Assembly: GCF_003426815.1 (NCBI RefSeq) | Contig: NZ_QKYK01000001.1 | Span: 1 to 64,000 of the forward strand | Length of the DNA stretch: 64,000 nucleotides | Source of the DNA: Desertimonas flava | GTDB lineage: Bacteria > Actinomycetota > Acidimicrobiia > Acidimicrobiales > Ilumatobacteraceae | Direction of reading: 5' to 3' | Shown: positions 1-64,000 of the stretch, in pieces | Layout: each line of letters starts with the position of its first letter | Numbering within the stretch: the first letter of the stretch is position 1 | The notes under the pieces: model-generated | Databases searched by the model: none | Told to the model about the DNA's origin: nothing | Seen by the model: only the letters and a program-made list of their open reading frames with translations | Program-made: the position numbers and the translations under genes

Positions 1-514
1 CCGGCGCCGCGGTGGTCGGCGCCGCGGTCGTGGCCGGCGGCGCCGCAGTGGTCGGTGCGGCGGTGGTCGGCGCGGCCGTCGTCACGGCCGGCGCCGGGAC
101 GGGGGCGGTGACCGTCGGGCCGCCGCTCGCAGCGGTGGTGGGTGCGCCCGATGTCGACTCCGTGGGAGTGGACGTCGGCGGCTCCGATGATCCCGTGACC
201 TGGGACGACGGTGGGGCGTCGAGGAGCTCGATGCCGGAGAGCTCGAGCCGGTTCTTACCGACGATCGTGAACGTCAAGCGGTAGCGCTGGCCCTTGCCGT
301 CGGCCGTACACGACAACGTCGTGCCCACGTCGGTCGAGGCCGGCTCGCTGCAGTCGATGTTCTCGAAGTCGACCTTGTACGCCTCGTAGACCTCGTCGCT
401 GGCGATGAACGCGGCCGCATCCGTCGGGTAGCGGCTGGCCGGGGCCGCGCACGCCGACACGATTGCCGCCATCGTGCCGAGCGAGGAGAGCCAGATGGTT
501 CGCCTGCCGTTCAT
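1..514 (-). CDS. Thr/Ala/Pro-rich lipoprotein, 3' end beyond window
   Basis: Reading the minus strand from an ATG at 514 gives an N-terminal signal peptide ending in a lipobox-like VSAC, so this is probably a lipid-anchored surface protein. A small globular part of about 75 residues follows, with two Cys (DC and SC), somewhat like DUF4333-type domains. The chain then becomes Thr/Ala/Pro-rich with repeats of the type TTAAP until the window edge, so the C-terminus is missing. The ATG overlaps the TGA of the upstream kinase gene (ATGA), indicating translational coupling and a shared role at the envelope. The function of the globular domain is not recognised. The Thr-rich tail may be a wall-spanning, possibly O-glycosylated linker (inference). 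Confidence 0.75.
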   Translation of the reverse strand, partial: MNGRRTIWLSSLGTMAAIVSACAAPASRYPTDAAAFIASDEVYEAYKVDFENIDCSEPASTDVGTTLSCTADGKGQRYRLTFTIVGKNRLELSGIELLDAPPSSQVTGSSEPPTSTPTESTSGAPTTAASGGPTVTAPVPAPAVTTAAPTTAAPTTAAPPATTAAPTTAAP

Positions 515-2367
515 GGGTACCTGATCGTCATCGTCGTGGTCGTGTTGTCGGAGAAGGCGATCGTGAGCACGTCGATCGAGCCGGACACCGGCTCGGCGTC
601 GAACGACAGGATGAAGAAGTCACCGCCGGACACGAAACGGACCGTGCCCGGTGAGTTGAAGATCCGCAGGATCGTCGGCCGCTCCGGTGGCGGCTGGGTC
701 GGCCCGGAGCCGGGCGGAGCCGGGGGCTGGACCCATTCGATCTGGTAGAGCGCGCTGCGGGCGGGCATACGCAGGGCGACGTCCATGACCTTCCACGCCG
801 TGAGCTGACCGTTCTCGCTGCCCACCGTCATGCATCCGGGCTCGCCGACCGGACATCGCGAGTGGAGGATGAGGCCGCCCGTCGGATCGGTGAGCGCGGT
901 GCACGCGCCCTCGATGCACTCGCTGAACGACGTCACCTTGCCCTCGACGTCCAGCTCGAAGTCCCGGAGCTCCACCTGGGTGCCGGATCCGACGTCGAGC
1001 CGGTAGCCGTTCTCGGTGGCCACGACCGGGCCGGACTCCTCGGCCGACGGGCCCAACAGGCGGGCCCATTCGGCGTAGAAGAACGCCGCCGAGTTGACCT
1101 GGGCGATCTCGGCGGGGTTGAACACGCGCGACTGGACGGCCAGGGCGTACCTCGACGGACCCGACGAGCCCTCGGCGACGGGCTCGCCGATCACGTCGCC
1201 GTACTGGTTCGTCGGCGCCGGTGGAGTCGTGGTGGTCGTCGTGGTCGGCGGCGTGGTGGTGGTGGTCGTGGTCGTCGTGGTGGTGGTGGTCGGCAGTTCG
1301 ACGTCGCGGCCGATGGCCACGTCGACCGGCGGGTTGCGCCACCGGTCGGACACGAACCAGCCGACGGCGGCGAGGATCAACACGGCGACGGTGAGGAAGG
1401 TGACGATGGGCCAGCGGCGCCGCGGGGTGGCGTCGGGCGGTTCGAGCGACGGCGGCGGGAGGTCGGCACCCGGTGGGAGCGGGCGGGCGTAGGCCTGGGC
1501 CGAGTCCGACACTTGTGTGCGCAGGGCCTGGACGAACTCCGTGCACGTGGCGAACCGGTCCTCGGGCCGCTTCGCCAGCCCGCGACGGAACACGTCGTTC
1601 AGTCCGGGCGGCAGGGTCGAGCGGAACGCCGTGATGTCGGGCGGGACCTTCTGCAGGTGCGCCATGGCGAGCGAGGTCTCGTCGGGTTCGTCGGCGAACG
1701 GCGTCCGCCCGCAAAGGATCTCGAACGCACTCGCCGCGAACGAGTACACGTCGGTGCGCTCGTCGATCGCCTGGCCGGAGATCTGTTCCGGTGACGCGTA
1801 CGAGAGCGTGCCGACGAACGTGCCGCTCTGCGGGCTGGGAGCGGGCGCCGCGCCGCCCGACTTGTCGGCGACCTTGGTGATCCCGAAGTCGACGAGAAAC
1901 GCCGATCGCGGCGTCTCGGTCATCTTCACCATGATGTTGGCCGGCTTGATGTCGCGGTGGACGGCGCCGTGGCGGTGGGCGAAGTCGACGGCGCCGGCCG
2001 CCTGCGCCAGGAGGTCCAAGCCCTCGATGACGGGGAGACCCTCGCCGCCGGGCTGGCGCTCGACCAGCTCGGCGAGGCTGATCCCGGCGATGAACTCGGT
2101 GACGAAGAACAGCGAGCCGTCCACCTCGCCCCACGTGTACACCGTGACGATGTGCGGGTGGCCGTCGAGGGCGGCGGCGATCTGCGCTTCGCGGACGAAC
2201 CGCTCCCGCACTCCGGGGTCGGCGGCATAGTCGTCGGTGAGCACCTTGAACGCCACGCGGCGCTGCAGGGACATGTCGGTCGCGGCGAAGACGGTGGTGG
2301 CGCGCCCGCGGTGGATCGTCTGATCCAGTCGGTAGTTGTTGACCATCTGGCCTGGCTGCAGCGTCAT
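511..2367 (-). CDS. Transmembrane Ser/Thr protein kinase (PknB-like) with extracellular sensor region
   Basis: Residues about 12-280 form a Hanks-type kinase with all key elements: invariant Lys41 in VAFK, HRDIKPAN with Asp139, and DFG at 160-162. It should therefore be catalytically active in the cytoplasm. A single transmembrane helix lies near residues 320-340. A poly-Thr linker follows, then an extracellular domain of about 200 residues that is not PASTA and that I do not recognise. ATG 2367 is preferred because it precedes the kinase fold directly; an upstream GTG would add about 16 unneeded residues. The gene is 618 codons, overlaps the lipoprotein gene downstream by 4 bp, and is divergent from the Thr-rich secreted protein at 2612. 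It probably senses an envelope signal. Confidence 0.9.
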   Translation of the reverse strand: MTLQPGQMVNNYRLDQTIHRGRATTVFAATDMSLQRRVAFKVLTDDYAADPGVRERFVREAQIAAALDGHPHIVTVYTWGEVDGSLFFVTEFIAGISLAELVERQPGGEGLPVIEGLDLLAQAAGAVDFAHRHGAVHRDIKPANIMVKMTETPRSAFLVDFGITKVADKSGGAAPAPSPQSGTFVGTLSYASPEQISGQAIDERTDVYSFAASAFEILCGRTPFADEPDETSLAMAHLQKVPPDITAFRSTLPPGLNDVFRRGLAKRPEDRFATCTEFVQALRTQVSDSAQAYARPLPPGADLPPPSLEPPDATPRRRWPIVTFLTVAVLILAAVGWFVSDRWRNPPVDVAIGRDVELPTTTTTTTTTTTTTPPTTTTTTTPPAPTNQYGDVIGEPVAEGSSGPSRYALAVQSRVFNPAEIAQVNSAAFFYAEWARLLGPSAEESGPVVATENGYRLDVGSGTQVELRDFELDVEGKVTSFSECIEGACTALTDPTGGLILHSRCPVGEPGCMTVGSENGQLTAWKVMDVALRMPARSALYQIEWVQPPAPPGSGPTQPPPERPTILRIFNSPGTVRFVSGGDFFILSFDAEPVSGSIDVLTIAFSDNTTTTMTIRYP

Positions 2368-2611
2368 GTGAGTGTCCACCACCCCACTGTCGAAGCCGGC
2401 TGCAGGCACCCACACGCCGACGTGAAAGCGCCCTGGACTCTACCGGGAGCAGGTCGCCGACCGAGTGCGCCCTCGTCGCCGCCGGCGTGCGCCGCCGGGC
2501 CGCGCCGGCACCGTGACAGGGTCGCCTGGCAACGAAGTAGCATCGCGGCGATGGTCGGTGGAATCCATCATGGACGGCCCTGACGCCGCGTGAGACCGGT
2601 GTGAGTTCGGC

Positions 2612-5125
2612 GTGAGTGCGAGGCTGATCGGCTCGACCGGGCGGTCCAGCCTGGTGGCCCGGTGCGTCGTGCTCGTCGTCGTCCTGGCCCTCGGGTTCGC
2701 CGTCGAGCGGGCGATGGACTCGCCCGACCGTGTCGGCGCCGCCGAGTTCGACGGGCGCACCTGGCTCGATCTCCCGGCCGGCGACGGCAACGGCAAGCTC
2801 GTGCTGGCCAACGGCATCTCCGGGCTGGTCGAGGCCCAGGCAGGAGACCCCGATCCCGACGCCTGGCCGGTCGGCATGCGGTTTGCCGGATCGGACCGAC
2901 GCTTCACCCTGCTGCAGGGCGACGGCGCGGTGGCGGTGCTCGGGGACGGCTCGCACGACGGTGCGCTGTTCGACGTGCCGGCCGACTCGACGAGTGTCCT
3001 CGGCGCCGCCGGCATCGTGACCGCCGGTGCCGACGGTGTCACCCTCCGGCGGCTGGTGCCGGACCGCTCGACCGGCGACATCGCCGCCGAGGTGGTGGCC
3101 GTCACCGGGGAGCCGGCCGCGTCGGCACCGGTCGTCGAGACCGACGGCGACACATGGGTCCTCGTCGGCTCCGACGCGTCGACGGCCGTGCGCATCGACA
3201 CCCGCGGCCGCGCCGCCGATCGCGTCGAGGTCGCGGCCGGTGCGGTCGGCCTCCTCGTGATCGACGGGCGGGTGCACGTGCGCCGTGCCGGCGGGATCGA
3301 TCCCGTGCGAGACGGATCGCCGCGTGGTGCCGCCGGCGTTGACGGCATCGCCCCCACCGTCGCCGACGCGACCGACGGAGCCTGGGCCACGGCATCAGGA
3401 CGCACGGTGACCGTCGAGGTCGACGGGGACGGGACGACGTTCGAGGCACTGGATCCGATCCGCTCGCTCGCCGTGTGGCACGGCGCGGTGTGGGCGGTGG
3501 CGGGTCATGTCGTCGGGCGTCTGGAAGGCGACGAGTTGCGCGTCATCGAGGGCGTCGACGGTCCCTTCGAGGACGTCTTCACCGACGGAGGGCGGCTGTG
3601 GTTCGTGTCGGCCACCGAAGCGATCGCCATCGACCGCCGGCAACAGGCGACGGTGTTCGCCCTGCAGGGCCTCGACGTGCAGTACTGCGTCGACACGTGC
3701 ACACCCGACGATCTCAACCAGCTGAGCGACGGCCGCTCCGACGCCGAGTCGGTCGACGATCCCGCCGACGGGTCCACCACGACGGTGGCCACCACGCCCG
3801 TCTCGATCCCGCAGATCACGACGACCACGCCGCCCACGACGCCGCCGCCGCCGCCACCACCACCACGGCCGCCGACCACGGCGGCACCGACGACCACGGC
3901 CACGACGCAGCCGCCGGTCACCGAGCCGGCGACGACGGCACGACCGACATCGCCACCGACCGCCGCCGCCGCTCCACGCCCCACCGAGCCGGCGCCCACG
4001 CAACCGCCGGCCACGGCACCTGCGATCACCGTCGCACCGACGACGTCGCTGCCGATCATCGCCGACACGATCGAGCCGATCGACCCCGGGCCGCCACAGA
4101 CGACCCGCCCACCCGAGACGACCCGCCCGTCCGACACCACTCGCCCACTCGACACCAGCCCGCCACCCGTCACGGACTTGCCCGGTGACGTCGACCTCGT
4201 GCTGTCGTTCGCCGACGGCGGCGGCGACACGACCGCCACCGAGGTGACGATCAACTACGGGTGGGACGGCCGGCGCCGAGACTGTGCCGGTGCGCTGGGG
4301 AACAGCGCGTGGGCCGACGTCGACGTCGCCGGCGCCGCCGACGAATGGTGGGGCGGGATGCTCGGGCGCGGCGACGTGCACTCGGCGTCGGTCGCCGTCA
4401 CCCCTGGGACATTGACCGTCACGCTCAGCGTCTGCGGGCGGCGCGCCACGATCACCCGGAACATCGTCGCCCCGCCGCAGACCCCACAGCTCACCGGGCT
4501 CCTCGTGACGCCCGAGGCAGTCGCCCCCGGTGATCCGTTCACGGCCACCGTCAACTACAGCTACGGCGACACCTGGCAGGCCACCGGTGCGTCGTGGACC
4601 GGTGGTCCGTGTGGAGCGGAGGCACCGCTGTCGGGCTCTCTCGAGGCGATGTCGTCCTCGGTCACCGTCCCGACGTCGATCGAAGGGACCTACTGCGTCA
4701 GCGTCATCGTGACGTTCCGTTCGACGAGTGGGGAGGAGCTGTCACCCGGCGACGCCGCCAGCGTCGACGTCACCGGTGCGACCACGCCCGCCACCTCGAC
4801 CAGCACCACGACGACGACACCCGGCGGATCGACGACCACGTCGTCGTCCACCACCTCGACGGTCACCACCAGCACCACGTCGACGACATCCACGACGACC
4901 TCGTCGACGACATCCACGACGTCCACCGTTCCGGGCGCGACGACCACGAGCACATCGACCACGAGCACGTCGACCACCAGCACGTCGACCACCAGCACGA
5001 CCCGTCCGCCGGGATCGACCTCGTCGACGTCCTCGACGACCTCCTCGACGTCGACGAGTTCCACCTCCACGACGACCACGACCTCGACGTCCACCTCCAC
5101 CTCCACCGTGGCCCCGCCCCGGTAG
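2612..5125 (+). CDS. Large secreted or membrane-anchored propeller/Ig-like protein with Thr-rich segments
   Basis: This 837-residue protein starts at a GTG with a hydrophobic N-terminal helix (signal or anchor). About 330 residues of short repeated beta-strand patterns follow, resembling a beta-propeller of the surface-protein type. A Thr/Pro-rich stretch (about residues 385-525) comes next, then two beta-rich Ig/FN3-like units with paired Cys, and finally an almost pure Thr/Ser tail of about 120 residues. No catalytic motif is visible. It is followed after 23 bp by a MoxR ATPase and a DUF58 gene. Many actinobacteria have this order (surface protein, MoxR, DUF58, transglutaminase-like protein, kinase), so it is probably a client or component of that envelope system (inference). 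Confidence 0.8.
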   Translation: MSARLIGSTGRSSLVARCVVLVVVLALGFAVERAMDSPDRVGAAEFDGRTWLDLPAGDGNGKLVLANGISGLVEAQAGDPDPDAWPVGMRFAGSDRRFTLLQGDGAVAVLGDGSHDGALFDVPADSTSVLGAAGIVTAGADGVTLRRLVPDRSTGDIAAEVVAVTGEPAASAPVVETDGDTWVLVGSDASTAVRIDTRGRAADRVEVAAGAVGLLVIDGRVHVRRAGGIDPVRDGSPRGAAGVDGIAPTVADATDGAWATASGRTVTVEVDGDGTTFEALDPIRSLAVWHGAVWAVAGHVVGRLEGDELRVIEGVDGPFEDVFTDGGRLWFVSATEAIAIDRRQQATVFALQGLDVQYCVDTCTPDDLNQLSDGRSDAESVDDPADGSTTTVATTPVSIPQITTTTPPTTPPPPPPPPRPPTTAAPTTTATTQPPVTEPATTARPTSPPTAAAAPRPTEPAPTQPPATAPAITVAPTTSLPIIADTIEPIDPGPPQTTRPPETTRPSDTTRPLDTSPPPVTDLPGDVDLVLSFADGGGDTTATEVTINYGWDGRRRDCAGALGNSAWADVDVAGAADEWWGGMLGRGDVHSASVAVTPGTLTVTLSVCGRRATITRNIVAPPQTPQLTGLLVTPEAVAPGDPFTATVNYSYGDTWQATGASWTGGPCGAEAPLSGSLEAMSSSVTVPTSIEGTYCVSVIVTFRSTSGEELSPGDAASVDVTGATTPATSTSTTTTTPGGSTTTSSSTTSTVTTSTTSTTSTTTSSTTSTTSTVPGATTTSTSTTSTSTTSTSTTSTTRPPGSTSSTSSTTSSTSTSSTSTTTTTSTSTSTSTVAPPR

Positions 5126-5148
5126 CCGACCCACACCCGAGGCGCCCG

Positions 5149-6216
5149 ATGCCCGACGATCACACCACGACCTTCGATCCCGGGGCCACCCGCCTGACCG
5201 GCGCCCTGGCCGCGTCCGGCGGGCGATCGCGGGTCATCCATGGCGCCATCACGCTGTCCGACGCCGACGTCACGTGGTTCGGTGAGACGTTCCGGCGCCT
5301 GCTCACCAACGTCGCTCGGCGCGTGCAGGGCAAGGACGACCAGATCGGCTATGCGCTCGTCGCCCTCGTCTCCGAGGGCCACCTGCTGCTCGAGGACGTG
5401 CCCGGCGTCGGCAAGACCAGCCTCGCCCGGTCGATCGCCGAGTCGGTCTCGGGCACGTGGAACCGCGTGCAGTTCACCCCCGACCTCCTGCCGTCGGACA
5501 TCACGGGAGTGTCGATCTTCAACCAGGCGAGCCGCGACTTCGAGTTCCGGCCCGGTCCGATCTTCTCCAACGTCGTCATCGGTGACGAGATCAACCGCAC
5601 CTCACCGAAGACGCAGTCGGCCCTGCTCGAGGTGATGGAGGAACGCAGCGTCACCGTCGACGGCGTCACCCACGCCGTCCCGCGGCCGTTCGTCGTGGTC
5701 GCCACCCAGAACCCCGTCGACATGGACGCCGGCACGTACGCGTTGCCCGAAGCCCAGCTCGATCGCTTCCTGCTCAAGATGGCCATGGGCTATCCCGACG
5801 CCGTCGCCGAGGCGGCGATCGTCAGCGGTCGCCACGGGGGTCCGCCCGGACCGCTCGACGCCGTCGTCGGTCTCGCCGACGTCGACCGCATGATCCGAAT
5901 CAGCTCGCTCGTGCGCACCGACCCGCAGGTGGTGCAGTACGTCGTGGCGCTCGTCCAGGCCACCCGGCAGAACGCCGACGTGCGCCTCGGCGCCAGTCCA
6001 CGAGGGACCATCGGGTTGCTGCGCGCGGCGCAGACCCTCGCCGCGGCCGAAGGTCGAGCATTCGTGACCGCCGACGACATCAAGCGCCTCGCCGTTCCCG
6101 TCCTGTCCCACCGGCTCGTCATCGCCCCCAACGCCCAGCTCCGTGGCATCACCGCCGAGCGGGTGATCGTCGATCTCCTCACCCGGCTCGCCGTGCCCGG
6201 TGGCGTGGTCGACTGA
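5149..6216 (+). CDS. MoxR-family AAA+ ATPase
   Basis: This 355-residue ATPase has a Walker A (GVGKTS, about residues 86-91), a Walker B followed by the MoxR signature (GDEINRTSPKTQ), and the typical ATQNP sensor-1 segment. MoxR proteins are chaperone-like ATPases that assist maturation of partner complexes, often with DUF58 or VWA proteins. The start is the ATG at 5149, 23 bp after the preceding stop; reading frames extending further upstream only shadow the previous gene. A DUF58 gene follows at 6246, matching the standard MoxR-DUF58 pairing. Confidence 0.93.
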   Translation: MPDDHTTTFDPGATRLTGALAASGGRSRVIHGAITLSDADVTWFGETFRRLLTNVARRVQGKDDQIGYALVALVSEGHLLLEDVPGVGKTSLARSIAESVSGTWNRVQFTPDLLPSDITGVSIFNQASRDFEFRPGPIFSNVVIGDEINRTSPKTQSALLEVMEERSVTVDGVTHAVPRPFVVVATQNPVDMDAGTYALPEAQLDRFLLKMAMGYPDAVAEAAIVSGRHGGPPGPLDAVVGLADVDRMIRISSLVRTDPQVVQYVVALVQATRQNADVRLGASPRGTIGLLRAAQTLAAAEGRAFVTADDIKRLAVPVLSHRLVIAPNAQLRGITAERVIVDLLTRLAVPGGVVD

Positions 6217-6245
6217 GGTAGCGAACGGACGCTGAGGTCCCTTCG

Positions 6246-7373
6246 ATGCGACTCACCACCCTTGGCCGAGGATTCCTCGGTGGTGGGCTCGTGCTCGTTG
6301 CGGCCGGAGCTCTGCTCGGCGTCCCGGTCGTGGTGACCGTCGGCGTGTTCATGCTCGCCCTCGTCGGGGGTGCGGCGGTCCTCGTCGCCGAGGTACCCGA
6401 CGTCAGCGTGGCGCGCGCCGCCATCCCCACCGAAGTGGACCGCGGTGGCCCGGCCGAGATCCGCCTGCGATTCCGTTCGGTGTCCACCCGACGGCCTCGG
6501 CCGCTCACCGTCATCGAGACGGTCGACGGCCAACAGCGCCTGGCCACCATCGGGCCGATCCCCGCGCAGGGGACGGACGAGCTCGCTTACGCGGTGCCCA
6601 CCGGTCGCCGCGGGGTCGTCAGGGCCGGCCCGCTCGTCGTGCGCCGCTCCGACCCCTTCGGGCTGGTGACCGCCGACCGGCGATTCACCAGCACGTGCAC
6701 CGTCAGCGTGCGGCCGCGCCACTACGCGCTGCGCATGTTGCCGTCGGGGCGCCAGCGCGACCTCGAGGGCCCGACCCGCGAGCGCTCCGAAGGCACGGCG
6801 AGCTTCCACCAGCTGCGCGAGTACGCACCCGGTGACGACCTGCGTCGGGTCCACTGGCGCAGCACGGCGCGGACGGGCCAGCTGCTCGTCAAGGAGATGA
6901 TCGACACGACCCGGCCCGAACTGCTCGTCGTGCTCGACAACCGCACATCGGCGATCTCGGCCGACGACTTCGAGCACGCCGTCGACATCGCCGCGTCGAT
7001 CGTCCGCGCCGCGGAGAACGAAGACTTCCCGACGACGCTGATGTTCGCCGACGGGGCGGGTGACATCGATCTCGACGGCCAACCCATCCCGGCGGTCGAT
7101 CGGCTCACGTCGGTGCGCCTGGGTGACGCCGACTCGCTCGCCCAGCTCGCCGACGTCATCGTCTCGCGCGGGCGCAGCCTGGTGTTCGTCACCGGCGAAC
7201 CGTCAGGCACCGACCTGATGACGCTCGCCAAGCTGGCCGTCGGCTTCTCGCCGGCGTATCTCGTCTCCGTCGTCGCCGAGCGGCATGACCCGGTCGTCGC
7301 CCCACGTGGGATGCGGGCCATCGCGTGTGCCGACCCGGAGGAGTTCGTGCACCTCTGGACGTCGCTGTCGTGA
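6246..7373 (+). CDS. DUF58 domain membrane protein
   Basis: This is a 375-residue protein. Two N-terminal hydrophobic segments (about residues 8-50) are followed by a beta-rich domain and the DUF58 hallmark YAPGDDLRRVHWRSTAR near residue 195. The C-terminal half looks VWA-like (LLVVLDNRTS). DUF58 proteins occur almost always beside MoxR ATPases and transglutaminase-like membrane proteins, as here. The biochemical role is not established for this family; an envelope assembly function is inferred from context. The stop codon overlaps the GTG of the next gene by 4 bp (GTGA), so the two are probably co-translated. Confidence 0.92.
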   Translation: MRLTTLGRGFLGGGLVLVAAGALLGVPVVVTVGVFMLALVGGAAVLVAEVPDVSVARAAIPTEVDRGGPAEIRLRFRSVSTRRPRPLTVIETVDGQQRLATIGPIPAQGTDELAYAVPTGRRGVVRAGPLVVRRSDPFGLVTADRRFTSTCTVSVRPRHYALRMLPSGRQRDLEGPTRERSEGTASFHQLREYAPGDDLRRVHWRSTARTGQLLVKEMIDTTRPELLVVLDNRTSAISADDFEHAVDIAASIVRAAENEDFPTTLMFADGAGDIDLDGQPIPAVDRLTSVRLGDADSLAQLADVIVSRGRSLVFVTGEPSGTDLMTLAKLAVGFSPAYLVSVVAERHDPVVAPRGMRAIACADPEEFVHLWTSLS

Positions 7374-10300
7374 CAGCGGTCCACAGGCGGGAACGGCGGC
7401 GCCGTCGCGGCGCGAGCGTCGACGAGCCGTCCACTGTGCGTCGTCCGCTCCACCGAGCAGCCGGCCCCGTGCTGCTCGCGGCGTGTAGCGGGCTCGCGCT
7501 GTGGCGGGCCTTCGTCCCCGGCGACCTGGTGCTCGGCCTGAGCACCGGCGTGCTGGCGGGCACGCTCGCCGGGTGGCTCGCCGCCCGGCCGTTCGCCGGT
7601 GCGGTCGGTGGCTCGGCGCGGGTCGTCGTGGCCCTCACCGCGCTCGCTGCCGGTCTCGTCGTCGTCACCGGCGACGTGCGGTCACTGGCGGACGTGCCGA
7701 CACAGTTCGCGACGTTCCTCAGCATCGGGCTCCCCGCCGACGGGCTCGAGGACCTGGCGGTCGTTCCCTACGTGGTGACGTCGACGACCGTCGCCCTCGC
7801 CGCCTGGGCGGCGCTGGGCGCGCGATTGCTGACCGCGGTACTCGTCGCCGGCGCCGGTCTCCTCGCCGCGTCGCTCCTCGCCGGTCCCGCCGGCGTGCCG
7901 CCCGCCGTCGCCGGAGCGTTCTGCGTCGTGCTCGCCGCCTGCTTGATGGGCGTGTCCCGGGTCGACTACTCCGAGCTCGAGCGACTCACCGGTCCGTCGA
8001 CGGCCAGTCGCCGCAGCATCCAGTGGTGGCGGCCCGCCGTGGTCGCGCTCCCCGCGGCCGCGGTGGCTGCGGCAGCACTGGTGATCCCCACTCCGGAGAC
8101 CTTCGACGTACGCCGCTTCGTCGCCAGCGATCTCGTCGTGGCGGCCGACGAGAACCCGCTTGCCGTCGCCGCCCGCCTCGTCGCCGACCCGCCTCGTGAC
8201 GCCGGCGATCCGGACGTGCGGGTGAGCGTCGATGGCCCGAGTCCCGGCCGGATGCGCCTCGCCGTGCTCGACGACTACGCGCCGGAGGGTTGGCATCAGC
8301 TGGCCGAGTACGCCCTGACCGGCACCCACCTCGCCGCCAGTGCCGTGGGCGATTCCCATCGGGAGTCGTCGCGGGAGACGACACGTGTCGAGGTCACCGA
8401 TCTCAACGGCCGCTCGGGACTCGTGGCCCTTCCGACGGCGGGCACGCCGCTGGAGGTCGTCGATGCCACCGGGCTCCGGTACGCCCCGGACGCCGGACTG
8501 CTCCTGCCGGTCGGTGACGGCCCGCCCGGCGACGTCGTCTATCTCGCCGCGCCCGACGAGACCCGTCCCGAGGGTCCTGGACGGCCACCGTCGGGACTCC
8601 CTCGGGCGATCGCCACATGTCCATCATCGGAACTGATCCGTGGGATCGCCCAACAGTTGACCGCCGACGTCGACGATCCGCTTCGACGGCTCGCCGCGAT
8701 CGAGGTGTGGCTCAAGTACCAGCGTCTCTACGTGGCCGAAGGTTCCGGCGGTCAGACCCTGGCGAGCGTCGAGCGGTTCCTCGGCCAGGACTTCGCGGTG
8801 GGCAACCTCGAGGTGTTCGTCACCGCGTATGCGTTGCTCGCCCGCTGCGCCGGGGTGCCGGTGCGCGTCGTGGTCGGCTATCCGTCGCCACCGGGCGACG
8901 GCGACACCGTGTTCGCCGCCGCCGACGTCACGGCGTGGGTCGAGACACCGATCGCCGGCGTGGGCTGGATCCCCGTCGATCCCGTGCCGACGCCGATCGA
9001 GCAGGATCGCATCCGCGAGCAGATCGCCGCGCGACCGGACCCAGACCCCGACGAGGTCCCCCCGGAGGCGACCACGACGACGGTGCCGTTGCAGGCGCCG
9101 CGCCCGCCGGAGTCGAGCGACTGGGGCCGGACCGCACTGCTGGTCCTGGTCGTCACCCTCGGGATCGTCGCGGCCGTCGCGACGTGGTCGTTCGCGATCC
9201 GCCGGCGAACGATCGCCCGCCGCTCGCGCGCCGCCGATCCGGCCCTCGCTGCCCTCCTCGCCTGGACGACGCTGCTCGAGCGTTTTCACGACAACCGCCA
9301 GGGCATCGGTGCCCACCTGACCGCCAGTGAGGCCGCCCGCTCGACGGCCGGGCGCGTGCCGGCGCCGGTGACCCGGATGTTGGGCGAGTTGGCCACCGTG
9401 GTCGATCGGGCCCGCTTCGACGGGGACCGCGCCACCGACGAGGACGCGGCACTGGCCTGGGCGTTGACCGACGCCTCGCTGGCCCGGCTCCCCGAGGGTT
9501 GGCTCGTGTGGTCGGCGCCGATGCGCAACCCGCGGCGCGCGCTCGCCCGCCTGCGGCTCACCAAGCGTGTGCCGCGTCGCCACCGTCGGTGGAACGGGGA
9601 GGTGCCGGCGAGCGCCGCGGTGCTCGAGACGGGCGACCGGCCCGAGATCGACGGGTACGAGGTCGTCGCCCGCACCGGTGTCGGATCGACGGCTGCCGTG
9701 TACCGGGCGACAGAGGCCAGCAGCGGGCGGGCGGTCGCCGTCAAGGTCTTCCACGTCGATCCGGCCGGCCGTGGGTTCGACCAGCAGCGGTTCCTGTGGG
9801 AGGCGCGGGTGGCCGAGACCGTCTCGGGCCAGCCCAACCTGCCCGAGGTGCTCCGGTCGGGCTTCACGATCGACGGCCGCCCCTACGTCGTGACGAAGTT
9901 CTACGAGCGGGGCACGCTTGCCCGGCGGGTGCGGATCAGCGGTGCGCTGACGGTGCCGCAGGTGAATGCCGCCGCCCGCCAGCTCGCCCAGGCGCTGCAC
10001 ACGCTTCACCAGAGCGGCGTGCTGCACGGCGACGTCCGGCCCGAGAACGTCTTCATCGACGACGACGACTCGCTCGTGCTCGGTGACCTGGGCGCCGGAT
10101 GGCTGCGCGCTGCGGGCGGACCGGCGACGATGCTGACGCCGGCCTACGCCGCGCCGGAGGTGTGGCTGGGTCACGCACCGACCGTGCGGTCCGACATCTA
10201 CTCGCTCGGGTTGACGTTGATGTTCGCGGCGACGGGTCGGCCGCCCTTCCCGGGGACGACGCCGTCGGTCGACGACGTGACCGCCGCCTTCGAGTCGGAC

Positions 10301-10447
10301 GTCGCCGTTCCCCTCCTCGAGATCGATCCGCGGCGCCGACCGCGGTCGGCGGCCGACGTCGCCGAGCGGTTCGGCGCCGTGACCACCCGCCATCGCGTCG
10401 ACGCCGGGTTCACCCTCCCGCCGCCGTCGTGGACCATCCGATCGTGA
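7370..10447 (+). CDS. Fusion of polytopic transglutaminase-like (TgpA-type) protein and Ser/Thr kinase domain
   Basis: GTG 7370 overlaps the DUF58 stop (GTGA), giving 1025 residues. Seven or so N-terminal helices (to about residue 245) lead to an extracytoplasmic region holding a transglutaminase-like core (about 430-535). A further helix lies near 587-607, then a cytoplasmic part with a protein kinase domain (about 762-1015). In the transglutaminase core the expected catalytic Cys is Leu480 and the His position (usually HAW) is Thr521, while the Asp of WIPVDP remains, so the core is probably non-catalytic. The kinase keeps VAVK (Lys792), the catalytic-loop Asp888 (HGDVRPEN in place of HRDxKxxN) and Asp906 (DLG), so it may be active. 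The arrangement looks like a receptor in which a dead enzyme fold senses ligand (inference). Confidence 0.9.
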   Translation: MTAVHRRERRRRRGASVDEPSTVRRPLHRAAGPVLLAACSGLALWRAFVPGDLVLGLSTGVLAGTLAGWLAARPFAGAVGGSARVVVALTALAAGLVVVTGDVRSLADVPTQFATFLSIGLPADGLEDLAVVPYVVTSTTVALAAWAALGARLLTAVLVAGAGLLAASLLAGPAGVPPAVAGAFCVVLAACLMGVSRVDYSELERLTGPSTASRRSIQWWRPAVVALPAAAVAAAALVIPTPETFDVRRFVASDLVVAADENPLAVAARLVADPPRDAGDPDVRVSVDGPSPGRMRLAVLDDYAPEGWHQLAEYALTGTHLAASAVGDSHRESSRETTRVEVTDLNGRSGLVALPTAGTPLEVVDATGLRYAPDAGLLLPVGDGPPGDVVYLAAPDETRPEGPGRPPSGLPRAIATCPSSELIRGIAQQLTADVDDPLRRLAAIEVWLKYQRLYVAEGSGGQTLASVERFLGQDFAVGNLEVFVTAYALLARCAGVPVRVVVGYPSPPGDGDTVFAAADVTAWVETPIAGVGWIPVDPVPTPIEQDRIREQIAARPDPDPDEVPPEATTTTVPLQAPRPPESSDWGRTALLVLVVTLGIVAAVATWSFAIRRRTIARRSRAADPALAALLAWTTLLERFHDNRQGIGAHLTASEAARSTAGRVPAPVTRMLGELATVVDRARFDGDRATDEDAALAWALTDASLARLPEGWLVWSAPMRNPRRALARLRLTKRVPRRHRRWNGEVPASAAVLETGDRPEIDGYEVVARTGVGSTAAVYRATEASSGRAVAVKVFHVDPAGRGFDQQRFLWEARVAETVSGQPNLPEVLRSGFTIDGRPYVVTKFYERGTLARRVRISGALTVPQVNAAARQLAQALHTLHQSGVLHGDVRPENVFIDDDDSLVLGDLGAGWLRAAGGPATMLTPAYAAPEVWLGHAPTVRSDIYSLGLTLMFAATGRPPFPGTTPSVDDVTAAFESDVAVPLLEIDPRRRPRSAADVAERFGAVTTRHRVDAGFTLPPPSWTIRS

Positions 10448-10448
10448 G

Positions 10449-10483
10449 GTCCCCGAGATAGTGCCTGGCACTATCTCGGGGAC
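10449..10483. terminator. Perfect 17-bp inverted repeat, bidirectional terminator
   Basis: Two 17-nt arms (10449-10465 and 10467-10483) are exact reverse complements around a single T. They sit between the stop codons of two converging genes. No long T-run follows, but the position and perfect symmetry fit a bidirectional terminator. Confidence 0.7.
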
Positions 10484-10486
10484 GCG

Positions 10487-11524
10487 TCATCCCGCGGCGG
10501 CGCGGTTGTGCTCGTCGAGGAGGCTGTTGCGGTAGCTGTGGGTGCCGTCGAAGCGGGCGAGGAGGTACGGGCCACTCACGAGCGGTTCGTGGCGGCTCGT
10601 CCCGTCGGGGTCGAGGCACGTCGGCAACGTCTCGATGCGCAGGTGGAACGGCGGCGTGACGAACAGCGGCACCGAGTAGCGGTCCTGGTTCGGTGGGTTC
10701 ACGACGCGGTGCGGGTTCGACACCCAGCGATCGTTGGTCCAGATCGACATCAGGTCGCCGAGGTTGACGACGAGGTGGCCGTCGGGAACGAGGACGTCGA
10801 CCCACTCGCCCGAGCGCTGCCGCACCTGCAGGCCGCCCACACCGTCATCGGCGAGCACGGTCAAGGTGCCGTAGTCGGTGTGGGCGCCGCAACCGAGCTG
10901 GCCCGGCTCCGGCGTCAGCCGATCCATCGGCGGGTAGTGGATCATCCGCAGGTGGTACATCGTCTCGCCGGGCTGCGACTCGAAGAACTCGGGGTCGAGG
11001 CCGAGGGCCATGGCGAGCCCGCGCTGCATGCGCAGCGCCGTCTCGACGACCGCTTCGCGGTACGCCGACCACGCCTCCCGGAACCCGGGCAGGTCGGGGA
11101 GCTGGTTGGGTCCGTGGAGCGGCGTGCCGGCGAGCACCTCAGGGTGGTCGGGACCGTGCTCGGTGCCCGTGTCGATCGTCTCTTTCATGTCGCCGGCGAG
11201 CACCTCGCCGACGGCGTCCTCGTCGCCCCCGAGGGCGCCCTCCAAGGTCTCGGTGGCGAAGCCCACGTACCCGCGATGGTAGGCGCTCTTGCCGATGGCG
11301 ATGCGCTCCTTCTCCTCGGCCGGAAGGGCGAAGAACGTCCGCATCTGATCGAACAGGGCGTTCTTGACCTCGTCGGTGAGGCCGTGCCCGGTCACCGTCA
11401 CGAACCCGACGTCGCGCAGGGCGGCGTCGATCTGCTCGGCGACGGCGAGGGCCTCGTCGGACGGCAACGGTCGGCCGGTGGCGAACGACGACAGATCGAT
11501 GGTGGGGATGGTGGTGGTCGGCAC
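10487..11524 (-). CDS. 2-oxoglutarate/Fe(II)-dependent oxygenase of the isopenicillin N synthase family
   Basis: This 345-residue protein has the IPNS-like N-terminal domain (IPTIDLSSF; GFVTVTGHG) and the double-stranded beta-helix iron site: HTDYGTLT gives the His and Asp ligands, and SNPHRVVNP the distal His followed by the RxS-type 2OG anchor (RYSVPLF). Such enzymes hydroxylate or cyclise small molecules, and the substrate cannot be told from sequence. The GTG at 11524 is chosen because AGGAG lies 6 nt before it; two other in-frame starts lie upstream or directly on the AGGAG. It follows the BMP-transporter operon by 20 bp on the same strand, so it may act on the imported compound, perhaps a nucleoside or base (inference). 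Confidence 0.88.
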   Translation of the reverse strand: MPTTTIPTIDLSSFATGRPLPSDEALAVAEQIDAALRDVGFVTVTGHGLTDEVKNALFDQMRTFFALPAEEKERIAIGKSAYHRGYVGFATETLEGALGGDEDAVGEVLAGDMKETIDTGTEHGPDHPEVLAGTPLHGPNQLPDLPGFREAWSAYREAVVETALRMQRGLAMALGLDPEFFESQPGETMYHLRMIHYPPMDRLTPEPGQLGCGAHTDYGTLTVLADDGVGGLQVRQRSGEWVDVLVPDGHLVVNLGDLMSIWTNDRWVSNPHRVVNPPNQDRYSVPLFVTPPFHLRIETLPTCLDPDGTSRHEPLVSGPYLLARFDGTHSYRNSLLDEHNRAAAG

Positions 11525-11544
11525 GGTCACTCTCCTGGTGTCCA

Positions 11545-12414
11545 TCATGCTCCGCGGACGAACGGTGTGCCCAAGGCGCTGGGCGTGCGGCTGTCCCTCG
11601 CCCGGACGACCATGGCGAGCAGCGTCACGACGTACGGCAGGGCGAGGAAGACCTCGTAGGGAATCGCCGTGCTCGTGCCCTGGAGGCGCAGCTGGACGGC
11701 GTCGCAGAGCCCGAACAGCGCGGCGCCGGCGAGACAGACGCTCGGTCGCCAGCGGGCGAAGACGACCAACGCGAGGGCGACCCAGCCGCGGCCCGCGGTG
11801 ACGTTCTGGATGAACAGGCCGAGCGGCCCGCACACCAGCACGGCGCCGCCGAGGCCGACGAGGGCGTTGCCCGTCACGACGGCGACGGCGCGGATGCGGT
11901 TGACCCCGTAACCGAGGGCGTCGACGGCGTGCGGGGCCTCGCCGGCCGATGTGAGGGCCAGGCCCCACGATGTGCGTTCGAGCACAAACCACGCCGCGGC
12001 GAAGACGGCGAGCACGACGAGGGCGAGCAGCCAGATCGAGATGCGCTGGATGCGCGGCGGGCTGGCGCCGATGTCGTAGGACTGCTGGAAGATGAACGTC
12101 GTCAGGGAGGTGGCCAGCAGCGTGAACGCCAGCCCGGTGACGATCTGATTGGACCGCAGCACCAAGATGCCGAAGGCCAGCACGACTCCGCACAGGAGGC
12201 CGGCGCCGACACCGGCGAGCAGGCCGAGCCAGGTGTACCCGGTGCCCTCGGCCACGAGGTAGGCGGCCAGCGCGCCGCTCAGCATCGTTCCCTCGACGCC
12301 GAGATTGAGCACCCCCGAGCGTTCCGCCGTGAGCGCCCCGAGCGCCGCCAGCGCAACCGGGAGGGCGAGACGAAGCCCGGCGGTCAGCGTGGCGAGGGCG
12401 AAGACCTTGTCCAT
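11545..12414 (-). CDS. BMP-type ABC transporter permease (second subunit)
   Basis: This is a 289-residue integral membrane protein with about eight or nine helices. It carries the typical start of this permease family, LTAERSGVLNLGVEG, shared by nucleoside/BMP-type permeases (NupQ/YufQ-like). ATG 12414 lies 5 bp after the stop of the other permease gene. It should pair with that subunit and the double ATPase encoded upstream to import the ligand delivered by the BMP protein. Confidence 0.9.
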   Translation of the reverse strand: MDKVFALATLTAGLRLALPVALAALGALTAERSGVLNLGVEGTMLSGALAAYLVAEGTGYTWLGLLAGVGAGLLCGVVLAFGILVLRSNQIVTGLAFTLLATSLTTFIFQQSYDIGASPPRIQRISIWLLALVVLAVFAAAWFVLERTSWGLALTSAGEAPHAVDALGYGVNRIRAVAVVTGNALVGLGGAVLVCGPLGLFIQNVTAGRGWVALALVVFARWRPSVCLAGAALFGLCDAVQLRLQGTSTAIPYEVFLALPYVVTLLAMVVRARDSRTPSALGTPFVRGA

Positions 12415-12419
12415 CCCGC

Positions 12420-13514
12420 TCAGCCCTTCGCCCACCGACCGACGGCACCGTCGCCGAGGACGACGAACAGCACGATGAGGGCCTGCACGATGCCGACGAG
12501 CGACGCCGGAAGGCCGAAGTCCCGCTCGGCGCCCTCGAAGCCGATCGTCAGCGCCGACAGGAGGAGAGCGGCGGCCGCCACGCCGAGCGGGCGCATGCGG
12601 CCGAGCACGGCGACCACGATCGCCGTGAAGCCGTAGCCGACGCTGCTGCTGGCGTTCAGCCGGCCGCTGACGCCCGCCACCTGCACGATCCCGGCGAGGC
12701 CGGCCATCGCGCCGCACACGAGCAGCACGGCGTACACCAGCCGCCGTCTCGGCATCTCCTGCGCGTCGAGGACGTCGGGATTGTGGCCGTGGATGTCGAC
12801 GAGGTAGCCCCACCGTGTCCTGGCCATGAGCACGGCGGCCACGACGACCGCGCCCGCCGCGATGAGCACACCGGCGTGGGTGTCCAGCCCGGGGACGTCG
12901 GCGAGGGTGGCGCCACCGACCTCGCGGCTCTGGGGCACGAACCCGTCGGGGTCGCGGATGCCGACGCGGATCGCCCAGGCCAGGATCGACGAGCCGACGT
13001 AGTTCAGCAGCAGGCTCGAGATCACGACGCTGGTGCCGAAGCGGTCGAGGAGCCAGCCGCTGAGCCCGCTCCACACCGCGCCGCAGGCTGCGCCGACCCC
13101 GGCCCCCACGACGACGAGCAACGGTCCCGGACCGCCCGAGATCGCCGGCGCGGTGACCACGGCGACCGCCGCCGTGGCGCCGACGAGGTACTGGCCCTCG
13201 GCCCCGATCGTGAACACCTTGGCGCGGTAGGCGATCGCCAGCCCGAGCCCGATCAGCACGAGCGGCGTGGCTTCGATCAGGGTGTCGCGCCAGCCGAATC
13301 GGCCCGTGGCGACGGTGTCCCAGACGCTGCGGTACACGTCGAGCGGTGGGGCATCCTCGATCATGATCAACAGAGCGCCGACGGCCAGGGCCAGCACGAC
13401 GGCCGCCGCCGGCACGACGAGCCGGGCGAGGCGGGCTGTCGACGACGTTCCTCCGCTGCCGAGCGTCCAGCGCAGACGCCGGCCGAGGGTGTCGTCGACG
13501 ACCGTGGTGCTCAC
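12420..13514 (-). CDS. BMP-type ABC transporter permease (first subunit)
   Basis: This 364-residue membrane protein has about nine helices and the family motif FTIGAEGQYLVGA, typical of NupP/YufP-like permeases of BMP (nucleoside-type) importers. The GTG start at 13514 overlaps the TGA of the ATPase gene by 4 bp (GTGA). It forms the membrane channel with the next gene product; the ATPase drives it. The exact substrate is not determined by sequence; nucleosides are the best-known cargo of this class. Confidence 0.9.
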   Translation of the reverse strand: MSTTVVDDTLGRRLRWTLGSGGTSSTARLARLVVPAAAVVLALAVGALLIMIEDAPPLDVYRSVWDTVATGRFGWRDTLIEATPLVLIGLGLAIAYRAKVFTIGAEGQYLVGATAAVAVVTAPAISGGPGPLLVVVGAGVGAACGAVWSGLSGWLLDRFGTSVVISSLLLNYVGSSILAWAIRVGIRDPDGFVPQSREVGGATLADVPGLDTHAGVLIAAGAVVVAAVLMARTRWGYLVDIHGHNPDVLDAQEMPRRRLVYAVLLVCGAMAGLAGIVQVAGVSGRLNASSSVGYGFTAIVVAVLGRMRPLGVAAAALLLSALTIGFEGAERDFGLPASLVGIVQALIVLFVVLGDGAVGRWAKG

Positions 13515-15088
13515 GCCGGCAGCCCGTCGATCGGCACCTCGTCGATCGGCTCCCGGCCGACCGCCTTGCCGACGTGTGCCCGGTCGACATGTGCCTGGTC
13601 GACGCGTACCCCGCCGGCCATCGCATGCCCGATGGCATGCCGGTCGTAGGGCGGAACGAACGTGTGTGGGGCGTACCCGGTGCACAGCACGACCAACCGA
13701 TCGGCGACCGCGGTGAGCTCGTCGAGCTCTGCGCCGATCCACACCACGGCCGCGCCGGCGTCGGCGGCGGTGACGACCCGTTCGGCCACCGTGCCCGCCG
13801 CCCCGGGATCGAGCCCTCGGGTCGGGTGGCCGGCGATGACGACGGCGGGGGGATGCTCGAGCTCCCGGGCGAGGACGAGCTTCTGCGCGTTGCCACCCGA
13901 CAACGAGCCGGCGCGTGCGGCCCGTTCGCCGCGCACGTCCCAGGCCTCGAGGCGTGGGCCGGCGGCGGAGATGCGCCGGGAGGCGCGGCGACGCCACCAG
14001 CGTGTCCGCCCGAGGTCGAGGTTGTCGGCCACCGAGAGCTCCCTCACGACCGCATGGCGATAGCGATCGGCCGCGATGTACGCCACCCCCTCGTCGATCC
14101 GGCGGCGCGGCGACCCGATCGGAATCGGCTCGCCGTCGATCTCCGCGGTTCCGCTCACCGGCGCGACGCGCCCGGCCAGGATGGCCTCGAGCTCCGTCTG
14201 ACCGTTGCCGTCCACGCCGGCGATTCCGACCACCTCCCCGGCGCGGACACTCAGATCGATGGGGTCGAGCCGTCCGGCCGCGACCGCCGACAGGCGGATC
14301 CGTTCCACGCCGATCCGGCGGACCCGGCCGGTGCCGGTGCTGTGCGGTATGAGCTCGTCGCCCACCATCGCCCGCACGAGGGACCGTCGATCGTGGGCGG
14401 CGACCGGCTCGCCGGCGACCACCACACGACCGCGACGAAGCACCGTCACACGGTCGGCGCCGGCCAGCACCTCCCGCAACCGGTGGCTGATCATCACGAC
14501 GGACCGGCCCTCGTCGGCGAGCGACCGGCACACCTCGAGGAGGCGGTCGGCCTCCTGATCCGTGAGCACGGCCGTGGGCTCGTCGAGGACCAGGACCCGA
14601 GGGTCGTGGTCGAGCGCTCGCACCACCTCCAAGCGCTGCTGTTCACCGACCGACAACGCCGCGGCCGGGATGTCGGGCCGGACGGGTAGCCCGTACTTCT
14701 CGGTGAGCGCCATCAGCCGCTCGACCGCCTTGGCCCTCGATGGCAGCCGCCAGTCCGTCGGCCGGGCGAGGACGAGGTTCTCGGCCGCGGTCAACCGTCC
14801 CACGAGCGTGAAGTGCTGCTGGACGAGCGCGACGCCGCGATCGATCATCGATCGCGGCGTCGCGTGCTCGACCACCGTGCCGTCGATGCGCACCTCACCG
14901 GTGTCGGCCGAGTCGAGACCGGCGAGGATCCGCATCAACGTGGTCTTGCCGGCGCCGTTCTCCCCGAGGAGCGCGTGGATCTCACCGCGGGCGATCTCGA
15001 TGTCGACGTCGGCGAGCGCGATGGTCGACCCGAACCGCCGGCCCACGCCGGACATCGCAACGGCCGCGATGGCCGCGTCGCCGGTCAC
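13511..15088 (-). CDS. BMP-type ABC transporter double ATPase
   Basis: The 525 residues carry two ABC domains. The first has Walker A GENGAGKTT, the signature LSVGEQQRLEV and Walker B LVLDEPTAVL. The second has a degenerate P-loop (GVDGNGQTE), the signature LSGGNAQK and a weak Walker B (VVIAGHPTRGLD, with Gly-His where Asp-Glu is usual). This asymmetry is normal for sugar/nucleoside-type double ATPases of the RbsA/NupO kind. Its GTG start overlaps the stop of the substrate-binding protein gene by 4 bp, so transporter subunits are made from one transcript. Confidence 0.92.
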   Translation of the reverse strand: MTGDAAIAAVAMSGVGRRFGSTIALADVDIEIARGEIHALLGENGAGKTTLMRILAGLDSADTGEVRIDGTVVEHATPRSMIDRGVALVQQHFTLVGRLTAAENLVLARPTDWRLPSRAKAVERLMALTEKYGLPVRPDIPAAALSVGEQQRLEVVRALDHDPRVLVLDEPTAVLTDQEADRLLEVCRSLADEGRSVVMISHRLREVLAGADRVTVLRRGRVVVAGEPVAAHDRRSLVRAMVGDELIPHSTGTGRVRRIGVERIRLSAVAAGRLDPIDLSVRAGEVVGIAGVDGNGQTELEAILAGRVAPVSGTAEIDGEPIPIGSPRRRIDEGVAYIAADRYRHAVVRELSVADNLDLGRTRWWRRRASRRISAAGPRLEAWDVRGERAARAGSLSGGNAQKLVLARELEHPPAVVIAGHPTRGLDPGAAGTVAERVVTAADAGAAVVWIGAELDELTAVADRLVVLCTGYAPHTFVPPYDRHAIGHAMAGGVRVDQAHVDRAHVGKAVGREPIDEVPIDGLPA

Positions 15089-16116
15089 CCCGCTTCGGGC
15101 ACGTACGGCACCTCGAAGTCACCGCTCTCGATCTGCGCCAGGGTGTCCTCGAACTGTGCCATCACGTCCTCGGGGATGTCGCCTTCGCGGTCCGGGTTGA
15201 TCGCCACCGTCATGCCACCATCGGCGAGCGAGACGTCGTAGTACTGCGCCTCGGTGGCGCCGGCGGCGACGTCGGCGACGATCAGGCCGAACGTCGCGTC
15301 GAGGTTCCACACCGTCGACGACAGGACCGACTCGCCGAGCGCCGACATGTCCCCGACGTATCCCGTCGACACGCCGCCGATCTCGTTGGCGACGTCGATC
15401 TGGCCGAAGGTCGGCGCCTGGCCGCACCCGATGAACATGTTGGCGCCGTCGTCGGCCTGGCTCTGGGCTGCCTCCTGGGCGAGCTGCACGTCGTACCAGT
15501 CACCCACCGCGACGAAGCTGCCCTCGATGTCGGGGTTCACCGCTTGCGCACCGGCCAGGTACGCCTGGTACATCGCTTGGCACACCGGGATGTCGAAGCC
15601 GCCGGCCCCGCCGACCTTGCCCTCGCCCATCACGCCGGCGGCGAGAATGCCCTGCAGGTACGACGCCTGATAGAAGGGTTGGGCGTAGTCGCCGACGTTG
15701 CCGTCGACGTCGCCGAAGCCTCCGGCGTAGACGAAGATCGTGTCGGGATAGTCGGCGGCGATCGCCTTGACGTCCTCGCCGAAGTCGAACGAGTGGGCGA
15801 TGATCGGGTTGAAGCCGTCCTCGGCCAGCGCCCGGATCGCCCGCTCTCCCTCGGCGCCGGGGACGACGTTCTCCTGGAGCGCCAGATCGGAGATGATCCC
15901 CTCGTCGAGCATCGTGTTGGCGGCGTCGTACGCCGCCTGGCCCCACGAGCCGTCCTGCCACTCGGCGGAGTAGACGATCGCCATGCTTGGCGCCGAGGCG
16001 TTACCGGCGTCCTCGGAAACCGGTTCGGTGGTGGCCGTTGCCGCACCGGCGGCGAACGTGCAGACGGCAGCGCCGGCGATGCCGGCGGTGAGGACGTGGG
16101 AGCGGGTTCGGGCCAT
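15085..16116 (-). CDS. BMP family substrate-binding protein
   Basis: This 343-residue secreted protein starts at ATG 16116, 7 nt after AGGAGA. A signal peptide of about 27 residues is followed by a periplasmic-binding fold with BMP/PnrA features (MAIVYSAEWQDGSWGQAAYDA; GVMGEGKVGGAGG). A clear lipobox is not seen (the only Cys is preceded by AAV), so how it is retained at the membrane is uncertain. It is the first gene of the importer operon 16116 to 11545 and supplies ligand to the two permeases. A perfect dyad upstream (16181-16197) may regulate the operon. Confidence 0.9.
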   Translation of the reverse strand: MARTRSHVLTAGIAGAAVCTFAAGAATATTEPVSEDAGNASAPSMAIVYSAEWQDGSWGQAAYDAANTMLDEGIISDLALQENVVPGAEGERAIRALAEDGFNPIIAHSFDFGEDVKAIAADYPDTIFVYAGGFGDVDGNVGDYAQPFYQASYLQGILAAGVMGEGKVGGAGGFDIPVCQAMYQAYLAGAQAVNPDIEGSFVAVGDWYDVQLAQEAAQSQADDGANMFIGCGQAPTFGQIDVANEIGGVSTGYVGDMSALGESVLSSTVWNLDATFGLIVADVAAGATEAQYYDVSLADGGMTVAINPDREGDIPEDVMAQFEDTLAQIESGDFEVPYVPEAG

Positions 16117-16180
16117 TCGTGTCTCTCCTGGTGTGCAGGCGAGGCGATGCGTCCCGCCGGCGTCAGTATGTGCTCGCATC

Positions 16181-16197
16181 GTGACACGAAATGTCAC
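16181..16197. promoter_or_regulatory. Dyad GTGACA-N5-TGTCAC upstream of the BMP transporter operon
   Basis: This is a perfect 6-bp inverted repeat with a 5-nt centre, 65 bp upstream of the start at 16116. A -10-like CATACT (minus strand, around 16164-16169) lies downstream of it, so the dyad would cover the -35 region, a typical repressor position. The regulator is unknown. Confidence 0.35.
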
Positions 16198-16265
16198 CGG
16201 AGTGTGACGAGCATGTTTCGGCGCATCGGTGCCGGTGCTCTCGGTCGCCCTTGGTGACGCCTCGT

Positions 16266-17327
16266 TCACCCGTCGGTGACGGCGAGGAAGCCCTCACGCT
16301 CGGCCCGGACGAGATCGAGCTCGGCGCGCGTCCGGCGGAGGAGGAACCCGAGCACGATGCCGGGCATCAGCGGGATCCAGAAGGCGAACACTCGGTGGGC
16401 AACGACCGCGACGAGGGCATGTTCGATCGGCACGCCGACCATCTGGAGCGCGAACGTCAGCGTGGCGTCCATGCCTCCGGTCGCGATGAACGGGATCGGG
16501 ATGGCGGCGGCCAGGTAGCCGATGACATACACCAACGCCAGGGCGGCGATGCTCGGCCCGCGCCCGAAGGCATGGACCGCGCCCCAGAGGCTGGCGACGT
16601 CGCCGAGCCAGTAGAGCGCCGCCCAGCCGAGCGCGGGGCGCCCCTCGCGGCTCTCGGCGGCCCGCCGCGCCCACCAGGCTGCCGCCACGCCCGTCGAGAG
16701 GGCTCGGCGGATCCGGCCGCCTTCGGGTGTGGCCCACGCCTGGACGCGTCGGGCATCGGTGAACCACCAGGCCGCCACCCAGAGGATCGGCAGGATCGCC
16801 AACCACGGCACGGTGGCGCCGAGCGGGGCCGCGCCGCTCACGATCGCGTACAGCGCGGCGGCCCAGGCGAGGATCGAGAACGCCAGGTACACGACCGTGT
16901 TCAGACCGAGCAGGCGCACCACGGTCTCGCGGCGGCTGATGCCGAGCCGCCGGAACGCCCAGTAGTTGACGGCCAACCCGGCTGCCCCGCCGGCCGCCAC
17001 GATCTGCGAGAGGGCGAAGCTGGTGAGCACGACCCGCAGCGCCAGGCGCGGCGGGACGACGGGCCCGTTCTCGAAGGCGAGCGACCGCCGCACGACCCCC
17101 GAGTAGCCGCCGAAGACGACGATCTGACCGACGGCGCAGATCGACAGCCAGCGCCAGTCACCCTCGCGCAGGGTGTCCTGCAGGTCGGAGAAACCCGTCG
17201 CCCGGCCGATGAAGAACACCATCACCGCCAGCACGACGAGCGCCAGCACGATGCCGGCGAGGAGCCGCAACGCCGAGACCTTCGGGTCGCTCGTCTCGTT
17301 CGGCTCGCGCTCGTCGGCCGCCGTCAT
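16266..17327 (-). CDS. Lysylphosphatidylglycerol synthase-type flippase / UPF0104 membrane protein
   Basis: This 353-residue polytopic protein has about eight helices and resembles the transmembrane (flippase-like) domain of MprF/AglD-type proteins: VVFGGYSGVVRRSLA, LSQIVAAGGAAGLAVNYWAFRRLG and a late ATGGMDAT loop. The cytosolic synthase domain of full MprF is absent. Such proteins are thought to move lipids or lipid-linked molecules across the membrane. Its ATG overlaps the stop of the PAP2 gene (ATGA), suggesting both act in lipid metabolism. Confidence 0.85.
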   Translation of the reverse strand: MTAADEREPNETSDPKVSALRLLAGIVLALVVLAVMVFFIGRATGFSDLQDTLREGDWRWLSICAVGQIVVFGGYSGVVRRSLAFENGPVVPPRLALRVVLTSFALSQIVAAGGAAGLAVNYWAFRRLGISRRETVVRLLGLNTVVYLAFSILAWAAALYAIVSGAAPLGATVPWLAILPILWVAAWWFTDARRVQAWATPEGGRIRRALSTGVAAAWWARRAAESREGRPALGWAALYWLGDVASLWGAVHAFGRGPSIAALALVYVIGYLAAAIPIPFIATGGMDATLTFALQMVGVPIEHALVAVVAHRVFAFWIPLMPGIVLGFLLRRTRAELDLVRAEREGFLAVTDG

Positions 17328-18067
17328 CGGGTGATCCTTCGCGCTACCGATCCGAGCACGGCACCGGCGGCCACGTCGGCGATGTAGTGGTTGCCGGTTG
17401 CGATCACGATCGCTGCGACGGCCCCGGGATACGACGTCCACGCCAGCCGGCGCAACGGTGAGGCAGCCCGACCGGCGAGCCCGAGGCCGGTGACCATCGA
17501 GAACGCCACGTGGTAGCTCGGCATCGCGGCGATCGGGTTGAACCAGCGCACCAGGCCCGGCCGCTCGATGTCGATGCCGTGTTCGAGCAGGGTGTCGATG
17601 AAGCCATCGACCTTGCGGGGCGGTGCGGCCGGGAACGCGGCGAACACGGGGATGGCGGCTGCCCAGGCGACGACCACGGCCCGCCGCTCGCGGGCGTAGG
17701 CCGCGTCACCCCGCCGGAACAACAGGAAGAGCCACCCGATGCTGAGTGTGACGTTGGCTGCCGCGTAGCCGACGTTGAGCACGTGGGCGAAGCGCGGCCA
17801 TCGCCCGGCGGCCGCCTGGACGCGCTGCTCCACGAACACCCCGGCCCGCTTCTCGGCGTCGATCAGCCGAGCGCTGTTGCGCTGGGCCCGGGCCCGGCCG
17901 GCGTCGTTCCACACCCGGCGCCGGGCGGCGAGATACGCCGCGTAGCCGCCGATGCCGATGGCGAACTCGCGACGCGCCGTCATCGCGTCCCGGAGCGCGG
18001 GGTCTCGCCGGGTGTGCCGGCGACCGGGCGGAGCGGGTGAACTGCGGTCGATTCGTCGGTGACGCAC
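17324..18067 (-). CDS. PAP2-superfamily lipid phosphatase or phosphotransferase
   Basis: This 247-residue membrane protein has the two distal PAP2 motifs: MPSYHVAF (acid/base His) and GNHYIADVAAG (nucleophile His with its Asp). The wording is closest to the inositolphosphotransferase (Aur1/Ipt1-like) PAP2 subgroup common in actinobacteria. The start at GTG 18067 is uncertain: a GGGAGG sits directly against it, and ATG at 17983 is an alternative that removes only an Arg-rich extension. It is co-transcribed with the flippase-like gene through a 4-bp overlap. Confidence 0.82.
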   Translation of the reverse strand: MRHRRIDRSSPAPPGRRHTRRDPALRDAMTARREFAIGIGGYAAYLAARRRVWNDAGRARAQRNSARLIDAEKRAGVFVEQRVQAAAGRWPRFAHVLNVGYAAANVTLSIGWLFLLFRRGDAAYARERRAVVVAWAAAIPVFAAFPAAPPRKVDGFIDTLLEHGIDIERPGLVRWFNPIAAMPSYHVAFSMVTGLGLAGRAASPLRRLAWTSYPGAVAAIVIATGNHYIADVAAGAVLGSVARRITR

Positions 18068-18161
18068 CTCCCATGCATCATCGATCGAGCCTATGTTCCC
18101 CAGCGCCGCCGGAATGCACGAGCCCGATTTCGGGACTTCGCGGCGGAATGACCGCCGGTCC

Positions 18162-18167
18162 TAGACT
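18162..18167 (+). promoter_or_regulatory. -10-like TAGACT upstream of the TetR gene
   Basis: TAGACT lies 53 bp before the ATG at 18221. The gene also has a strong Shine-Dalgarno sequence (GGAGGA), so a leadered transcript is expected. No clear -35 element is visible. Confidence 0.35.
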
Positions 18168-18220
18168 CCACCGCCGAGTCCATCTACCCGGGCAGGGCGC
18201 GCTCGGAGGAGGAAACCCCC

Positions 18221-18850
18221 ATGGCCACGCAGTTGACCCGTCGTCGACGACGGGTGAAGCACCAGTGGAGCAGTACCGAGGAGACCCGACGATCGATTCT
18301 GGACGCGGCGAGATCGGTGTTCGGCCGCTACGGATTCGCCGATGCCAACGTCGCCGAGATCGTCGAGATGGCCGGCAGCAGCGTCGGCAGTCTCTATCAT
18401 CACTTCGGCGGAAAGAGTGAGCTGTTCGTCGCGCTGTGGGAGCAGCACCGCGACGCTCAGCAGCAACAGGCGGCGGATGCGGTGGCGGCGGCCGCCGAGG
18501 CTGGCGAGACCGATCCTTGGGAGCTGTTCCTCGTCAGCACACGATCGTTTCTCGATTTCAGCTGGGAGCACCGTGATCTCGTCCGGCTCTTCTTCGACGG
18601 GGACACGCCGACCGGGTTCGGCAAGGAGCTCTCGGACTGGCGGCGGGCGACCATCTCCAGCGCCCTCAAGCCGTTCAAGACCGACGACGACGCCATCGAC
18701 CGGGTGATGGTGCTGACGTTCACGAGCGTGCTGGGCGAGGCCGGCCGGGAGATCGCCCGGTCACGCATCACCGCCGACGCCACCGCCCTCGCCGACAACG
18801 TCATGCGGGTGTTGACGCCGTTGCGAGACTCGCTGACGGCCGCCGTCTGA
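18221..18850 (+). CDS. TetR/AcrR family transcriptional regulator
   Basis: This 209-residue protein has an N-terminal helix-turn-helix of the TetR type (ETRRSILDAARSVFGRYGF followed by GSSVGSLYHHFGGKSEL) and a divergent C-terminal ligand domain. The start at ATG 18221 is supported by GGAGGA 8 nt upstream. Its neighbours are a lipid-type operon facing away and an unknown secreted protein converging on it, so the regulated genes are not obvious. The PAP2/flippase operon, divergent across a 150-bp gap, is the nearest candidate target. Confidence 0.92.
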   Translation: MATQLTRRRRRVKHQWSSTEETRRSILDAARSVFGRYGFADANVAEIVEMAGSSVGSLYHHFGGKSELFVALWEQHRDAQQQQAADAVAAAAEAGETDPWELFLVSTRSFLDFSWEHRDLVRLFFDGDTPTGFGKELSDWRRATISSALKPFKTDDDAIDRVMVLTFTSVLGEAGREIARSRITADATALADNVMRVLTPLRDSLTAAV

Positions 18851-18877
18851 GTCGCGGCGACTCCTGATCCGCGCACA

Positions 18878-18908
18878 ACAGCGCCGGCCGTGGCGGCCGG
18901 CGCTGTTC
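18878..18908. terminator. 13-bp stem-loop between convergent genes
   Basis: A perfect 13-bp inverted repeat (18878-18890 and 18896-18908) with loop GTGGC ends in TT on both strands. It lies between the TetR gene and the converging secreted-protein gene and fits a bidirectional intrinsic terminator. Confidence 0.75.
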
Positions 18909-18940
18909 GCTGTCGACGGGTCGGTTGCCGAGGGCGGCGG

Positions 18941-19882
18941 TCAGGCGGTCGCCGACACCTCGGACTCCGTCATGGTCAGGTTCATCGTCATCTCGGTCGT
19001 CGGGCCGGTCAGGGTGACGTCGAGGTCGAGCTCGAGCTCGACGCTGCGCACGAGCGGCTCGTCGACGCTGCCGACCAGCGTGCCGGTACCGGCGATGGTG
19101 CCGCTGGCCTCGTCGAAGCCGCGCGGCAGGTCGTCGCCGTACAGCGACGCCGCGTCGCCGGCAGCGGACACCTCGACGGTGTACTGGCCGTCGGCGAAGG
19201 ACACGAGCGTGTACGTCGCCTCGATGGCCGCCCCGCCGTTGGTGCCCGGCAGTGTGGCCGTCCACTGCGCACCGACGCCGACCGGCTCGGCCGGGAGCCC
19301 GGCCTTGTCGATGCCGTCGGCGATGACCTCGTCGATCGCGGCCAGTTGCTCGTCGGTGACCTCGACGCCGTCCGCGGGCACGACGTCCTGGAGACGGTTG
19401 TCGGGTCCGAACAAGTAGTCGAGGTCGACGCCGACGAGCTCGGCCAGCTCCTCGTCGCTGGCGAAGCTCTCGCCCGCGCCGTCCTCGCTGCTGTTGTCGG
19501 TGACGTCGTAGGACTCGACGCGCCGGCGGATCGTCACACCGGACTCGTCCGAGGCGGTGACGTGGGCCGACTCGACGACCGTCGTGACGACGTCGAGGTC
19601 GACGTTCTGTTCCTGCTCGCCCGTGACGGCGAGGGTGCCGGTGACCGAGCTGACGGACGTGTTGGTCGCCGCCGTCCCGGCGGCCGGCCGGGCGCCGAGG
19701 TCGACCGGCTGGGACAGGTCGCCGGCATCGAGGACGACGACGTCGCCGTCGCTGCTGGGCGGCACCGAGGTGGCGCCGGCCGACGGCGCGGCCACGCCGA
19801 GGGTCACGGCGCCGATGGCGGCCGTGGCGATCCCGGCGCGGACGGCCTTGCGGCGAGCGACGGTGGTGGATGTTGCGAACAT
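18941..19882 (-). CDS. Secreted protein of unknown function
   Basis: This 313-residue protein has a clear Sec/Tat-like signal peptide (RRKAVRAGIATAAIGAVTLG, then A-rich) and no lipobox. The mature part is acidic and rich in beta-strand patterns, with a segment VGVGAQWTATL and repeated short polar strands, somewhat like DUF6263-type secreted proteins; that link is tentative. No catalytic residues stand out. ATG 19882 has AGGAGA at good spacing. It is a single-gene unit converging on the TetR gene across a strong terminator. I do not assign a function. Confidence 0.75.
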   Translation of the reverse strand: MFATSTTVARRKAVRAGIATAAIGAVTLGVAAPSAGATSVPPSSDGDVVVLDAGDLSQPVDLGARPAAGTAATNTSVSSVTGTLAVTGEQEQNVDLDVVTTVVESAHVTASDESGVTIRRRVESYDVTDNSSEDGAGESFASDEELAELVGVDLDYLFGPDNRLQDVVPADGVEVTDEQLAAIDEVIADGIDKAGLPAEPVGVGAQWTATLPGTNGGAAIEATYTLVSFADGQYTVEVSAAGDAASLYGDDLPRGFDEASGTIAGTGTLVGSVDEPLVRSVELELDLDVTLTGPTTEMTMNLTMTESEVSATA

Positions 19883-19989
19883 GGGTGTCTCTCCTGAGAG
19901 CAGTGCGTGGGTCGAGCCTAGGGGCCGCCTCCTGGCGGTCGGCTGGCAATCAGACGACTGTGGGCACCGTTCGGTTCACAACGTTTCGA

Positions 19990-20904
19990 TCAGGCGGCGG
20001 CGAGCTCCTCGTCGACCGCGACGACGACGGCGTCGACGATGGTGGCGAAGAGCTCGACGACGCGGGGGCCCGGTCGGCTGGCGATGTCGTCGTCGAGCAG
20101 CACAACGTTGCCGTTGCGCACCGCAGCCATCGCCTCGAAGCCGGATCGGGCACCGAAGGTCTCGGCGTTCTCGCCGCAACACTTGGTGTTGGCGAGGAAG
20201 ACGAGATCGGGGTCGGCGTCGATCAGGAACTCGGCGGACAGCTGGGGGTAGTCGCTGCTGAGCGAGCTGTCGGCGGCGTCGGCGACGTTCTCCAACCCGG
20301 CGAGGGCGTAGAGCTGACCGATGAACGTGTTCGACGAGACGGTGTAGAGCATCACGTCGAGCTCGTGGTAGAAGGTCAACGGCTCGTCGGTCTCGGGCAC
20401 GCGCGTGAGGATCTCGTCGATCTCGGTCCGCATGTCCGCGACGAGAACGTCCGATTCGTCGCGGTGACCGGTGGCGTCGCCCAGCTGTTCGATCTCGGCG
20501 TAGAGGCCGTCGAGATCGGCGGGCGCCGGCGCCTCGTGGACCTCGATGCCGAGCTCGGTGAGCGTGGTGATGAGCTCGGGATTGGTGGCATCCACGACGA
20601 CGAGATCGGGCTCGTAGTCGGCGATCGCCTCGATGTTCGGCTCGAACGCCGACAGCTCGGTGATCGGGGCCGTCGCGGGGAAGTTCGAGTAGTTGTCGAC
20701 GGCGACCACCTGATCGCCGGCACCGATGGCGAACAACACCTCCGTAGCCGCCGGCGAGAGCGAGACGATGCGTTCGGGCGGCGTGGCGGCCGCCGTGTCG
20801 TCGGGTGTGCCGCTGTCGGAGGGTGGCGAGCTGGCCGCGGCGTGGGGCGCGGCGAAGCCGAGCGTGGCGACGACAAGCGTCGCGATCTTGATGGAACGGT
20901 TCAT
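19990..20904 (-). CDS. btuF: BtuF-like cobalamin ABC transporter substrate-binding protein
   Basis: This 304-residue protein has a signal peptide and the fold of metal-chelate binding proteins: RIVSLSPAATEVLFAIGAGDQVVAV, then YSNFPAT and ITELSAFEPNIEAI, features of BtuF-type vitamin B12 binders. No lipobox Cys is seen. The start at ATG 20904 has GAGGAGA upstream. A cobalamin riboswitch immediately upstream (20936-21095) strongly supports B12 or a related corrinoid as ligand. The permease and ATPase genes normally found with btuF are not adjacent, so they must lie elsewhere or be shared. Confidence 0.88.
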   Translation of the reverse strand: MNRSIKIATLVVATLGFAAPHAAASSPPSDSGTPDDTAAATPPERIVSLSPAATEVLFAIGAGDQVVAVDNYSNFPATAPITELSAFEPNIEAIADYEPDLVVVDATNPELITTLTELGIEVHEAPAPADLDGLYAEIEQLGDATGHRDESDVLVADMRTEIDEILTRVPETDEPLTFYHELDVMLYTVSSNTFIGQLYALAGLENVADAADSSLSSDYPQLSAEFLIDADPDLVFLANTKCCGENAETFGARSGFEAMAAVRNGNVVLLDDDIASRPGPRVVELFATIVDAVVVAVDEELAAA

Positions 20905-20935
20905 GGGACGTCTCCTCGCGTCTGGTGCGTATGAA

Positions 20936-21095
20936 CCGCCGGTGTCCTGGCTCCCGGATCACCGATCGCCCCCTGCCTTCCAGCCGCGCAATCGGCCGTG
21001 GCGTTGCCGCCGCCCGGGGGCGACGGTGGGAGTTCTCTTCCCGGTCACAGTTGCGGGACAGCCCCGGATTCTCACCGGTGTTCCCGAACGGTCGA
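20936..21095 (-). ncRNA. Cobalamin (AdoCbl) riboswitch
   Basis: Read on the minus strand, the region contains the conserved core: GGGAACACCGGTGAGAATCC, then GGGGCTGTCCCGCAACTGTG. After a variable GC-rich hairpin comes the B12 box AGCCAGGACACC (minus strand of 20941-20952). It ends about 30 nt before the AGGAGA/ATG of the BtuF-like gene, so translation (or transcription) of that gene is expected to fall when cobalamin is plentiful. Exact ends are approximate. Confidence 0.95.
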
Positions 21096-21135
21096 CGGCG
21101 AGTCTACGACGTCACCGCGGCGAGCACCGCAACGG

Positions 21136-21178
21136 GCGATGAGCGATGAGGCCGCCAGGTGGCCCGATCGCTCATCGC
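21136..21178. terminator. 12-bp inverted repeat downstream of the PhzF gene
   Basis: GCGATGAGCGAT (21136-21147) and its exact complement (21167-21178) flank a 19-nt loop. It lies just after the stop of the PhzF gene and before the riboswitch, so it probably terminates the phzF-like transcript. Confidence 0.6.
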
Positions 21179-21188
21179 GCGGCGCAGG

Positions 21189-22025
21189 TCAGGCCTCGAT
21201 GGTGCCGGAGACGCGGGTCACCGTGGCGCCGCCCACCCAGACGGCGCCGTTCTCGTCCAGCTCGACGTGCACACGTCCGGCGCGGCCGAGGGCCCGACCC
21301 TGGGCGGCGACGTACGGGGCGGTCACCCGCCCGGAGGACGTGAGCCACTGGCCGAGCGACGCGTTGAGGCTCCCCGTTACGGGATCTTCGAACAGCCGTC
21401 CGTCGGCCGGGAAGAACGCTCGCACCTCGATGGCCTCGGGCGAACCCTCCGGGTAAGCCGCCACGAGGCCGATCTTGAGATCGGTCGCGCCGGCACGAGC
21501 GGCGAGCACGGTGGCGGGGGAGTCGACGAGGAGGGCGAGCCATCCCGGCCCGTTGTCCACCCACTCGGCGGCGAGCACGCATGCCGGGTCGAGCTCGACC
21601 GCGGCGACCGCTTCGGCGACGGTGGCGTCGTCGACGGGCCCGCTGCGGACGAGCGGCGGGGCGGCGAACGCCAGCCGTCCGTCCGATCCGCCGGAGCGGA
21701 CGGTGACCAGACCCGCCGGGCACTGCTGCACGACGGTGCCGTCCGGGCGGGCCGTGCCGCCGGCTTCCAGCCAGGCGTGGCACGTGCCGAGCGTCGGGTG
21801 ACCGGCGAACGGGAGCTCGCCGGCCGGGGTGAAGATGCGCACCTGGTAGTCGGCGTCGGCGTCGCTCGGAGTCAGGACGAACGTCGTCTCCGACAGGTTG
21901 GTCCACCGGGCGATCAGCTGCATCGTGTCGTCGGCGAGCCCGTCTGCGTCGAGCACGACGGCCACGGGGTTGCCCCCGAACGACTCCGACGAGAACACGT
22001 CGACCTGGGCGAAGGGGTGGGTCAT
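21189..22025 (-). CDS. PhzF family protein (isomerase/epimerase-like)
   Basis: This 278-residue protein has the duplicated PhzF fold signatures: FGGNPVAVVLDA near the N-terminus, the ETTFV motif carrying the catalytic Glu, FTPAGELPFAGHPTLG and the C-terminal EDPVTGSLNASLG. PhzF relatives isomerise small metabolites; the in vivo substrate here is unknown. Start ATG 22025 gives the usual N-terminus (HPFAQVDVFS); an upstream in-frame ATG at 22043 would add six residues. It is divergent from the MBL-fold gene at 22079 with only 53 bp between, so the promoters must overlap. Confidence 0.88.
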   Translation of the reverse strand: MTHPFAQVDVFSSESFGGNPVAVVLDADGLADDTMQLIARWTNLSETTFVLTPSDADADYQVRIFTPAGELPFAGHPTLGTCHAWLEAGGTARPDGTVVQQCPAGLVTVRSGGSDGRLAFAAPPLVRSGPVDDATVAEAVAAVELDPACVLAAEWVDNGPGWLALLVDSPATVLAARAGATDLKIGLVAAYPEGSPEAIEVRAFFPADGRLFEDPVTGSLNASLGQWLTSSGRVTAPYVAAQGRALGRAGRVHVELDENGAVWVGGATVTRVSGTIEA

Positions 22026-22066
22026 CGCTGCAGCTTGCCGCATCGAGAGTCGGCGGGTCGCGGCCG

Positions 22067-22072
22067 TATTCT
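22067..22072 (+). promoter_or_regulatory. -10 hexamer TATTCT, probable leaderless start
   Basis: TATTCT lies 6 nt before ATG 22079 with no Shine-Dalgarno sequence, so the transcript probably begins at or next to the start codon. Confidence 0.5.
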
Positions 22073-22078
22073 GCCGTG

Positions 22079-23380
22079 ATGGCCGACCTTCTCGAACTGA
22101 GCAGCCGCATCGTCGACTCCGGCGTCGCCGAGAACCCGCACAACCGTGTGACCCAGGAGCTGTCCGAGGTGACCGACGACATCGCCGTGATCGAGTCGTT
22201 CTCCCACGTGGTCCTGGTGCGCACGGGCGACGGCCTCGTCGCCTTCGACTCCAGCGGCGTGATGACGGCCGGCGCGGTCGTCGAGAGCATGAGGCGCTGG
22301 ACGGGCGAGCCGGTGAGCCACGTCGTCTACACCCACGGTCACGCCGACCACGTGGGTGGCAGTCCGGCGTTCGTGGCCGACGCCGAGGCGAGAGGGCACC
22401 GGCGGCCGGTCTTCGTCGGCCACGAGAACGTGGTGTCCCGCATCGATCGCTACGAGCTGACCAATGGTTGGAACGTCGCCATCAACCAGCGCCAGTTCGG
22501 CTGGTTGCGCCCCGACAGCGGCATGACGCTCGGCGGTGACCAGCGCTTCCTGCCCGCCGACGTCGCCCGACCCGACGTGACGTACCGGGATCGGCACGAC
22601 CTCACGGTGGGTGGCGTGGAGATGCAGCTGATGCACGCCCGTGGGGAGACCGACGACCACACGTGGACGTGGCTCCCGGCGCAGCGCGCGGCGTGCGTCG
22701 GGGACCTGTTCATCTGGAACTTCCCGAACGCCGGCAACCCGCAGAAGGTGCAGCGCTACCCCGACGAGTGGGCGGCGGCGCTGCGGGCGATCGCGGCCCA
22801 CGACCCCGAGTTGCTCCTGCCGGCGCACGGCCTGCCGATCGCCGGGCGCGACCGAATCGCCGGCGTCCTCGACCAGGTTGCCACGGCCCTGGAGACGCTC
22901 GTCGCCGACGTCCTCGAGGCGATGAACAGCGGCGCCTCGCTCGACACCATCCTCCACAGCGTCAAGGTCGACCCGGCGGTCCTGCGCCTTCCGTACCTAC
23001 GGCCGCTGTACGACGAGCCGGAGTTCGTGGTGCGCAACGTGTGGCGCAAGTACGGCGGCTGGTGGGACGGCAACCCGGCGTCGCTGAAGCCGGCGCCCGA
23101 GTCTGCGGTCGCCGCCGAGGTGGCGGCGCTCGCCGGCGGAGCCGACCGGCTCGTCGCGCGCGCCGGTGAGCTGGCGGCAGGCGGCGACGACGCCTCGATG
23201 CGCCTCGCGTGTCATCTGATCGAGCTGGCGGCGAAGGCGGCCCCCGACGATCCCGGCGTGCACGAGGCCCGCGCCGCCGTGTACGAGCAGCGCCGCCGCC
23301 GGGAGATGTCGCTGATGACGAAGGGCATCTTCTCGTCGGCCGTCCTCGAGAGCCAGTCGAAGCTCGACGACGGTCGCTAG
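22079..23380 (+). CDS. MBL-fold hydrolase, alkylsulfatase-like
   Basis: This 433-residue protein has the metallo-beta-lactamase metal motif THGHADHVGG, a later metal-ligand DLF and HGLPI segment, and a C-terminal helical part (LPYLRPLYDEPEFVVRNVW; YGGWWDGNPASLKP) matching the dimerisation domain of Sds1/BDS1-type alkylsulfatases. It probably hydrolyses a sulfate or phosphate ester, with two metal ions in the active site. The C-terminal sterol-carrier-like domain of full alkylsulfatases is missing. ATG 22079 is preferred over the GTG three bases upstream because it sits 6 nt after a -10 hexamer (leaderless). Substrate not determined. Confidence 0.87.
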   Translation: MADLLELSSRIVDSGVAENPHNRVTQELSEVTDDIAVIESFSHVVLVRTGDGLVAFDSSGVMTAGAVVESMRRWTGEPVSHVVYTHGHADHVGGSPAFVADAEARGHRRPVFVGHENVVSRIDRYELTNGWNVAINQRQFGWLRPDSGMTLGGDQRFLPADVARPDVTYRDRHDLTVGGVEMQLMHARGETDDHTWTWLPAQRAACVGDLFIWNFPNAGNPQKVQRYPDEWAAALRAIAAHDPELLLPAHGLPIAGRDRIAGVLDQVATALETLVADVLEAMNSGASLDTILHSVKVDPAVLRLPYLRPLYDEPEFVVRNVWRKYGGWWDGNPASLKPAPESAVAAEVAALAGGADRLVARAGELAAGGDDASMRLACHLIELAAKAAPDDPGVHEARAAVYEQRRRREMSLMTKGIFSSAVLESQSKLDDGR

Positions 23381-23386
23381 CCCGAT

Positions 23387-23457
23387 CTGGGCGCGGATCG
23401 TGACGCTGAGCGTCACGGATCGCGCCTAGATCGTGAAATGGCACGATCCGCGCCCAG
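23387..23457. terminator. Composite palindrome between convergent genes
   Basis: The outer 16-bp arms 23387-23402 and 23442-23457 are exact reverse complements. Inside lie two smaller hairpins, GTGACGCT/AGCGTCAC (23400-23416) and GATCGTG/CACGATC (23429-23448). The element fills the gap between the MBL gene and the converging SWIM gene. It shares the GGATCGTGACG motif with the element at 54045-54083. Confidence 0.7.
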
Positions 23458-23461
23458 AAGG

Positions 23462-24196
23462 TCAGCGGGGGCGGGTGGTGATGGCCGCGAGGGCGCTGGT
23501 GAGGAGCTCGTGGAGGAGGCGCTGGGCGGGGTCGTTGAGCACCGCCACCGGCGGCGCGGGGAGCGTGAAGGGGGCGAGTGCGGGCAGGTCGGGGAGCGGT
23601 CCTGAGGCGTCGAGCAGACCGGCGAGGATGTCGACGCGGGCCGCCGGAGCCCGGGCCGGTTGGCGGGGCGGGGGCAGGGTGACGGTCGTGGGGTCGTCGG
23701 CGTCGATGACACGGCCGCGCGGTGCCATGCGCTGCACGCCCGGCCGCGGCCGGTCGCGGTCGGGATCCTCGCTGCGCCAGCGCACGAGGAGTTCCGGTTC
23801 GATGCTGGTCTCGTCGGCGAACACCAGCAACAGGGCGATGGCGTGCTTGCACAGCGTGCCCGCGGCGTCGGGGCACGAGCACGACACGGCAAGCTCGTCA
23901 CGCCCCGGGATGAGCAGGGTCATCGAACCGATCGACTCGGGGTTGGCCCGGGCCCGCTCGTCGTCGGGCACCGGGTCGACGGCGAGGAGCACCTCGTAGG
24001 GATCGCGCCGGCTGCCCATCACCAGGCCCGAGACCACCTCGGGCCGGATGTCGATCTCGATCACGGCATCGTCGCGGGCGTAGGCCTTGGCCCGGGCGTA
24101 ACGGCCCGGGTCGGACAGCTCGGCGGCGAGGGCGCGCAGCATCGTGGCGACGAGCCGGCCAGGTTGCTGCCCGAAGCTCCGGCGTGGCCGGCTCAC
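23462..24196 (-). CDS. SWIM zinc-finger protein, partner of the SNF2 helicase
   Basis: This 244-residue protein has the SWIM motif CSCPDAAGTLCKHA (CxCx(n)CxH), which binds zinc and usually DNA or protein. Its GTG start at 24196 overlaps the stop of the helicase gene (GTGA), so the two are made together. SWIM/SNF2 pairs are widespread in actinobacteria and are thought to act in DNA transactions, with no firmly known role. The N-terminal part (LVATMLRALAAELSDPGRY) and a Pro-rich C-terminal region are typical of this partner family. Confidence 0.9.
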   Translation of the reverse strand: MSRPRRSFGQQPGRLVATMLRALAAELSDPGRYARAKAYARDDAVIEIDIRPEVVSGLVMGSRRDPYEVLLAVDPVPDDERARANPESIGSMTLLIPGRDELAVSCSCPDAAGTLCKHAIALLLVFADETSIEPELLVRWRSEDPDRDRPRPGVQRMAPRGRVIDADDPTTVTLPPPRQPARAPAARVDILAGLLDASGPLPDLPALAPFTLPAPPVAVLNDPAQRLLHELLTSALAAITTRPR

Positions 24197-27100
24197 GACG
24201 CGTCCTCCTCGGCCGACAGGTCGGGCACCGCCCGCAGCGTGGTGCCCGACGTGGTGGTCCTCGATGCAGTGGGCTCGGCCGGATCGACGGCCGGGCCGGC
24301 ATCGCCCACCGTCGACGCCGTGCTGGTGTCGAGGCTCACGAGATCGCGGAGCTGGCTGGTGGACAGCTCCGACAGCCAGGCCTCCCCCTGGCCGACGACG
24401 AGGTCGGCGAGCGCCTGCTTGTCGTCGATCACCTTGGCGATGCGCTCCTCGACGGTGCCTTCGCACACCAGCTTGTGCACGAGCACGGTCTGGCCCTGGC
24501 CGATGCGCCAGGCCCGGTCGGTGGCCTGATTCTCGACGGCCGGGTTCCACCAGCGGTCGTAGTGGATGACCTGGCTGGCGGCCGTCAGGTTGAGCCCCGT
24601 GCCACCGGCCTTGAGCGACACGATCAGCAGCGGCGGTCCGAGGCCGGCCTGGAAGTCGGCGACCACGCGATCGCGCCGGCTCTTCGACATCGAGCCTTGC
24701 AGGAACGGCACCGACCAGCCGAGGCGCTCGGCCACGTGGCGCTGCAGGAGCGAGCCCATCTCGACGAACTGCGTGAACACGAGGGCGCGCTCTCCGACGT
24801 CGACGAGCTCGTCGACAAGCTCGTCGAACCGGGCGAGCTTGCCCGATCGGCCGTGCAGCCGCGACCCGTCGCCGAGCGCGTGGGCGGGGTGGTTGCAGAT
24901 CTGCTTGAGCTTGGTGAGCGCGGCCAGCACGATCGATCGGCGCTTCATCGCCTCCCGCGAGTTGGCGCGGGAGCCGGCGGTGGCCTCCATCTCGCCGGCC
25001 TCCTCGAGCAGCTGATCGACGACCTTCTGGTAGAGCACCGACTGCTCGCGGGTGAGGCCGGCATAGGCGATCTGCTCGATCTTGTCGGGGAGGTCGGGGA
25101 CGAGCTGACGGTCGGCCTTCGACCGGCGCAGGACGAACGGCTGGGTGATCGCCTTGAGCGCGGCCGCCGCCTCGGCGGCGACCAGCGCGTCGCTCCCGTC
25201 GTCGCCGGTGCTGTTGGGATCGTTGCCCGCGCCGCGCTCGATCGGCTTCGAGTAGCGGTGCCGGAAGTGGTCCCTGGTCCCGAGCATCCCGGGATTGACC
25301 CAGTCGAGGATGGCCCACAGCTCGGAGAGGCGGTTCTCGACGGGTGTGCCGGTGAGGGCCAGCCGCTGCCCGGCCCGCAGCTTGCGCACGGCCCGGGCCG
25401 CACGCGTGGCCGGGTTCTTCACGAACTGCGCCTCGTCGAGCACGACCGTCGACCAGTCGACCGCCTCGAGTACGGCGAGGTCGCGGTTGACCAGCCCGTA
25501 CGTGGTGACCACGAGGTCGTACCCGGCGAGCGTGACCGCGGTGTCGGCCTCGTCGGCGTCGCGGCCGCCGGTGTGGCGGCCCGACCCGTGATGGACGCGG
25601 ACCCGCAGCGACGGCGCGAAGCGGCCGGCCTCCGTCTCCCAGTTGTGGACGACCGACAGCGGGCAGACCACGAGATGAGGGCCCGGGCGATCGACGAGGT
25701 GGGCGAGCGTGGTGGCCGTCTTGCCGAGCCCCATGTCGTCGGCGAGGCAGCCGCCCAACCCGAGCCGGTCGAGGAACCGCAGCCAGCTGAGGCCGCGCCG
25801 TTGGTACGGGCGGAGCGTCCCGGTGAACGACGGCGGCTCGAGCTCCTCCGACAGCTGCGCGTCGGGGAGCCCGCCGAGGAGCAGCCCGGACCACGCCGCC
25901 GACACCTGCGAACCGTCGGGGATCTCGTCGGTGTCGGCGTCGATCTCGTCGCCGGCGGCCGCGGCGTCGGCGGCGAGACGGAGCATCGCCAGGGGGTCGA
26001 CGCCGGCCCGTTCCAGCTCCTCGACACGCCGCAGGTACTCGTCGTGCCGCGCCCGGGCCTTGCGCAGGGCGGCCGGGTCGATGCGCACCCAGCGGTGGCC
26101 GATGTGCAGCAGCGACGATCCGGTCTCCTCGGCGCGGGCGAGCTCGGCATCGCTGATCGCCACGGGACCGGCCGAATCGGCCGCCGTGAACGTCCACTCG
26201 ACGATCGTGTCCCGGTTCAGTCCGGCCCGCCGGTCGCTGGGTTGCGCCCGTGTGGCCCGTCCGCGGACTGCGATCTGCGAGCGGACGAGATGCTCGGGAC
26301 CGATCAGGGTGATGCCGCGCCGCTCCAGGGCGGCGGGGGCCTGGTCGAGCAGCTCGTCGATGGCGTGGGTCTGCTCCTCGGCCGTGTCGACCTCGAACTC
26401 GACCGACGTGGGCTGGCGGGCGTCGGCGAAGGCGCCGAGCACGTCGACCGCCGCGGCGACCGTGATTGCCGTCTCGGCGACGAGGGCTTCGAGCAACGGG
26501 AGGTGCTCGGGTCCGCCCGCCACCTCGACGGCGAGCGGCGTGCGCGCCCACACGTCGGCGGCCGAGCACCAGCGCCCGGGATCGCCCTCGTCGACCAACT
26601 CGAGGTCGACACGCCACGGCTCGAAGCGATCGTCGGGGACGACGAGGCGAAGGCGACGCTCGAGGACCGGCTCGCCGCGGGCGCGATTGCCGAGGCGCCG
26701 AAACGCCTCGTCGACCGTGACGAGGGCATCGGTGTGGGTGGCCCGGGTGGTCTGGACGCGCCGGTCCTGGCCCGTGAGCGAGCGGAACACCAGGCGGGCG
26801 ACCGCGGTGGCCGGCGAACGGTCACGCGGGACGTCGGGCTCCCATCCTTCGCGCTGGAGCGCGGCTCGCGCCGCGTTGTCGACGAATCGTTCGAAGATGA
26901 TCTGCACCGTGTCCCGGCGCAGGTTGGCATCCTCGCGGTGGACGTCGGGGAGGCAGATCGGTGGCATCACGCGGCTCAGTTCGTCGAGCGCCGCGACGAC
27001 CGGTTGGGTGAGGATCGCCGCCCACCCCACGTCGGCGGCGACGTGCGAGAACATCGTGTCGGCCGAGGTGAGCGGCTCGTGCTCGTTGCGTTCGATCCGC

Positions 27101-27468
27101 GGGATCACGCCCCCCGCCGCGACGACGTCGGTGGCCAGCACCGCCAGGGCGCCGAACCAGCGCGCCGAGTCGCTCGGTGCGGCCGCCGCCCCGCGCAGCC
27201 AGCTCAGCCCGCTGATCGCATCGAGCCGCACCGACATCGGCCGCAGGCGTTCGCCGCTGGGCGCGACGACGTCGAGCGACGAGTGGAACCCGTGGGCCGA
27301 CGGCGACCCGGGCCAACCGGACTCGCGGAAGCCGCTGTAGAGCCACATCGGCGGCATCGTCTGCACCCCGTCCCAGCCCCACACGTGCACCGCGTCGCGC
27401 TGCCACGACACCACCACCGATGCCTGGACCGTCGCGCGAGGCGACGCGAGTGCCGACCCGCGGACCAT
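24193..27468 (-). CDS. SNF2/Rad54-type DEAD-box helicase
   Basis: This 1091-residue protein has a long N-terminal region of the bacterial SNF2-associated type. The helicase core follows: motif I DDMGLGKT, motif II as DEAQ (LDEAQFVKNPAT), motif III LTGTPVENR, and the C-terminal lobe with GGTGLNL and ATDRAWRIGQ. It is a double-stranded DNA translocase in the RapA/SNF2 family; the exact cellular role is not known. ATG 27468 is chosen over GTG 27471 because TAGGGT lies exactly 7 nt upstream, implying a leaderless mRNA. It is followed, with overlap, by the SWIM gene. Confidence 0.92.
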   Translation of the reverse strand: MVRGSALASPRATVQASVVVSWQRDAVHVWGWDGVQTMPPMWLYSGFRESGWPGSPSAHGFHSSLDVVAPSGERLRPMSVRLDAISGLSWLRGAAAAPSDSARWFGALAVLATDVVAAGGVIPRIERNEHEPLTSADTMFSHVAADVGWAAILTQPVVAALDELSRVMPPICLPDVHREDANLRRDTVQIIFERFVDNAARAALQREGWEPDVPRDRSPATAVARLVFRSLTGQDRRVQTTRATHTDALVTVDEAFRRLGNRARGEPVLERRLRLVVPDDRFEPWRVDLELVDEGDPGRWCSAADVWARTPLAVEVAGGPEHLPLLEALVAETAITVAAAVDVLGAFADARQPTSVEFEVDTAEEQTHAIDELLDQAPAALERRGITLIGPEHLVRSQIAVRGRATRAQPSDRRAGLNRDTIVEWTFTAADSAGPVAISDAELARAEETGSSLLHIGHRWVRIDPAALRKARARHDEYLRRVEELERAGVDPLAMLRLAADAAAAGDEIDADTDEIPDGSQVSAAWSGLLLGGLPDAQLSEELEPPSFTGTLRPYQRRGLSWLRFLDRLGLGGCLADDMGLGKTATTLAHLVDRPGPHLVVCPLSVVHNWETEAGRFAPSLRVRVHHGSGRHTGGRDADEADTAVTLAGYDLVVTTYGLVNRDLAVLEAVDWSTVVLDEAQFVKNPATRAARAVRKLRAGQRLALTGTPVENRLSELWAILDWVNPGMLGTRDHFRHRYSKPIERGAGNDPNSTGDDGSDALVAAEAAAALKAITQPFVLRRSKADRQLVPDLPDKIEQIAYAGLTREQSVLYQKVVDQLLEEAGEMEATAGSRANSREAMKRRSIVLAALTKLKQICNHPAHALGDGSRLHGRSGKLARFDELVDELVDVGERALVFTQFVEMGSLLQRHVAERLGWSVPFLQGSMSKSRRDRVVADFQAGLGPPLLIVSLKAGGTGLNLTAASQVIHYDRWWNPAVENQATDRAWRIGQGQTVLVHKLVCEGTVEERIAKVIDDKQALADLVVGQGEAWLSELSTSQLRDLVSLDTSTASTVGDAGPAVDPAEPTASRTTTSGTTLRAVPDLSAEEDAS

Positions 27469-27475
27469 CACGTTG

Positions 27476-27481
27476 ACCCTA
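27476..27481 (-). promoter_or_regulatory. -10 hexamer TAGGGT, probable leaderless start
   Basis: On the minus strand TAGGGT is followed by 7 nt and then ATG 27468; no Shine-Dalgarno sequence is present. Confidence 0.55.
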
Positions 27482-27570
27482 ACGATCGACTGTCACACTC
27501 GGGCCGTGGCCGGGAGTCCCCGCTGGTCGAAGTGTCGCTGACCGCCGTCCGGTCGTGGCATGGTGGACCG

Positions 27571-28248
27571 ATGGCACCGCGATCCACCGGACGAACCTTC
27601 GGGCGACAGGGCGGAACCGAGGACCGCCCGGCGATCTTCTTCAGTGGGCCCGAGGAGTTCCGCGCCTGGCTGGAGGCCAACCACGAGACGGCGTCCGAAC
27701 TGTGGATGGGACTGAACAGGCGTCACGTCGCCGACCGCGGGTTGAGGTGGGAGGAGGCTGTCCCCGAGGCCCTCGCCTTCGGATGGATCGACTCGAAGGC
27801 CGAGCGCATCGACGAGGACCGCCGCCGCCAGCGCTGGACGCCCCGCCGACGCGGCAGCAACTGGTCGAAGATCAACATCGAGACGGTCGAACGCCTCATT
27901 GCCGAGGGCCGGATGACCCCGGCCGGACTCGCTGCCTACGAGGCCCGACGTGCGGACCGGAGCGGTGCGTACTCCTACGAGAGCAGCACGGAGCTGAGTC
28001 CCGAGCACGCCGCGCTCCTCGCCGCCGATGCGGCGGCTGCGGCGTTCTGGGCCCAGGCGACACCGTCCTACCGGCGGATCTGTGTCTCCTGGGTGTGCTC
28101 GGCGAAGCAGGACGCCACCCGCGAACGTCGCATCGTCCAGCTCGTCGACGACTGTGCGAGCGGCCGGCTCATCAAGATCCAGGCCTACGGCGACCCGCCC
28201 AAGTGGCTCGAACGTGCTGCCGCGGCGGCTCGGTCCGCGCGGCCATGA
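27571..28248 (+). CDS. YdeI/OmpD-associated family protein
   Basis: This 225-residue protein has the family's N-terminal pattern (FFSGPEEFRAWLEANH), WEEAVPEALAFGWIDS, a basic block RRQRWTPRRRGSNWSKIN, and a C-terminal helical region. Proteins of this group are linked in annotation to bacteriocin protection or OmpD, but no biochemical activity is established. ATG 27571 was chosen because a much longer open frame upstream merely shadows the helicase gene on the other strand. It stands alone between the helicase (divergent) and the ABC operon. Confidence 0.85.
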   Translation: MAPRSTGRTFGRQGGTEDRPAIFFSGPEEFRAWLEANHETASELWMGLNRRHVADRGLRWEEAVPEALAFGWIDSKAERIDEDRRRQRWTPRRRGSNWSKINIETVERLIAEGRMTPAGLAAYEARRADRSGAYSYESSTELSPEHAALLAADAAAAAFWAQATPSYRRICVSWVCSAKQDATRERRIVQLVDDCASGRLIKIQAYGDPPKWLERAAAAARSARP

Positions 28249-28309
28249 CGACGGACCATCGCAACAGTGGCCGGGACGTGACGCCGGGCCGACGATCTGG
28301 GGTCGGTCC

Positions 28310-28336
28310 TTGACCCGGCCGCGCCCGGCTTAGTAT
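28310..28336 (+). promoter_or_regulatory. Sigma-70-like promoter of the sugar ABC operon
   Basis: TTGACC (28310-28315) and TAGTAT (28331-28336) are separated by 15 nt, slightly short but recognisable. They lie 58 bp before the ATG at 28395. Confidence 0.5.
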
Positions 28337-28394
28337 CCCGGCGGGGTGATAACAGGGCGCCAACGTCGGCGTCCGCGACACATGGGAGGCTCTG

Positions 28395-30017
28395 ATGAGG
28401 AGACGAACGGTGTTCTCGGCCCTGGCCGGTGGGGTTCTGCTCGCCGGGACAGCGGCTTCGACCGGGGTGGCGACATCGCCGCCGGGCGCCGAGACCGTGC
28501 AGCTGTCGCTGCTCGACAACTCGATCAACCAGCCCGAGGGCAAGAACCAGGCCTCGGCGGCATGGCTGGAAGAGACGGTCATCCCGGCGTTCGAGGAGGC
28601 GATGGCCGCCGCGGGAACGCCGGTCGAGGTGTCGTTCGAAGGACGCGGCGTCGACGACGAGGACTACAAGAGCCAGCTGGCCCTCGACCTCGGAGCCGGG
28701 GAAGGTCCCGACGTCTTCTCCATCGACGGTATCTGGGTCGGCGAGTTCGCCACCGCCGAGTACATCGCCCCGCTCGCCGACGTCGTCGGGCCTGCTGCCG
28801 ACGAATGGGACGGCTGGGCGCAGATCAACGAAGCCGTGCAGGGCAACGCCAGCTTCGAAGGTCAGCGCTACGGCATCCCGCAAGGCACCGACGGCCGCGT
28901 CATCTACTTCCACAAGGACCTCTTCGAGCAGGCCGGACTCCCGGCCGACTGGGCGCCGACGACCATCGACGAGGTGCTCGACGCTGCGCGCACCATCAAG
29001 GAGGCGCTGCCCGACGTGACGCCGATCCAGCTCAACGGCGGTGTGGCGATGGGCGAGGCCACCACGATGCAGGGTGCCCTCCCGCTCCTCGCCGCCGCCG
29101 GCGGCCAGGTGTACGACGAGGAGAGCGGTCTGTGGACCGGGGCGTCGCCGGCGATGCTCGAGATGCTCGGCACGTACGCCACGGTGTACGGCGACGAGGG
29201 GCTCGGCAACGTCGACTGGCAGCTGCTCACCGACGGACGTGACCAGACGTTCGAGGCCTTCGCCAACGGCGAGATCGCCATGCTCATCGAGAGCGACTAC
29301 CTGTGGCGTAGCGTCGTCAACCCGGAGACCGGCAACTTCCCGATGGAGGGTCGCGACGAGATCGTCGGCTACACCCGCATCCCCGCCTACGAGCCCGGCG
29401 GGGCACTCGGCGGACTCGACTTCGCGTCCATGTCCGGCGGCGGCGCCTGGGTGCTCAACCCCAACACCGAGCACCCCGATCTCGCCTGGGAGCTGATGAC
29501 GTTCATCCTCTCGCCCGACGTGCTCGCCGAGCGCTACAGCGAGACCGCCCAGATCACGGCGCGCGACGACACCAACGCGGCGATCCTGTCGAACGACCCG
29601 ATGCTCAGCTTCGTCGCCTCCGAGGTGCTGCCCGTCACCCACTACCGACCCGGACTCGCCGAGTACCCGGCCGTGTCGGTGGCGTTGCAGGAGGCCGTCG
29701 AGGCCGTCGTCACCGGTACGTCCCCCGAGGACGCCGCCGCCGACTTCGAGGCCGCCCTCGCCGACATCGTCGGTGAGGACAACATCACCCAGGAGGATCC
29801 CGCAGCCGTCGCTCCCTCCGACTCAGGCGCCACAGACGGCAGTGCCCCGGCGGCGAGCGAGGCGCCCGGGACCGACGCGCCCGACGACAGCGCGGCGCCC
29901 GAACCGAGCGTCGCTCCCGACACCGGCGCGCCGGTCGACACCGGAGCGTCCGCCGACACCGGCGCGCCGGCGACGAGCGCCGCTCCGGGCGACACTGCGG
30001 CGGGCACCGAGCCCTGA
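28395..30017 (+). CDS. Sugar-type ABC transporter substrate-binding protein with acidic low-complexity tail
   Basis: This 540-residue protein starts at an ATG preceded by GGGAGG. A signal peptide (FSALAGGVLLAGTAAS) is followed by an extracellular binding domain of the MalE/UgpB class: DGRVIYFHKDLFEQAG, YDEESGLWTG and FANGEIAMLIESDYLW. After residue about 465 the chain becomes a Pro/Ala/Ser/Asp-rich tail of roughly 75 residues (repeats like DTGAP), unusual for a binding protein and possibly a wall linker. It heads an operon of two permeases, a UgpC/MalK ATPase and a PHP hydrolase. No lipobox is seen, so the anchoring mode is unclear. Confidence 0.92.
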   Translation: MRRRTVFSALAGGVLLAGTAASTGVATSPPGAETVQLSLLDNSINQPEGKNQASAAWLEETVIPAFEEAMAAAGTPVEVSFEGRGVDDEDYKSQLALDLGAGEGPDVFSIDGIWVGEFATAEYIAPLADVVGPAADEWDGWAQINEAVQGNASFEGQRYGIPQGTDGRVIYFHKDLFEQAGLPADWAPTTIDEVLDAARTIKEALPDVTPIQLNGGVAMGEATTMQGALPLLAAAGGQVYDEESGLWTGASPAMLEMLGTYATVYGDEGLGNVDWQLLTDGRDQTFEAFANGEIAMLIESDYLWRSVVNPETGNFPMEGRDEIVGYTRIPAYEPGGALGGLDFASMSGGGAWVLNPNTEHPDLAWELMTFILSPDVLAERYSETAQITARDDTNAAILSNDPMLSFVASEVLPVTHYRPGLAEYPAVSVALQEAVEAVVTGTSPEDAAADFEAALADIVGEDNITQEDPAAVAPSDSGATDGSAPAASEAPGTDAPDDSAAPEPSVAPDTGAPVDTGASADTGAPATSAAPGDTAAGTEP

Positions 30018-30050
30018 CCGTCGAGGCCGTCGCCCCCACACCTGCCACCA

Positions 30051-30088
30051 CAGGTCGCCGCCCGCGGACTCGCGCGGGCGGCGACCTG
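30051..30088. terminator. 16-bp stem-loop after the binding-protein gene (attenuator?)
   Basis: Perfect 16-bp arms (30051-30066 and 30073-30088) enclose a 6-nt loop. The stem-loop lies 34 bp after the stop of the binding-protein gene. Such hairpins between binding-protein and permease genes commonly stabilise or attenuate transcripts so that the binding protein is made in excess. It overlaps the possible N-terminal coding part of the permease. Confidence 0.6.
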
Positions 30089-30127
30089 TTCGGCGCGCGT
30101 GGAGCCGCCGCGTTCGTCACGCCGGCC

Positions 30128-30940
30128 GTGGCCGTGGTGGCGGTGTTCCTCATCGTCCCGGCGGTCTGGACGTTGTACCTCGGCTTCACCGACCGGACGC
30201 TCACCGGAGTCCGGGCGATCGATCCCCAGTGGATCGGCCTCGAGAACTACCGCGATGCCCTCGAGGACGACCGCTTCTGGAACTCGTTCAAGACGACCGT
30301 CCGGTACGTGCTGTTCTCGGCCGTCATCGGCCAGGCCGCCCTCGGTTTCACGTTGGCGTGGATGTTCCGGAACTGGACCGGCTGGGCACGGCGGGCCCTC
30401 GAGCTGGTGGTCGTCGCCGCCTGGATCATTCCCGGCACCGTCGTCGCCTATCTCTGGCGGGCGTTCCTCGCCGAGGACGGCACGCTCAACGCCCTCATCC
30501 CCGGCAACCCGAGGTGGTTGATCGACCACCAACTCCTGTCGATCGTGGTGTTCAACATCTGGCGCGGCACGGCCTTCTCGATGCTCCTGTTCGGCGCGGC
30601 GATCAACTCGCTGCCGCCGTCGTATCTCGAGACGGCGAAGCTGGCCGGGGCCTCGGTCCGCCAGCAGCTCACCGGCATCGTGCTGCCGTCGGTGAAGGGC
30701 TACATCCTCACCAACCTGCTGCTGATCACGCTGTGGACGTTCAACGACTTCGGTCCGTTCCTGCTCATCGGTGAGAGCTACGGCCGGCGCACCCAGGTGC
30801 TGTCGGTGTACATGTACGCCGAGGCGTTCCGTGGGGCGACGCCCCAGCTCGGCTACGGGTCGGCGATCGCCGCGCTCATCCTCGTCGTCAACCTCGTGAT
30901 CGCAACGCTCTATCTACGCGCCGGCCGGTCACGCCGATGA
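30128..30940 (+). CDS. Sugar ABC transporter permease (MalF/UgpA-like); true start probably upstream
   Basis: This permease has six predicted helices and the EAA cytoplasmic loop (ETAKLAGASVRQQLTGIVLPSVKG). The first canonical start in frame is GTG 30128, giving 270 residues, but that begins inside the first helix with no cytoplasmic N-terminus. The frame stays open upstream to CTG 30014, which overlaps the TGA of the preceding gene as CTGA, and also contains CTG 30086 just past the hairpin. A non-ATG/GTG start is therefore likely. It pairs with the permease at 30937 (ATGA overlap). Confidence 0.85.
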   Translation: MAVVAVFLIVPAVWTLYLGFTDRTLTGVRAIDPQWIGLENYRDALEDDRFWNSFKTTVRYVLFSAVIGQAALGFTLAWMFRNWTGWARRALELVVVAAWIIPGTVVAYLWRAFLAEDGTLNALIPGNPRWLIDHQLLSIVVFNIWRGTAFSMLLFGAAINSLPPSYLETAKLAGASVRQQLTGIVLPSVKGYILTNLLLITLWTFNDFGPFLLIGESYGRRTQVLSVYMYAEAFRGATPQLGYGSAIAALILVVNLVIATLYLRAGRSRR

Positions 30941-31758
30941 ACCCCCGTGCCCTCGCCAAGCGGGTCGCGTTCGTCGGCTTCGCGTCGCTCATCGGTGTCT
31001 TCTTCGCGGTGCCGATGTTGTGGCTCGTGTTCGCCCCGTTCAACGGCAAGCCGACGCTGCGGGCGACACCGTCCAATCCGACGTTCGACAACTTCCGCCG
31101 CGTGTTCGAACGCGACGACGTGCTGCCCGCACTGCGCAACTCGATCTTCCTCGCCGTCGGTGCGGTCGCCATCGTCATCGCTGTGGCCGCGCCGGCCTCG
31201 TACGCGCTGAGCCGGATCCGGTTCCCGGGCCGCGACGTGTTCCTCTACGTCCTGCTGCTGCTGTCGTCGGTGATCACCGGGGCTGCGGCGATCCTGCCGC
31301 TGTACCTGTTGATGTTCGGCCTCGACATGATCGACACGTTCCACGGCGTCTGGCTGGCGCTCGCCGGCGGCATGCTGCCCACGTCGATCTTCATCCTCAA
31401 GGACTTCACCGACTCCATCCCCCGCAGCTACGAGGAATCGGCCCGGGTGTTCGGTGCGTCGTCGTTCCAGGCGTTGCGGCACATCGTCATCCCCGTCATC
31501 AGGCCAGGGCTGGCCGTGATCGGCGTGTGGGGAATCGTCCAGGTGTGGGGCAACTTCCTCGTCCCCTTCATCCTGCTGCGCTCGGCCGACAAGTCGCCGG
31601 CGGCCGTGTTGATGTACAGCTTCGCCGACGAGGCGGGACGGGCCGACCTGCGGTCGATCTCGGCCTTCGCCCTCATCTACACGCTGCCCATCCTGTTGCT
31701 CTACTGGTTCGTCAACAAGCGATACGGGTTCCGATTCCACGGAGGCATCAAGAGATAG
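30937..31758 (+). CDS. Sugar ABC transporter permease (MalG/UgpE-like)
   Basis: This 273-residue permease has six helices, the EAA loop (YEESARVFGASSFQALRHIVIPVI) and the typical C-terminal YGFRFHGGIKR ending of MalG-type subunits. Its ATG overlaps the stop of the first permease gene. Its TAG stop shares one base with the GTG start of the ATPase gene (TAGTG), giving tight coupling. Confidence 0.92.
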   Translation: MNPRALAKRVAFVGFASLIGVFFAVPMLWLVFAPFNGKPTLRATPSNPTFDNFRRVFERDDVLPALRNSIFLAVGAVAIVIAVAAPASYALSRIRFPGRDVFLYVLLLLSSVITGAAAILPLYLLMFGLDMIDTFHGVWLALAGGMLPTSIFILKDFTDSIPRSYEESARVFGASSFQALRHIVIPVIRPGLAVIGVWGIVQVWGNFLVPFILLRSADKSPAAVLMYSFADEAGRADLRSISAFALIYTLPILLLYWFVNKRYGFRFHGGIKR

Positions 31759-32840
31759 TGGCTGGGATTGAGATCAGTTCGTTGACGAAGGTGTATCCGG
31801 GTGGGGTGAAGGCGCTCGACGCCCTCGACCTGACGATCGGCGACGGCGAGTTCTTCGCCCTGCTCGGGCCGTCGGGGTGCGGCAAGACGACGTTGCTGCG
31901 CACGATCGCCGGCCTCGAGTCGGTCACCGAGGGGTCGCTCCACATCGGCGCGCGCGACGTCACCGCGCTGCCGCCCGGCGACCGCAACCTGGCGATGGTG
32001 TTCCAGGACTACGCCCTGTACCCGCACATGTCGGTACTCGAGAACATCGCCTACCCGCTGCGCATCAAGAAGGTGGCCAAGTCGAGGCGCAGCGCCGAGG
32101 CCGAACGCACGGGCGAGAGCCTCTCACTCGGCGGGTTGATGGACCGTCGCCCCGGCCAGCTGTCTGGTGGGCAGCAACAGCGCGTCGCGCTGGCCCGCGC
32201 CGTGGCGACCCGTCCCGACGTCTTCCTCTTCGACGAGCCACTGTCCAACCTCGATGCCCGCCTCCGGCTCGAGGCGCGGACGTTCATCAAACAGCTGCAA
32301 CGGGACCTGGCCACGACCGCGGTCTTCGTCACCCACGACCAGAGTGAGGCGCTCGCCCTCGCCGACCGGATGGCGGTGATGGAGGCCGGTCGGATCCGTC
32401 AGGTCGGCACACCGTCCGAGCTCTTCCACCGGCCGGCGAACGTGTTCGTCGCCGGGTTCATCGGGTCGACCCCGATGAACCTCATCCCCGGCGTGGTGGT
32501 GGAGGGTGGCGTCGAGATCGACGGCGGTGTCCTGCCCGTCGACGCCGCCATCGCCGGTGCCAATGCCGGGCGAGAGGTCTTCTACGGCGCTCGGCCCGAG
32601 TACGTCGCCATCGGCCGTGACGGTGGGATCACCGGCACGGTGTCGATCACCGAGAACCTCGGCGCGTCGTTCCTCGTCACCGTCGTCGTCGGCGATGGCC
32701 AGCAGATCCGCGCGGCCGTCGAGGAGGGGACCGAGCCACAACCAGGCGACAACGTCTCCGTACTGCCGTCGGCCCGCAGGGTGCTCCTGTACGACCGTGC
32801 CGACGGGGAGCTGCTCAGCGCCGCGGAGACGAGGTCGTGA
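31758..32840 (+). CDS. ABC transporter ATPase (UgpC/MalK-like)
   Basis: This 360-residue ATPase has Walker A GPSGCGKTT, Q-loop FQDYALYPHM, the signature LSGGQQQRVALARA, Walker B FLFDEPLSNLD and the H-loop VTHDQ. The C-terminal part contains the TOBE/OB regulatory domain typical of carbohydrate importers (UgpC, MalK, MsmX), which can be shared between several transporters. The GTG start at 31758 overlaps the preceding stop by one base. It powers import by the two permeases upstream. Confidence 0.93.
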   Translation: MAGIEISSLTKVYPGGVKALDALDLTIGDGEFFALLGPSGCGKTTLLRTIAGLESVTEGSLHIGARDVTALPPGDRNLAMVFQDYALYPHMSVLENIAYPLRIKKVAKSRRSAEAERTGESLSLGGLMDRRPGQLSGGQQQRVALARAVATRPDVFLFDEPLSNLDARLRLEARTFIKQLQRDLATTAVFVTHDQSEALALADRMAVMEAGRIRQVGTPSELFHRPANVFVAGFIGSTPMNLIPGVVVEGGVEIDGGVLPVDAAIAGANAGREVFYGARPEYVAIGRDGGITGTVSITENLGASFLVTVVVGDGQQIRAAVEEGTEPQPGDNVSVLPSARRVLLYDRADGELLSAAETRS

Positions 32841-33982
32841 GCGTCGAGCGTCGGCACTTCACGCTCGACGACCGGGCGGTGAGCGTGTACCAGTACGTGC
32901 CGTTCGAGGTGCCGCGCGGCGCGTCGGCCTTCACCGTCACGATGGCCTACGACCGTTCGCTGGCCACCGTCGATCTCGGCCTCGACGGCCCCGACCGCTT
33001 CCGTGGCTGGTCCGGCGGCGAGCGGTCGGAGGTGACCGTCGCGCCCACGTGGGCGACGCCCGGCTACCAGCCCGGCGAGCTGGCCGGCGAGTGGCGCGTG
33101 GTGCTCGGGCTGTACCGCGTCGGCGGCGCCGGTGTCGATGTCGAGGTCGGCGTGGAGGTCCATGTCGATCCCGTCGCACCGCCCCCGGCTCCGATCGCCC
33201 CACCCCGCCCGCAGCGCCCGGAACGACGCCGCCTGCCAGCTGCCGCCGGGCGAGAGTGGCTGGCCTGCGACTTCCACAGCCACACCGTGCACTCCGATGG
33301 CGCGCTCGAGATCGTCGACTTGGCCAACCTGGCGGCATCGCGCGGGCTCGACGTGCTGGCGGTCACCGACCACAACACGGTGAGCCATCACCCGTTCCTC
33401 GCCGCGGCCGGAGCGCACGCCGGTGTCGTGCTCGTGCCCGGCCAGGAGGTAACCACCGACGAGGGCCACGCCAACGTGTTCGGCGACGTCGGCTGGATCG
33501 ACTTCCGTCAGCCCGCCGAGACGTGGCGGCGCGAAGCGGCGGCGCGCGGCGCACTCATGTCCGTGAACCATCCGTGGGCCGGCGACTGCTCGTGGCGTCA
33601 TCCGCTGCGGGAGCCGGCGCCCCTGGTCGAGATGTGGCACTCCACCTGGGACCGGGCCGATCCCGAGCCGTTCGAGGACTGGCCCGACCACGGCTCGATC
33701 GGCATCGGCGGCAGCGACTTCCACCGCCACGGTCAAGGGGTCGTCCCCGGCGCTCCCACCACGTGGGTGGAATCCGAGGACCGCACGGTCGGCGCCGTGC
33801 TCGCCGCGATGAGCGAGGGTCGGGTGGCGATCAGTGCATCGCCCACGTCACCGGTGCTGGTGCGTGTCGACGGTGAGTTGGTGGCCGTCGACGCCGACGG
33901 CTGCCGACTCGAATCCCCCGGGGGCGGCCTGGCCCGGCTCGTCGACCGGTCCGACGCTCGCGTCGCCGCCGTCTCGTGTTGA
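32837..33982 (+). CDS. PHP-domain metal-dependent hydrolase (CehA/McbA-type)
   Basis: In this 381-residue protein the first 130 residues form a beta-rich, non-PHP extension. The C-terminal PHP domain has metal-binding motifs DFHSHTVHSDG, VTDHNT, PGQEVTT and VNHPWA plus a late GGSDFH. These ligands fit a trinuclear-metal phosphoesterase or related esterase. Its GTG overlaps the stop of the ATPase gene (GTGA), so the hydrolase is part of the importer operon. A plausible role is release of the imported molecule's phosphate or ester group, for example a phosphodiester (inference). Confidence 0.87.
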   Translation: MSVERRHFTLDDRAVSVYQYVPFEVPRGASAFTVTMAYDRSLATVDLGLDGPDRFRGWSGGERSEVTVAPTWATPGYQPGELAGEWRVVLGLYRVGGAGVDVEVGVEVHVDPVAPPPAPIAPPRPQRPERRRLPAAAGREWLACDFHSHTVHSDGALEIVDLANLAASRGLDVLAVTDHNTVSHHPFLAAAGAHAGVVLVPGQEVTTDEGHANVFGDVGWIDFRQPAETWRREAAARGALMSVNHPWAGDCSWRHPLREPAPLVEMWHSTWDRADPEPFEDWPDHGSIGIGGSDFHRHGQGVVPGAPTTWVESEDRTVGAVLAAMSEGRVAISASPTSPVLVRVDGELVAVDADGCRLESPGGGLARLVDRSDARVAAVSC

Positions 33983-34006
33983 CGCTCCGCTCGCCGATCG
34001 GTGCGG

Positions 34007-34630
34007 TCACACGAGTTGGGCGACGAGGGTGTCGGCGAACCAGTCGCCGAACCGCTCGACCGACCAGCCGCACTCGGTGACGAGCGAGACCATCAGCTCC
34101 TCGCTCATCAGCGCGTAGACGACGTCTGCCGCGTCGTCGACGGCCAGACCGTCGCGGAGATGACCGTGCCCGGCGAGCAGCTCCACGAGCTGACGCTGGT
34201 CGAGGCGTCGGCGTCGACGGGTCTCGTCGTAGATCGCCGCCACCTCGGGGACCGACGCGGCCCGCCGGGCCACCTCGAGCATCGGCTCGACCCGGGCGAG
34301 CACAGCCACGGCGAGGGCGGCGATCGCTCGGACGGCGCCCTCTGCGTCGGTGGCCGTCTCGACAGCGTCGACCCACCCGCGCTTGATGAGGGCGACCGGC
34401 TGGTCGTCTCCGGCGATGGTGGCGTCGAGCGCGGCGTCGAGGAGGCGGGGCTTGGTGCCGAACACGTAGTACACGGTCTGCGGCGACACGCACGCCGCCT
34501 CGGCGATCGACTCGACGGTGGTCTCGACGTATCCGTTCTCGACGAACCGTCGTCGGGCGGCCGTCACGATCTTCGCCGCCGTGCGCCGCGAACGCTCCCG
34601 TCGGCCGTCGGTCTGTGTGGTTCCACCCAT
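34007..34630 (-). CDS. TetR family transcriptional regulator
   Basis: This 207-residue protein has the TetR helix-turn-helix (ARRRFVENGYVETTVESIAE followed by CVSPQTVYYVFGTKPRLL) and a helical ligand-binding half. ATG 34630 is preferred because GAGGAG lies upstream; the frame extends 12 codons further to 34666 without homologous sequence. It converges on the PHP hydrolase gene and is divergent from the cyclase gene at 34853. A 24-bp near-palindrome in between (34705-34728) is a strong candidate for its own operator. Confidence 0.9.
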   Translation of the reverse strand: MGGTTQTDGRRERSRRTAAKIVTAARRRFVENGYVETTVESIAEAACVSPQTVYYVFGTKPRLLDAALDATIAGDDQPVALIKRGWVDAVETATDAEGAVRAIAALAVAVLARVEPMLEVARRAASVPEVAAIYDETRRRRRLDQRQLVELLAGHGHLRDGLAVDDAADVVYALMSEELMVSLVTECGWSVERFGDWFADTLVAQLV

Positions 34631-34704
34631 GTGTCGACGCGGCTCCTCGTCCGCGGCCGGCCCCACCGGCCGGCGAAATTCGGTTGACGCCTCCGAAGAT
34701 ATCG

Positions 34705-34728
34705 GAGTAGGACTTTAAGGTCCCACTC
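34705..34728. promoter_or_regulatory. 24-bp palindrome, candidate TetR operator
   Basis: The sequence reads GAGTAGGACTTT/AAGGTCCCACTC; the two 12-nt halves are reverse complements except at two positions. It lies between the TetR gene and the cyclase gene and overlaps promoter-like elements on both strands (TTGACG at 34684, and TATTCT on the minus strand at 34729-34734). This is the usual place for an autoregulatory TetR site. Confidence 0.6.
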
Positions 34729-34852
34729 AGAATAGTTTCCGACGTCTCCCCTCGACGCCATCCCCGACGTCACCCCCGACGTAATCGTGGCGTCCAGTCC
34801 CCCGACCCTTCGCTGTGCGCCGTGCGAGAGGCTCGTTGCTCACCGATAGCTC

Positions 34853-37504
34853 ATGACCCCACCCCTCAGCTGGCCGGCCCCGGCCGGCGCATCGCTCGTG
34901 CCGACCGAGTCGCGCCAACGCCGCAACGCGATGGTCACGTTGCTCTTCACCGACATCGAGTCATCGGCGCGCCACTGGGAGGAGCAGCCGGCGATGTCGG
35001 CGCTCGTGGAGCGGCACTTCCATCTGCTCCGTGAGGCGATCGCAGCCCACGGCGGGACGATCTTCTCGATGATGGGCGACGGCGTCGCCGCGGCGTTCGC
35101 GTCGGTGAGCGGCGCCGTGCACGCGGCGATCGCTGCCCAGCACGACGTCGCACCGCTGGGCTTCGCCGTCCGCATGGGCATCCACGCCGGCGAGGTCGAG
35201 CAGGTCGGGCACGATCTGCGGGGTCGCACGGTCAACCGTGCAGCACGCGTGATGTCGACGGCCCAGGGCGGCCAGATCCTGCTCTCCGACGTCGCCGCGG
35301 CGCTCGTGCGAGGATCGGCCCGCCCGGTGGAGCTCGTCGACCGCGGTGTTCACATGCTCCGGGGTCTGCCCGAGCCCGAGCACCTCTGGCAGGTCGCGGT
35401 GACCGGTGACGAGCTCGACGCTCCGCAGCCGATCGGCCGGGTGGAGCCGATGGTCACCAACCTGCCGCTGCCCCGGTCGTCGCTCGTCGGCCGCAGCGCC
35501 GACGTCTGGCGAGTCCGCGGCGCTGCCGCCACCCACCGCATCGTCACCGTGGTCGGTCCGGGCGGAATCGGCAAGACCCGTCTCGCCCTCGAAGCAGCAG
35601 CGGAGGTGGCCGGTGGAGAGCGGGCGACGTGGTTCGTCGATCTCTCGCATGTGACCGTCGCCGACAATGTCGGCGACGTGGTCGGTGCCGCCGTTGGGAT
35701 GCTGCCCGGGCTGGCCGGATCGGGTGCCCCGCGCCCCGACCATGGATCACCACCGGCGTTGCTCGTGATCGACAACTGCGAGCACGTCGTCGCCGCGGCC
35801 GCGGCCGCAGTCGACCGGCTGCTCACCGCTCATCCGGCACTGACCGTGATCGCCACCAGCCGCCGCCGCCTCGCCGTCGACGGCGAGCACGTGGTGGTCC
35901 TCCGGCCGCTCGATCCCGACGCCGCGTTCGCCCTGTTCTGTGAGCGCGCCGAGTCGGCGGGTGCCGAGTTGGGGCTCGTCACGCATGCGATGATCGAACG
36001 CCTCTGCCGGCGCCTGGAGGGGGTACCCCTGGCGATCGAACTGGCCGCGGCACGTGTCGCATCGCTCGGGGTGCCGGCCGTGCTCGAGCTGCTCGACGAC
36101 CGGCTCGCCGCCCTCGCCGACCGTGGCTCGGGCGGCGGGCGGCACCGGACGTTGGGGGCGACGATCGACTGGTCGTACCGACTCCTCGACGCCGACCAGC
36201 AGCGGCTCTTTTGTTGGCTGTCGGTGTTTCGCAACGGGTTCGAGATCGACGCCGTGCGCAGCGTCGCCGAGGCCCAGGGGCTCGGTCCCGGTCTCGTCGC
36301 CGAGCAGTTGACGTCGCTCGTGGCCCACAGCCTGCTCACGCCCCACGTGTCGGCGGACCACGTGCGCTACCGGATGCTCGAGGCCGTCCGCGAGTTCGCC
36401 GCCGAACGCCTGGCCGAGTCGGGCGAGGCCGACCAGGCGCTCTCCGCGCACGCGGCGTGGGTCGTCGGGCTCACCGAACGCGTCGAGCACGACATCTGCA
36501 CCGCCGCCGTCGAGCGCAATGCCGTGCGTCTCGAGCGCGAAGCCGACAACTGGCGGACGGCGGTGGCGACGGCCGTCGATCGCCGGTCACCCGAGATGGC
36601 GGCCCGGTTGTGCGGGCCGGCAACGGCGTTCTTCCTTCTCGGTCGTCACGATCTCGGCGACGTCGTTCGTCCGCTGCTCGAGCTGTGCACGCGGCCCGCT
36701 GACCGGCGAGCCGTGTTGAGCGCCCTGGTGGTGTCGGCGAGCGGAGCGACCGACCCCGCTCAGGTCGTCCGGTGGGTCGACGAGATCGAGGCGGTCGAGG
36801 CCGACGACCCCACCGGTCTCGGCGGCTTGATGCGTTGGATCATGCTCGCCTGGTCGGGCGACTTCGACGGGTCCGTGGCCCTGTGTGCGCGATCGAGCGA
36901 CGACGAGCGGTTCGGGCCGGCGACCCGGGACCTCTTCCTCGGCATCGCCGTGCTCGACCAGTTCAGCCTCACCGCCATCACCGACGACCTGCACCAGATC
37001 GTGCCGAGGGCGCTCGACGTCGCCGATCGGGCGGACATGGCGCTGACCCGCGCCACCTGCCTGCTGGGCGCCGCCTGGGCTGTCGCCGAGCAGTCTCCGG
37101 ACTGGGCGCTCGAGCTGATCGGGCGGGCGCTCGACGTGATCCCACGGGCGCCCGCCCTCGCGCGGCTGGCGCTGCCCGGCAACGCCTCGCGGCTCCTGTC
37201 GCGGCTGGCTCCCGACGTGGCGGCCCGGGGATTCCTCGACCAGCTCGACGCCCTCCCGTCCCGTCGGGCCTTCGTCGATCTGATCCCGCTGCTCTATGCC
37301 CTGGAGTTCCTGCGGAGCGGCGGGCAGCTCCCGGCCGACGTCGACCTGGCCAGTGTGCCGGTCGGGCCGTCGGCGGCGTCGGTCTCGATGATGGACTTCG
37401 TCGATCTCGCCCGGCGCGCCTCCCGTCTCGGCTCGCCGGCGGCCGTCTCGCGGTTGGAGGACTCGGTGCGCAGGGCGCTCTGTCGGATCGCGTCGGCCGC
37501 ATGA
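34853..37504 (+). CDS. Class III nucleotide cyclase fused to NB-ARC/AAA ATPase with TPR-like region
   Basis: This is an 883-residue protein. Residues about 26-185 form a class III cyclase domain with metal Asp34 (FTDIESS) and Asp76 (MGDGVAAAF), plus the NRAARV Asn-Arg pair, so it may be active. From about 220 to 560 lies an NB-ARC/AfsR-like ATPase with P-loop GPGGIGKTRLA, Walker B LLVIDNCEHV and downstream winged-helix features. The rest is helical, probably TPR-like. Such cyclase-STAND fusions are common in actinobacteria and typically lack a known input. Its stop overlaps the ATG of a Crp/Fnr gene, which strongly suggests a signalling pair. Confidence 0.9.
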   Translation: MTPPLSWPAPAGASLVPTESRQRRNAMVTLLFTDIESSARHWEEQPAMSALVERHFHLLREAIAAHGGTIFSMMGDGVAAAFASVSGAVHAAIAAQHDVAPLGFAVRMGIHAGEVEQVGHDLRGRTVNRAARVMSTAQGGQILLSDVAAALVRGSARPVELVDRGVHMLRGLPEPEHLWQVAVTGDELDAPQPIGRVEPMVTNLPLPRSSLVGRSADVWRVRGAAATHRIVTVVGPGGIGKTRLALEAAAEVAGGERATWFVDLSHVTVADNVGDVVGAAVGMLPGLAGSGAPRPDHGSPPALLVIDNCEHVVAAAAAAVDRLLTAHPALTVIATSRRRLAVDGEHVVVLRPLDPDAAFALFCERAESAGAELGLVTHAMIERLCRRLEGVPLAIELAAARVASLGVPAVLELLDDRLAALADRGSGGGRHRTLGATIDWSYRLLDADQQRLFCWLSVFRNGFEIDAVRSVAEAQGLGPGLVAEQLTSLVAHSLLTPHVSADHVRYRMLEAVREFAAERLAESGEADQALSAHAAWVVGLTERVEHDICTAAVERNAVRLEREADNWRTAVATAVDRRSPEMAARLCGPATAFFLLGRHDLGDVVRPLLELCTRPADRRAVLSALVVSASGATDPAQVVRWVDEIEAVEADDPTGLGGLMRWIMLAWSGDFDGSVALCARSSDDERFGPATRDLFLGIAVLDQFSLTAITDDLHQIVPRALDVADRADMALTRATCLLGAAWAVAEQSPDWALELIGRALDVIPRAPALARLALPGNASRLLSRLAPDVAARGFLDQLDALPSRRAFVDLIPLLYALEFLRSGGQLPADVDLASVPVGPSAASVSMMDFVDLARRASRLGSPAAVSRLEDSVRRALCRIASAA

Positions 37505-38166
37505 CCGGGTTGCTCGACCTGCTGAGCGACGACGAGCGCCACGACCTGATCGCGCGAGGACGTCAGCGCCGCTTTCCCGCCCACTCGATCCTCTTCTTCG
37601 AGGGCGACGCTCCGCACGACGTCGTCCTGGTGCGCGGTGGTGACGTCAAGGTGGTCACCACCATTGGTGGCCGGGAGGTCGTCCTCGACGTCGCCGGGCC
37701 GGGTGCCGTGGTCGGCGAGCTCGGTGTCATCGACGGTACGGAGCGTTCGGCGATGGCCGTCGCCCTGAGCGACGTCGACGCGGTCGTCGTTCCGGCGGCG
37801 GAGTTCCACGAGTTCCTCGAGCACTGGCCTGGTGCGTTGCCCAAGGTGCTCAAGTCGGTGACGCGGCGCCTCCGCGAGACGTCGCGCCGACAGGCGGAGT
37901 ACGGGGCGCTCGACGCGGTCGGCCGGGTGTGCCGCCGGCTGGTCGAGCTGATCGACCGCTACGGGCAGACGGACGGCGACACCACGGTGATCGCGTCACC
38001 GCTCACGCAGGGCGACATCGCCGCGTGGGCGGGCCTCTCGCGCGAGGCGGTGGTCCGTGTGCTCCACGACCTGCGGGGACTCGGTTGGGTCCGCACGAGC
38101 GCCAAGTCGATCGTCGTCATCGACACCGATTCGGTGCGGATGCGCGCGTCGGTGTCGTCGGCGTGA
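37501..38166 (+). CDS. Crp/Fnr family transcription factor with cNMP-binding domain
   Basis: This 221-residue protein has an N-terminal cyclic-nucleotide-binding domain whose phosphate-binding cassette is well kept (VGELGVIDGTERSAMAV, with the Glu and Arg-Ser needed for cAMP). A Crp-type helix-turn-helix follows (LTQGDIAAWAGLSREAVVRV). ATG 37501 overlaps the cyclase stop codon (ATGA). The pair looks like a self-contained unit in which the cyclase makes the ligand that this protein reads (inference). Confidence 0.92.
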   Translation: MTGLLDLLSDDERHDLIARGRQRRFPAHSILFFEGDAPHDVVLVRGGDVKVVTTIGGREVVLDVAGPGAVVGELGVIDGTERSAMAVALSDVDAVVVPAAEFHEFLEHWPGALPKVLKSVTRRLRETSRRQAEYGALDAVGRVCRRLVELIDRYGQTDGDTTVIASPLTQGDIAAWAGLSREAVVRVLHDLRGLGWVRTSAKSIVVIDTDSVRMRASVSSA

Positions 38167-38235
38167 GCACGATGACTCATCGATCGGGCGCGATCGGTGC
38201 CTGCGCCGCCTCGGCCGCGGGCGCACGATGACCCG

Positions 38236-38676
38236 ATGAAGAATCGGGACTCCATCACGGCACGCATCGCCCGGCACGACCTCTTCCGTACCTGCTCGGC
38301 GAAGGAGCGCGAGGTCGCCGCCAAGACGTTCAGCGAGCACCGCGTGACCGCCGGGACCACGCTGATGCGTCAAGGTGGTCCGGCGCGCGAGTTCATGGCC
38401 ATCGTCGAGGGCACGGTCTCGATCCGGCGCGACGGAGTGGAGATCGCCGAGGTCGGTCCCGGGGGCTGCATCGGCGAGATCGCCTTGCTCGACGGCGGTC
38501 GTCGCACGGCGACGGTCGTGGCGGAGTCGGGGCTGGTGGTTCTGGTGTGCGGTCCACGAGAGTTCGCCTCGATGATGGCTTCGTCGCCCAACTTCACCCG
38601 TCGCGTGGCCACGCAGCTCGCCCAGCGGGTGCGCGACACCGAGACGCTGCAGATCGGCGCGATCGTCGCGGCCTGA
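38236..38676 (+). CDS. Stand-alone cyclic-nucleotide-binding domain protein
   Basis: This 146-residue protein is almost entirely one cNMP-binding domain. Its phosphate-binding cassette (CIGEIALLDGGRRTATV) keeps the Glu and Arg positions. No DNA-binding or enzymatic domain is present. It follows the Crp-like gene by 69 bp and completes a three-gene cAMP-type module; it could be a sensor, a buffer or a partner subunit (inference). ATG 38236 gives the expected N-terminus; an in-frame extension upstream has no homologous content. Confidence 0.87.
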   Translation: MKNRDSITARIARHDLFRTCSAKEREVAAKTFSEHRVTAGTTLMRQGGPAREFMAIVEGTVSIRRDGVEIAEVGPGGCIGEIALLDGGRRTATVVAESGLVVLVCGPREFASMMASSPNFTRRVATQLAQRVRDTETLQIGAIVAA

Positions 38677-38692
38677 CGGTCGGCATGTCGCG

Positions 38693-39361
38693 TCAGCGTT
38701 CTCGCGGCGCCGTCTCGCTCGGTCCGACGTTGCTGTCGAGCCACGAGAGCACCGGCTCGGCCTTGGCCCAGACCGCCCGGATTCGGTCTGCGGCCCGGGC
38801 CGTGTGAAGCCACGCGGGCGAGCCGAGCTCCTTGCCCGCGCTGCACCCCCGCCACCGTAGGTACTCGATGCGAGCGTGATCGCGCGAGTAGCCGCGGGGA
38901 GCGGTCGTCAAGGCCGGCTCGGCGCCCCCGCCGACGTCGAGTCCGGCCTGGCGAACCCCGGCGATCGCGGCCACGAATGCCGCGCCCGACGCCTCGGCGT
39001 CGATCGACCGCCGCATCCGGGCGATCTGGTCGGTGGCGGCGTGGTACATCCCGCCACCGACGAACAGCCCGGTCGAGCTGATCTGCACGTAGAGCATCGA
39101 GCCGCCTTCCGTCTCGGTGACGGCGCCCTGGGCGGTCTTGTACGGCGTCTTGTCGTTGGAGAAGCGCACGTCGCGGTTCATGCGGAAGATGTGGAAGGGT
39201 CCGGTCTCCGGTTCAAGCAGGTCGACGAGGGCACGCATCGGGGCGCGTACGGCCTCGTCGAACCGGGGCTTGTTGGCCTGCCACCACGCCCGCTCGTTGT
39301 TGCCTTCGAGCTCGGCGAAGAAGGCCAGGGCATCGGGCGGGAAGCCACGGAAGCTGCTCAC
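38693..39361 (-). CDS. DUF2461 family protein
   Basis: This 222-residue protein fits the DUF2461 (TIGR02453) pattern: FFAELEGNNERAWWQANK, MNRDVRFSNDKTPYKT and YVQISSTGLFVGGGMY. The function is unknown. The GTG start at 39361 is chosen because the family begins with FRGFPPDALAFF; the open frame runs on upstream antisense to the neighbouring gene. It converges on the cNMP-binding gene and is divergent from the HODM-like gene only 33 bp away. Confidence 0.9.
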   Translation of the reverse strand: MSSFRGFPPDALAFFAELEGNNERAWWQANKPRFDEAVRAPMRALVDLLEPETGPFHIFRMNRDVRFSNDKTPYKTAQGAVTETEGGSMLYVQISSTGLFVGGGMYHAATDQIARMRRSIDAEASGAAFVAAIAGVRQAGLDVGGGAEPALTTAPRGYSRDHARIEYLRWRGCSAGKELGSPAWLHTARAADRIRAVWAKAEPVLSWLDSNVGPSETAPRER

Positions 39362-39381
39362 CCACCCAGCATGCCCAGCGA

Positions 39382-39387
39382 TACCGT
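39382..39387 (+). promoter_or_regulatory. -10 hexamer TACCGT, probable leaderless start
   Basis: TACCGT is followed by exactly 7 nt and GTG 39395, with no Shine-Dalgarno sequence. This decides the start of the HODM-like gene. Confidence 0.5.
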
Positions 39388-39394
39388 CATCGCC

Positions 39395-40279
39395 GTGGAA
39401 TCGGTGGTACGAGACCCGCAGTACGCCCCGTACGCGGACGGCCCGGGTGGGCCGTTCCGCTGGAGGCTGGCGCTGCGCCCGCTCGACCTCGCCGACTGGA
39501 TCGAGCTCGGCGACCACTACGAGCGGGACGTGACACGCAAGCGGGAGGTCCAGGCCCGGCACCCGGGAACGGTGTTCGCCGCGATGCCCGAGGCTGTCGA
39601 CGGCTGCGCCGAGGTGCGCGACGCGATCGTCGACCACCTCGCCACCCGCTTCCCGGAGGACTTCGCCCGCGACGGCGACGGCCTCGTGAACCGGCGCCTC
39701 GACGAGCGGGTCCTGATCGACGATCCCGACCGTCACCCGCTCGAGGTGGCGGCACGGCTCGTGCAGGAGGACCTGATCGTGATGGTCGAGGCGCCCGAGT
39801 TGGTGTTCGCCGCCGGGTCGGTCTGCTTCCCCAATCGGTGGGATCTGGCGTCGAAGCTGGGCAAGTCGCTCGTCGAGGTGCACGAACCGGTGAGCCAGCT
39901 CAACGAGCAGCTCGGTGAGCCGATCGCCAAGTTCTTCGAGCGGCTCACGCCGGCCAAGAGCTTCTGGCGGCTGGGGTGGGGTGTGCTCGACACCGACGAC
40001 CTGTACCAGCCGCTCGACGGCACGGCTGCGCCCCGCTCCGGCCGTGTCGGGCTCGACGATCTCGTGGTCCGCATCGAGCGCGAGACGCTCCGCCGGTTCC
40101 CCCGCACGGGCGCCGTCCTGTTCACGATCCGCACCTACACGCGACCGCTTCGCGAGGTGGCCGCCGGCGAGCCGATGAACCGTCTGCTCGAGGCCTTGGC
40201 GACGATGCCCGACGACATCGCCGCCTACAAGCAGCTCGAGGGGATCCGCCCGGCGCTCGCCGGGCTCCTCGACGGCTGA
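39395..40279 (+). CDS. DUF3445 / heme-dependent oxidative N-demethylase-like protein
   Basis: This 294-residue protein carries the DUF3445 pattern: PFRWRLALRPLDLADWI, VCFPNRWDLASKLGKSL, the VHEPV loop and FTIRTYTRPL near the C-terminus. In HODM (the dimethylamine mono-oxygenase heme subunit) this domain binds heme; partner subunits are not found nearby. The substrate is therefore unknown. The GTG at 39395 is supported by a TACCGT hexamer 7 nt upstream; the frame continues upstream only as a shadow of the divergent gene. Confidence 0.82.
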   Translation: MESVVRDPQYAPYADGPGGPFRWRLALRPLDLADWIELGDHYERDVTRKREVQARHPGTVFAAMPEAVDGCAEVRDAIVDHLATRFPEDFARDGDGLVNRRLDERVLIDDPDRHPLEVAARLVQEDLIVMVEAPELVFAAGSVCFPNRWDLASKLGKSLVEVHEPVSQLNEQLGEPIAKFFERLTPAKSFWRLGWGVLDTDDLYQPLDGTAAPRSGRVGLDDLVVRIERETLRRFPRTGAVLFTIRTYTRPLREVAAGEPMNRLLEALATMPDDIAAYKQLEGIRPALAGLLDG

Positions 40280-40297
40280 CGTCGGGCGTCGCGCCGG

Positions 40298-40867
40298 CTA
40301 CGGGCCGGCGGGGACGACCTCGTCGACCCACTCGACCGCCTCGATGCTGGGATCGAGTCGCTCGCGTGGCGCCACGATGTGGACGTCGTGGACCCCGACG
40401 ACGTGAAGGACGGTCCTCAGGTACGCCGTGTTGAAGTCGAGCGGGCTGCCGATGACGGTCCCGCTGGAGTTCGTGACGATCCACGCCCGGCGCAGATTGA
40501 GCAGCCCCTCTGGCCCGTCGGGGGTCATCCGGAACGTGATGCCGACGCGGACGACCTGGTCGATCCACGTCTTCAACGTCGCCGGGATGCCGAGGTTGTA
40601 CACCGGGGCGACGAGCACCAGCTCCTCGGCCGACATCAGCTCGGCGATCAGCTCCTCGCTGAGGGCGAGCGCGCTGTGGTCGCCGTCGCCGAACGCCGCG
40701 GCCACCCACGGCACGTCGACGAACGGGAGCCCACGCGACACGTCCCGTTCGACGAGACGATCACCGTCGCCGACGACGCGGCGCACGAGCTCGTCGGCGA
40801 GGGCTCGGCTCACGGACGCGGGGTGATCCACCCCGGAATCCACACGCAACACGATCCGATCCGTCAT
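40298..40867 (-). CDS. FMN-dependent NADH-azoreductase-type flavodoxin-fold reductase
   Basis: This 189-residue protein has a flavodoxin-like fold with the AzoR signature [24 protein letters not shown] and a plausible FMN-phosphate loop near the N-terminus. It would reduce quinones or azo compounds with NAD(P)H. ATG 40867 is preceded by GGAGAACGGAG. It converges closely (18 bp) on the HODM-like gene. Confidence 0.88.
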
Positions 40868-41029
40868 CGGAAACTCCGTTCTCCTGAACGGCCGCGGGCG
40901 CGGGGGCCGACAATGGTCTCTCACCTCACCCGCGGGTGACGAGCGACACAGTACTCCAGGGCCGCCCTCCGTCGCGCGGTCGGAGCACTGGTTTCGTATC
41001 GGTCAAGCTGAGCCAACTCCAAGCGAAAA

Positions 41030-41050
41030 GTTGACAGGATATGACTCAAC
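41030..41050 (+). promoter_or_regulatory. HAIR-like operator at the clpB promoter
   Basis: GTTGACA-N7-ACTCAAC has the 7-7-7 layout of the HspR-associated inverted repeat (consensus CTTGAGT-N7-ACTCAAG). The right half matches at 6 of 7 positions and the left half is weaker. A surrounding AAGTTGA/TCAACTT repeat is perfect. HspR control of clpB is well known in actinobacteria, so heat-shock control is likely. Confidence 0.6.
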
Positions 41051-41065
41051 TTCCGATCCCATCGA

Positions 41066-41071
41066 TACCCT
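41066..41071 (+). promoter_or_regulatory. -10 hexamer TACCCT, probable leaderless start of clpB
   Basis: TACCCT is followed by exactly 7 nt and ATG 41079; no Shine-Dalgarno sequence is present. Confidence 0.5.
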
Positions 41072-41078
41072 TGTCGCC

Positions 41079-43583
<2,505 letters not shown>

Positions 43584-43595
43584 CGGCCCGACTCG

Positions 43596-43703
43596 TCTGC
43601 TGGCGCGAAGACCCTCTGCCACCGGTTTCTCGCGCCAGCAGAACGAGGCGATGGGTTCTGCTGGCGCGAGAACGTCGTGGAACGGCCTTTTCGCGCCAGC
43701 AGA
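43596..43703. terminator. Two hairpins built from four copies of one 13-mer
   Basis: The 13-mer TCTGCTGGCGCGA occurs at 43596-43608 and 43657-43669, and its exact complement at 43630-43642 and 43691-43703, making two successive stem-loops. The last is followed by GTTTTT. It directly follows clpB and fits a double intrinsic terminator or a mobile palindromic repeat. Confidence 0.65.
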
Positions 43704-43799
43704 AGTTTTTCGGCGACGGGTGTCGATCGGCGGAGATCCGTTCGTCGTGGTGATGAGAGGCGCACGACGCACCTCCATCACCACCCGAAAGGATCAACC

Positions 43800-44267
43800 A
43801 TGACCGCCACCGCCGTCCCCGCCACGATCACCCCGTCCACCCCGTCCACCCCGGCCACCCCGTCCACCCCGTTCGCCGAGGTCACACCGCGGCGCCGGGT
43901 CCCCGTCCTCCGCGCCACCGCCGTGGCCGCCGTCGCCGCGTCGGCCGGAGCGATGGCCGTCGCCGGCGCCGCCCGGGCCGGCGGCGTTCCGTTCCGCATC
44001 GACGGCGAGCAGATCCCCGTCGGCGGCTTCGCCACCCTCACGCTCGTCGGCGTCGTCGTCGGCGGGTTGCTGCTGGCCGCGCTCAACCGCTTCTCGGTGG
44101 CGCCCCGCCGCCGCTTCGTGCAGATCGCCGCAGCTCTGACCGCAGCGTCGTGCATCCCGTCGTTGACCTCACCGCCCGACACGGCGAGCAGACTGGGTCT
44201 CGTCGCCGCCCACGTGGTCGCCGCCGTCATCGCCGTCCCGCTGCTCGCCCGCCGAGCCCGCGGGTGA
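43800..44267 (+). CDS. Small four-helix membrane protein (DUF6069-like)
   Basis: The 155-residue protein starts with a Thr/Pro-rich stretch of about 35 residues (repeats such as TPSTP). Four hydrophobic helices follow. The layout resembles the actinobacterial DUF6069 family, an assignment I hold loosely. ATG 43800 has AAAGGA upstream. It precedes the YCII/ECF pair by 71 bp on the same strand, but whether it belongs to that regulon is unknown. Confidence 0.75.
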   Translation: MTATAVPATITPSTPSTPATPSTPFAEVTPRRRVPVLRATAVAAVAASAGAMAVAGAARAGGVPFRIDGEQIPVGGFATLTLVGVVVGGLLLAALNRFSVAPRRRFVQIAAALTAASCIPSLTSPPDTASRLGLVAAHVVAAVIAVPLLARRARG

Positions 44268-44338
44268 CCTCCGGATCATCGCTCACTTCCGCCCTCCAGC
44301 ACCGTCCTCATTCACGAACACCGACGAAGGAACCTGCA

Positions 44339-44689
44339 ATGCCTCAGTACCTGATGTCCGTCTGGCACGACGACGACTACGACACGGGTTTCGACACCCC
44401 CGATGCCCAGCGCCAGTTGGCCAAGGTCAGCGCGCTCAACGAGGAGATGATGGGCGTCGGCGCCTGGGTCTTCGGCGGTGGGCTGCGTCCCGCCTCGTCG
44501 GCCACCGTGGTTCGCGCCGCCGGCTCCGAGGTGTCGATGATCGACGGCCCGTACGCCGAGACCAAGGAGCAGATGGGTGGCTTCTGGGTCATCGAAGCCG
44601 CCGATCTCGATGCCGCCCTCCAGTGGGCCGCCAAGGCCACCGTGGCGTGCGAACAGCCCGTGGAAGTCCGGCCCTTCGAGTCGGAATGA
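44339..44689 (+). CDS. YCII-related (DGPF-type) protein
   Basis: This 116-residue protein has the YCII fold pattern and the motif IDGPYAETKEQMGGFWVIEA characteristic of the DGPF group. These proteins accompany ECF42-type sigma factors, and the next gene is exactly that. Their biochemical role is unknown. ATG 44339 is preceded by GAAGGA, and the stop overlaps the sigma-factor ATG (ATGA), so the two genes form a co-translated pair. Confidence 0.9.
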   Translation: MPQYLMSVWHDDDYDTGFDTPDAQRQLAKVSALNEEMMGVGAWVFGGGLRPASSATVVRAAGSEVSMIDGPYAETKEQMGGFWVIEAADLDAALQWAAKATVACEQPVEVRPFESE

Positions 44690-45951
44690 CCGGTGGCGGC
44701 GACGAGCTGGCGGAGGTGTTCCGGCGGGAGTCGGGACGCTGCACGGCCACGCTGATCCGGGTCCTCGGCGACGTCGACCTCGCCGAGGACGCCGTCGCCG
44801 AGGCCTTCGCCATCGCAGCCGACGTGTGGCCGCAGACCGGGTTGCCGCCCAATCCCGGAGCGTGGATCACCACGACTGCCCGCAACCGGGCCATCGACCG
44901 CCTGCGCCGAGAGTCGTCGCGAACCGACCGCTACGTCGCCGCTCACCGTCTCCACGAGACCGACATGGACGCCTCCTCCAACCCGTACCGGGACGAGTTG
45001 CACGAGCTGGATCAGCTCGTCGACGTCGTTCCCGACGATCAGCTCCGCCTGATGTTCCTGTGCTGCCACCCGGCGCTCGCCACCGATGCCCAGGTGGCCC
45101 TCACCTTGCGCCTGCTCGGCGGCCTCGAGACCCCCGACATCGCCGCCGCCTTCGTCGTGCCCGAGGCCACGATGGCCCAGCGCATCGTGCGGGCCAAGCG
45201 CAAGCTCCGGGACAACCACGCGCCGTACCGGGTGCCCGCGGCCGCCGAGCTGCCCGATCGGCTGCACGCCGTGCTGGTGGCCATCTCGTTGGTGTTCACC
45301 GCCGGCCACACGGCCCCGAGCGGGGAATCGCTCGTCCGGGTCGATCTGTCCGACGAGGCGATCCGGCTCGGCCGGGTGCTCGTCGAGTTGATGCCCGACG
45401 AGCTCGAGGCGGTGGGTCTGCTCGCCCTCATGCTCCTCACGGACGCCCGTCGCGAGACCAGGCTCGACGAACACGGTCGCATGGTCCGCCTCGCCGATCA
45501 GGATCGCAGCCGGTGGGATCGCCAGCGGATCGACGAGGGGCATCGGCTGGTGCGGGCGTGCCTCCGCCGCAACCAGCCGGGCATGTTCCAGATCCAAGCG
45601 GCGATCGCCGCGGTCCACACCGATGCGCCGACCGCCGACGCCACCGCGTGGGATCAGATCGTCGCCCTGTACGACCAGCTGTACGCGCTCCGGCCCGACG
45701 CGGTAGTGGCGACCAACCGGGCCGTCGCCATCGGCGAGTTGCACGGCCCGCACGACGCCCTGTTGGCGTTGGACCTGGTGGACGGCGACGCCGTGGAGAG
45801 CTACCAGCCATACCACGCCGCGCGGGCCGGGGTCCTGGCCCGCTGCGGACGTACGGCCGACGCCGTGGCGGCGTTCGACCGGGCGCTCGCCCTGACTGAC
45901 AATCCCGTCGAGCGCCGCTTCCTCGAGGACGAGCGCGCCCGGCTGGTCTGA
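44686..45951 (+). CDS. ECF RNA polymerase sigma factor of the ECF42 type with C-terminal extension
   Basis: This 421-residue protein has sigma region 2 (LAEDAVAEAFAIAADVW and NPGAWITTTARNRAIDRLRR), sigma-4 (TPDIAAAFVVPEATMAQRIVRAKRKL) and a long C-terminal helical extension with TPR-like repeats. The extension and the adjacent YCII gene are hallmarks of the ECF42 group, which lacks a classical anti-sigma factor and is thought to be regulated through its own C-terminal domain. It overlaps the YCII gene by 4 bp. Confidence 0.93.
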   Translation: MTGGGDELAEVFRRESGRCTATLIRVLGDVDLAEDAVAEAFAIAADVWPQTGLPPNPGAWITTTARNRAIDRLRRESSRTDRYVAAHRLHETDMDASSNPYRDELHELDQLVDVVPDDQLRLMFLCCHPALATDAQVALTLRLLGGLETPDIAAAFVVPEATMAQRIVRAKRKLRDNHAPYRVPAAAELPDRLHAVLVAISLVFTAGHTAPSGESLVRVDLSDEAIRLGRVLVELMPDELEAVGLLALMLLTDARRETRLDEHGRMVRLADQDRSRWDRQRIDEGHRLVRACLRRNQPGMFQIQAAIAAVHTDAPTADATAWDQIVALYDQLYALRPDAVVATNRAVAIGELHGPHDALLALDLVDGDAVESYQPYHAARAGVLARCGRTADAVAAFDRALALTDNPVERRFLEDERARLV

Positions 45952-45988
45952 CACTCCGTCTCGGCGAACGCTGGTCATGCGAAGTCGT

Positions 45989-46048
45989 CCGAGTACGGGA
46001 GGCCCCGATCCGGGCGCTTCCGTACTCGGGTCAGCTCCGGTACTCGGG
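45989..46048. terminator. Inverted repeats between convergent genes
   Basis: CCGAGTACGG (45989-45998) pairs with CCGTACTCGG (46020-46029), and a third related half-site GGTACTCGGG follows at 46039-46048. Located between the converging sigma-factor and HisD-like genes, it probably terminates both. Confidence 0.55.
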
Positions 46049-46058
46049 TGAGGAGACC

Positions 46059-47441
46059 TCAGGCGAGATCGCGGCGGCGGATGGCGGCGGCGTGGGCGGG
46101 GAAGCCCTCGTGGTCGGCGAGGGCGACGACCGACGGGGCCATGCGGGCCAGCGCCGTGGCGTCGGCGCGGGCGACGGCCGTGCGCTTGACGAACGTCGCC
46201 GCCGTGATGCCCGACGACACCGCGGCGAAGCCGGACGTCGGCAGCGACGCCGGGCAGCCGACCACGAAGTTGGCGGCGCTGAACGGCAGGTGCTGACCGA
46301 CGAGGATCTCGCCGGCGTTGACGAGGGCGTCGACGACGCGCGCTTCGTGTTCCGGCGCCACGGCGACCTGGAGGTGTTCCGGGCCGAAGCGGTTGGCCAC
46401 GGCCACGGCGTCATCCAGGTCGGCGGTGACGACGGCGCCGCCGTTGGCGCCGAGCGAGGCCCTGGCGGCCATCGCCCGGGCCTCGGGCAGGTCGGCGAGC
46501 TGAGATTCGAGGGCGGCGTCCACGGCCGCCACCAGCTCGATGTCGGGGGTGACCAGCACGACCGAGGAGTCGGTGCCGTGCTCGGCCTCGACCAGCAGGT
46601 CGGCCGCCAGCCGAGCCGGGTCGGCGGAGGCGTCGGCGACGACGAGGCTCTCGGTCGGGCCGAGAAGCATCATCGTGACCACGCCGTGGCGCTGCATCTC
46701 GACCTGGGCGAGCGTCACTGCCGGTGAGCCCGGGCCGACGATCATGCGGACCTTGGGGATCGACCCCCCCATCGACTCGGTGCCGAAGCCCATCGCCGCG
46801 ATGCCGGCCGGGCCGTTGACGACGAAGACATCGGTGATCCCGAGCTTGCGACAGACGACGAGCACGGCGGGATCGGCGAGGTCGTCGCCACGGCGGGCAC
46901 CAGGAAGCGGGGGCACGGCCACCACGATGCGGCCGACCCCGGCGACCGTCGCCGGTACACCGAGCTGATAGGCGACGCTGGGGTAGCTCGCCTTCGCCGA
47001 CGGGACGTACAGCCCCACCGACTCCACGGGGGTGATCTTCTCGCCGACCGACAGACCGGGCTCGGCGTCGAACGACCAGTCGCCCAGCCGGGCCAGCTGG
47101 TGCTCGTTGAACGCCCGGCAATGGGCGATGGCGTCGTCGAGCGCGACGTCGAGCTCGTCGCTCACCGTCGCCGCCTCGATCAACTCGGCCGGCACCCGCA
47201 GCTGGTCGGGGGTGAGCACGGCGTCGTCGAACCTCGCCAGCGCGTCACAGACGGCGGCATCGCCACGGGCCTGCACGTCGTCGATCAGATCGGTGATCGA
47301 CGACCGCAGCGCCGGGGCGAAGATGTCGTCGAGCCCGCGGGCGAACAGGGCGTCGCGCGCCGCGTCGTCCATCTCGTTCCAGCGCTGCACCCGCAGCACG
47401 TTCGTTGCGTTGTCCGGCCAGGCAGGCCGCGTCGTCGTCAC
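46059..47441 (-). CDS. Divergent histidinol dehydrogenase-family enzyme
   Basis: This 460-residue protein clearly belongs to the HisD family: VGLYVPSAKASYPS, MIVGPGS, and the catalytic pair Glu-His in NRFGPEHLQV are present. Two usual zinc ligands differ: the Gln of the QAEH motif is Glu285 (EAEH), and the Asp of the GDY motif is Asn391 (AANF). The nearby NHVLPT His is also replaced (ASLPT). It stands away from his genes, beside purA. It may be a paralogue acting on another alcohol, as known for HisD relatives such as sulfopropanediol dehydrogenases, or a diverged HisD; I cannot decide. GTG 47441 lies 7 nt after TACCGT. Confidence 0.8.
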   Translation of the reverse strand: MTTTRPAWPDNATNVLRVQRWNEMDDAARDALFARGLDDIFAPALRSSITDLIDDVQARGDAAVCDALARFDDAVLTPDQLRVPAELIEAATVSDELDVALDDAIAHCRAFNEHQLARLGDWSFDAEPGLSVGEKITPVESVGLYVPSAKASYPSVAYQLGVPATVAGVGRIVVAVPPLPGARRGDDLADPAVLVVCRKLGITDVFVVNGPAGIAAMGFGTESMGGSIPKVRMIVGPGSPAVTLAQVEMQRHGVVTMMLLGPTESLVVADASADPARLAADLLVEAEHGTDSSVVLVTPDIELVAAVDAALESQLADLPEARAMAARASLGANGGAVVTADLDDAVAVANRFGPEHLQVAVAPEHEARVVDALVNAGEILVGQHLPFSAANFVVGCPASLPTSGFAAVSSGITAATFVKRTAVARADATALARMAPSVVALADHEGFPAHAAAIRRRDLA

Positions 47442-47448
47442 CCACGAG

Positions 47449-47454
47449 ACGGTA
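47449..47454 (-). promoter_or_regulatory. -10 hexamer TACCGT, probable leaderless start of the HisD-like gene
   Basis: On the minus strand TACCGT is followed by exactly 7 nt and GTG 47441. No Shine-Dalgarno sequence is present. Confidence 0.5.
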
Positions 47455-47516
47455 TCGGCCGGCTCTCGCCGCCGCCCCACGACTTGACGGCCTGGGTGGC
47501 CCCCGGTAGCCAGCAC

Positions 47517-47522
47517 TAGCCT
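47517..47522 (+). promoter_or_regulatory. -10 hexamer TAGCCT, probable leaderless start of purA
   Basis: TAGCCT is followed by exactly 7 nt and ATG 47530, with no Shine-Dalgarno sequence. Confidence 0.5.
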
Positions 47523-47529
47523 GGGGCAA

Positions 47530-48801
47530 ATGCCAGTCACCGTCGTCGTCGGCGCGCAATGGGGAGACGAGGGGAAGGCCAAGGTCATCGACCTGCTCTC
47601 CAAGGAGCACGGCTACGTGGTCCGCTACCAGGGGGGACACAATGCCGGCCACACCGTGGTCGTGGGCGGCGAGAGGTACGCCCTGCAGCTCACGCCGAGC
47701 GGCGTCTTCTACGACCATGTGATCCCCGTCATCGGCAACGGCGTCGTCGTCGACCTGCCGACGCTGTTCGCCGAGATCGACGCCCTCACCGCTCGAGGGA
47801 TCAGCTGCGAGCGGCTCCGCGTGTCGAGCCTCGCCCACCTCATCTTCCCGTGGCACCAGGCCCACGACGCCATCGCCGAGGCGATGCGGGGCGACGACAA
47901 GATCGGCACCACGCTCAAGGGGATCGGTCCGGCGTACGCCGACAAGGCCCGGCGCGTCGGCATCCGCGCCGGCGACGTCCTCGATCCGGAGCGCTTCGCC
48001 GAGCACGTGCGGGCGAGGGCGCTCGCCGAGAACAAGCTCATCGCCGAGAGCGGGGGCGAACCGGTCGACGTCGACGGGGTGGTGGCCACGTTCCGCGATC
48101 TCGGCGCTCGGCTCGTTCCCTACGTCACCGACACGGTCAGCCTGCTCCATGACGCCCTCGCCACCGGGGCGCACGTGCTGCTCGAGGGAGCGCAGGCGAC
48201 GTTCCTCGATCTCGACCACGGCACCTATCCGTACGTCACCTCGTCGAACCCGACCGCCGGCGGTGCCTGTGCCGGCACCGGCCTCGGGCCGCGTGACATC
48301 GACCGCATCGTCGGCATCACCAAGGCCTACACCACACGCGTCGGCTCGGGACCGTTCCCCACCGAGCTCACCGACGACGACGGCGACCGGCTCGTCGACG
48401 TCGGGCGGGAGTTCGGCACGGTGACCGGGCGCCGCCGCCGGGCCGGCTGGCTCGACTGCGTCATGCTGCGCCAGGCGGTGCGCCTCAACAGCCTCACCGA
48501 ACTGGCGTTGACCAAGCTCGACGTGCTCGACGGCTTCGACACGGTGAAGGTGTGCACCGACTACCGCGTCGACGGCCGCACGCTCACGTCGTACCCCGAT
48601 CGGGCCGACGTGTTGGCCAACGTCGAGCCGGTGTACGAGACGCTCGAGGGCTGGGGCACCGGCCTCGGCGGCGTCCGCGAACCGGCGAACCTCCCGGCGG
48701 GTGCGAGGGCGCTGATCGAGCTCGTCGAGCGCCAGGTCGGCGTGCCCGTCCGTGTCGTCGGCGTCGGTGCCGAACGCGACGATTACCTGATCTGGAGCTG
48801 A
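47530..48801 (+). CDS. purA: Adenylosuccinate synthetase
   Basis: This 423-residue enzyme is standard length. It joins IMP and aspartate with GTP to adenylosuccinate, the first committed step to AMP. Visible signatures are VVGAQWGDEGKAK at the N-terminus (catalytic Asp; the usual GKGK here is GKAK), QGGHNAGHTV with the catalytic His, and TRVGSGPFPTEL. It is followed after 94 bp by purB, which acts next in the pathway. Start ATG 47530 lies 7 nt after a -10 hexamer (leaderless). Confidence 0.97.
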   Translation: MPVTVVVGAQWGDEGKAKVIDLLSKEHGYVVRYQGGHNAGHTVVVGGERYALQLTPSGVFYDHVIPVIGNGVVVDLPTLFAEIDALTARGISCERLRVSSLAHLIFPWHQAHDAIAEAMRGDDKIGTTLKGIGPAYADKARRVGIRAGDVLDPERFAEHVRARALAENKLIAESGGEPVDVDGVVATFRDLGARLVPYVTDTVSLLHDALATGAHVLLEGAQATFLDLDHGTYPYVTSSNPTAGGACAGTGLGPRDIDRIVGITKAYTTRVGSGPFPTELTDDDGDRLVDVGREFGTVTGRRRRAGWLDCVMLRQAVRLNSLTELALTKLDVLDGFDTVKVCTDYRVDGRTLTSYPDRADVLANVEPVYETLEGWGTGLGGVREPANLPAGARALIELVERQVGVPVRVVGVGAERDDYLIWS

Positions 48802-48828
48802 CGATGACCGCTGGTGGACGCCAACCGA

Positions 48829-48883
48829 GTGTCGAACGTCCGATAGGGGGGCGCCCGACACTCCGGAGCACTTCAACACTCGG
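48829..48883. repeat. Inverted repeat between purA and purB
   Basis: CCGAGTGT (48829-48836) and ACACTCGG (48876-48883) are exact complements with a G-run (GGGGGG) between. The role could be partial termination or a regulatory structure before purB. Confidence 0.35.
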
Positions 48884-48895
48884 GTGGGTCGGGGC

Positions 48896-50206
48896 GTGAT
48901 TCCGAGGTACACCACGCCGGAGATGGGGGAGGTGTGGGCCGACACCACCAGGTTCGGGCGCTGGCTCGAGATCGAGTTGCTCGCCACCGAGGCCCACGCC
49001 GCGCTCGGCGTCGTCCCTGACGCCGACGCCGTCGCCTGCCGCGAGCGCGCCCCGCAGACCGACGCGGCGTTCGTCGCCGCCGTCTCCGAACGGGAACGGA
49101 TCACCGACCACGACGTCGCCGCGTTCGTCGACGTGGTCCAGGCGGCGATCGGTGCCCCGGCCGGGTCGTGGATCCACTACGGGCTCACCTCGTCGGACGT
49201 CGTCGACACGGCCCTGTGCCTCGCGATGCGCGACGCCGGCCGGCTCCTCGTCAGCGCCGCCGACACCCTGATCGCCACCGTCACCGACCTGGCGACGACC
49301 CACCGGGACACCGTCATGATCGGCCGGACCCACGGCATCCACGCCGAACCGACGACGTTCGGAGCCAAGGCGGCCCTGTGGGCGCTGCAACTCGATCGCG
49401 ACCGCACACGCTTGCGCACGGCAACAGAGACCGTAGCGGTGTGCAAACTGTCGGGCGCCGTCGGCACCTACTCCAACGTCGAGCCGGCCGTCGAGCACCA
49501 CGTCGCCGAGGCTCTCGGGCTCACGGCGGTTCCGGCGACCCAGGTGATCGCCCGCGACCGGCACGCCGAGCTCCTCTATGCCTGTGCGTCGACCGCGGCG
49601 ACATGTGAGTTGATCGCCGTCGAGCTCCGGCACCTCCAGCGCACCGAGGTGGGCGAGGTGCTCGAAGGCTTCAAACCGGGCCAGAAGGGCTCGTCGGCGA
49701 TGCCGCACAAGCGCAACCCGATCTCGGCCGAGACCATCAGCGGTCTCGCCCGCGTGGTTCGCTCGAACCTGCTCGCCGCACTCCAGGACGTCGCCCTGTG
49801 GCACGAACGGGACATCTCCCATTCATCGGTGGAGCGGATCATCGTTCCCGACTCGACGACGCTGGTGCACTACTGCCTGCAACGACTCAATCGGCTCCTC
49901 GGCGGCCTCGTGGTCAACGTCGACCGCATGCGGGACAACCTGTGGTCGAGCCGCGGCTTGGTGTTCAGCCAGCCGGTGCTCCTGGCGCTCGTCGCGGCGG
50001 GACGCTCTCGCGACGACGCCTATCGGATCGTGCAGCGCAACGCCCTGCGTTCCTGGGAGGAGGGTGTCGACTTTCGTCAGTTGCTGGAGAACGACGCCGA
50101 CGTGACGCTCACGCCGCAACAACTCGACGAGGCCTTCGACCTCGCCCGTTCCGTCCGAAACATCGACCGAGTTTTCAGCGAACTGCACTCGATGGCGAGT
50201 CGCTGA
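48896..50206 (+). CDS. purB: Adenylosuccinate lyase
   Basis: This 436-residue member of the fumarase/aspartase superfamily has the signature SSAMPHKRNPI near residue 265 and TSSDVVDTAL early on. It cleaves adenylosuccinate to AMP and fumarate and also acts on SAICAR in purine synthesis. GTG 48896 gives the usual IPRYTTPEM start; an in-frame GTG at 48884 adds only four residues. It lies after purA on the same strand. Confidence 0.96.
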   Translation: MIPRYTTPEMGEVWADTTRFGRWLEIELLATEAHAALGVVPDADAVACRERAPQTDAAFVAAVSERERITDHDVAAFVDVVQAAIGAPAGSWIHYGLTSSDVVDTALCLAMRDAGRLLVSAADTLIATVTDLATTHRDTVMIGRTHGIHAEPTTFGAKAALWALQLDRDRTRLRTATETVAVCKLSGAVGTYSNVEPAVEHHVAEALGLTAVPATQVIARDRHAELLYACASTAATCELIAVELRHLQRTEVGEVLEGFKPGQKGSSAMPHKRNPISAETISGLARVVRSNLLAALQDVALWHERDISHSSVERIIVPDSTTLVHYCLQRLNRLLGGLVVNVDRMRDNLWSSRGLVFSQPVLLALVAAGRSRDDAYRIVQRNALRSWEEGVDFRQLLENDADVTLTPQQLDEAFDLARSVRNIDRVFSELHSMASR

Positions 50207-50221
50207 CGAGATCGTCGATGG

Positions 50222-50249
50222 TCCGGGCGGCGGTTGACCACCGCCCGGA
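50222..50249. terminator. Hairpin between convergent purB and small protein gene
   Basis: CCGGGCGG (50223-50230) and CCGCCCGG (50241-50248) pair, extended by one base on each side, around a 10-nt loop that itself contains GGT/ACC. Confidence 0.5.
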
Positions 50250-50261
50250 TCGCCGGACAGT

Positions 50262-50681
50262 TCACGAGCCCTTGCGGGTGATTCCTGCCTTCTTCAGCAC
50301 CGCGGCATCGACGCCGACTTCGCGCCATGCGGAGTAGTTGATTCCCTGACGCTCGCCGTAGGACTTGGCCACGGAGATGAAGGACTTCTCGATCGCCGCG
50401 TGATCGACCCCCGACGAGCGGGTGTGCAACTCCTTCTCGAGATTGCGCCGTTCCTGACGAAGCTTCAATTCAGTCAACGGATCGGCATCCGCCAGTTCGG
50501 CCTCGATGGCCTTCAAGCGTGCTTTGATCGAATCCGGGGTGCGTCGCCGGCCACGACGTGGCTTGTTGGCGCGCAGCGACTCGAGGTACTCACGAACGGC
50601 GCGTCCCTCGATCCGCCCGAGCGCCAACGCGGCCTTGTGCTCGTCGGTCATGGGGCTCTTGGGGCCTCTTTTTGCTGCCAT
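50262..50681 (-). CDS. Small Lys/Arg-rich conserved hypothetical protein
   Basis: This 139-residue basic protein begins AAKRGPKSPM, with a likely helical middle rich in Arg, Leu and Glu (LKAIEAELADADPLTELKLRQERRNLEKEL) that may form a coiled coil. I recognise no domain; the basic N-terminus could bind nucleic acid (inference). ATG 50681 sits exactly 7 nt after TAGAGT, so the mRNA is probably leaderless. The coding region is less GC-rich than its neighbours. It is divergent from the TesB-like gene. Confidence 0.8.
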   Translation of the reverse strand: MAAKRGPKSPMTDEHKAALALGRIEGRAVREYLESLRANKPRRGRRRTPDSIKARLKAIEAELADADPLTELKLRQERRNLEKELHTRSSGVDHAAIEKSFISVAKSYGERQGINYSAWREVGVDAAVLKKAGITRKGS

Positions 50682-50688
50682 ACCTGAA

Positions 50689-50694
50689 ACTCTA
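50689..50694 (-). promoter_or_regulatory. -10 hexamer TAGAGT, probable leaderless start of small protein
   Basis: On the minus strand TAGAGT is followed by 7 nt and ATG 50681, with no Shine-Dalgarno sequence. Confidence 0.55.
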
Positions 50695-50762
50695 CGATGT
50701 TCAAAGACCCAAAAGGCAACAGTCTTTGTGGTGCCGCCGGCAAAACGCAGAATGCGACTGAA

Positions 50763-50768
50763 TAGAGT
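50763..50768 (+). promoter_or_regulatory. -10 hexamer TAGAGT, probable leaderless start of the TesB-like gene
   Basis: TAGAGT is followed by 7 nt and ATG 50776. It mirrors the -10 of the divergent small-protein gene. Confidence 0.55.
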
Positions 50769-50775
50769 CGTGTCG

Positions 50776-51612
50776 ATGTTCGAACTGGAGCCCCACGGAC
50801 CCGACACGTTTGTGGGAAGCGGGCCGGAGTATCCCTGGCACAGCCTGTACGGCGGACAGATCGTTGCCCAGGCCCTTCGGGCCGCAGCGCTCACCGTCGA
50901 AGCCGACAAGCCACCCCATTCCCTGCGCGCCTATTTCATCCGGCGCGGCGATGATCGCGAGCCCGTGCGCTACGAGGTCGACCGCATCCGCAACGGTCGC
51001 AGCTTCTCGACGCGCCGTGTCGTCGCTCGCCAGGCGGTCGGGGCCATCCTCAACCTGGAGGCCTCGTTCCAGCGCTTCGAGGAGTCACTGACGATCCAGA
51101 CCGTGACGATGCCGCGGAACGTACCGAGCCCCGACAGCCTCGACGACGTGTCGTGGATCGAGACGTTCGAGCGTCGCGACGTCCCCGACGATGCCGGCGA
51201 CCTGGGCGAACGCACCGGTGGCGGGCGCCTGCTCCGATGGTTCCGGCACACGGGGTCGCCGGGTGAGCTCGACGACCCGGCGGCCGCCCTGCTGCATCAG
51301 TGCTGGCTCGCCTACATCTCCGACGACGTGCCGGCCGAGGCGGTCCTCCACTCCCATCCGCAGTACGTGCCGCGTCCCCCGGTGCCGCCGGGCGAGCCGC
51401 AGCGTCCGGACGACGGCGAGAGCACGAACTACGGGGCGAGCCTCGACCACACGATCTGGTTCCACCGCCCGATGCGAGTCGATCAATGGCACCTTCACGA
51501 TGTGACCTGCCATGGCTTCGTCGGTGGGCGCGGACTGTCCATCGGTCACGTGTTCGCGCTCGACGGGACGCACACCGCCACCTACGCCCAAGAATTCCTC
51601 GCCCGCTTCTGA
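50776..51612 (+). CDS. Acyl-CoA thioesterase II (TesB-like)
   Basis: This 278-residue double-hotdog enzyme has YGGQIVAQALRAAALTV near the N-terminus, HSLRAYFIRRG, and a C-terminal hotdog with SLDHTIWFHRPMRVDQW; the family's catalytic Asp/Thr/Gln region is recognisable (ASLDHTIWFH). It hydrolyses acyl-CoA to free fatty acid and CoA. The start at ATG 50776 follows a -10 hexamer by 7 nt. Neighbours do not point to a pathway. Confidence 0.92.
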   Translation: MFELEPHGPDTFVGSGPEYPWHSLYGGQIVAQALRAAALTVEADKPPHSLRAYFIRRGDDREPVRYEVDRIRNGRSFSTRRVVARQAVGAILNLEASFQRFEESLTIQTVTMPRNVPSPDSLDDVSWIETFERRDVPDDAGDLGERTGGGRLLRWFRHTGSPGELDDPAAALLHQCWLAYISDDVPAEAVLHSHPQYVPRPPVPPGEPQRPDDGESTNYGASLDHTIWFHRPMRVDQWHLHDVTCHGFVGGRGLSIGHVFALDGTHTATYAQEFLARF

Positions 51613-51646
51613 GAGCGCTGTCGCCGAGCGCGCTGCTGAGCCGGAA

Positions 51647-52138
51647 TCAGGGTCCCGTGATGTCGAGGTGATGGTCGACCATGGTGTCGCCGTCGAAGAC
51701 GAATCGGCCGTCGATGGAACTGCCGGCGAGCACCGCAGGTAGCCACAGTTGGTCATCGGCCCACATCTCGTCGAACGGCAGGCGATCGATCGGGAACCAA
51801 TGGGGTATGGCCTCGTCCGTGACAGTGGGGACACCCGTGTACGAGTGGGCGACGAACACATAACCGTGCAGTCGGTAGCCGTCGAGGAACTGGAAGCGCA
51901 GCTCGCCGCGAACTTCGATGTCGCCAGGTTCGACGACGACCTCCTCGATGGTCTCCCGGATCGCCGCCTCGAGTGGCGTCTCACCCGGCTCCAGCCGACC
52001 GCCCGGACCGTTGAACTTGCCCGCGCCGAGGCCACGCAGTTTGCGGATCAGCAGAACGTCGTGGCCGCAGCGGACGAACATCAGCGTCGCCACGTTGTCG
52101 GGCTCCCACGTCGCCCAGTCGATCTCGTCGAGCGTCAC
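51647..52138 (-). CDS. NUDIX hydrolase (MTH1/MutT-like)
   Basis: This 163-residue protein has a NUDIX box GGRLEPGETPLEAAIRETIEE, with the final Gly of the consensus replaced by Val. The run KFNGPGGRLEPGE and the lead-in LMFVRCGHDVLLIRKL are typical of oxidised-nucleotide hydrolases. It probably removes damaged nucleoside triphosphates. GTG 52138 is the likely start, 8 bp after the stop of the upstream oxidoreductase gene; no good Shine-Dalgarno sequence is seen, so coupling to that gene is likely. Confidence 0.85.
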   Translation of the reverse strand: MTLDEIDWATWEPDNVATLMFVRCGHDVLLIRKLRGLGAGKFNGPGGRLEPGETPLEAAIRETIEEVVVEPGDIEVRGELRFQFLDGYRLHGYVFVAHSYTGVPTVTDEAIPHWFPIDRLPFDEMWADDQLWLPAVLAGSSIDGRFVFDGDTMVDHHLDITGP

Positions 52139-52146
52139 GGCGGCGC

Positions 52147-53088
52147 TCAGGCGGTGAGCGACGCCAGGGTGTCGAGATGGTCGAGGTCGGCGAGGTCGAG
52201 CACCTGGAGGTACACCCGCTCGGCGCCGGCGTCCTGCCAACCCTGCAGCGTGGCCTGAGCCTGTTCCACCGTCCCCGCCACACCGTTCTCACGGAGCTCA
52301 TCGGGCTCGCGGCCGATCGCCTTGGCCCGGCGCTCGAACTCGGTGTCGTCGCCGCCGACCGCGGCGACGAGCGCGGCCGAGAAGGTGATCGTCGACGGGT
52401 CGCGGCCCGCCTCCTCGCACGCGGCGATGACGCCCGCCCGCAGGGAGACGAAGTCGTCGAGCGTCTTGAAGGGAGTGTTGAACTCGGCGGCATACCTGGC
52501 GGCGAGCGCCGGGGTGCGCTTCTTGCCGCCGCCACCGATGATGATCGGCACGCCGCCGTCCTGCACCGCCTTGGGAAGGGCGGGGGAGTCGATCACCCTG
52601 TAATGGTCGCCGTCGAACGAGAAGCGCTCACCGACCGGTGCGGCCCATAGCCCGGTGATGAGGGCCAGTTGCTCCTCGAGCCGGTCGAACCGCTCACCCA
52701 GATCGGGGAACGGGATGGCGTAGGCGTCGTGCTCGGCCTGGTACCAGCCGGCGCCCAGGCCGAGGTCGACCCGGCCGCCCGACATCTGGTCGACGCCGGC
52801 GACCTGGATGGCCAGCACGCCGGGGTGCCGGAACGTCGCCGATGTCACGAGCGTGCCGAGACGGATGGTCGACGTGTCTCGAGCGAGGCCGGCGAGCGTC
52901 GTCCAGGCATCGGTCGGGCCGGGAAGGCCGCCCGCCTCGAGGGCACCGCCCATCGCCAGATAGTGGTCGGACCGGAAGAACGCACCGAAGCCGAGCGCCT
53001 CGGCCTTGGTCGCCACGGCGAGCAGATCGTCGTAGGTGGCGCCCTGTTGGGGCTCGGTGAAGATGCGGAGCTGCGAGATGTCGAACAC
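52147..53088 (-). CDS. LLM-class F420-dependent oxidoreductase
   Basis: This 313-residue luciferase-like TIM-barrel protein has RIFTEPQQGATYDDLLAVA, FFRSDHYLAMGG, VAGVDQMSGGRVDLGLGAGW and GGGGKKRTPALAARYA. The class uses reduced F420 (or FMN) to act on a small organic substrate that cannot be inferred. F420 use is common in actinobacteria. GTG 53088 follows TAACGT by 6 nt (leaderless). It is divergent from pyrE and is followed by the NUDIX gene on the same strand. Confidence 0.92.
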   Translation of the reverse strand: MFDISQLRIFTEPQQGATYDDLLAVATKAEALGFGAFFRSDHYLAMGGALEAGGLPGPTDAWTTLAGLARDTSTIRLGTLVTSATFRHPGVLAIQVAGVDQMSGGRVDLGLGAGWYQAEHDAYAIPFPDLGERFDRLEEQLALITGLWAAPVGERFSFDGDHYRVIDSPALPKAVQDGGVPIIIGGGGKKRTPALAARYAAEFNTPFKTLDDFVSLRAGVIAACEEAGRDPSTITFSAALVAAVGGDDTEFERRAKAIGREPDELRENGVAGTVEQAQATLQGWQDAGAERVYLQVLDLADLDHLDTLASLTA

Positions 53089-53094
53089 GGCGCC

Positions 53095-53100
53095 ACGTTA
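53095..53100 (-). promoter_or_regulatory. -10 hexamer TAACGT, probable leaderless start of the F420 oxidoreductase gene
   Basis: On the minus strand TAACGT is followed by 6 nt and GTG 53088. Confidence 0.5.
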
Positions 53101-53102
53101 GG

Positions 53103-53130
53103 GTCCGCCGCAGGATTTCCTGTGGCGGAC
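53103..53130. promoter_or_regulatory. 28-bp dyad between divergent promoters
   Basis: GTCCGCCGCAGG (53103-53114) and CCTGTGGCGGAC (53119-53130) are complementary except at one position, around ATTT. It lies between the two -10 hexamers of divergent genes, so it is more likely an operator than a terminator. Confidence 0.4.
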
Positions 53131-53171
53131 TCTCATGGAGGCCGGACCGGTTCCGCCTACGGTCGCGTTGG

Positions 53172-53177
53172 TAGCGT
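53172..53177 (+). promoter_or_regulatory. -10 hexamer TAGCGT, probable leaderless start of pyrE
   Basis: TAGCGT is followed by exactly 7 nt and ATG 53185, with no Shine-Dalgarno sequence. Confidence 0.55.
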
Positions 53178-53184
53178 CGCCGCC

Positions 53185-53754
53185 ATGGCCGACCTCCCGC
53201 CCCTCGACCCGGCGCGCGCCGCGTTGCGTGACCACGTGCTCGCCCACTCGGTGAAGCACGGCCAGTTCACGCTGAAGTCGGGCGCCACGAGCAGCTGGTT
53301 CCTCGACACCAAGCAGACGGCCTGCCGGCCCGAAGGGATCCTGCTGGTCGCCGACGTCGCCCTCGATCTCATCCCTGCCGACGCGAACGCGATCGGCGGC
53401 CTCACGGTCGGCGCCGACCCGGTCGCCTACGGCGTGGCCGCGGTCGGGGCGACGCGGGGCCGGTCGTTGCGCAGCTTCACGGTGCGCAAGGAGGCCAAGG
53501 ACCACGGGGTGACCGGTCGGGTCGCCGGCGCCCTCCAGCCGGGCGATCGGGTCGTCATCACCGAGGACACGGTCACCCGCGGCACCTCGCTGCTCGAGGC
53601 GGCCGAAGTGGTGCGGGCGTTCGGCGCCGAGCCGGTGCTGATCACGGTCATCGTCGACCGCGGCGGTACGTGCGCGGCGATGGCCGAGGCCGCCGGCATT
53701 CCCTTCGCCCCGATGCTGACGGCTCCCGACCTCGGCTTCCCCTTCGGCTCGTAG
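53185..53754 (+). CDS. pyrE: Orotate phosphoribosyltransferase
   Basis: This 189-residue type I phosphoribosyltransferase carries the PRPP-binding loop VVITEDTVTRGTSLLEA and an orotate-side segment (QFTLKSGATSSWFLDTK). It makes OMP from orotate and PRPP in pyrimidine synthesis. The start ATG 53185 lies 7 nt after TAGCGT. The gene is alone on its strand, divergent from the F420-dependent oxidoreductase gene. Confidence 0.93.
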   Translation: MADLPPLDPARAALRDHVLAHSVKHGQFTLKSGATSSWFLDTKQTACRPEGILLVADVALDLIPADANAIGGLTVGADPVAYGVAAVGATRGRSLRSFTVRKEAKDHGVTGRVAGALQPGDRVVITEDTVTRGTSLLEAAEVVRAFGAEPVLITVIVDRGGTCAAMAEAAGIPFAPMLTAPDLGFPFGS

Positions 53755-54339
53755 CGGCTCGCCCGCCCCATCCGGATTCGTGAACTGCTCTCGTCGCGTT
53801 TTCGGGCGCTCCTGTCGCTTTCATGGGTTCTGAACGGTGGAAGTGCGCACGGGGTGGGCCTCTGGGAGCGCGCTGGGTCGGCACGTCGGCGGGGCCGTCG
53901 CGCCTCTCTCGTCTTCTGCTGGCCGCTGGTCGGTCCGCTTCGCCGGTGACGGCTGCTGCTCCGAAGGTGAGGTCGACGTCGGTGGCCGGGTGGACGCTGG
54001 ACAACGTCGAGAATCTGGGGCTCGATCGTGCCATTCGGTGACCTGGGGCTGGATCGTGACGAAAACCGTCACGATCCAGCCCCCGAAAACATCCCCACGA
54101 GCCGAGCCGGCGTCGAGACCCCGAGGTAGATGACGGAGATTGCGGCAACCGCAACCGGCGACCCAAACCGCCCAGTCACACCGACAAGGCGCCGGCGTCC
54201 GACGACCGACGACGGCACTCCAGCCTCAGGAGCAGACGATCGTGCCGAAGTAGAGCGGTCACACCTGTTCCTGACCCACAGGTCCGACAGGAGCGCCCGA
54301 AACGCGACCGTCGGAGGCTGAGAATCAGGTCTTCGGGCA
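53755..54339. other. 585-bp intergenic region without a supported gene
   Basis: The region separates convergent pyrE and the thioesterase gene. It contains one strong inverted repeat (54045-54083) preceded by a related half-site at 54016-54032. The short open frames here (for example 54130-54321) lack a plausible start context or conserved features and are not called. It may hold a degraded gene, but I cannot identify one. Confidence 0.6.
54045..54083. terminator. Perfect 17-bp inverted repeat downstream of pyrE
   Basis: Arms 54045-54061 and 54067-54083 are exact complements with loop AAAAC. The core GGATCGTGACG is shared with the palindrome at 23387-23457. Confidence 0.7.
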
Positions 54340-55158
54340 TCAGGCGGGGCGGAGGAGCATCGTCTGGGTCGCGGTGCCGACGGGACCCGAATCGTCGAAC
54401 AGGGTCGACGCCACGAGGCCGATGCCGTCGGGCTGCCACTGCGACACCGACCGCATGCCCAACCACTCGCCGACCGGGCTGCGGTGGACGGCGATGGCCA
54501 GATCGGGGTTGACGAAGCTCACCGTCTCGGCCTCGGCGTGCCGGCTGAACGCGTTGCCGCAGTCGGCGAGCGGGCAGATGCGCTGGAACGCTGTCGGCTC
54601 CTCGCCGGCCACGATGCCGATGGTGCGCATCCAGACCGTGCTCGAACCGATGTCGCCGGCGACGGTGCCCTGCGGGTAGCGCATCTCCACCGAGTCGCGG
54701 AACCCGGTGAGCCCGTGGCGGATCTTGCGGATCGGGAACCTGCCGGGAACGGCGTCGGCGAACTGCGGCCACTCGATCCCTGCGTTGTCGAGTGGACCGT
54801 CGAACATCGGGGTTTCGAGGGTGGCGATGTGCAGCCCGATCGCCGTGGCGCGCACGACCCCGTCGACGTCGCTCAGCGTCACCGCGGTGGCCGCCACCGA
54901 CCGCCCCGACCTGGTGACGGTCGCGCGGATCGAGAAGCCGGCCATCGGCACCGGCTTGCCGAGGTCGACCGTGACGCGCACGAGGCGCATCGTCGGGACG
55001 GCCTGTTCCATCGCCCGCACGAGCAGCGCCGTCGGCGGCCCGCCATGACATGCCTCGGGGTCCCAGGGACCGCGGGCGAACTCGCTGGGCGTGAACCACT
55101 CGGCGTCGGCGCCGTCGATCGTGCGCAGTTCGGGAGCGGCGAAGTACGTGTCGGACAC
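54340..55158 (-). CDS. Thioesterase-superfamily protein (acyl-CoA thioesterase-like)
   Basis: This 272-residue protein fits the double-hotdog thioesterase family (TesB/4HBT-3 type): WFTPSEFARGPWDPEACHGGPPTALL, VDLGKPVPM, and FVNPDLAIAVHRSPVGEWLGM near the C-terminus. It would cleave an acyl-CoA or similar thioester. GTG 55158 lies 6 nt after TAACCT on the same strand, so its mRNA is probably leaderless. Confidence 0.88.
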   Translation of the reverse strand: MSDTYFAAPELRTIDGADAEWFTPSEFARGPWDPEACHGGPPTALLVRAMEQAVPTMRLVRVTVDLGKPVPMAGFSIRATVTRSGRSVAATAVTLSDVDGVVRATAIGLHIATLETPMFDGPLDNAGIEWPQFADAVPGRFPIRKIRHGLTGFRDSVEMRYPQGTVAGDIGSSTVWMRTIGIVAGEEPTAFQRICPLADCGNAFSRHAEAETVSFVNPDLAIAVHRSPVGEWLGMRSVSQWQPDGIGLVASTLFDDSGPVGTATQTMLLRPA

Positions 55159-55164
55159 GCGCCG

Positions 55165-55170
55165 AGGTTA
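55165..55170 (-). promoter_or_regulatory. -10 hexamer TAACCT, probable leaderless start of the thioesterase gene
   Basis: On the minus strand TAACCT is followed by 6 nt and GTG 55158. Confidence 0.45.
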
Positions 55171-55229
55171 CGGGTGGGATCCGCCCGGGATCGGATCCGG
55201 TCTCTCGCCAGCGGGCGCATGGTCGGTCG

Positions 55230-55760
55230 TCACAGGCCGTCGGCAAGGGCCAGCACGGCGGCGATCGTGCCCAGGTTCCGCGTGGTCGTGGCGACCTTCG
55301 ACGCCCCGGCGTACCGTCCGCCCAGCTTGCTGCGTCCGAGTCCGTTCGGGGTGTACAGGTGCACGACCCCGGGGCCGACCTGCCACTGCTCGCCGTCGGT
55401 CGCGTACGGCGTCGGATCACCGAGCTCGGCCGGATCTCCGTCGACGAACACGAGGAACGCCTGCGACGGGTCGGCGTCGCGGTACGGGCTGGCGTCGAGG
55501 TGGGCCGCCACGTCGGCAGCTTCGAACGCCATGACGGCGGGGGCGAATCCGTGGGCTCGCCGGATGGTCTTGGCGATGGCCGCCGCGTCATCGGCCGGGG
55601 TGCCTTGATCTCGCGTCCGGTACACGACGTTGCCGCTCTGGATGTACGTGCGGACGTCGCCAAAGCCCACCGCTTCGAGGTCGGCGCGCAACGCAGCCAT
55701 CGGCACCTTGTGGCGCCCGCCGACGTTGATGCCGCGGATGAACGCCACGCGCACGCTCAC
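55230..55760 (-). CDS. DUF1697 family protein
   Basis: This 176-residue protein has the DUF1697 pattern: VAFIRGINVGGRHKVPMAALRADLEAVGF and YIQSGNVVYR. The C-terminus has GRSKLGGRYAGASKVATTTRNLGT. The function of the family is unknown. The start is the GTG at 55760. It is divergent from dinB. Confidence 0.9.
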   Translation of the reverse strand: MSVRVAFIRGINVGGRHKVPMAALRADLEAVGFGDVRTYIQSGNVVYRTRDQGTPADDAAAIAKTIRRAHGFAPAVMAFEAADVAAHLDASPYRDADPSQAFLVFVDGDPAELGDPTPYATDGEQWQVGPGVVHLYTPNGLGRSKLGGRYAGASKVATTTRNLGTIAAVLALADGL

Positions 55761-55883
55761 GCTTGCTCGGCCCCGACTACGAGATCGAGCATCGCACTCC
55801 CAACCCGGCCCATGACCTCGACACTACCGACCCACCGCGGGTCGAACGGGCGCTGCCCCGGTTGACGACCTTCCGCCGATCCG

Positions 55884-55897
55884 CGAACATACGTTCG
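55884..55897. promoter_or_regulatory. LexA (SOS) box overlapping the dinB start
   Basis: CGAACATACGTTCG matches the actinobacterial LexA consensus CGAAC-N4-GTTCG exactly. Its last base is the G of the GTG start at 55897, so repression would block transcription initiation at the gene. Confidence 0.85.
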
Positions 55898-57141
55898 TGA
55901 TCGGGCGACGAGGCGAGGAGGCTGGGGCGACCATCCTGCACGCCGATCTCGATGCCTTCTTCGCCGCCGTCGAGCAGCGCGACGACGCGTCGCTGCGTGG
56001 TCGGCCGATCGCCGTCGGTGGGATCGGCGGCGTCGGCAGCCCGGCCCGCGGCGTGGTCATGTGTCCGAGCTACGAGGCCCGGGCCTACGGGGTCCGCGGC
56101 GCGATGGGCGCCGCCGAGGCGCGGCGCCGATGTCCCGACCTCGTGTTCGTCCCTCCCCGGCTCGACGCCTACACGGAGGCGAGCAGGGCGGTGTTCGCCG
56201 TGTTCGACGACACCACCCCGTTCGTCGAAGGGATCTCGGTCGACGAGGCGTTCCTCGACGTCGGCGGGCTTCGCCGTGTGTCCGGAGCACCGGTGGACAT
56301 CGCCCGCCGCCTGAGACAGGACGTGCGCGAGCGCGTCGGGCTCCCGATCAGTGTCGGTGTCGCCCGGACCAAGTTCCTCGCCAAGATGGCCAGTGCGGCC
56401 GGCAAGCCCGACGGCCTCCTCCACGTACCTCCGACCGAGGAGCTCGCCTTCCTGCACCCGATGCCCATCGAGCGGGTGTGGGGCATCGGGGCCAAGACCG
56501 CGGATCTCCTCCACGCCAGGGGTATCAGCCGGGTGGCCGACATCGCCGCCCTTCCCGAAGCAGCGCTCGTCGCGATCCTCGGCCCCCATCGGGGCCGGCA
56601 CGTCCACGCCCTCGCCTCGAATCGCGATCCGCGGCCGGTGCGCGCGGCCCGGCGACGCCGGACGATCGGCTCGCAGCGAGCGATCGGCCGTGGGGCGACC
56701 AGCTCCGCCGAGTTGGACACGATGCTCGTCGCCATCGTCGATCGCGTGGCACGGCGTTTGCGGTCGGCTGATCGGGTGGGCCGCACGGTCATCCTGCGTC
56801 TCCGCTTCGACGATTTCTCGCGGGCGACCCGGTCTCACAGCCTGGATCGCGCCACCGACGACTCGGCGACGTTCCTCGCGGTGGCGCGGCGGCTGCTGGC
56901 CGGCGCGGCTCCGATGATCGAGGAACGCGGCGTCACCCTGGTCGGCCTCACGATCGCCAACCTCGACGACGACGACGCCGTCCAGTTGACGCTGCCCTTC
57001 CACGCCGATCAGACACCCGAGCGGGAGTCGGTGGACCGGGTGCTCGACGACGTGCGCGACCGCTTCGGGTCGACGGCGCTCACCCGCGCCGTGCTCCTCG
57101 GGCGCGACGAGGGGTTCTCCGTGCCTCAGCTGCCCGACTGA
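55897..57141 (+). CDS. dinB: DNA polymerase IV (Y-family)
   Basis: This 414-residue protein has the Y-family core: HADLDAFFAAVEQ, SYEARAYGVR and SVDEAFLDV, with the metal-binding Asp and Asp-Glu pair intact, then a helix-hairpin-helix region and the little-finger domain. The C-terminus ends in VPQLPD. It copies past damaged template bases. An exact LexA box overlaps the GTG start, so SOS control is expected. A start further downstream would need a non-standard codon. Confidence 0.94.
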   Translation: MIGRRGEEAGATILHADLDAFFAAVEQRDDASLRGRPIAVGGIGGVGSPARGVVMCPSYEARAYGVRGAMGAAEARRRCPDLVFVPPRLDAYTEASRAVFAVFDDTTPFVEGISVDEAFLDVGGLRRVSGAPVDIARRLRQDVRERVGLPISVGVARTKFLAKMASAAGKPDGLLHVPPTEELAFLHPMPIERVWGIGAKTADLLHARGISRVADIAALPEAALVAILGPHRGRHVHALASNRDPRPVRAARRRRTIGSQRAIGRGATSSAELDTMLVAIVDRVARRLRSADRVGRTVILRLRFDDFSRATRSHSLDRATDDSATFLAVARRLLAGAAPMIEERGVTLVGLTIANLDDDDAVQLTLPFHADQTPERESVDRVLDDVRDRFGSTALTRAVLLGRDEGFSVPQLPD

Positions 57142-57217
57142 CCCTAACGGTTGGTGCCTGGGCGGTGAGCGGAAAGGCCGTGCGAGGCGCAGGGCCGTCC
57201 GCTGGTCGCCGTCCCAA

Positions 57218-57333
57218 CCGGAGGGTAAATACCGGACGCTTCGGTGGGGTATGTACCCTCCCGTCCGCACGTGGCGGTGGCCGGCCACCCGGCCCGCCCG
57301 ACCGGAGGGCAAATACCGGGCGCTTCAGGGGCG
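57218..57333. repeat. Repeated GGAGGGTAAATACC motif in intergenic DNA
   Basis: Copies of a roughly 30-bp unit start at 57218 and 57302, reading CCGGAGGGTAAATACCGG and CCGGAGGGCAAATACCGG, followed by similar CGCTTC. A third, inverted relative (GGAGGGTACATACC on the minus strand) sits at about 57248-57261. The region separates dinB and the epimerase gene. Its function is unknown. Confidence 0.55.
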
Positions 57334-57385
57334 GTGTGAGATGCGCTGGCCGGCTCTGGGAGACTTCGAGGATGGATGTGGGCTC

Positions 57386-58252
57386 GTGACGACCGCCCTG
57401 GTCACCGGCGCGTTCGGCAACATCGGCGCGGCGATCGCCGAACGGCTCGAGTCGCGCGGCGCCCAGGTACGGACGCTCACCACACGCGCCGCGCCCGCCG
57501 GGAGCACGATCGACGTCCGGCCACTGGACTTCAGCCAGCCCAGCGTGCTCGCGTCGGCGTTCGACGGGGTGGACGAGTTCTACAACACGTACTGGATGCG
57601 CACCGGGGACGATTCTGGGTACGCACGGGCCGTGGAACACAGCACGATGCTGTTGGACGCAGCGGCCGCGGCCGGCGTGCGCCGGATCGCCCACCTGAGC
57701 GTGCTGCACGCCGACGACGGCGATCGGTATCCCTACTTCCGTGCCAAGACACAGGTGGAGCACGTCGTGCGGGCGACCGGGGTGCCGAACGTGATCGTCC
57801 GTCCGGCGGTGGTGTTCGGCGGGACATCGGCGTTGTTGAACCAGCTGGCGCGCGTCCTGCGGAAGGCACCCGTGATGCCCATCCCCGGCGACGGCCGCTA
57901 CCGCGTCCGTCCTGTGCACGTCGACGACGTCGCCCGGCTGTGCGTGGAGTCCGACGCCGCGCTCGACTCGCCGCCGATCGACGCGGTCGGCCCGGAACGC
58001 CCCACCTACATCGAGCTCGTCCGTGCCGTTCGGGAGGTCGTCGGATCCCGCGCCCGCCTCGTCCGTGTGCCGGCGCGCGTGGTGGCGGTCGGCGCCGGGA
58101 TCGTCGGCCGGGTCACCCGCCAGCAGCTCCTGACCGGCGAGGAGTTGTACTCCACGATCGACGGGCTGGCCGACAGCGACGGGCCGTCGACGGGAACGGC
58201 GCGGCTGAGCGACTGGCTGGCCGAGCACGGGCGCCTCCTCGGGCGAGGGTGA
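57386..58252 (+). CDS. NAD(P)-binding epimerase/NmrA-like protein
   Basis: This 288-residue short-chain-type Rossmann protein has the glycine-rich motif TGAFGNIGAAIAERL at the N-terminus, the usual RPAVVFGG and GDGRYRVRPVHVDDVARL region, and a C-terminal helix rich in Leu/Val. The atypical-SDR layout (NmrA/NAD-dependent epimerase type) gives no specific substrate. The start is the GTG at 57386; sequence before it has no family similarity. The stop overlaps the photolyase start by 4 bp (GTGA). Confidence 0.85.
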   Translation: MTTALVTGAFGNIGAAIAERLESRGAQVRTLTTRAAPAGSTIDVRPLDFSQPSVLASAFDGVDEFYNTYWMRTGDDSGYARAVEHSTMLLDAAAAAGVRRIAHLSVLHADDGDRYPYFRAKTQVEHVVRATGVPNVIVRPAVVFGGTSALLNQLARVLRKAPVMPIPGDGRYRVRPVHVDDVARLCVESDAALDSPPIDAVGPERPTYIELVRAVREVVGSRARLVRVPARVVAVGAGIVGRVTRQQLLTGEELYSTIDGLADSDGPSTGTARLSDWLAEHGRLLGRG

Positions 58253-59610
58253 CCGGCCCCGTGTCGACCTCGCTCGTCGTCTTCACGCGCGACCTGCGCG
58301 TGCGTGACAACCCGGCGCTCGTCGAGGCGTGCGACCGCTCCGACACCGTCGTCCCGCTCTTCGTGGACGATGACCGCCTGCCGATCGCCCGGTCGGCCAA
58401 CCGCGCTCGCTTCCTCGACGAGTCGCTCACCGATCTCGACGGCAGCCTGCGTGAGCGGGGGGCCGGTCTCGTCCGCCGGAGCGGACGTTGGGTCGACACG
58501 GTGCTCCAGGCAGCCACGGAGTTCGGCGTGTCGGACATCCACCTCGCTGCGGACGTCTCGGGGTACGCGCAGCAGCGGGAACGAGACCTTCGTCGAGCGG
58601 CCGGGGCCCGGTACGAGGTGGTCACCCACCCTGGCGTCACCGTGGTCGCTCCGGGAAGCGTCACGCCGGCGGGTGGCGACGCGTTCAAGGTGTTCACGCC
58701 GTACCACCGGCGCTGGCTCGAGGCACCGTGGCGACGCCCACTCCCGCCGCCCGACAGCATCGTCATGCCCGAGGACGTCCGGCGGCTGACCGGGCCCGGC
58801 GACCACCCTGCGCACGCCGCGTCGACCGAGGTCGTGGCCGGCGGGGAAACCGAGGGACTACGGCGGTTGAAGGCATGGACCCGGCGCGGCCTCGCCGGTT
58901 ACCCGTCCGCCCACGACGATCTCGCCGCCGATGCCACGTCGCGGATCTCCGCCCACCTGCACTTCGGATGCCTGTCGCCAGGTCAGGTCGCCAGCCGGCT
59001 CCGCGAACGGCCCGGCGGGGCCGAGTTCGTGCGGCAACTCTGCTGGCGGGACTTCTTCCACCAGCTTCTCTGGTCCCGGCCCGAACTCTCGACGACCGAT
59101 TACCGGTCCCGCGACGATCGGTGGAACGACGACCCCGACGGATTCGACGCGTGGCGGACCGGCCAGACCGGTTACCCCCTCGTCGATGCGGCGATGAACC
59201 AGCTGCGGCGGGAGGGGTTCATCCACAATCGCGCCCGCATGGTCGTGGCCTCGTTCCTGACCAAGGACCTGTACATCGACTGGCGGCTCGGCGCCGCGCA
59301 CTTCATGGAGCATCTGGTCGATGGCGATGTCGCCAACAACCAGCTCAACTGGCAATGGACCGCCGGCACGGGGACCGACACCAATCCTCACCGGATCCTC
59401 AACCCGATCCGCCAGAGCGAGCGCTTCGACCCATCGGGCGCCTACATCCGCCGGTACGTGCCCGAGCTCGCCGGCGTCAGCGCCCCGGGCATCCACTGGC
59501 CCGCCGAGGACGTGAGGCAGCGGTGCGGCTATCCGGCGCCGATCGTCGATCACGGCGACGCCATCGCCGCCTACCGGGCGGTGGTCGGGCCCGCGGCCGC
59601 GCCGGGTTAG
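58249..59610 (+). CDS. Deoxyribodipyrimidine photolyase (cryptochrome/photolyase family)
   Basis: This 453-residue enzyme has an N-terminal antenna-type Rossmann domain (LVVFTRDLRVRDNPAL) and the FAD domain with LNWQWTAGTGTDTNPHRILNP, SAHLHFGCLSPG and FIHNRARMVVASFL. It repairs UV-induced pyrimidine dimers using blue light and FADH. It is co-transcribed with the upstream epimerase-like gene through a GTGA overlap; dinB lies nearby, so this area collects DNA-damage genes. Confidence 0.93.
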   Translation: MTGPVSTSLVVFTRDLRVRDNPALVEACDRSDTVVPLFVDDDRLPIARSANRARFLDESLTDLDGSLRERGAGLVRRSGRWVDTVLQAATEFGVSDIHLAADVSGYAQQRERDLRRAAGARYEVVTHPGVTVVAPGSVTPAGGDAFKVFTPYHRRWLEAPWRRPLPPPDSIVMPEDVRRLTGPGDHPAHAASTEVVAGGETEGLRRLKAWTRRGLAGYPSAHDDLAADATSRISAHLHFGCLSPGQVASRLRERPGGAEFVRQLCWRDFFHQLLWSRPELSTTDYRSRDDRWNDDPDGFDAWRTGQTGYPLVDAAMNQLRREGFIHNRARMVVASFLTKDLYIDWRLGAAHFMEHLVDGDVANNQLNWQWTAGTGTDTNPHRILNPIRQSERFDPSGAYIRRYVPELAGVSAPGIHWPAEDVRQRCGYPAPIVDHGDAIAAYRAVVGPAAAPG

Positions 59611-59656
59611 CCACCGCGACGCCACGAGCCGGACGTCGACCGCGACCTAGTACACC

Positions 59657-59662
59657 TAGAGT
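59657..59662 (+). promoter_or_regulatory. -10 hexamer TAGAGT, probable leaderless start
   Basis: TAGAGT is followed by exactly 7 nt and ATG 59670, with no Shine-Dalgarno sequence. Confidence 0.55.
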
Positions 59663-59669
59663 CCCGACG

Positions 59670-61505
59670 ATGCGCTTCCGGCTGGCGTCGATCTTTGCCT
59701 CTGCCCTGATCGTCGCCACGGTGATCGCACCCGTCCCCGCGACCGCGCAGACCGCACCGACCAACGAGGTCGTCGCGCTCCTCGTCGAGGGCGTCGGCAA
59801 CGGCCACGGCCGTGGCATGAGCCAATGGGGCGCCTACGGGCGCGCCGTCAACGGCGGACAGTCCTGGCAGACGATCCTCGGCACGTACTACGGCGGCACG
59901 GTGCAGAGCACGGTGGCGGCGACCAGCCGCGTGCGCGTCCGCCTCGTCGGGCTCGACGGCGTGACGACGCTCGGCGTGGTGTCGGTGGTCCGCCGAGCGA
60001 TGTGGAACGGCGTCGCCTATGGGGCCCTCCAGGCGCGCCAGATCGCACCCGGCACGTACGACATCTTCGCCATCGCCGCGCCCACCTGTCCCGGCGCGAG
60101 CACGAGCGGTTGGACGCGCATCGCCGTCGGGGTCCGAGCCCCGATCCGCTTCGGCACGACCGTCAACGAGTCGACCGGGGCGGCCGGCGATGTGCTCGGC
60201 GTCTGCACGCCGGGCTACGTCGTGCACTACCGCGGGGTGATCGAGCTGACGAGGGACAACACGGGCGCGCCTCGTGTCGTCAACGACGTGTTGGCCGAGG
60301 CCTACCTGCGCGGTGTGGTGTCCCGCGAGGTGTCGACGAGTTGGGGGAACTCGGGAGGTGGAGCCGGCATGCACGCGCTCCGCGCCCAGGCGGTGGCCGC
60401 CCGCTCCTTCGCCCTCGCCTCCAACCGCTACGTGTCGGCGGGTGGCTATGCCACCACGTGCGATACCACGGTGTGCCAGGCCTACGGCGGGGCCGCCCGG
60501 CGGGTCTCGCCGACCACCGCGCTGGTGGCCGGGGTGGCCTGCGAGGCGGGCAACCCGACGTTCGAGTGCGCCAACGCGAACCGGGCGATCGCCGAGACGG
60601 CGAACGTCGTGCGACGACAGGCGAACGGCAGCATCGCCGTCACCGAGTTCTCGGCCTCCAACGGGCCGCGAACCGCCGGCGGCACGTTCCCGTCGGTTGC
60701 TGACCCGTACGACGACGTGCCGGCCAATCCCCACCACCGCTGGGCCCGCATCATCGACGCCGATCAGCTTGAAGTGGCGTACGCGCTCGGCCGGATGACG
60801 AACGCGGTGACCGAGCCCGACCCCAACGCGCCGTACGTCGGGACGTGGGACAACCGGCTGCGGCTGACCGGGACCAACGGCACGGTCGTCGTCCCCGCGC
60901 TGACGATCCGGTCGGCGTTCGGCTTGCCGTCGCACGGGTTCACGGTTACGGCGATCACGCGGACGCGAGCGGTCGCCTCCTCGATGCGGTTCATCGGTGA
61001 CGGCATCGGGCTCAGCATTAGCGAGACGGGAAACTCCGAACTCCCTGCGCTGCTCGACGGCGTCTACGCGACAGCCACTTACGACACGGCCGGCGGCCGG
61101 TGCACGTCAGGATGTGCGGCCGCGGGCACCGCAGCTGCTGCGTCGGTGCCGATGGGAACGGGCACCGTGATCGTCCATCTCGGCTACGCCAGGCCCAACG
61201 ACAACTTCGCGGCGAGGATCGACGCCATGATGAGAGCGCTGGTCGCTCGCGGGGTGCGCCGGGTGATCTGGATCAACCTGGCCGAGCGGGCTGGCCGGGC
61301 TGACTTCGTGGCGGTGAACCGCGCCCTCGCGGCCGCGCCGGCACGGTGGCCGCAGCTGAGGATTCTCGACTGGCGCACCGCGGCCGCCGGCACCGCGCAG
61401 GATCGCAACCGCTGGTTCACCAGCGACGGCCATCACCTGACGGCCACCGGTCAGGCGCGGTTCGCCCTGTTCATCCGAAACCGCATCGTCCTGATCGCCC
61501 AGTGA
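59670..61505 (+). CDS. SpoIID-domain secreted protein with a C-terminal SGNH-like domain
   Basis: This is a 611-residue secreted protein with a signal peptide (IFASALIVATVIAPVPATA). Residues about 30-390 match the SpoIID/LytB domain of peptidoglycan lytic transglycosylases and amidase enhancers, with GHGRGMSQWGA and the catalytic-type Glu220 in YLRGVVSREV. The last 190 residues resemble the SGNH fold: DGHHLT (586-591) near the end, but the GDS position reads GDG with Gly445 in place of the nucleophile Ser. It may act on cell-wall glycan, with the tail as a binding module (inference). This organism shows no sign of sporulation. Confidence 0.87.
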   Translation: MRFRLASIFASALIVATVIAPVPATAQTAPTNEVVALLVEGVGNGHGRGMSQWGAYGRAVNGGQSWQTILGTYYGGTVQSTVAATSRVRVRLVGLDGVTTLGVVSVVRRAMWNGVAYGALQARQIAPGTYDIFAIAAPTCPGASTSGWTRIAVGVRAPIRFGTTVNESTGAAGDVLGVCTPGYVVHYRGVIELTRDNTGAPRVVNDVLAEAYLRGVVSREVSTSWGNSGGGAGMHALRAQAVAARSFALASNRYVSAGGYATTCDTTVCQAYGGAARRVSPTTALVAGVACEAGNPTFECANANRAIAETANVVRRQANGSIAVTEFSASNGPRTAGGTFPSVADPYDDVPANPHHRWARIIDADQLEVAYALGRMTNAVTEPDPNAPYVGTWDNRLRLTGTNGTVVVPALTIRSAFGLPSHGFTVTAITRTRAVASSMRFIGDGIGLSISETGNSELPALLDGVYATATYDTAGGRCTSGCAAAGTAAAASVPMGTGTVIVHLGYARPNDNFAARIDAMMRALVARGVRRVIWINLAERAGRADFVAVNRALAAAPARWPQLRILDWRTAAAGTAQDRNRWFTSDGHHLTATGQARFALFIRNRIVLIAQ

Positions 61506-61510
61506 GGAGG

Positions 61511-62656
61511 TCAGGAGGTGGCGCCGGTGCCGCCGGTCGGGAGCAGTTCGCGCGTGTAGGCCATGGCGACGGCGCGTCGATACGTGTCCTGCCCTGAGGC
61601 GGTGATCCGGAGGAGGGAACCGTCGGCCGAGACCTGCGCGCCAGGGAGCAGCTCCGAGAACGGCGTCCCCGTTCGTTGTGACTCGCTCTCGAGCCACGCC
61701 TCGGCGCTGGCGACGTTGTCCGCTGCGTGGTCGTCGGCGTGGACGGCGAAGATGTCGACCTGCACCTCGCCGCCGCCGTCAGTCGAGCCGACGATGACGA
61801 TGCCGAGGTACGGCAGGAGGAGAGTGGCTGCGTCGAGGAGCTGGGGCGCCAGGCTTCCGTCGGCGGCGATGACTGCGGCCGGGTCGGGCAGGGTCGGTGC
61901 GGGGAACGCCATGGCGTAGAGCACCTCACGACCGGCGACGGCGGCCACGACAGGTTCGAACAGCCAGCTCTCCATGAGCGACGGCGCCGCGCCGTTCGCC
62001 GTCGCCAGCGCACGCTCCATCGGCTCGGTCTGGTTGGTGTGCACCACCGTGGCGGACTGATCGCCGAGCACGGCGAGGAACCCGGGCTGGCCGAGCGGAC
62101 GGAACGTCGAGATGCGCGCCGCGTCGACGCTCGCCCCGTCTTCGCCCCACGCGAAGTACGGCGACGACTCGGTACCGATGGTGGTGAGATCGGCGGACCA
62201 GACGGGATCGCTCTCCAGGGCGCCGACCACGTCGGAAGGGGAGGCACTGGTTGCGACGACCACGATGTTGCTGGGCGGATCGACGACCGCGATCTCCTGC
62301 AGCAAGTGTTGGAACGCGAAGCCCACCTCGGACAACGGGTCCTGCTCCGGCAGGCGGTTGCCGAACATGATCGGCGGTTGTGGGAACGTGTCGATCCACG
62401 CGATGTCATGGAACGCCGCGAGGCGGTCGTCCGCATCGCCGTCGACGCCGGCCCGGCGCCAGAGCGCCTCGATGTCGGTGTACTGGATCGTCATCGAGCC
62501 GCCGAGCACGGCGGCGTCCTCCGGCATGAGCTGCAGCATCCGTGCGAACGGGGTGGTGTCGCCGACGGTGGTGGTGACGAAATCCCGGGCTCCGGCGGCC
62601 GTGGCCATCGTCGATGCCGCCAGCGCTCCCGCAGCGATCGCCAAAGGAATCTTCAT
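61511..62656 (-). CDS. Secreted protein of unknown function
   Basis: This 381-residue protein starts at ATG 62656 with a signal peptide (IPLAIAAGALAASTMATAAGA). The mature part mixes alpha/beta segments, with no motif I recognise: repeated hydrophobic strands such as GFLAVLGDQSATVV and LLPYLGIVIVGST. No cysteine pairs or catalytic residues are evident. A weak TAGAAC hexamer lies 8 nt before the start on the minus strand. It converges on the SpoIID gene with only 5 bp between. Function unknown. Confidence 0.7.
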   Translation of the reverse strand: MKIPLAIAAGALAASTMATAAGARDFVTTTVGDTTPFARMLQLMPEDAAVLGGSMTIQYTDIEALWRRAGVDGDADDRLAAFHDIAWIDTFPQPPIMFGNRLPEQDPLSEVGFAFQHLLQEIAVVDPPSNIVVVATSASPSDVVGALESDPVWSADLTTIGTESSPYFAWGEDGASVDAARISTFRPLGQPGFLAVLGDQSATVVHTNQTEPMERALATANGAAPSLMESWLFEPVVAAVAGREVLYAMAFPAPTLPDPAAVIAADGSLAPQLLDAATLLLPYLGIVIVGSTDGGGEVQVDIFAVHADDHAADNVASAEAWLESESQRTGTPFSELLPGAQVSADGSLLRITASGQDTYRRAVAMAYTRELLPTGGTGATS

Positions 62657-62721
62657 GCGGCAGAGTTCTACCGGTCGACCGGTAAGAATCGCCGGTCGGA
62701 GCGGAGCAGAGGGGGATGACG

Positions 62722-63642
62722 ATGTCAGAGCAGGTGGACGAGCCGCCGCCGGACGACTGGGCACAGGAAGGTCCTTGGAACCCGTGGCCCGTCGCGCCAG
62801 GCTTCGAGGTCAGGTCGGAATGGCTCGGACTCGTCCAGGTGAACCGCAAGGAGTTCGCCGTGATGTCCGACTTCCGGTACAGCCACGACGAGGGTAAGGA
62901 GCGCCTCGCGGCGCGGGTCGCCAAGCTCCACAAGCTCGACGACCAGGCCGCACGAGCGATGGTCGAGTCTGCCTCGCTGTTCAAGAGTCCACGAGACGGC
63001 GAGACCGAGCTCGTCGAAACCGATCTCGCGTCGATCCCTCCATTCGTCCGCTGGTTCGAGAACTCCTACGGGCTGCACACGCCGGCTGCGATCATCCACG
63101 ATGGGCTGATCCAGCCGACGCGTGACAGCGGGGCGCTGCAGAGCGACGCGTTGGCGGACTTCATGTTCTGGGAGATGATGCGTTCGGCGGGCGTCCCGTG
63201 GCTCAAGCGATCGATCATGTGGGCCGCCGTTTCCCTCCGCACGCGCTGGAAGCGCGGCGTCTCCGCCGCGGGCCTGGCCAAGAAGGCCGGTGTCATCCTC
63301 TGGCTGATCCTCGCCTGTTCCGGGATCGTCAGCTTCGTGTGGTCGCTCGGCTCGTCGGTGCTGGAGTGGGGCCACCCCGTGCCGCTCTGGGCCATGTACG
63401 TCTATTGGGCGCTCGGCTGGATCGCCGCCGCGGTGCTCTGGGGTCGCCAGTGGCGGGCCGGGTTGGTGGGCGGGCTCGCTGCGCTCTGGATCCTTCCACC
63501 TGCGGTGTTGGCCGGCGTCGGGGGGCTCTTCTATCTCGCCTTCGAAGGAGTGTTGCGACGGGACAGACGATGGATCGCCGCCTCGCTGCTCGCTGTCGCC
63601 GCGATCAGCGTCGGGGCGATCTGGCTCGACATCGCCACCTGA
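62722..63642 (+). CDS. Membrane protein of unknown function
   Basis: This 306-residue protein has a soluble N-terminal region of about 190 residues, followed by three or four hydrophobic helices in the C-terminal third (AGVILWLILACSGIVSFVW; ALGWIAAAVLW; LAALWILPPAVLAGVGGLFYLAF). The soluble part contains a motif GLHTPAAIIHDGL and a DFMFWEMMRSAGVP segment resembling DUF1353-type proteins, an uncertain link. ATG 62722 is chosen because GAGGGGG lies 6 nt upstream; the ATG six bases earlier touches it. Confidence 0.75.
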   Translation: MSEQVDEPPPDDWAQEGPWNPWPVAPGFEVRSEWLGLVQVNRKEFAVMSDFRYSHDEGKERLAARVAKLHKLDDQAARAMVESASLFKSPRDGETELVETDLASIPPFVRWFENSYGLHTPAAIIHDGLIQPTRDSGALQSDALADFMFWEMMRSAGVPWLKRSIMWAAVSLRTRWKRGVSAAGLAKKAGVILWLILACSGIVSFVWSLGSSVLEWGHPVPLWAMYVYWALGWIAAAVLWGRQWRAGLVGGLAALWILPPAVLAGVGGLFYLAFEGVLRRDRRWIAASLLAVAAISVGAIWLDIAT

Positions 63643-63665
63643 CACGACCCAGCAGGCTCAGAATG

Positions 63666-63679
63666 CATCGTATATGATG
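63666..63679. promoter_or_regulatory. Palindrome CATCGTATATGATG upstream of the amidohydrolase gene
   Basis: A 14-bp near-palindrome containing the -10-like TATGAT (63673-63678). It lies about 58 bp before ATG 63738, where a regulator could block RNA polymerase. Confidence 0.45.
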
Positions 63680-63737
63680 TGATCCGCGAAGGACCACCGG
63701 GGCCCTGGCATCACGAGCACGGAGAGACAGGCGAACC

Positions 63738-64000
63738 ATGAGCATCGCGCACGAACTGCTGGGTCCTGACTTCAAGATCATCGACTCCGACACCCACTTC
63801 ACGGAGCCGGCCGATCTGTGGACGAAGCGGGCACCAGCCAAGTACAAGGACCGCGTCCCGCTGGTGCGGCCCAACGCCGACGGCCTCAACAAGTGGTACG
63901 TCGACGGCCTCGAGCTGATGAACGCCGGCGCCGGCAGCATCATCGACAAGGACGGCGTCAAGACGAAGTTCTGGAACATCGACATGATGAACCACATCAC
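63738..64000 (+). CDS. Amidohydrolase-2 family protein, 3' end beyond window
   Basis: ATG 63738 with GGAGAGACAGGCGAACC upstream begins a protein with IIDSDTHFTEPADLW. This is the metal-binding start of amidohydrolase-2/ACMSD-type TIM-barrel proteins (Asp and His of DxDTH). Only 87 residues are in the window, so the remaining metal ligands and substrate class cannot be judged. A GntR/TetR-type palindrome and a TATGAT promoter element lie upstream. Confidence 0.8.
   Translation, partial: MSIAHELLGPDFKIIDSDTHFTEPADLWTKRAPAKYKDRVPLVRPNADGLNKWYVDGLELMNAGAGSIIDKDGVKTKFWNIDMMNHI

Follow-up and report, generated by a model that had tools for sequence, protein, structure and literature searches.

A TgpA-like domain lacking the catalytic Cys and His is fused to a Hanks-type kinase in a MoxR-DUF58 gene cluster of Desertimonas flava

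Within a stretch of 64,000 nucleotides of the Desertimonas flava genome (the window), one gene on the forward strand (7370..10447) encodes a membrane protein of 1,025 residues in which a TgpA-like transglutaminase domain without catalytic Cys and His is fused to a Ser/Thr kinase domain. Given that the surrounding gene set is that of the bifidobacterial PFNA operon, with tgm and kinase being one protein in the window, we consider it reasonably probable that the product is a pseudo-transglutaminase receptor kinase, i.e., tgm and its partner kinase in fused form, acting on the MoxR-DUF58 machine. Inactive transglutaminase membrane proteins and PknB-type receptor kinases are already known. The literature searched, of incomplete coverage, yielded no account of a kinase fused or linked to an inactive TgpA, none of the PFNA-type "transglutaminases" as pseudoenzymes, and no experimental work on such proteins.

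The gene starts with a GTG at 7370, overlapping the stop codon of the DUF58 gene (GTGA, 7370-7373), and its frame is stop-free up to 10447. The third-position G+C stays between 0.78 and 0.95 over the full gene, which excludes a frame change at the transglutaminase-kinase junction. The earlier note had raised a frame error at this junction as a possible flaw, and none was found: besides the constant G+C, the same fusion is present in two independent genomes. That two genes were joined by a mistake of assembly or frame is extremely improbable, and was ruled out by the orthologs. Pfam assigned two domains to the protein, Transglut_core (PF01841, E 1e-14) and Pkinase (PF00069, E 5e-30). All parts lying on the forward strand, the order begins with a TgpA_N-like N-terminal membrane region of about six hydrophobic helices according to hydropathy (residues 28-240, 7451..8089), followed by an outer (extracytoplasmic) domain which, by its AF2 model and fold match, resembles the periplasmic domain of TgpA (residues 241-585, 8090..9124) and which includes the transglutaminase core (residues 421-545, 8630..9004; PF01841 and alignment to PDB 6g49). 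A transmembrane helix, again read from hydropathy (residues 584-611, 9119..9202), a DUF4129-like cytoplasmic segment assigned on position and conservation (residues 613-720, 9206..9529), and the Hanks-type kinase domain (residues 764-1004, 9659..10381) complete the protein. This membrane topology is a predicted one. Neither TgpA_N nor DUF4129 was matched by Pfam in the window protein; TgpA_N gave a weak match in the ortholog L319 (E 0.008), and DUF4129 a match under the cut-off in the homolog L211 (E 3e-4).

The active relatives carry GYCEQFA...HAW, and in the solved TgpA of Pseudomonas aeruginosa (6g49) GFC and DAHAW align to the sites which, in the fusion protein, are occupied by Leu480 (8807..8809, +) instead of the Cys and by Thr521 (8930..8932, +) instead of the His. 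The loss of both residues, claimed earlier from the window alone, is therefore confirmed against active relatives and a solved structure, and it is shared by the three orthologs (L/M/L and T/T/T, respectively), leaving D537 as the only retained position of the Cys-His-Asp triad. C417 and C493 are the ectodomain's only cysteines and are unchanged across the three orthologs; none of its histidines is invariant among them, so that a replacement Cys/His pair is unavailable. The idea of such an alternative pair in the outer domain, which the earlier note had set against its own reading, was consequently rejected on the three-ortholog alignment, where no usable Cys and His turned up elsewhere in the core. 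An enzyme using another nucleophile could be defended by the retained D537 and the invariant C493; however, besides the missing invariant His, C493 lies 13 residues past position 480, at which a helix begins in the model, and stands at the opposite end of that helix, and we regard this explanation as highly improbable. More simply, C493 would be the disulfide partner of the equally invariant C417. The AF2 model of the outer domain (20 sequences, residues 241-551) had a mean pLDDT of 60, with about 67-94 over the core, and its best solved matches were 6g4h and 6g49, both the TgpA periplasmic domain (Foldseek E 8e-9; VIA-align Z 13.9, the next match reaching 10.2). A single-sequence AF2 model of the entire protein, with a mean pLDDT of 39, was uninformative.

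On the cytoplasmic side, the kinase keeps the residues expected of the Hanks type, namely the VAIK Lys (K792), the alphaC Glu (E811), D888, N893, and D906, all invariant in the three orthologs. Its catalytic loop, HGDVRPEN (H886 to N893, with DLG at 906-908), had been described as unusual, and this holds only in part: the RD-type Arg ahead of the catalytic Asp is absent (HGD), while the catalytic Asp888 and Asn893 are retained. An RD-type Arg is not universal in Hanks-type kinases. The Lys to Arg exchange in the loop belongs to the window protein, and since both orthologs have HGD[VI]KPEN and DLG, only the change of the HRD Arg to Gly is a fixed feature. The closest solved relative is PknB (E 5e-21); no PASTA repeats were matched in the fusion protein, with the NCBIfam PASTA-kinase model scoring 102 versus a cut-off of 450. 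As judged from its sequence, the fused kinase is probably catalytically active.

The gene overlapping the start of the fusion encodes a DUF58 protein (6246..7373, +; PF01882) and is preceded by one for a MoxR-type AAA+ ATPase (5149..6216, +; proposed start ATG 5149; AAA_3 E 6e-60 and AAA_lid_2). Upstream of MoxR lies the gene of a Thr/Pro-rich surface protein with an N-terminal hydrophobic anchor (2612..5125, +), for which no Pfam match was obtained, FN3 included. The linkage of these genes was read from overlap and spacing. The Ser/Thr kinase of the cluster is the one fused to TGM; a second, canonical transmembrane one with HRDIKPAN and DFG (511..2415, -) is encoded divergently from the surface-protein gene. 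The latter is possibly a partner of the cluster; no counterpart of it was detected beside the orthologous clusters of L318 and L319. At a different MoxR-DUF58 locus (L137, G000:C55), the same genome also encodes a TgpA that retains both Cys and His.

A family-wide search recovered orthologs in two other genera, L318 with 44% and L319 with 43% identity, so that the same fusion, which the earlier note had proposed to seek in other genomes, does recur, with the same Cys/His losses and in the same operon. Both have an inactive core (GNMEAF and GNLEMF, respectively; ITAW) fused to the same type of kinase, and both lie behind MoxR and DUF58 with the surface protein upstream (E 2e-78 and 1.5e-76), the MoxR-DUF58-TGM order and the position of the fusion gene behind MoxR and the Thr-rich surface protein thus being common to the window and the orthologous clusters. 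The stretches fetched around these clusters contained no second kinase domain. Between the orthologs, identity amounts to 57-62% in the dead core and 54-56% in the kinase, versus 33% in the membrane region and 22-40% in the linkers; the dead core is, along with the kinase, the best conserved part, and so has been kept for some purpose. The tree unites the three genera's fusion proteins with a support of 99; L089/L211, a fourth fusion protein, which belongs to another family, joins them at 79. In L211, the kinase fused to the inactive TgpA (2705-5791, -) is a pseudokinase with HGAIEPDN and GPV; the gene of an intact kinase (1019-2689, +) adjoins the fusion in convergent orientation.

The association of inactive TgpA with kinases was then considered across the order, for which 100 TgpA-like loci, drawn from the window and from the order, were sorted according to what stands at the Cys and His sites: 44 keep both, 54 are without both, and 2 are without the Cys only. 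The stretches searched for kinase domains measured at most 13 kb, and a downstream association was defined as one within 3.5 kb. Such a kinase domain was present in 20/56 inactive versus 0/44 active loci (Fisher p 1.6e-6, a value made too small by the kinship among the loci), and after dropping truncated loci in 20/48 versus 0/39. Given that the loci were picked by the transglutaminase region alone, the choice is unbiased by the kinase. The comparison with versions keeping Cys and His, suggested earlier, therefore places the kinase neighbours on the inactive side only, within this sample. The 20 kinases are convergent, on the same strand, or fused, and six of the same-strand ones start about 650-700 bases behind the core; for the other 36 of the 56 inactive loci, no kinase was seen in the stretch fetched. 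MoxR and DUF58 accompany TgpA in 51-54 of 56 inactive and 43-44 of 44 active loci, which gives this machine a wider distribution than its link with kinases. Some of the kinases beside inactive TgpA (L069, L073, L142, L143, L149) have lost catalytic residues and are pseudokinases, with, for example, HQN for HRD and GFG for DFG; taken with L211, these losses in tandem kinases mean that in some cases the kinase fold may have just a regulatory role. In most of the loci L213-L220, DUF58 and a TgpA with intact Cys/His share one open frame behind MoxR.

Inactive and active TgpA are split by one branch, with an SH-aLRT of 96 within the order and 98 when 149 sequences from across the Actinomycetota are considered. 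The loss of Cys and His is, in these sequences, a fixed trait of a large group and not a scattered event, and a single loss is favoured, not proven, since a shared loosened constraint could pull the inactive rows together. A scan of named genomes with the Actinomycetes-type inactive core retrieved 80 loci, mostly from Arthrobacter, Pseudarthrobacter, Paenarthrobacter, Sinomonas, Microbacterium, Herbiconiux, and Cryobacterium; being closely related, the 80 represent only a few events. In these Micrococcales-type loci the Cys is replaced by Asp in 80/80 cases (75 by pattern, 5 by eye) and the His is kept; a kinase with HRD[IV]KP[AS]N follows downstream on the same strand in 75/80, four of the five kinase-less loci being contig ends. 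One Pseudarthrobacter locus with an inactive core (L254) is unlike its kin in that MoxR, DUF58, and the kinase were not detected in 16 kb, gaps that possibly reflect assembly errors or frameshifts. In Arthrobacter oryzae, a second inactive TgpA copy is found (L271:8001-9186), with a kinase domain about 0.8 kb behind the core. The gene order in Arthrobacter globiformis is Big_9/FN3 surface protein, MoxR, DUF58, inactive TGM, RDD/FHA-like, PP2C, FHA-like, and kinase, with both FHA matches slightly under the Pfam cut-off.

This set is that of the bifidobacterial PFNA operon, which consists of pkb2, fn3, aaa-atp, duf58, and tgm, often with prpC and fha (PMC6803598, PMC8430577); the likeness extends in A. 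globiformis to the Big_9/FN3 protein, FHA, PP2C, and kinase. In the window, too, a cluster with a Ser/Thr kinase has its surface protein, MoxR, DUF58, and membrane transglutaminase-like protein arranged in this order, but its tgm product is fused to a kinase and is without Cys and His, its surface protein is without an FN3 match, and neither PP2C nor FHA was seen. The MoxR ATPase encoded by the corresponding operon in Bifidobacterium is a substrate of Pkb2 (PMC8430577), and Tgm is regarded as an enzyme, "presumably a cysteine protease" (PMC6803598, PMC8430577); our search for Bifidobacterium-like genomes gave only intact-Cys/His cores or weak matches, none assignable to Bifidobacterium. TgpA of P. 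aeruginosa, with its full Cys-His-Asp triad and measured transglutaminase activity (PMC3507681; PDB 6g49, 6g4h), shares the membrane helices and the outer-domain fold that follows them, whereas the fusion protein lacks the Cys and His and has a kinase added. An inactive transglutaminase domain on a membrane protein is already known from RloB (PMC12239564), where it is likewise placed outside the membrane on a multi-helix protein; RloB, however, is largely proteobacterial, has protease and ATP-grasp genes as operon neighbours, and has no kinase, and the RloB-type Pfam family was not among the Pfam matches of the fusion protein at E up to 1. As in PknB-type receptor kinases, a membrane-anchored Hanks kinase is combined with an outer domain, here a dead transglutaminase on the N-terminal side and not C-terminal PASTA repeats.

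In the reading that we favour, the protein would unite two gene products, tgm and kinase, which related PFNA-type clusters encode as neighbours. The outside part of a receptor would consist of the N-terminal helices together with the TgpA-type outer domain, and this domain, its Cys and His lost, would serve binding rather than catalysis, the ligand perhaps being a peptide, material of the cell wall, or the surface protein whose gene lies upstream. The membrane helix and the DUF4129-like segment would relay the state of the outer domain to the PknB-type kinase inside, which would probably phosphorylate operon partners, the MoxR ATPase foremost. The suggestion, made in the earlier note, that a dead enzyme became a sensor gains from the group-wide Cys/His loss, the conserved core, the fusion in three genera, and the kinase company of inactive TgpA; that the fusion protein senses is what we infer from these sequence patterns.

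This reading has two main rivals. The dead TgpA could be a scaffold, a structural part of a MoxR-DUF58 membrane machine maturing or exporting the surface protein, with the kinase merely tuning the machine from inside and no external ligand being sensed. The presence of MoxR and DUF58 with active and inactive TgpA in nearly all loci is consistent with this, as is the DUF58-active TgpA frame seen in a separate group. A general scaffold role, however, does not predict a kinase association confined, in the sample, to the inactive branch, and some separate partner kinases carry transmembrane, FN3-like ectodomains of their own; we thus consider a scaffold unlikely, albeit a serious contender. Somewhat less likely still is a fused kinase that is weak or dead and docks cluster proteins, the working kinase being the one at 511-2415 or another. 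The lost HRD Arg, the Lys to Arg exchange in the window protein, and the L211 arrangement of dead TgpA, pseudokinase, and adjoining intact kinase gene point in this direction, but the five catalytic residues listed above are invariant in the three orthologs, near whose clusters no second kinase domain was found in the stretches fetched.

The MoxR-DUF58-transglutaminase set is common and its role obscure, DUF58 still being a domain of unknown function, and the fusion links the membrane "transglutaminase" of this set to a kinase. The split between inactive and active forms tells receptor candidates from enzyme candidates. It also cautions that, in much of the phylum, genes of PFNA-type clusters may be wrongly annotated as transglutaminases. 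We tentatively propose an Actinomycetota-wide system in which the old, dead TgpA branch would sense for a Ser/Thr kinase controlling a cell-surface MoxR-DUF58 machine, the PFNA "transglutaminase" being a pseudoenzyme receptor. If this is true, the fusion in the window would be a direct sign of TgpA-kinase coupling.
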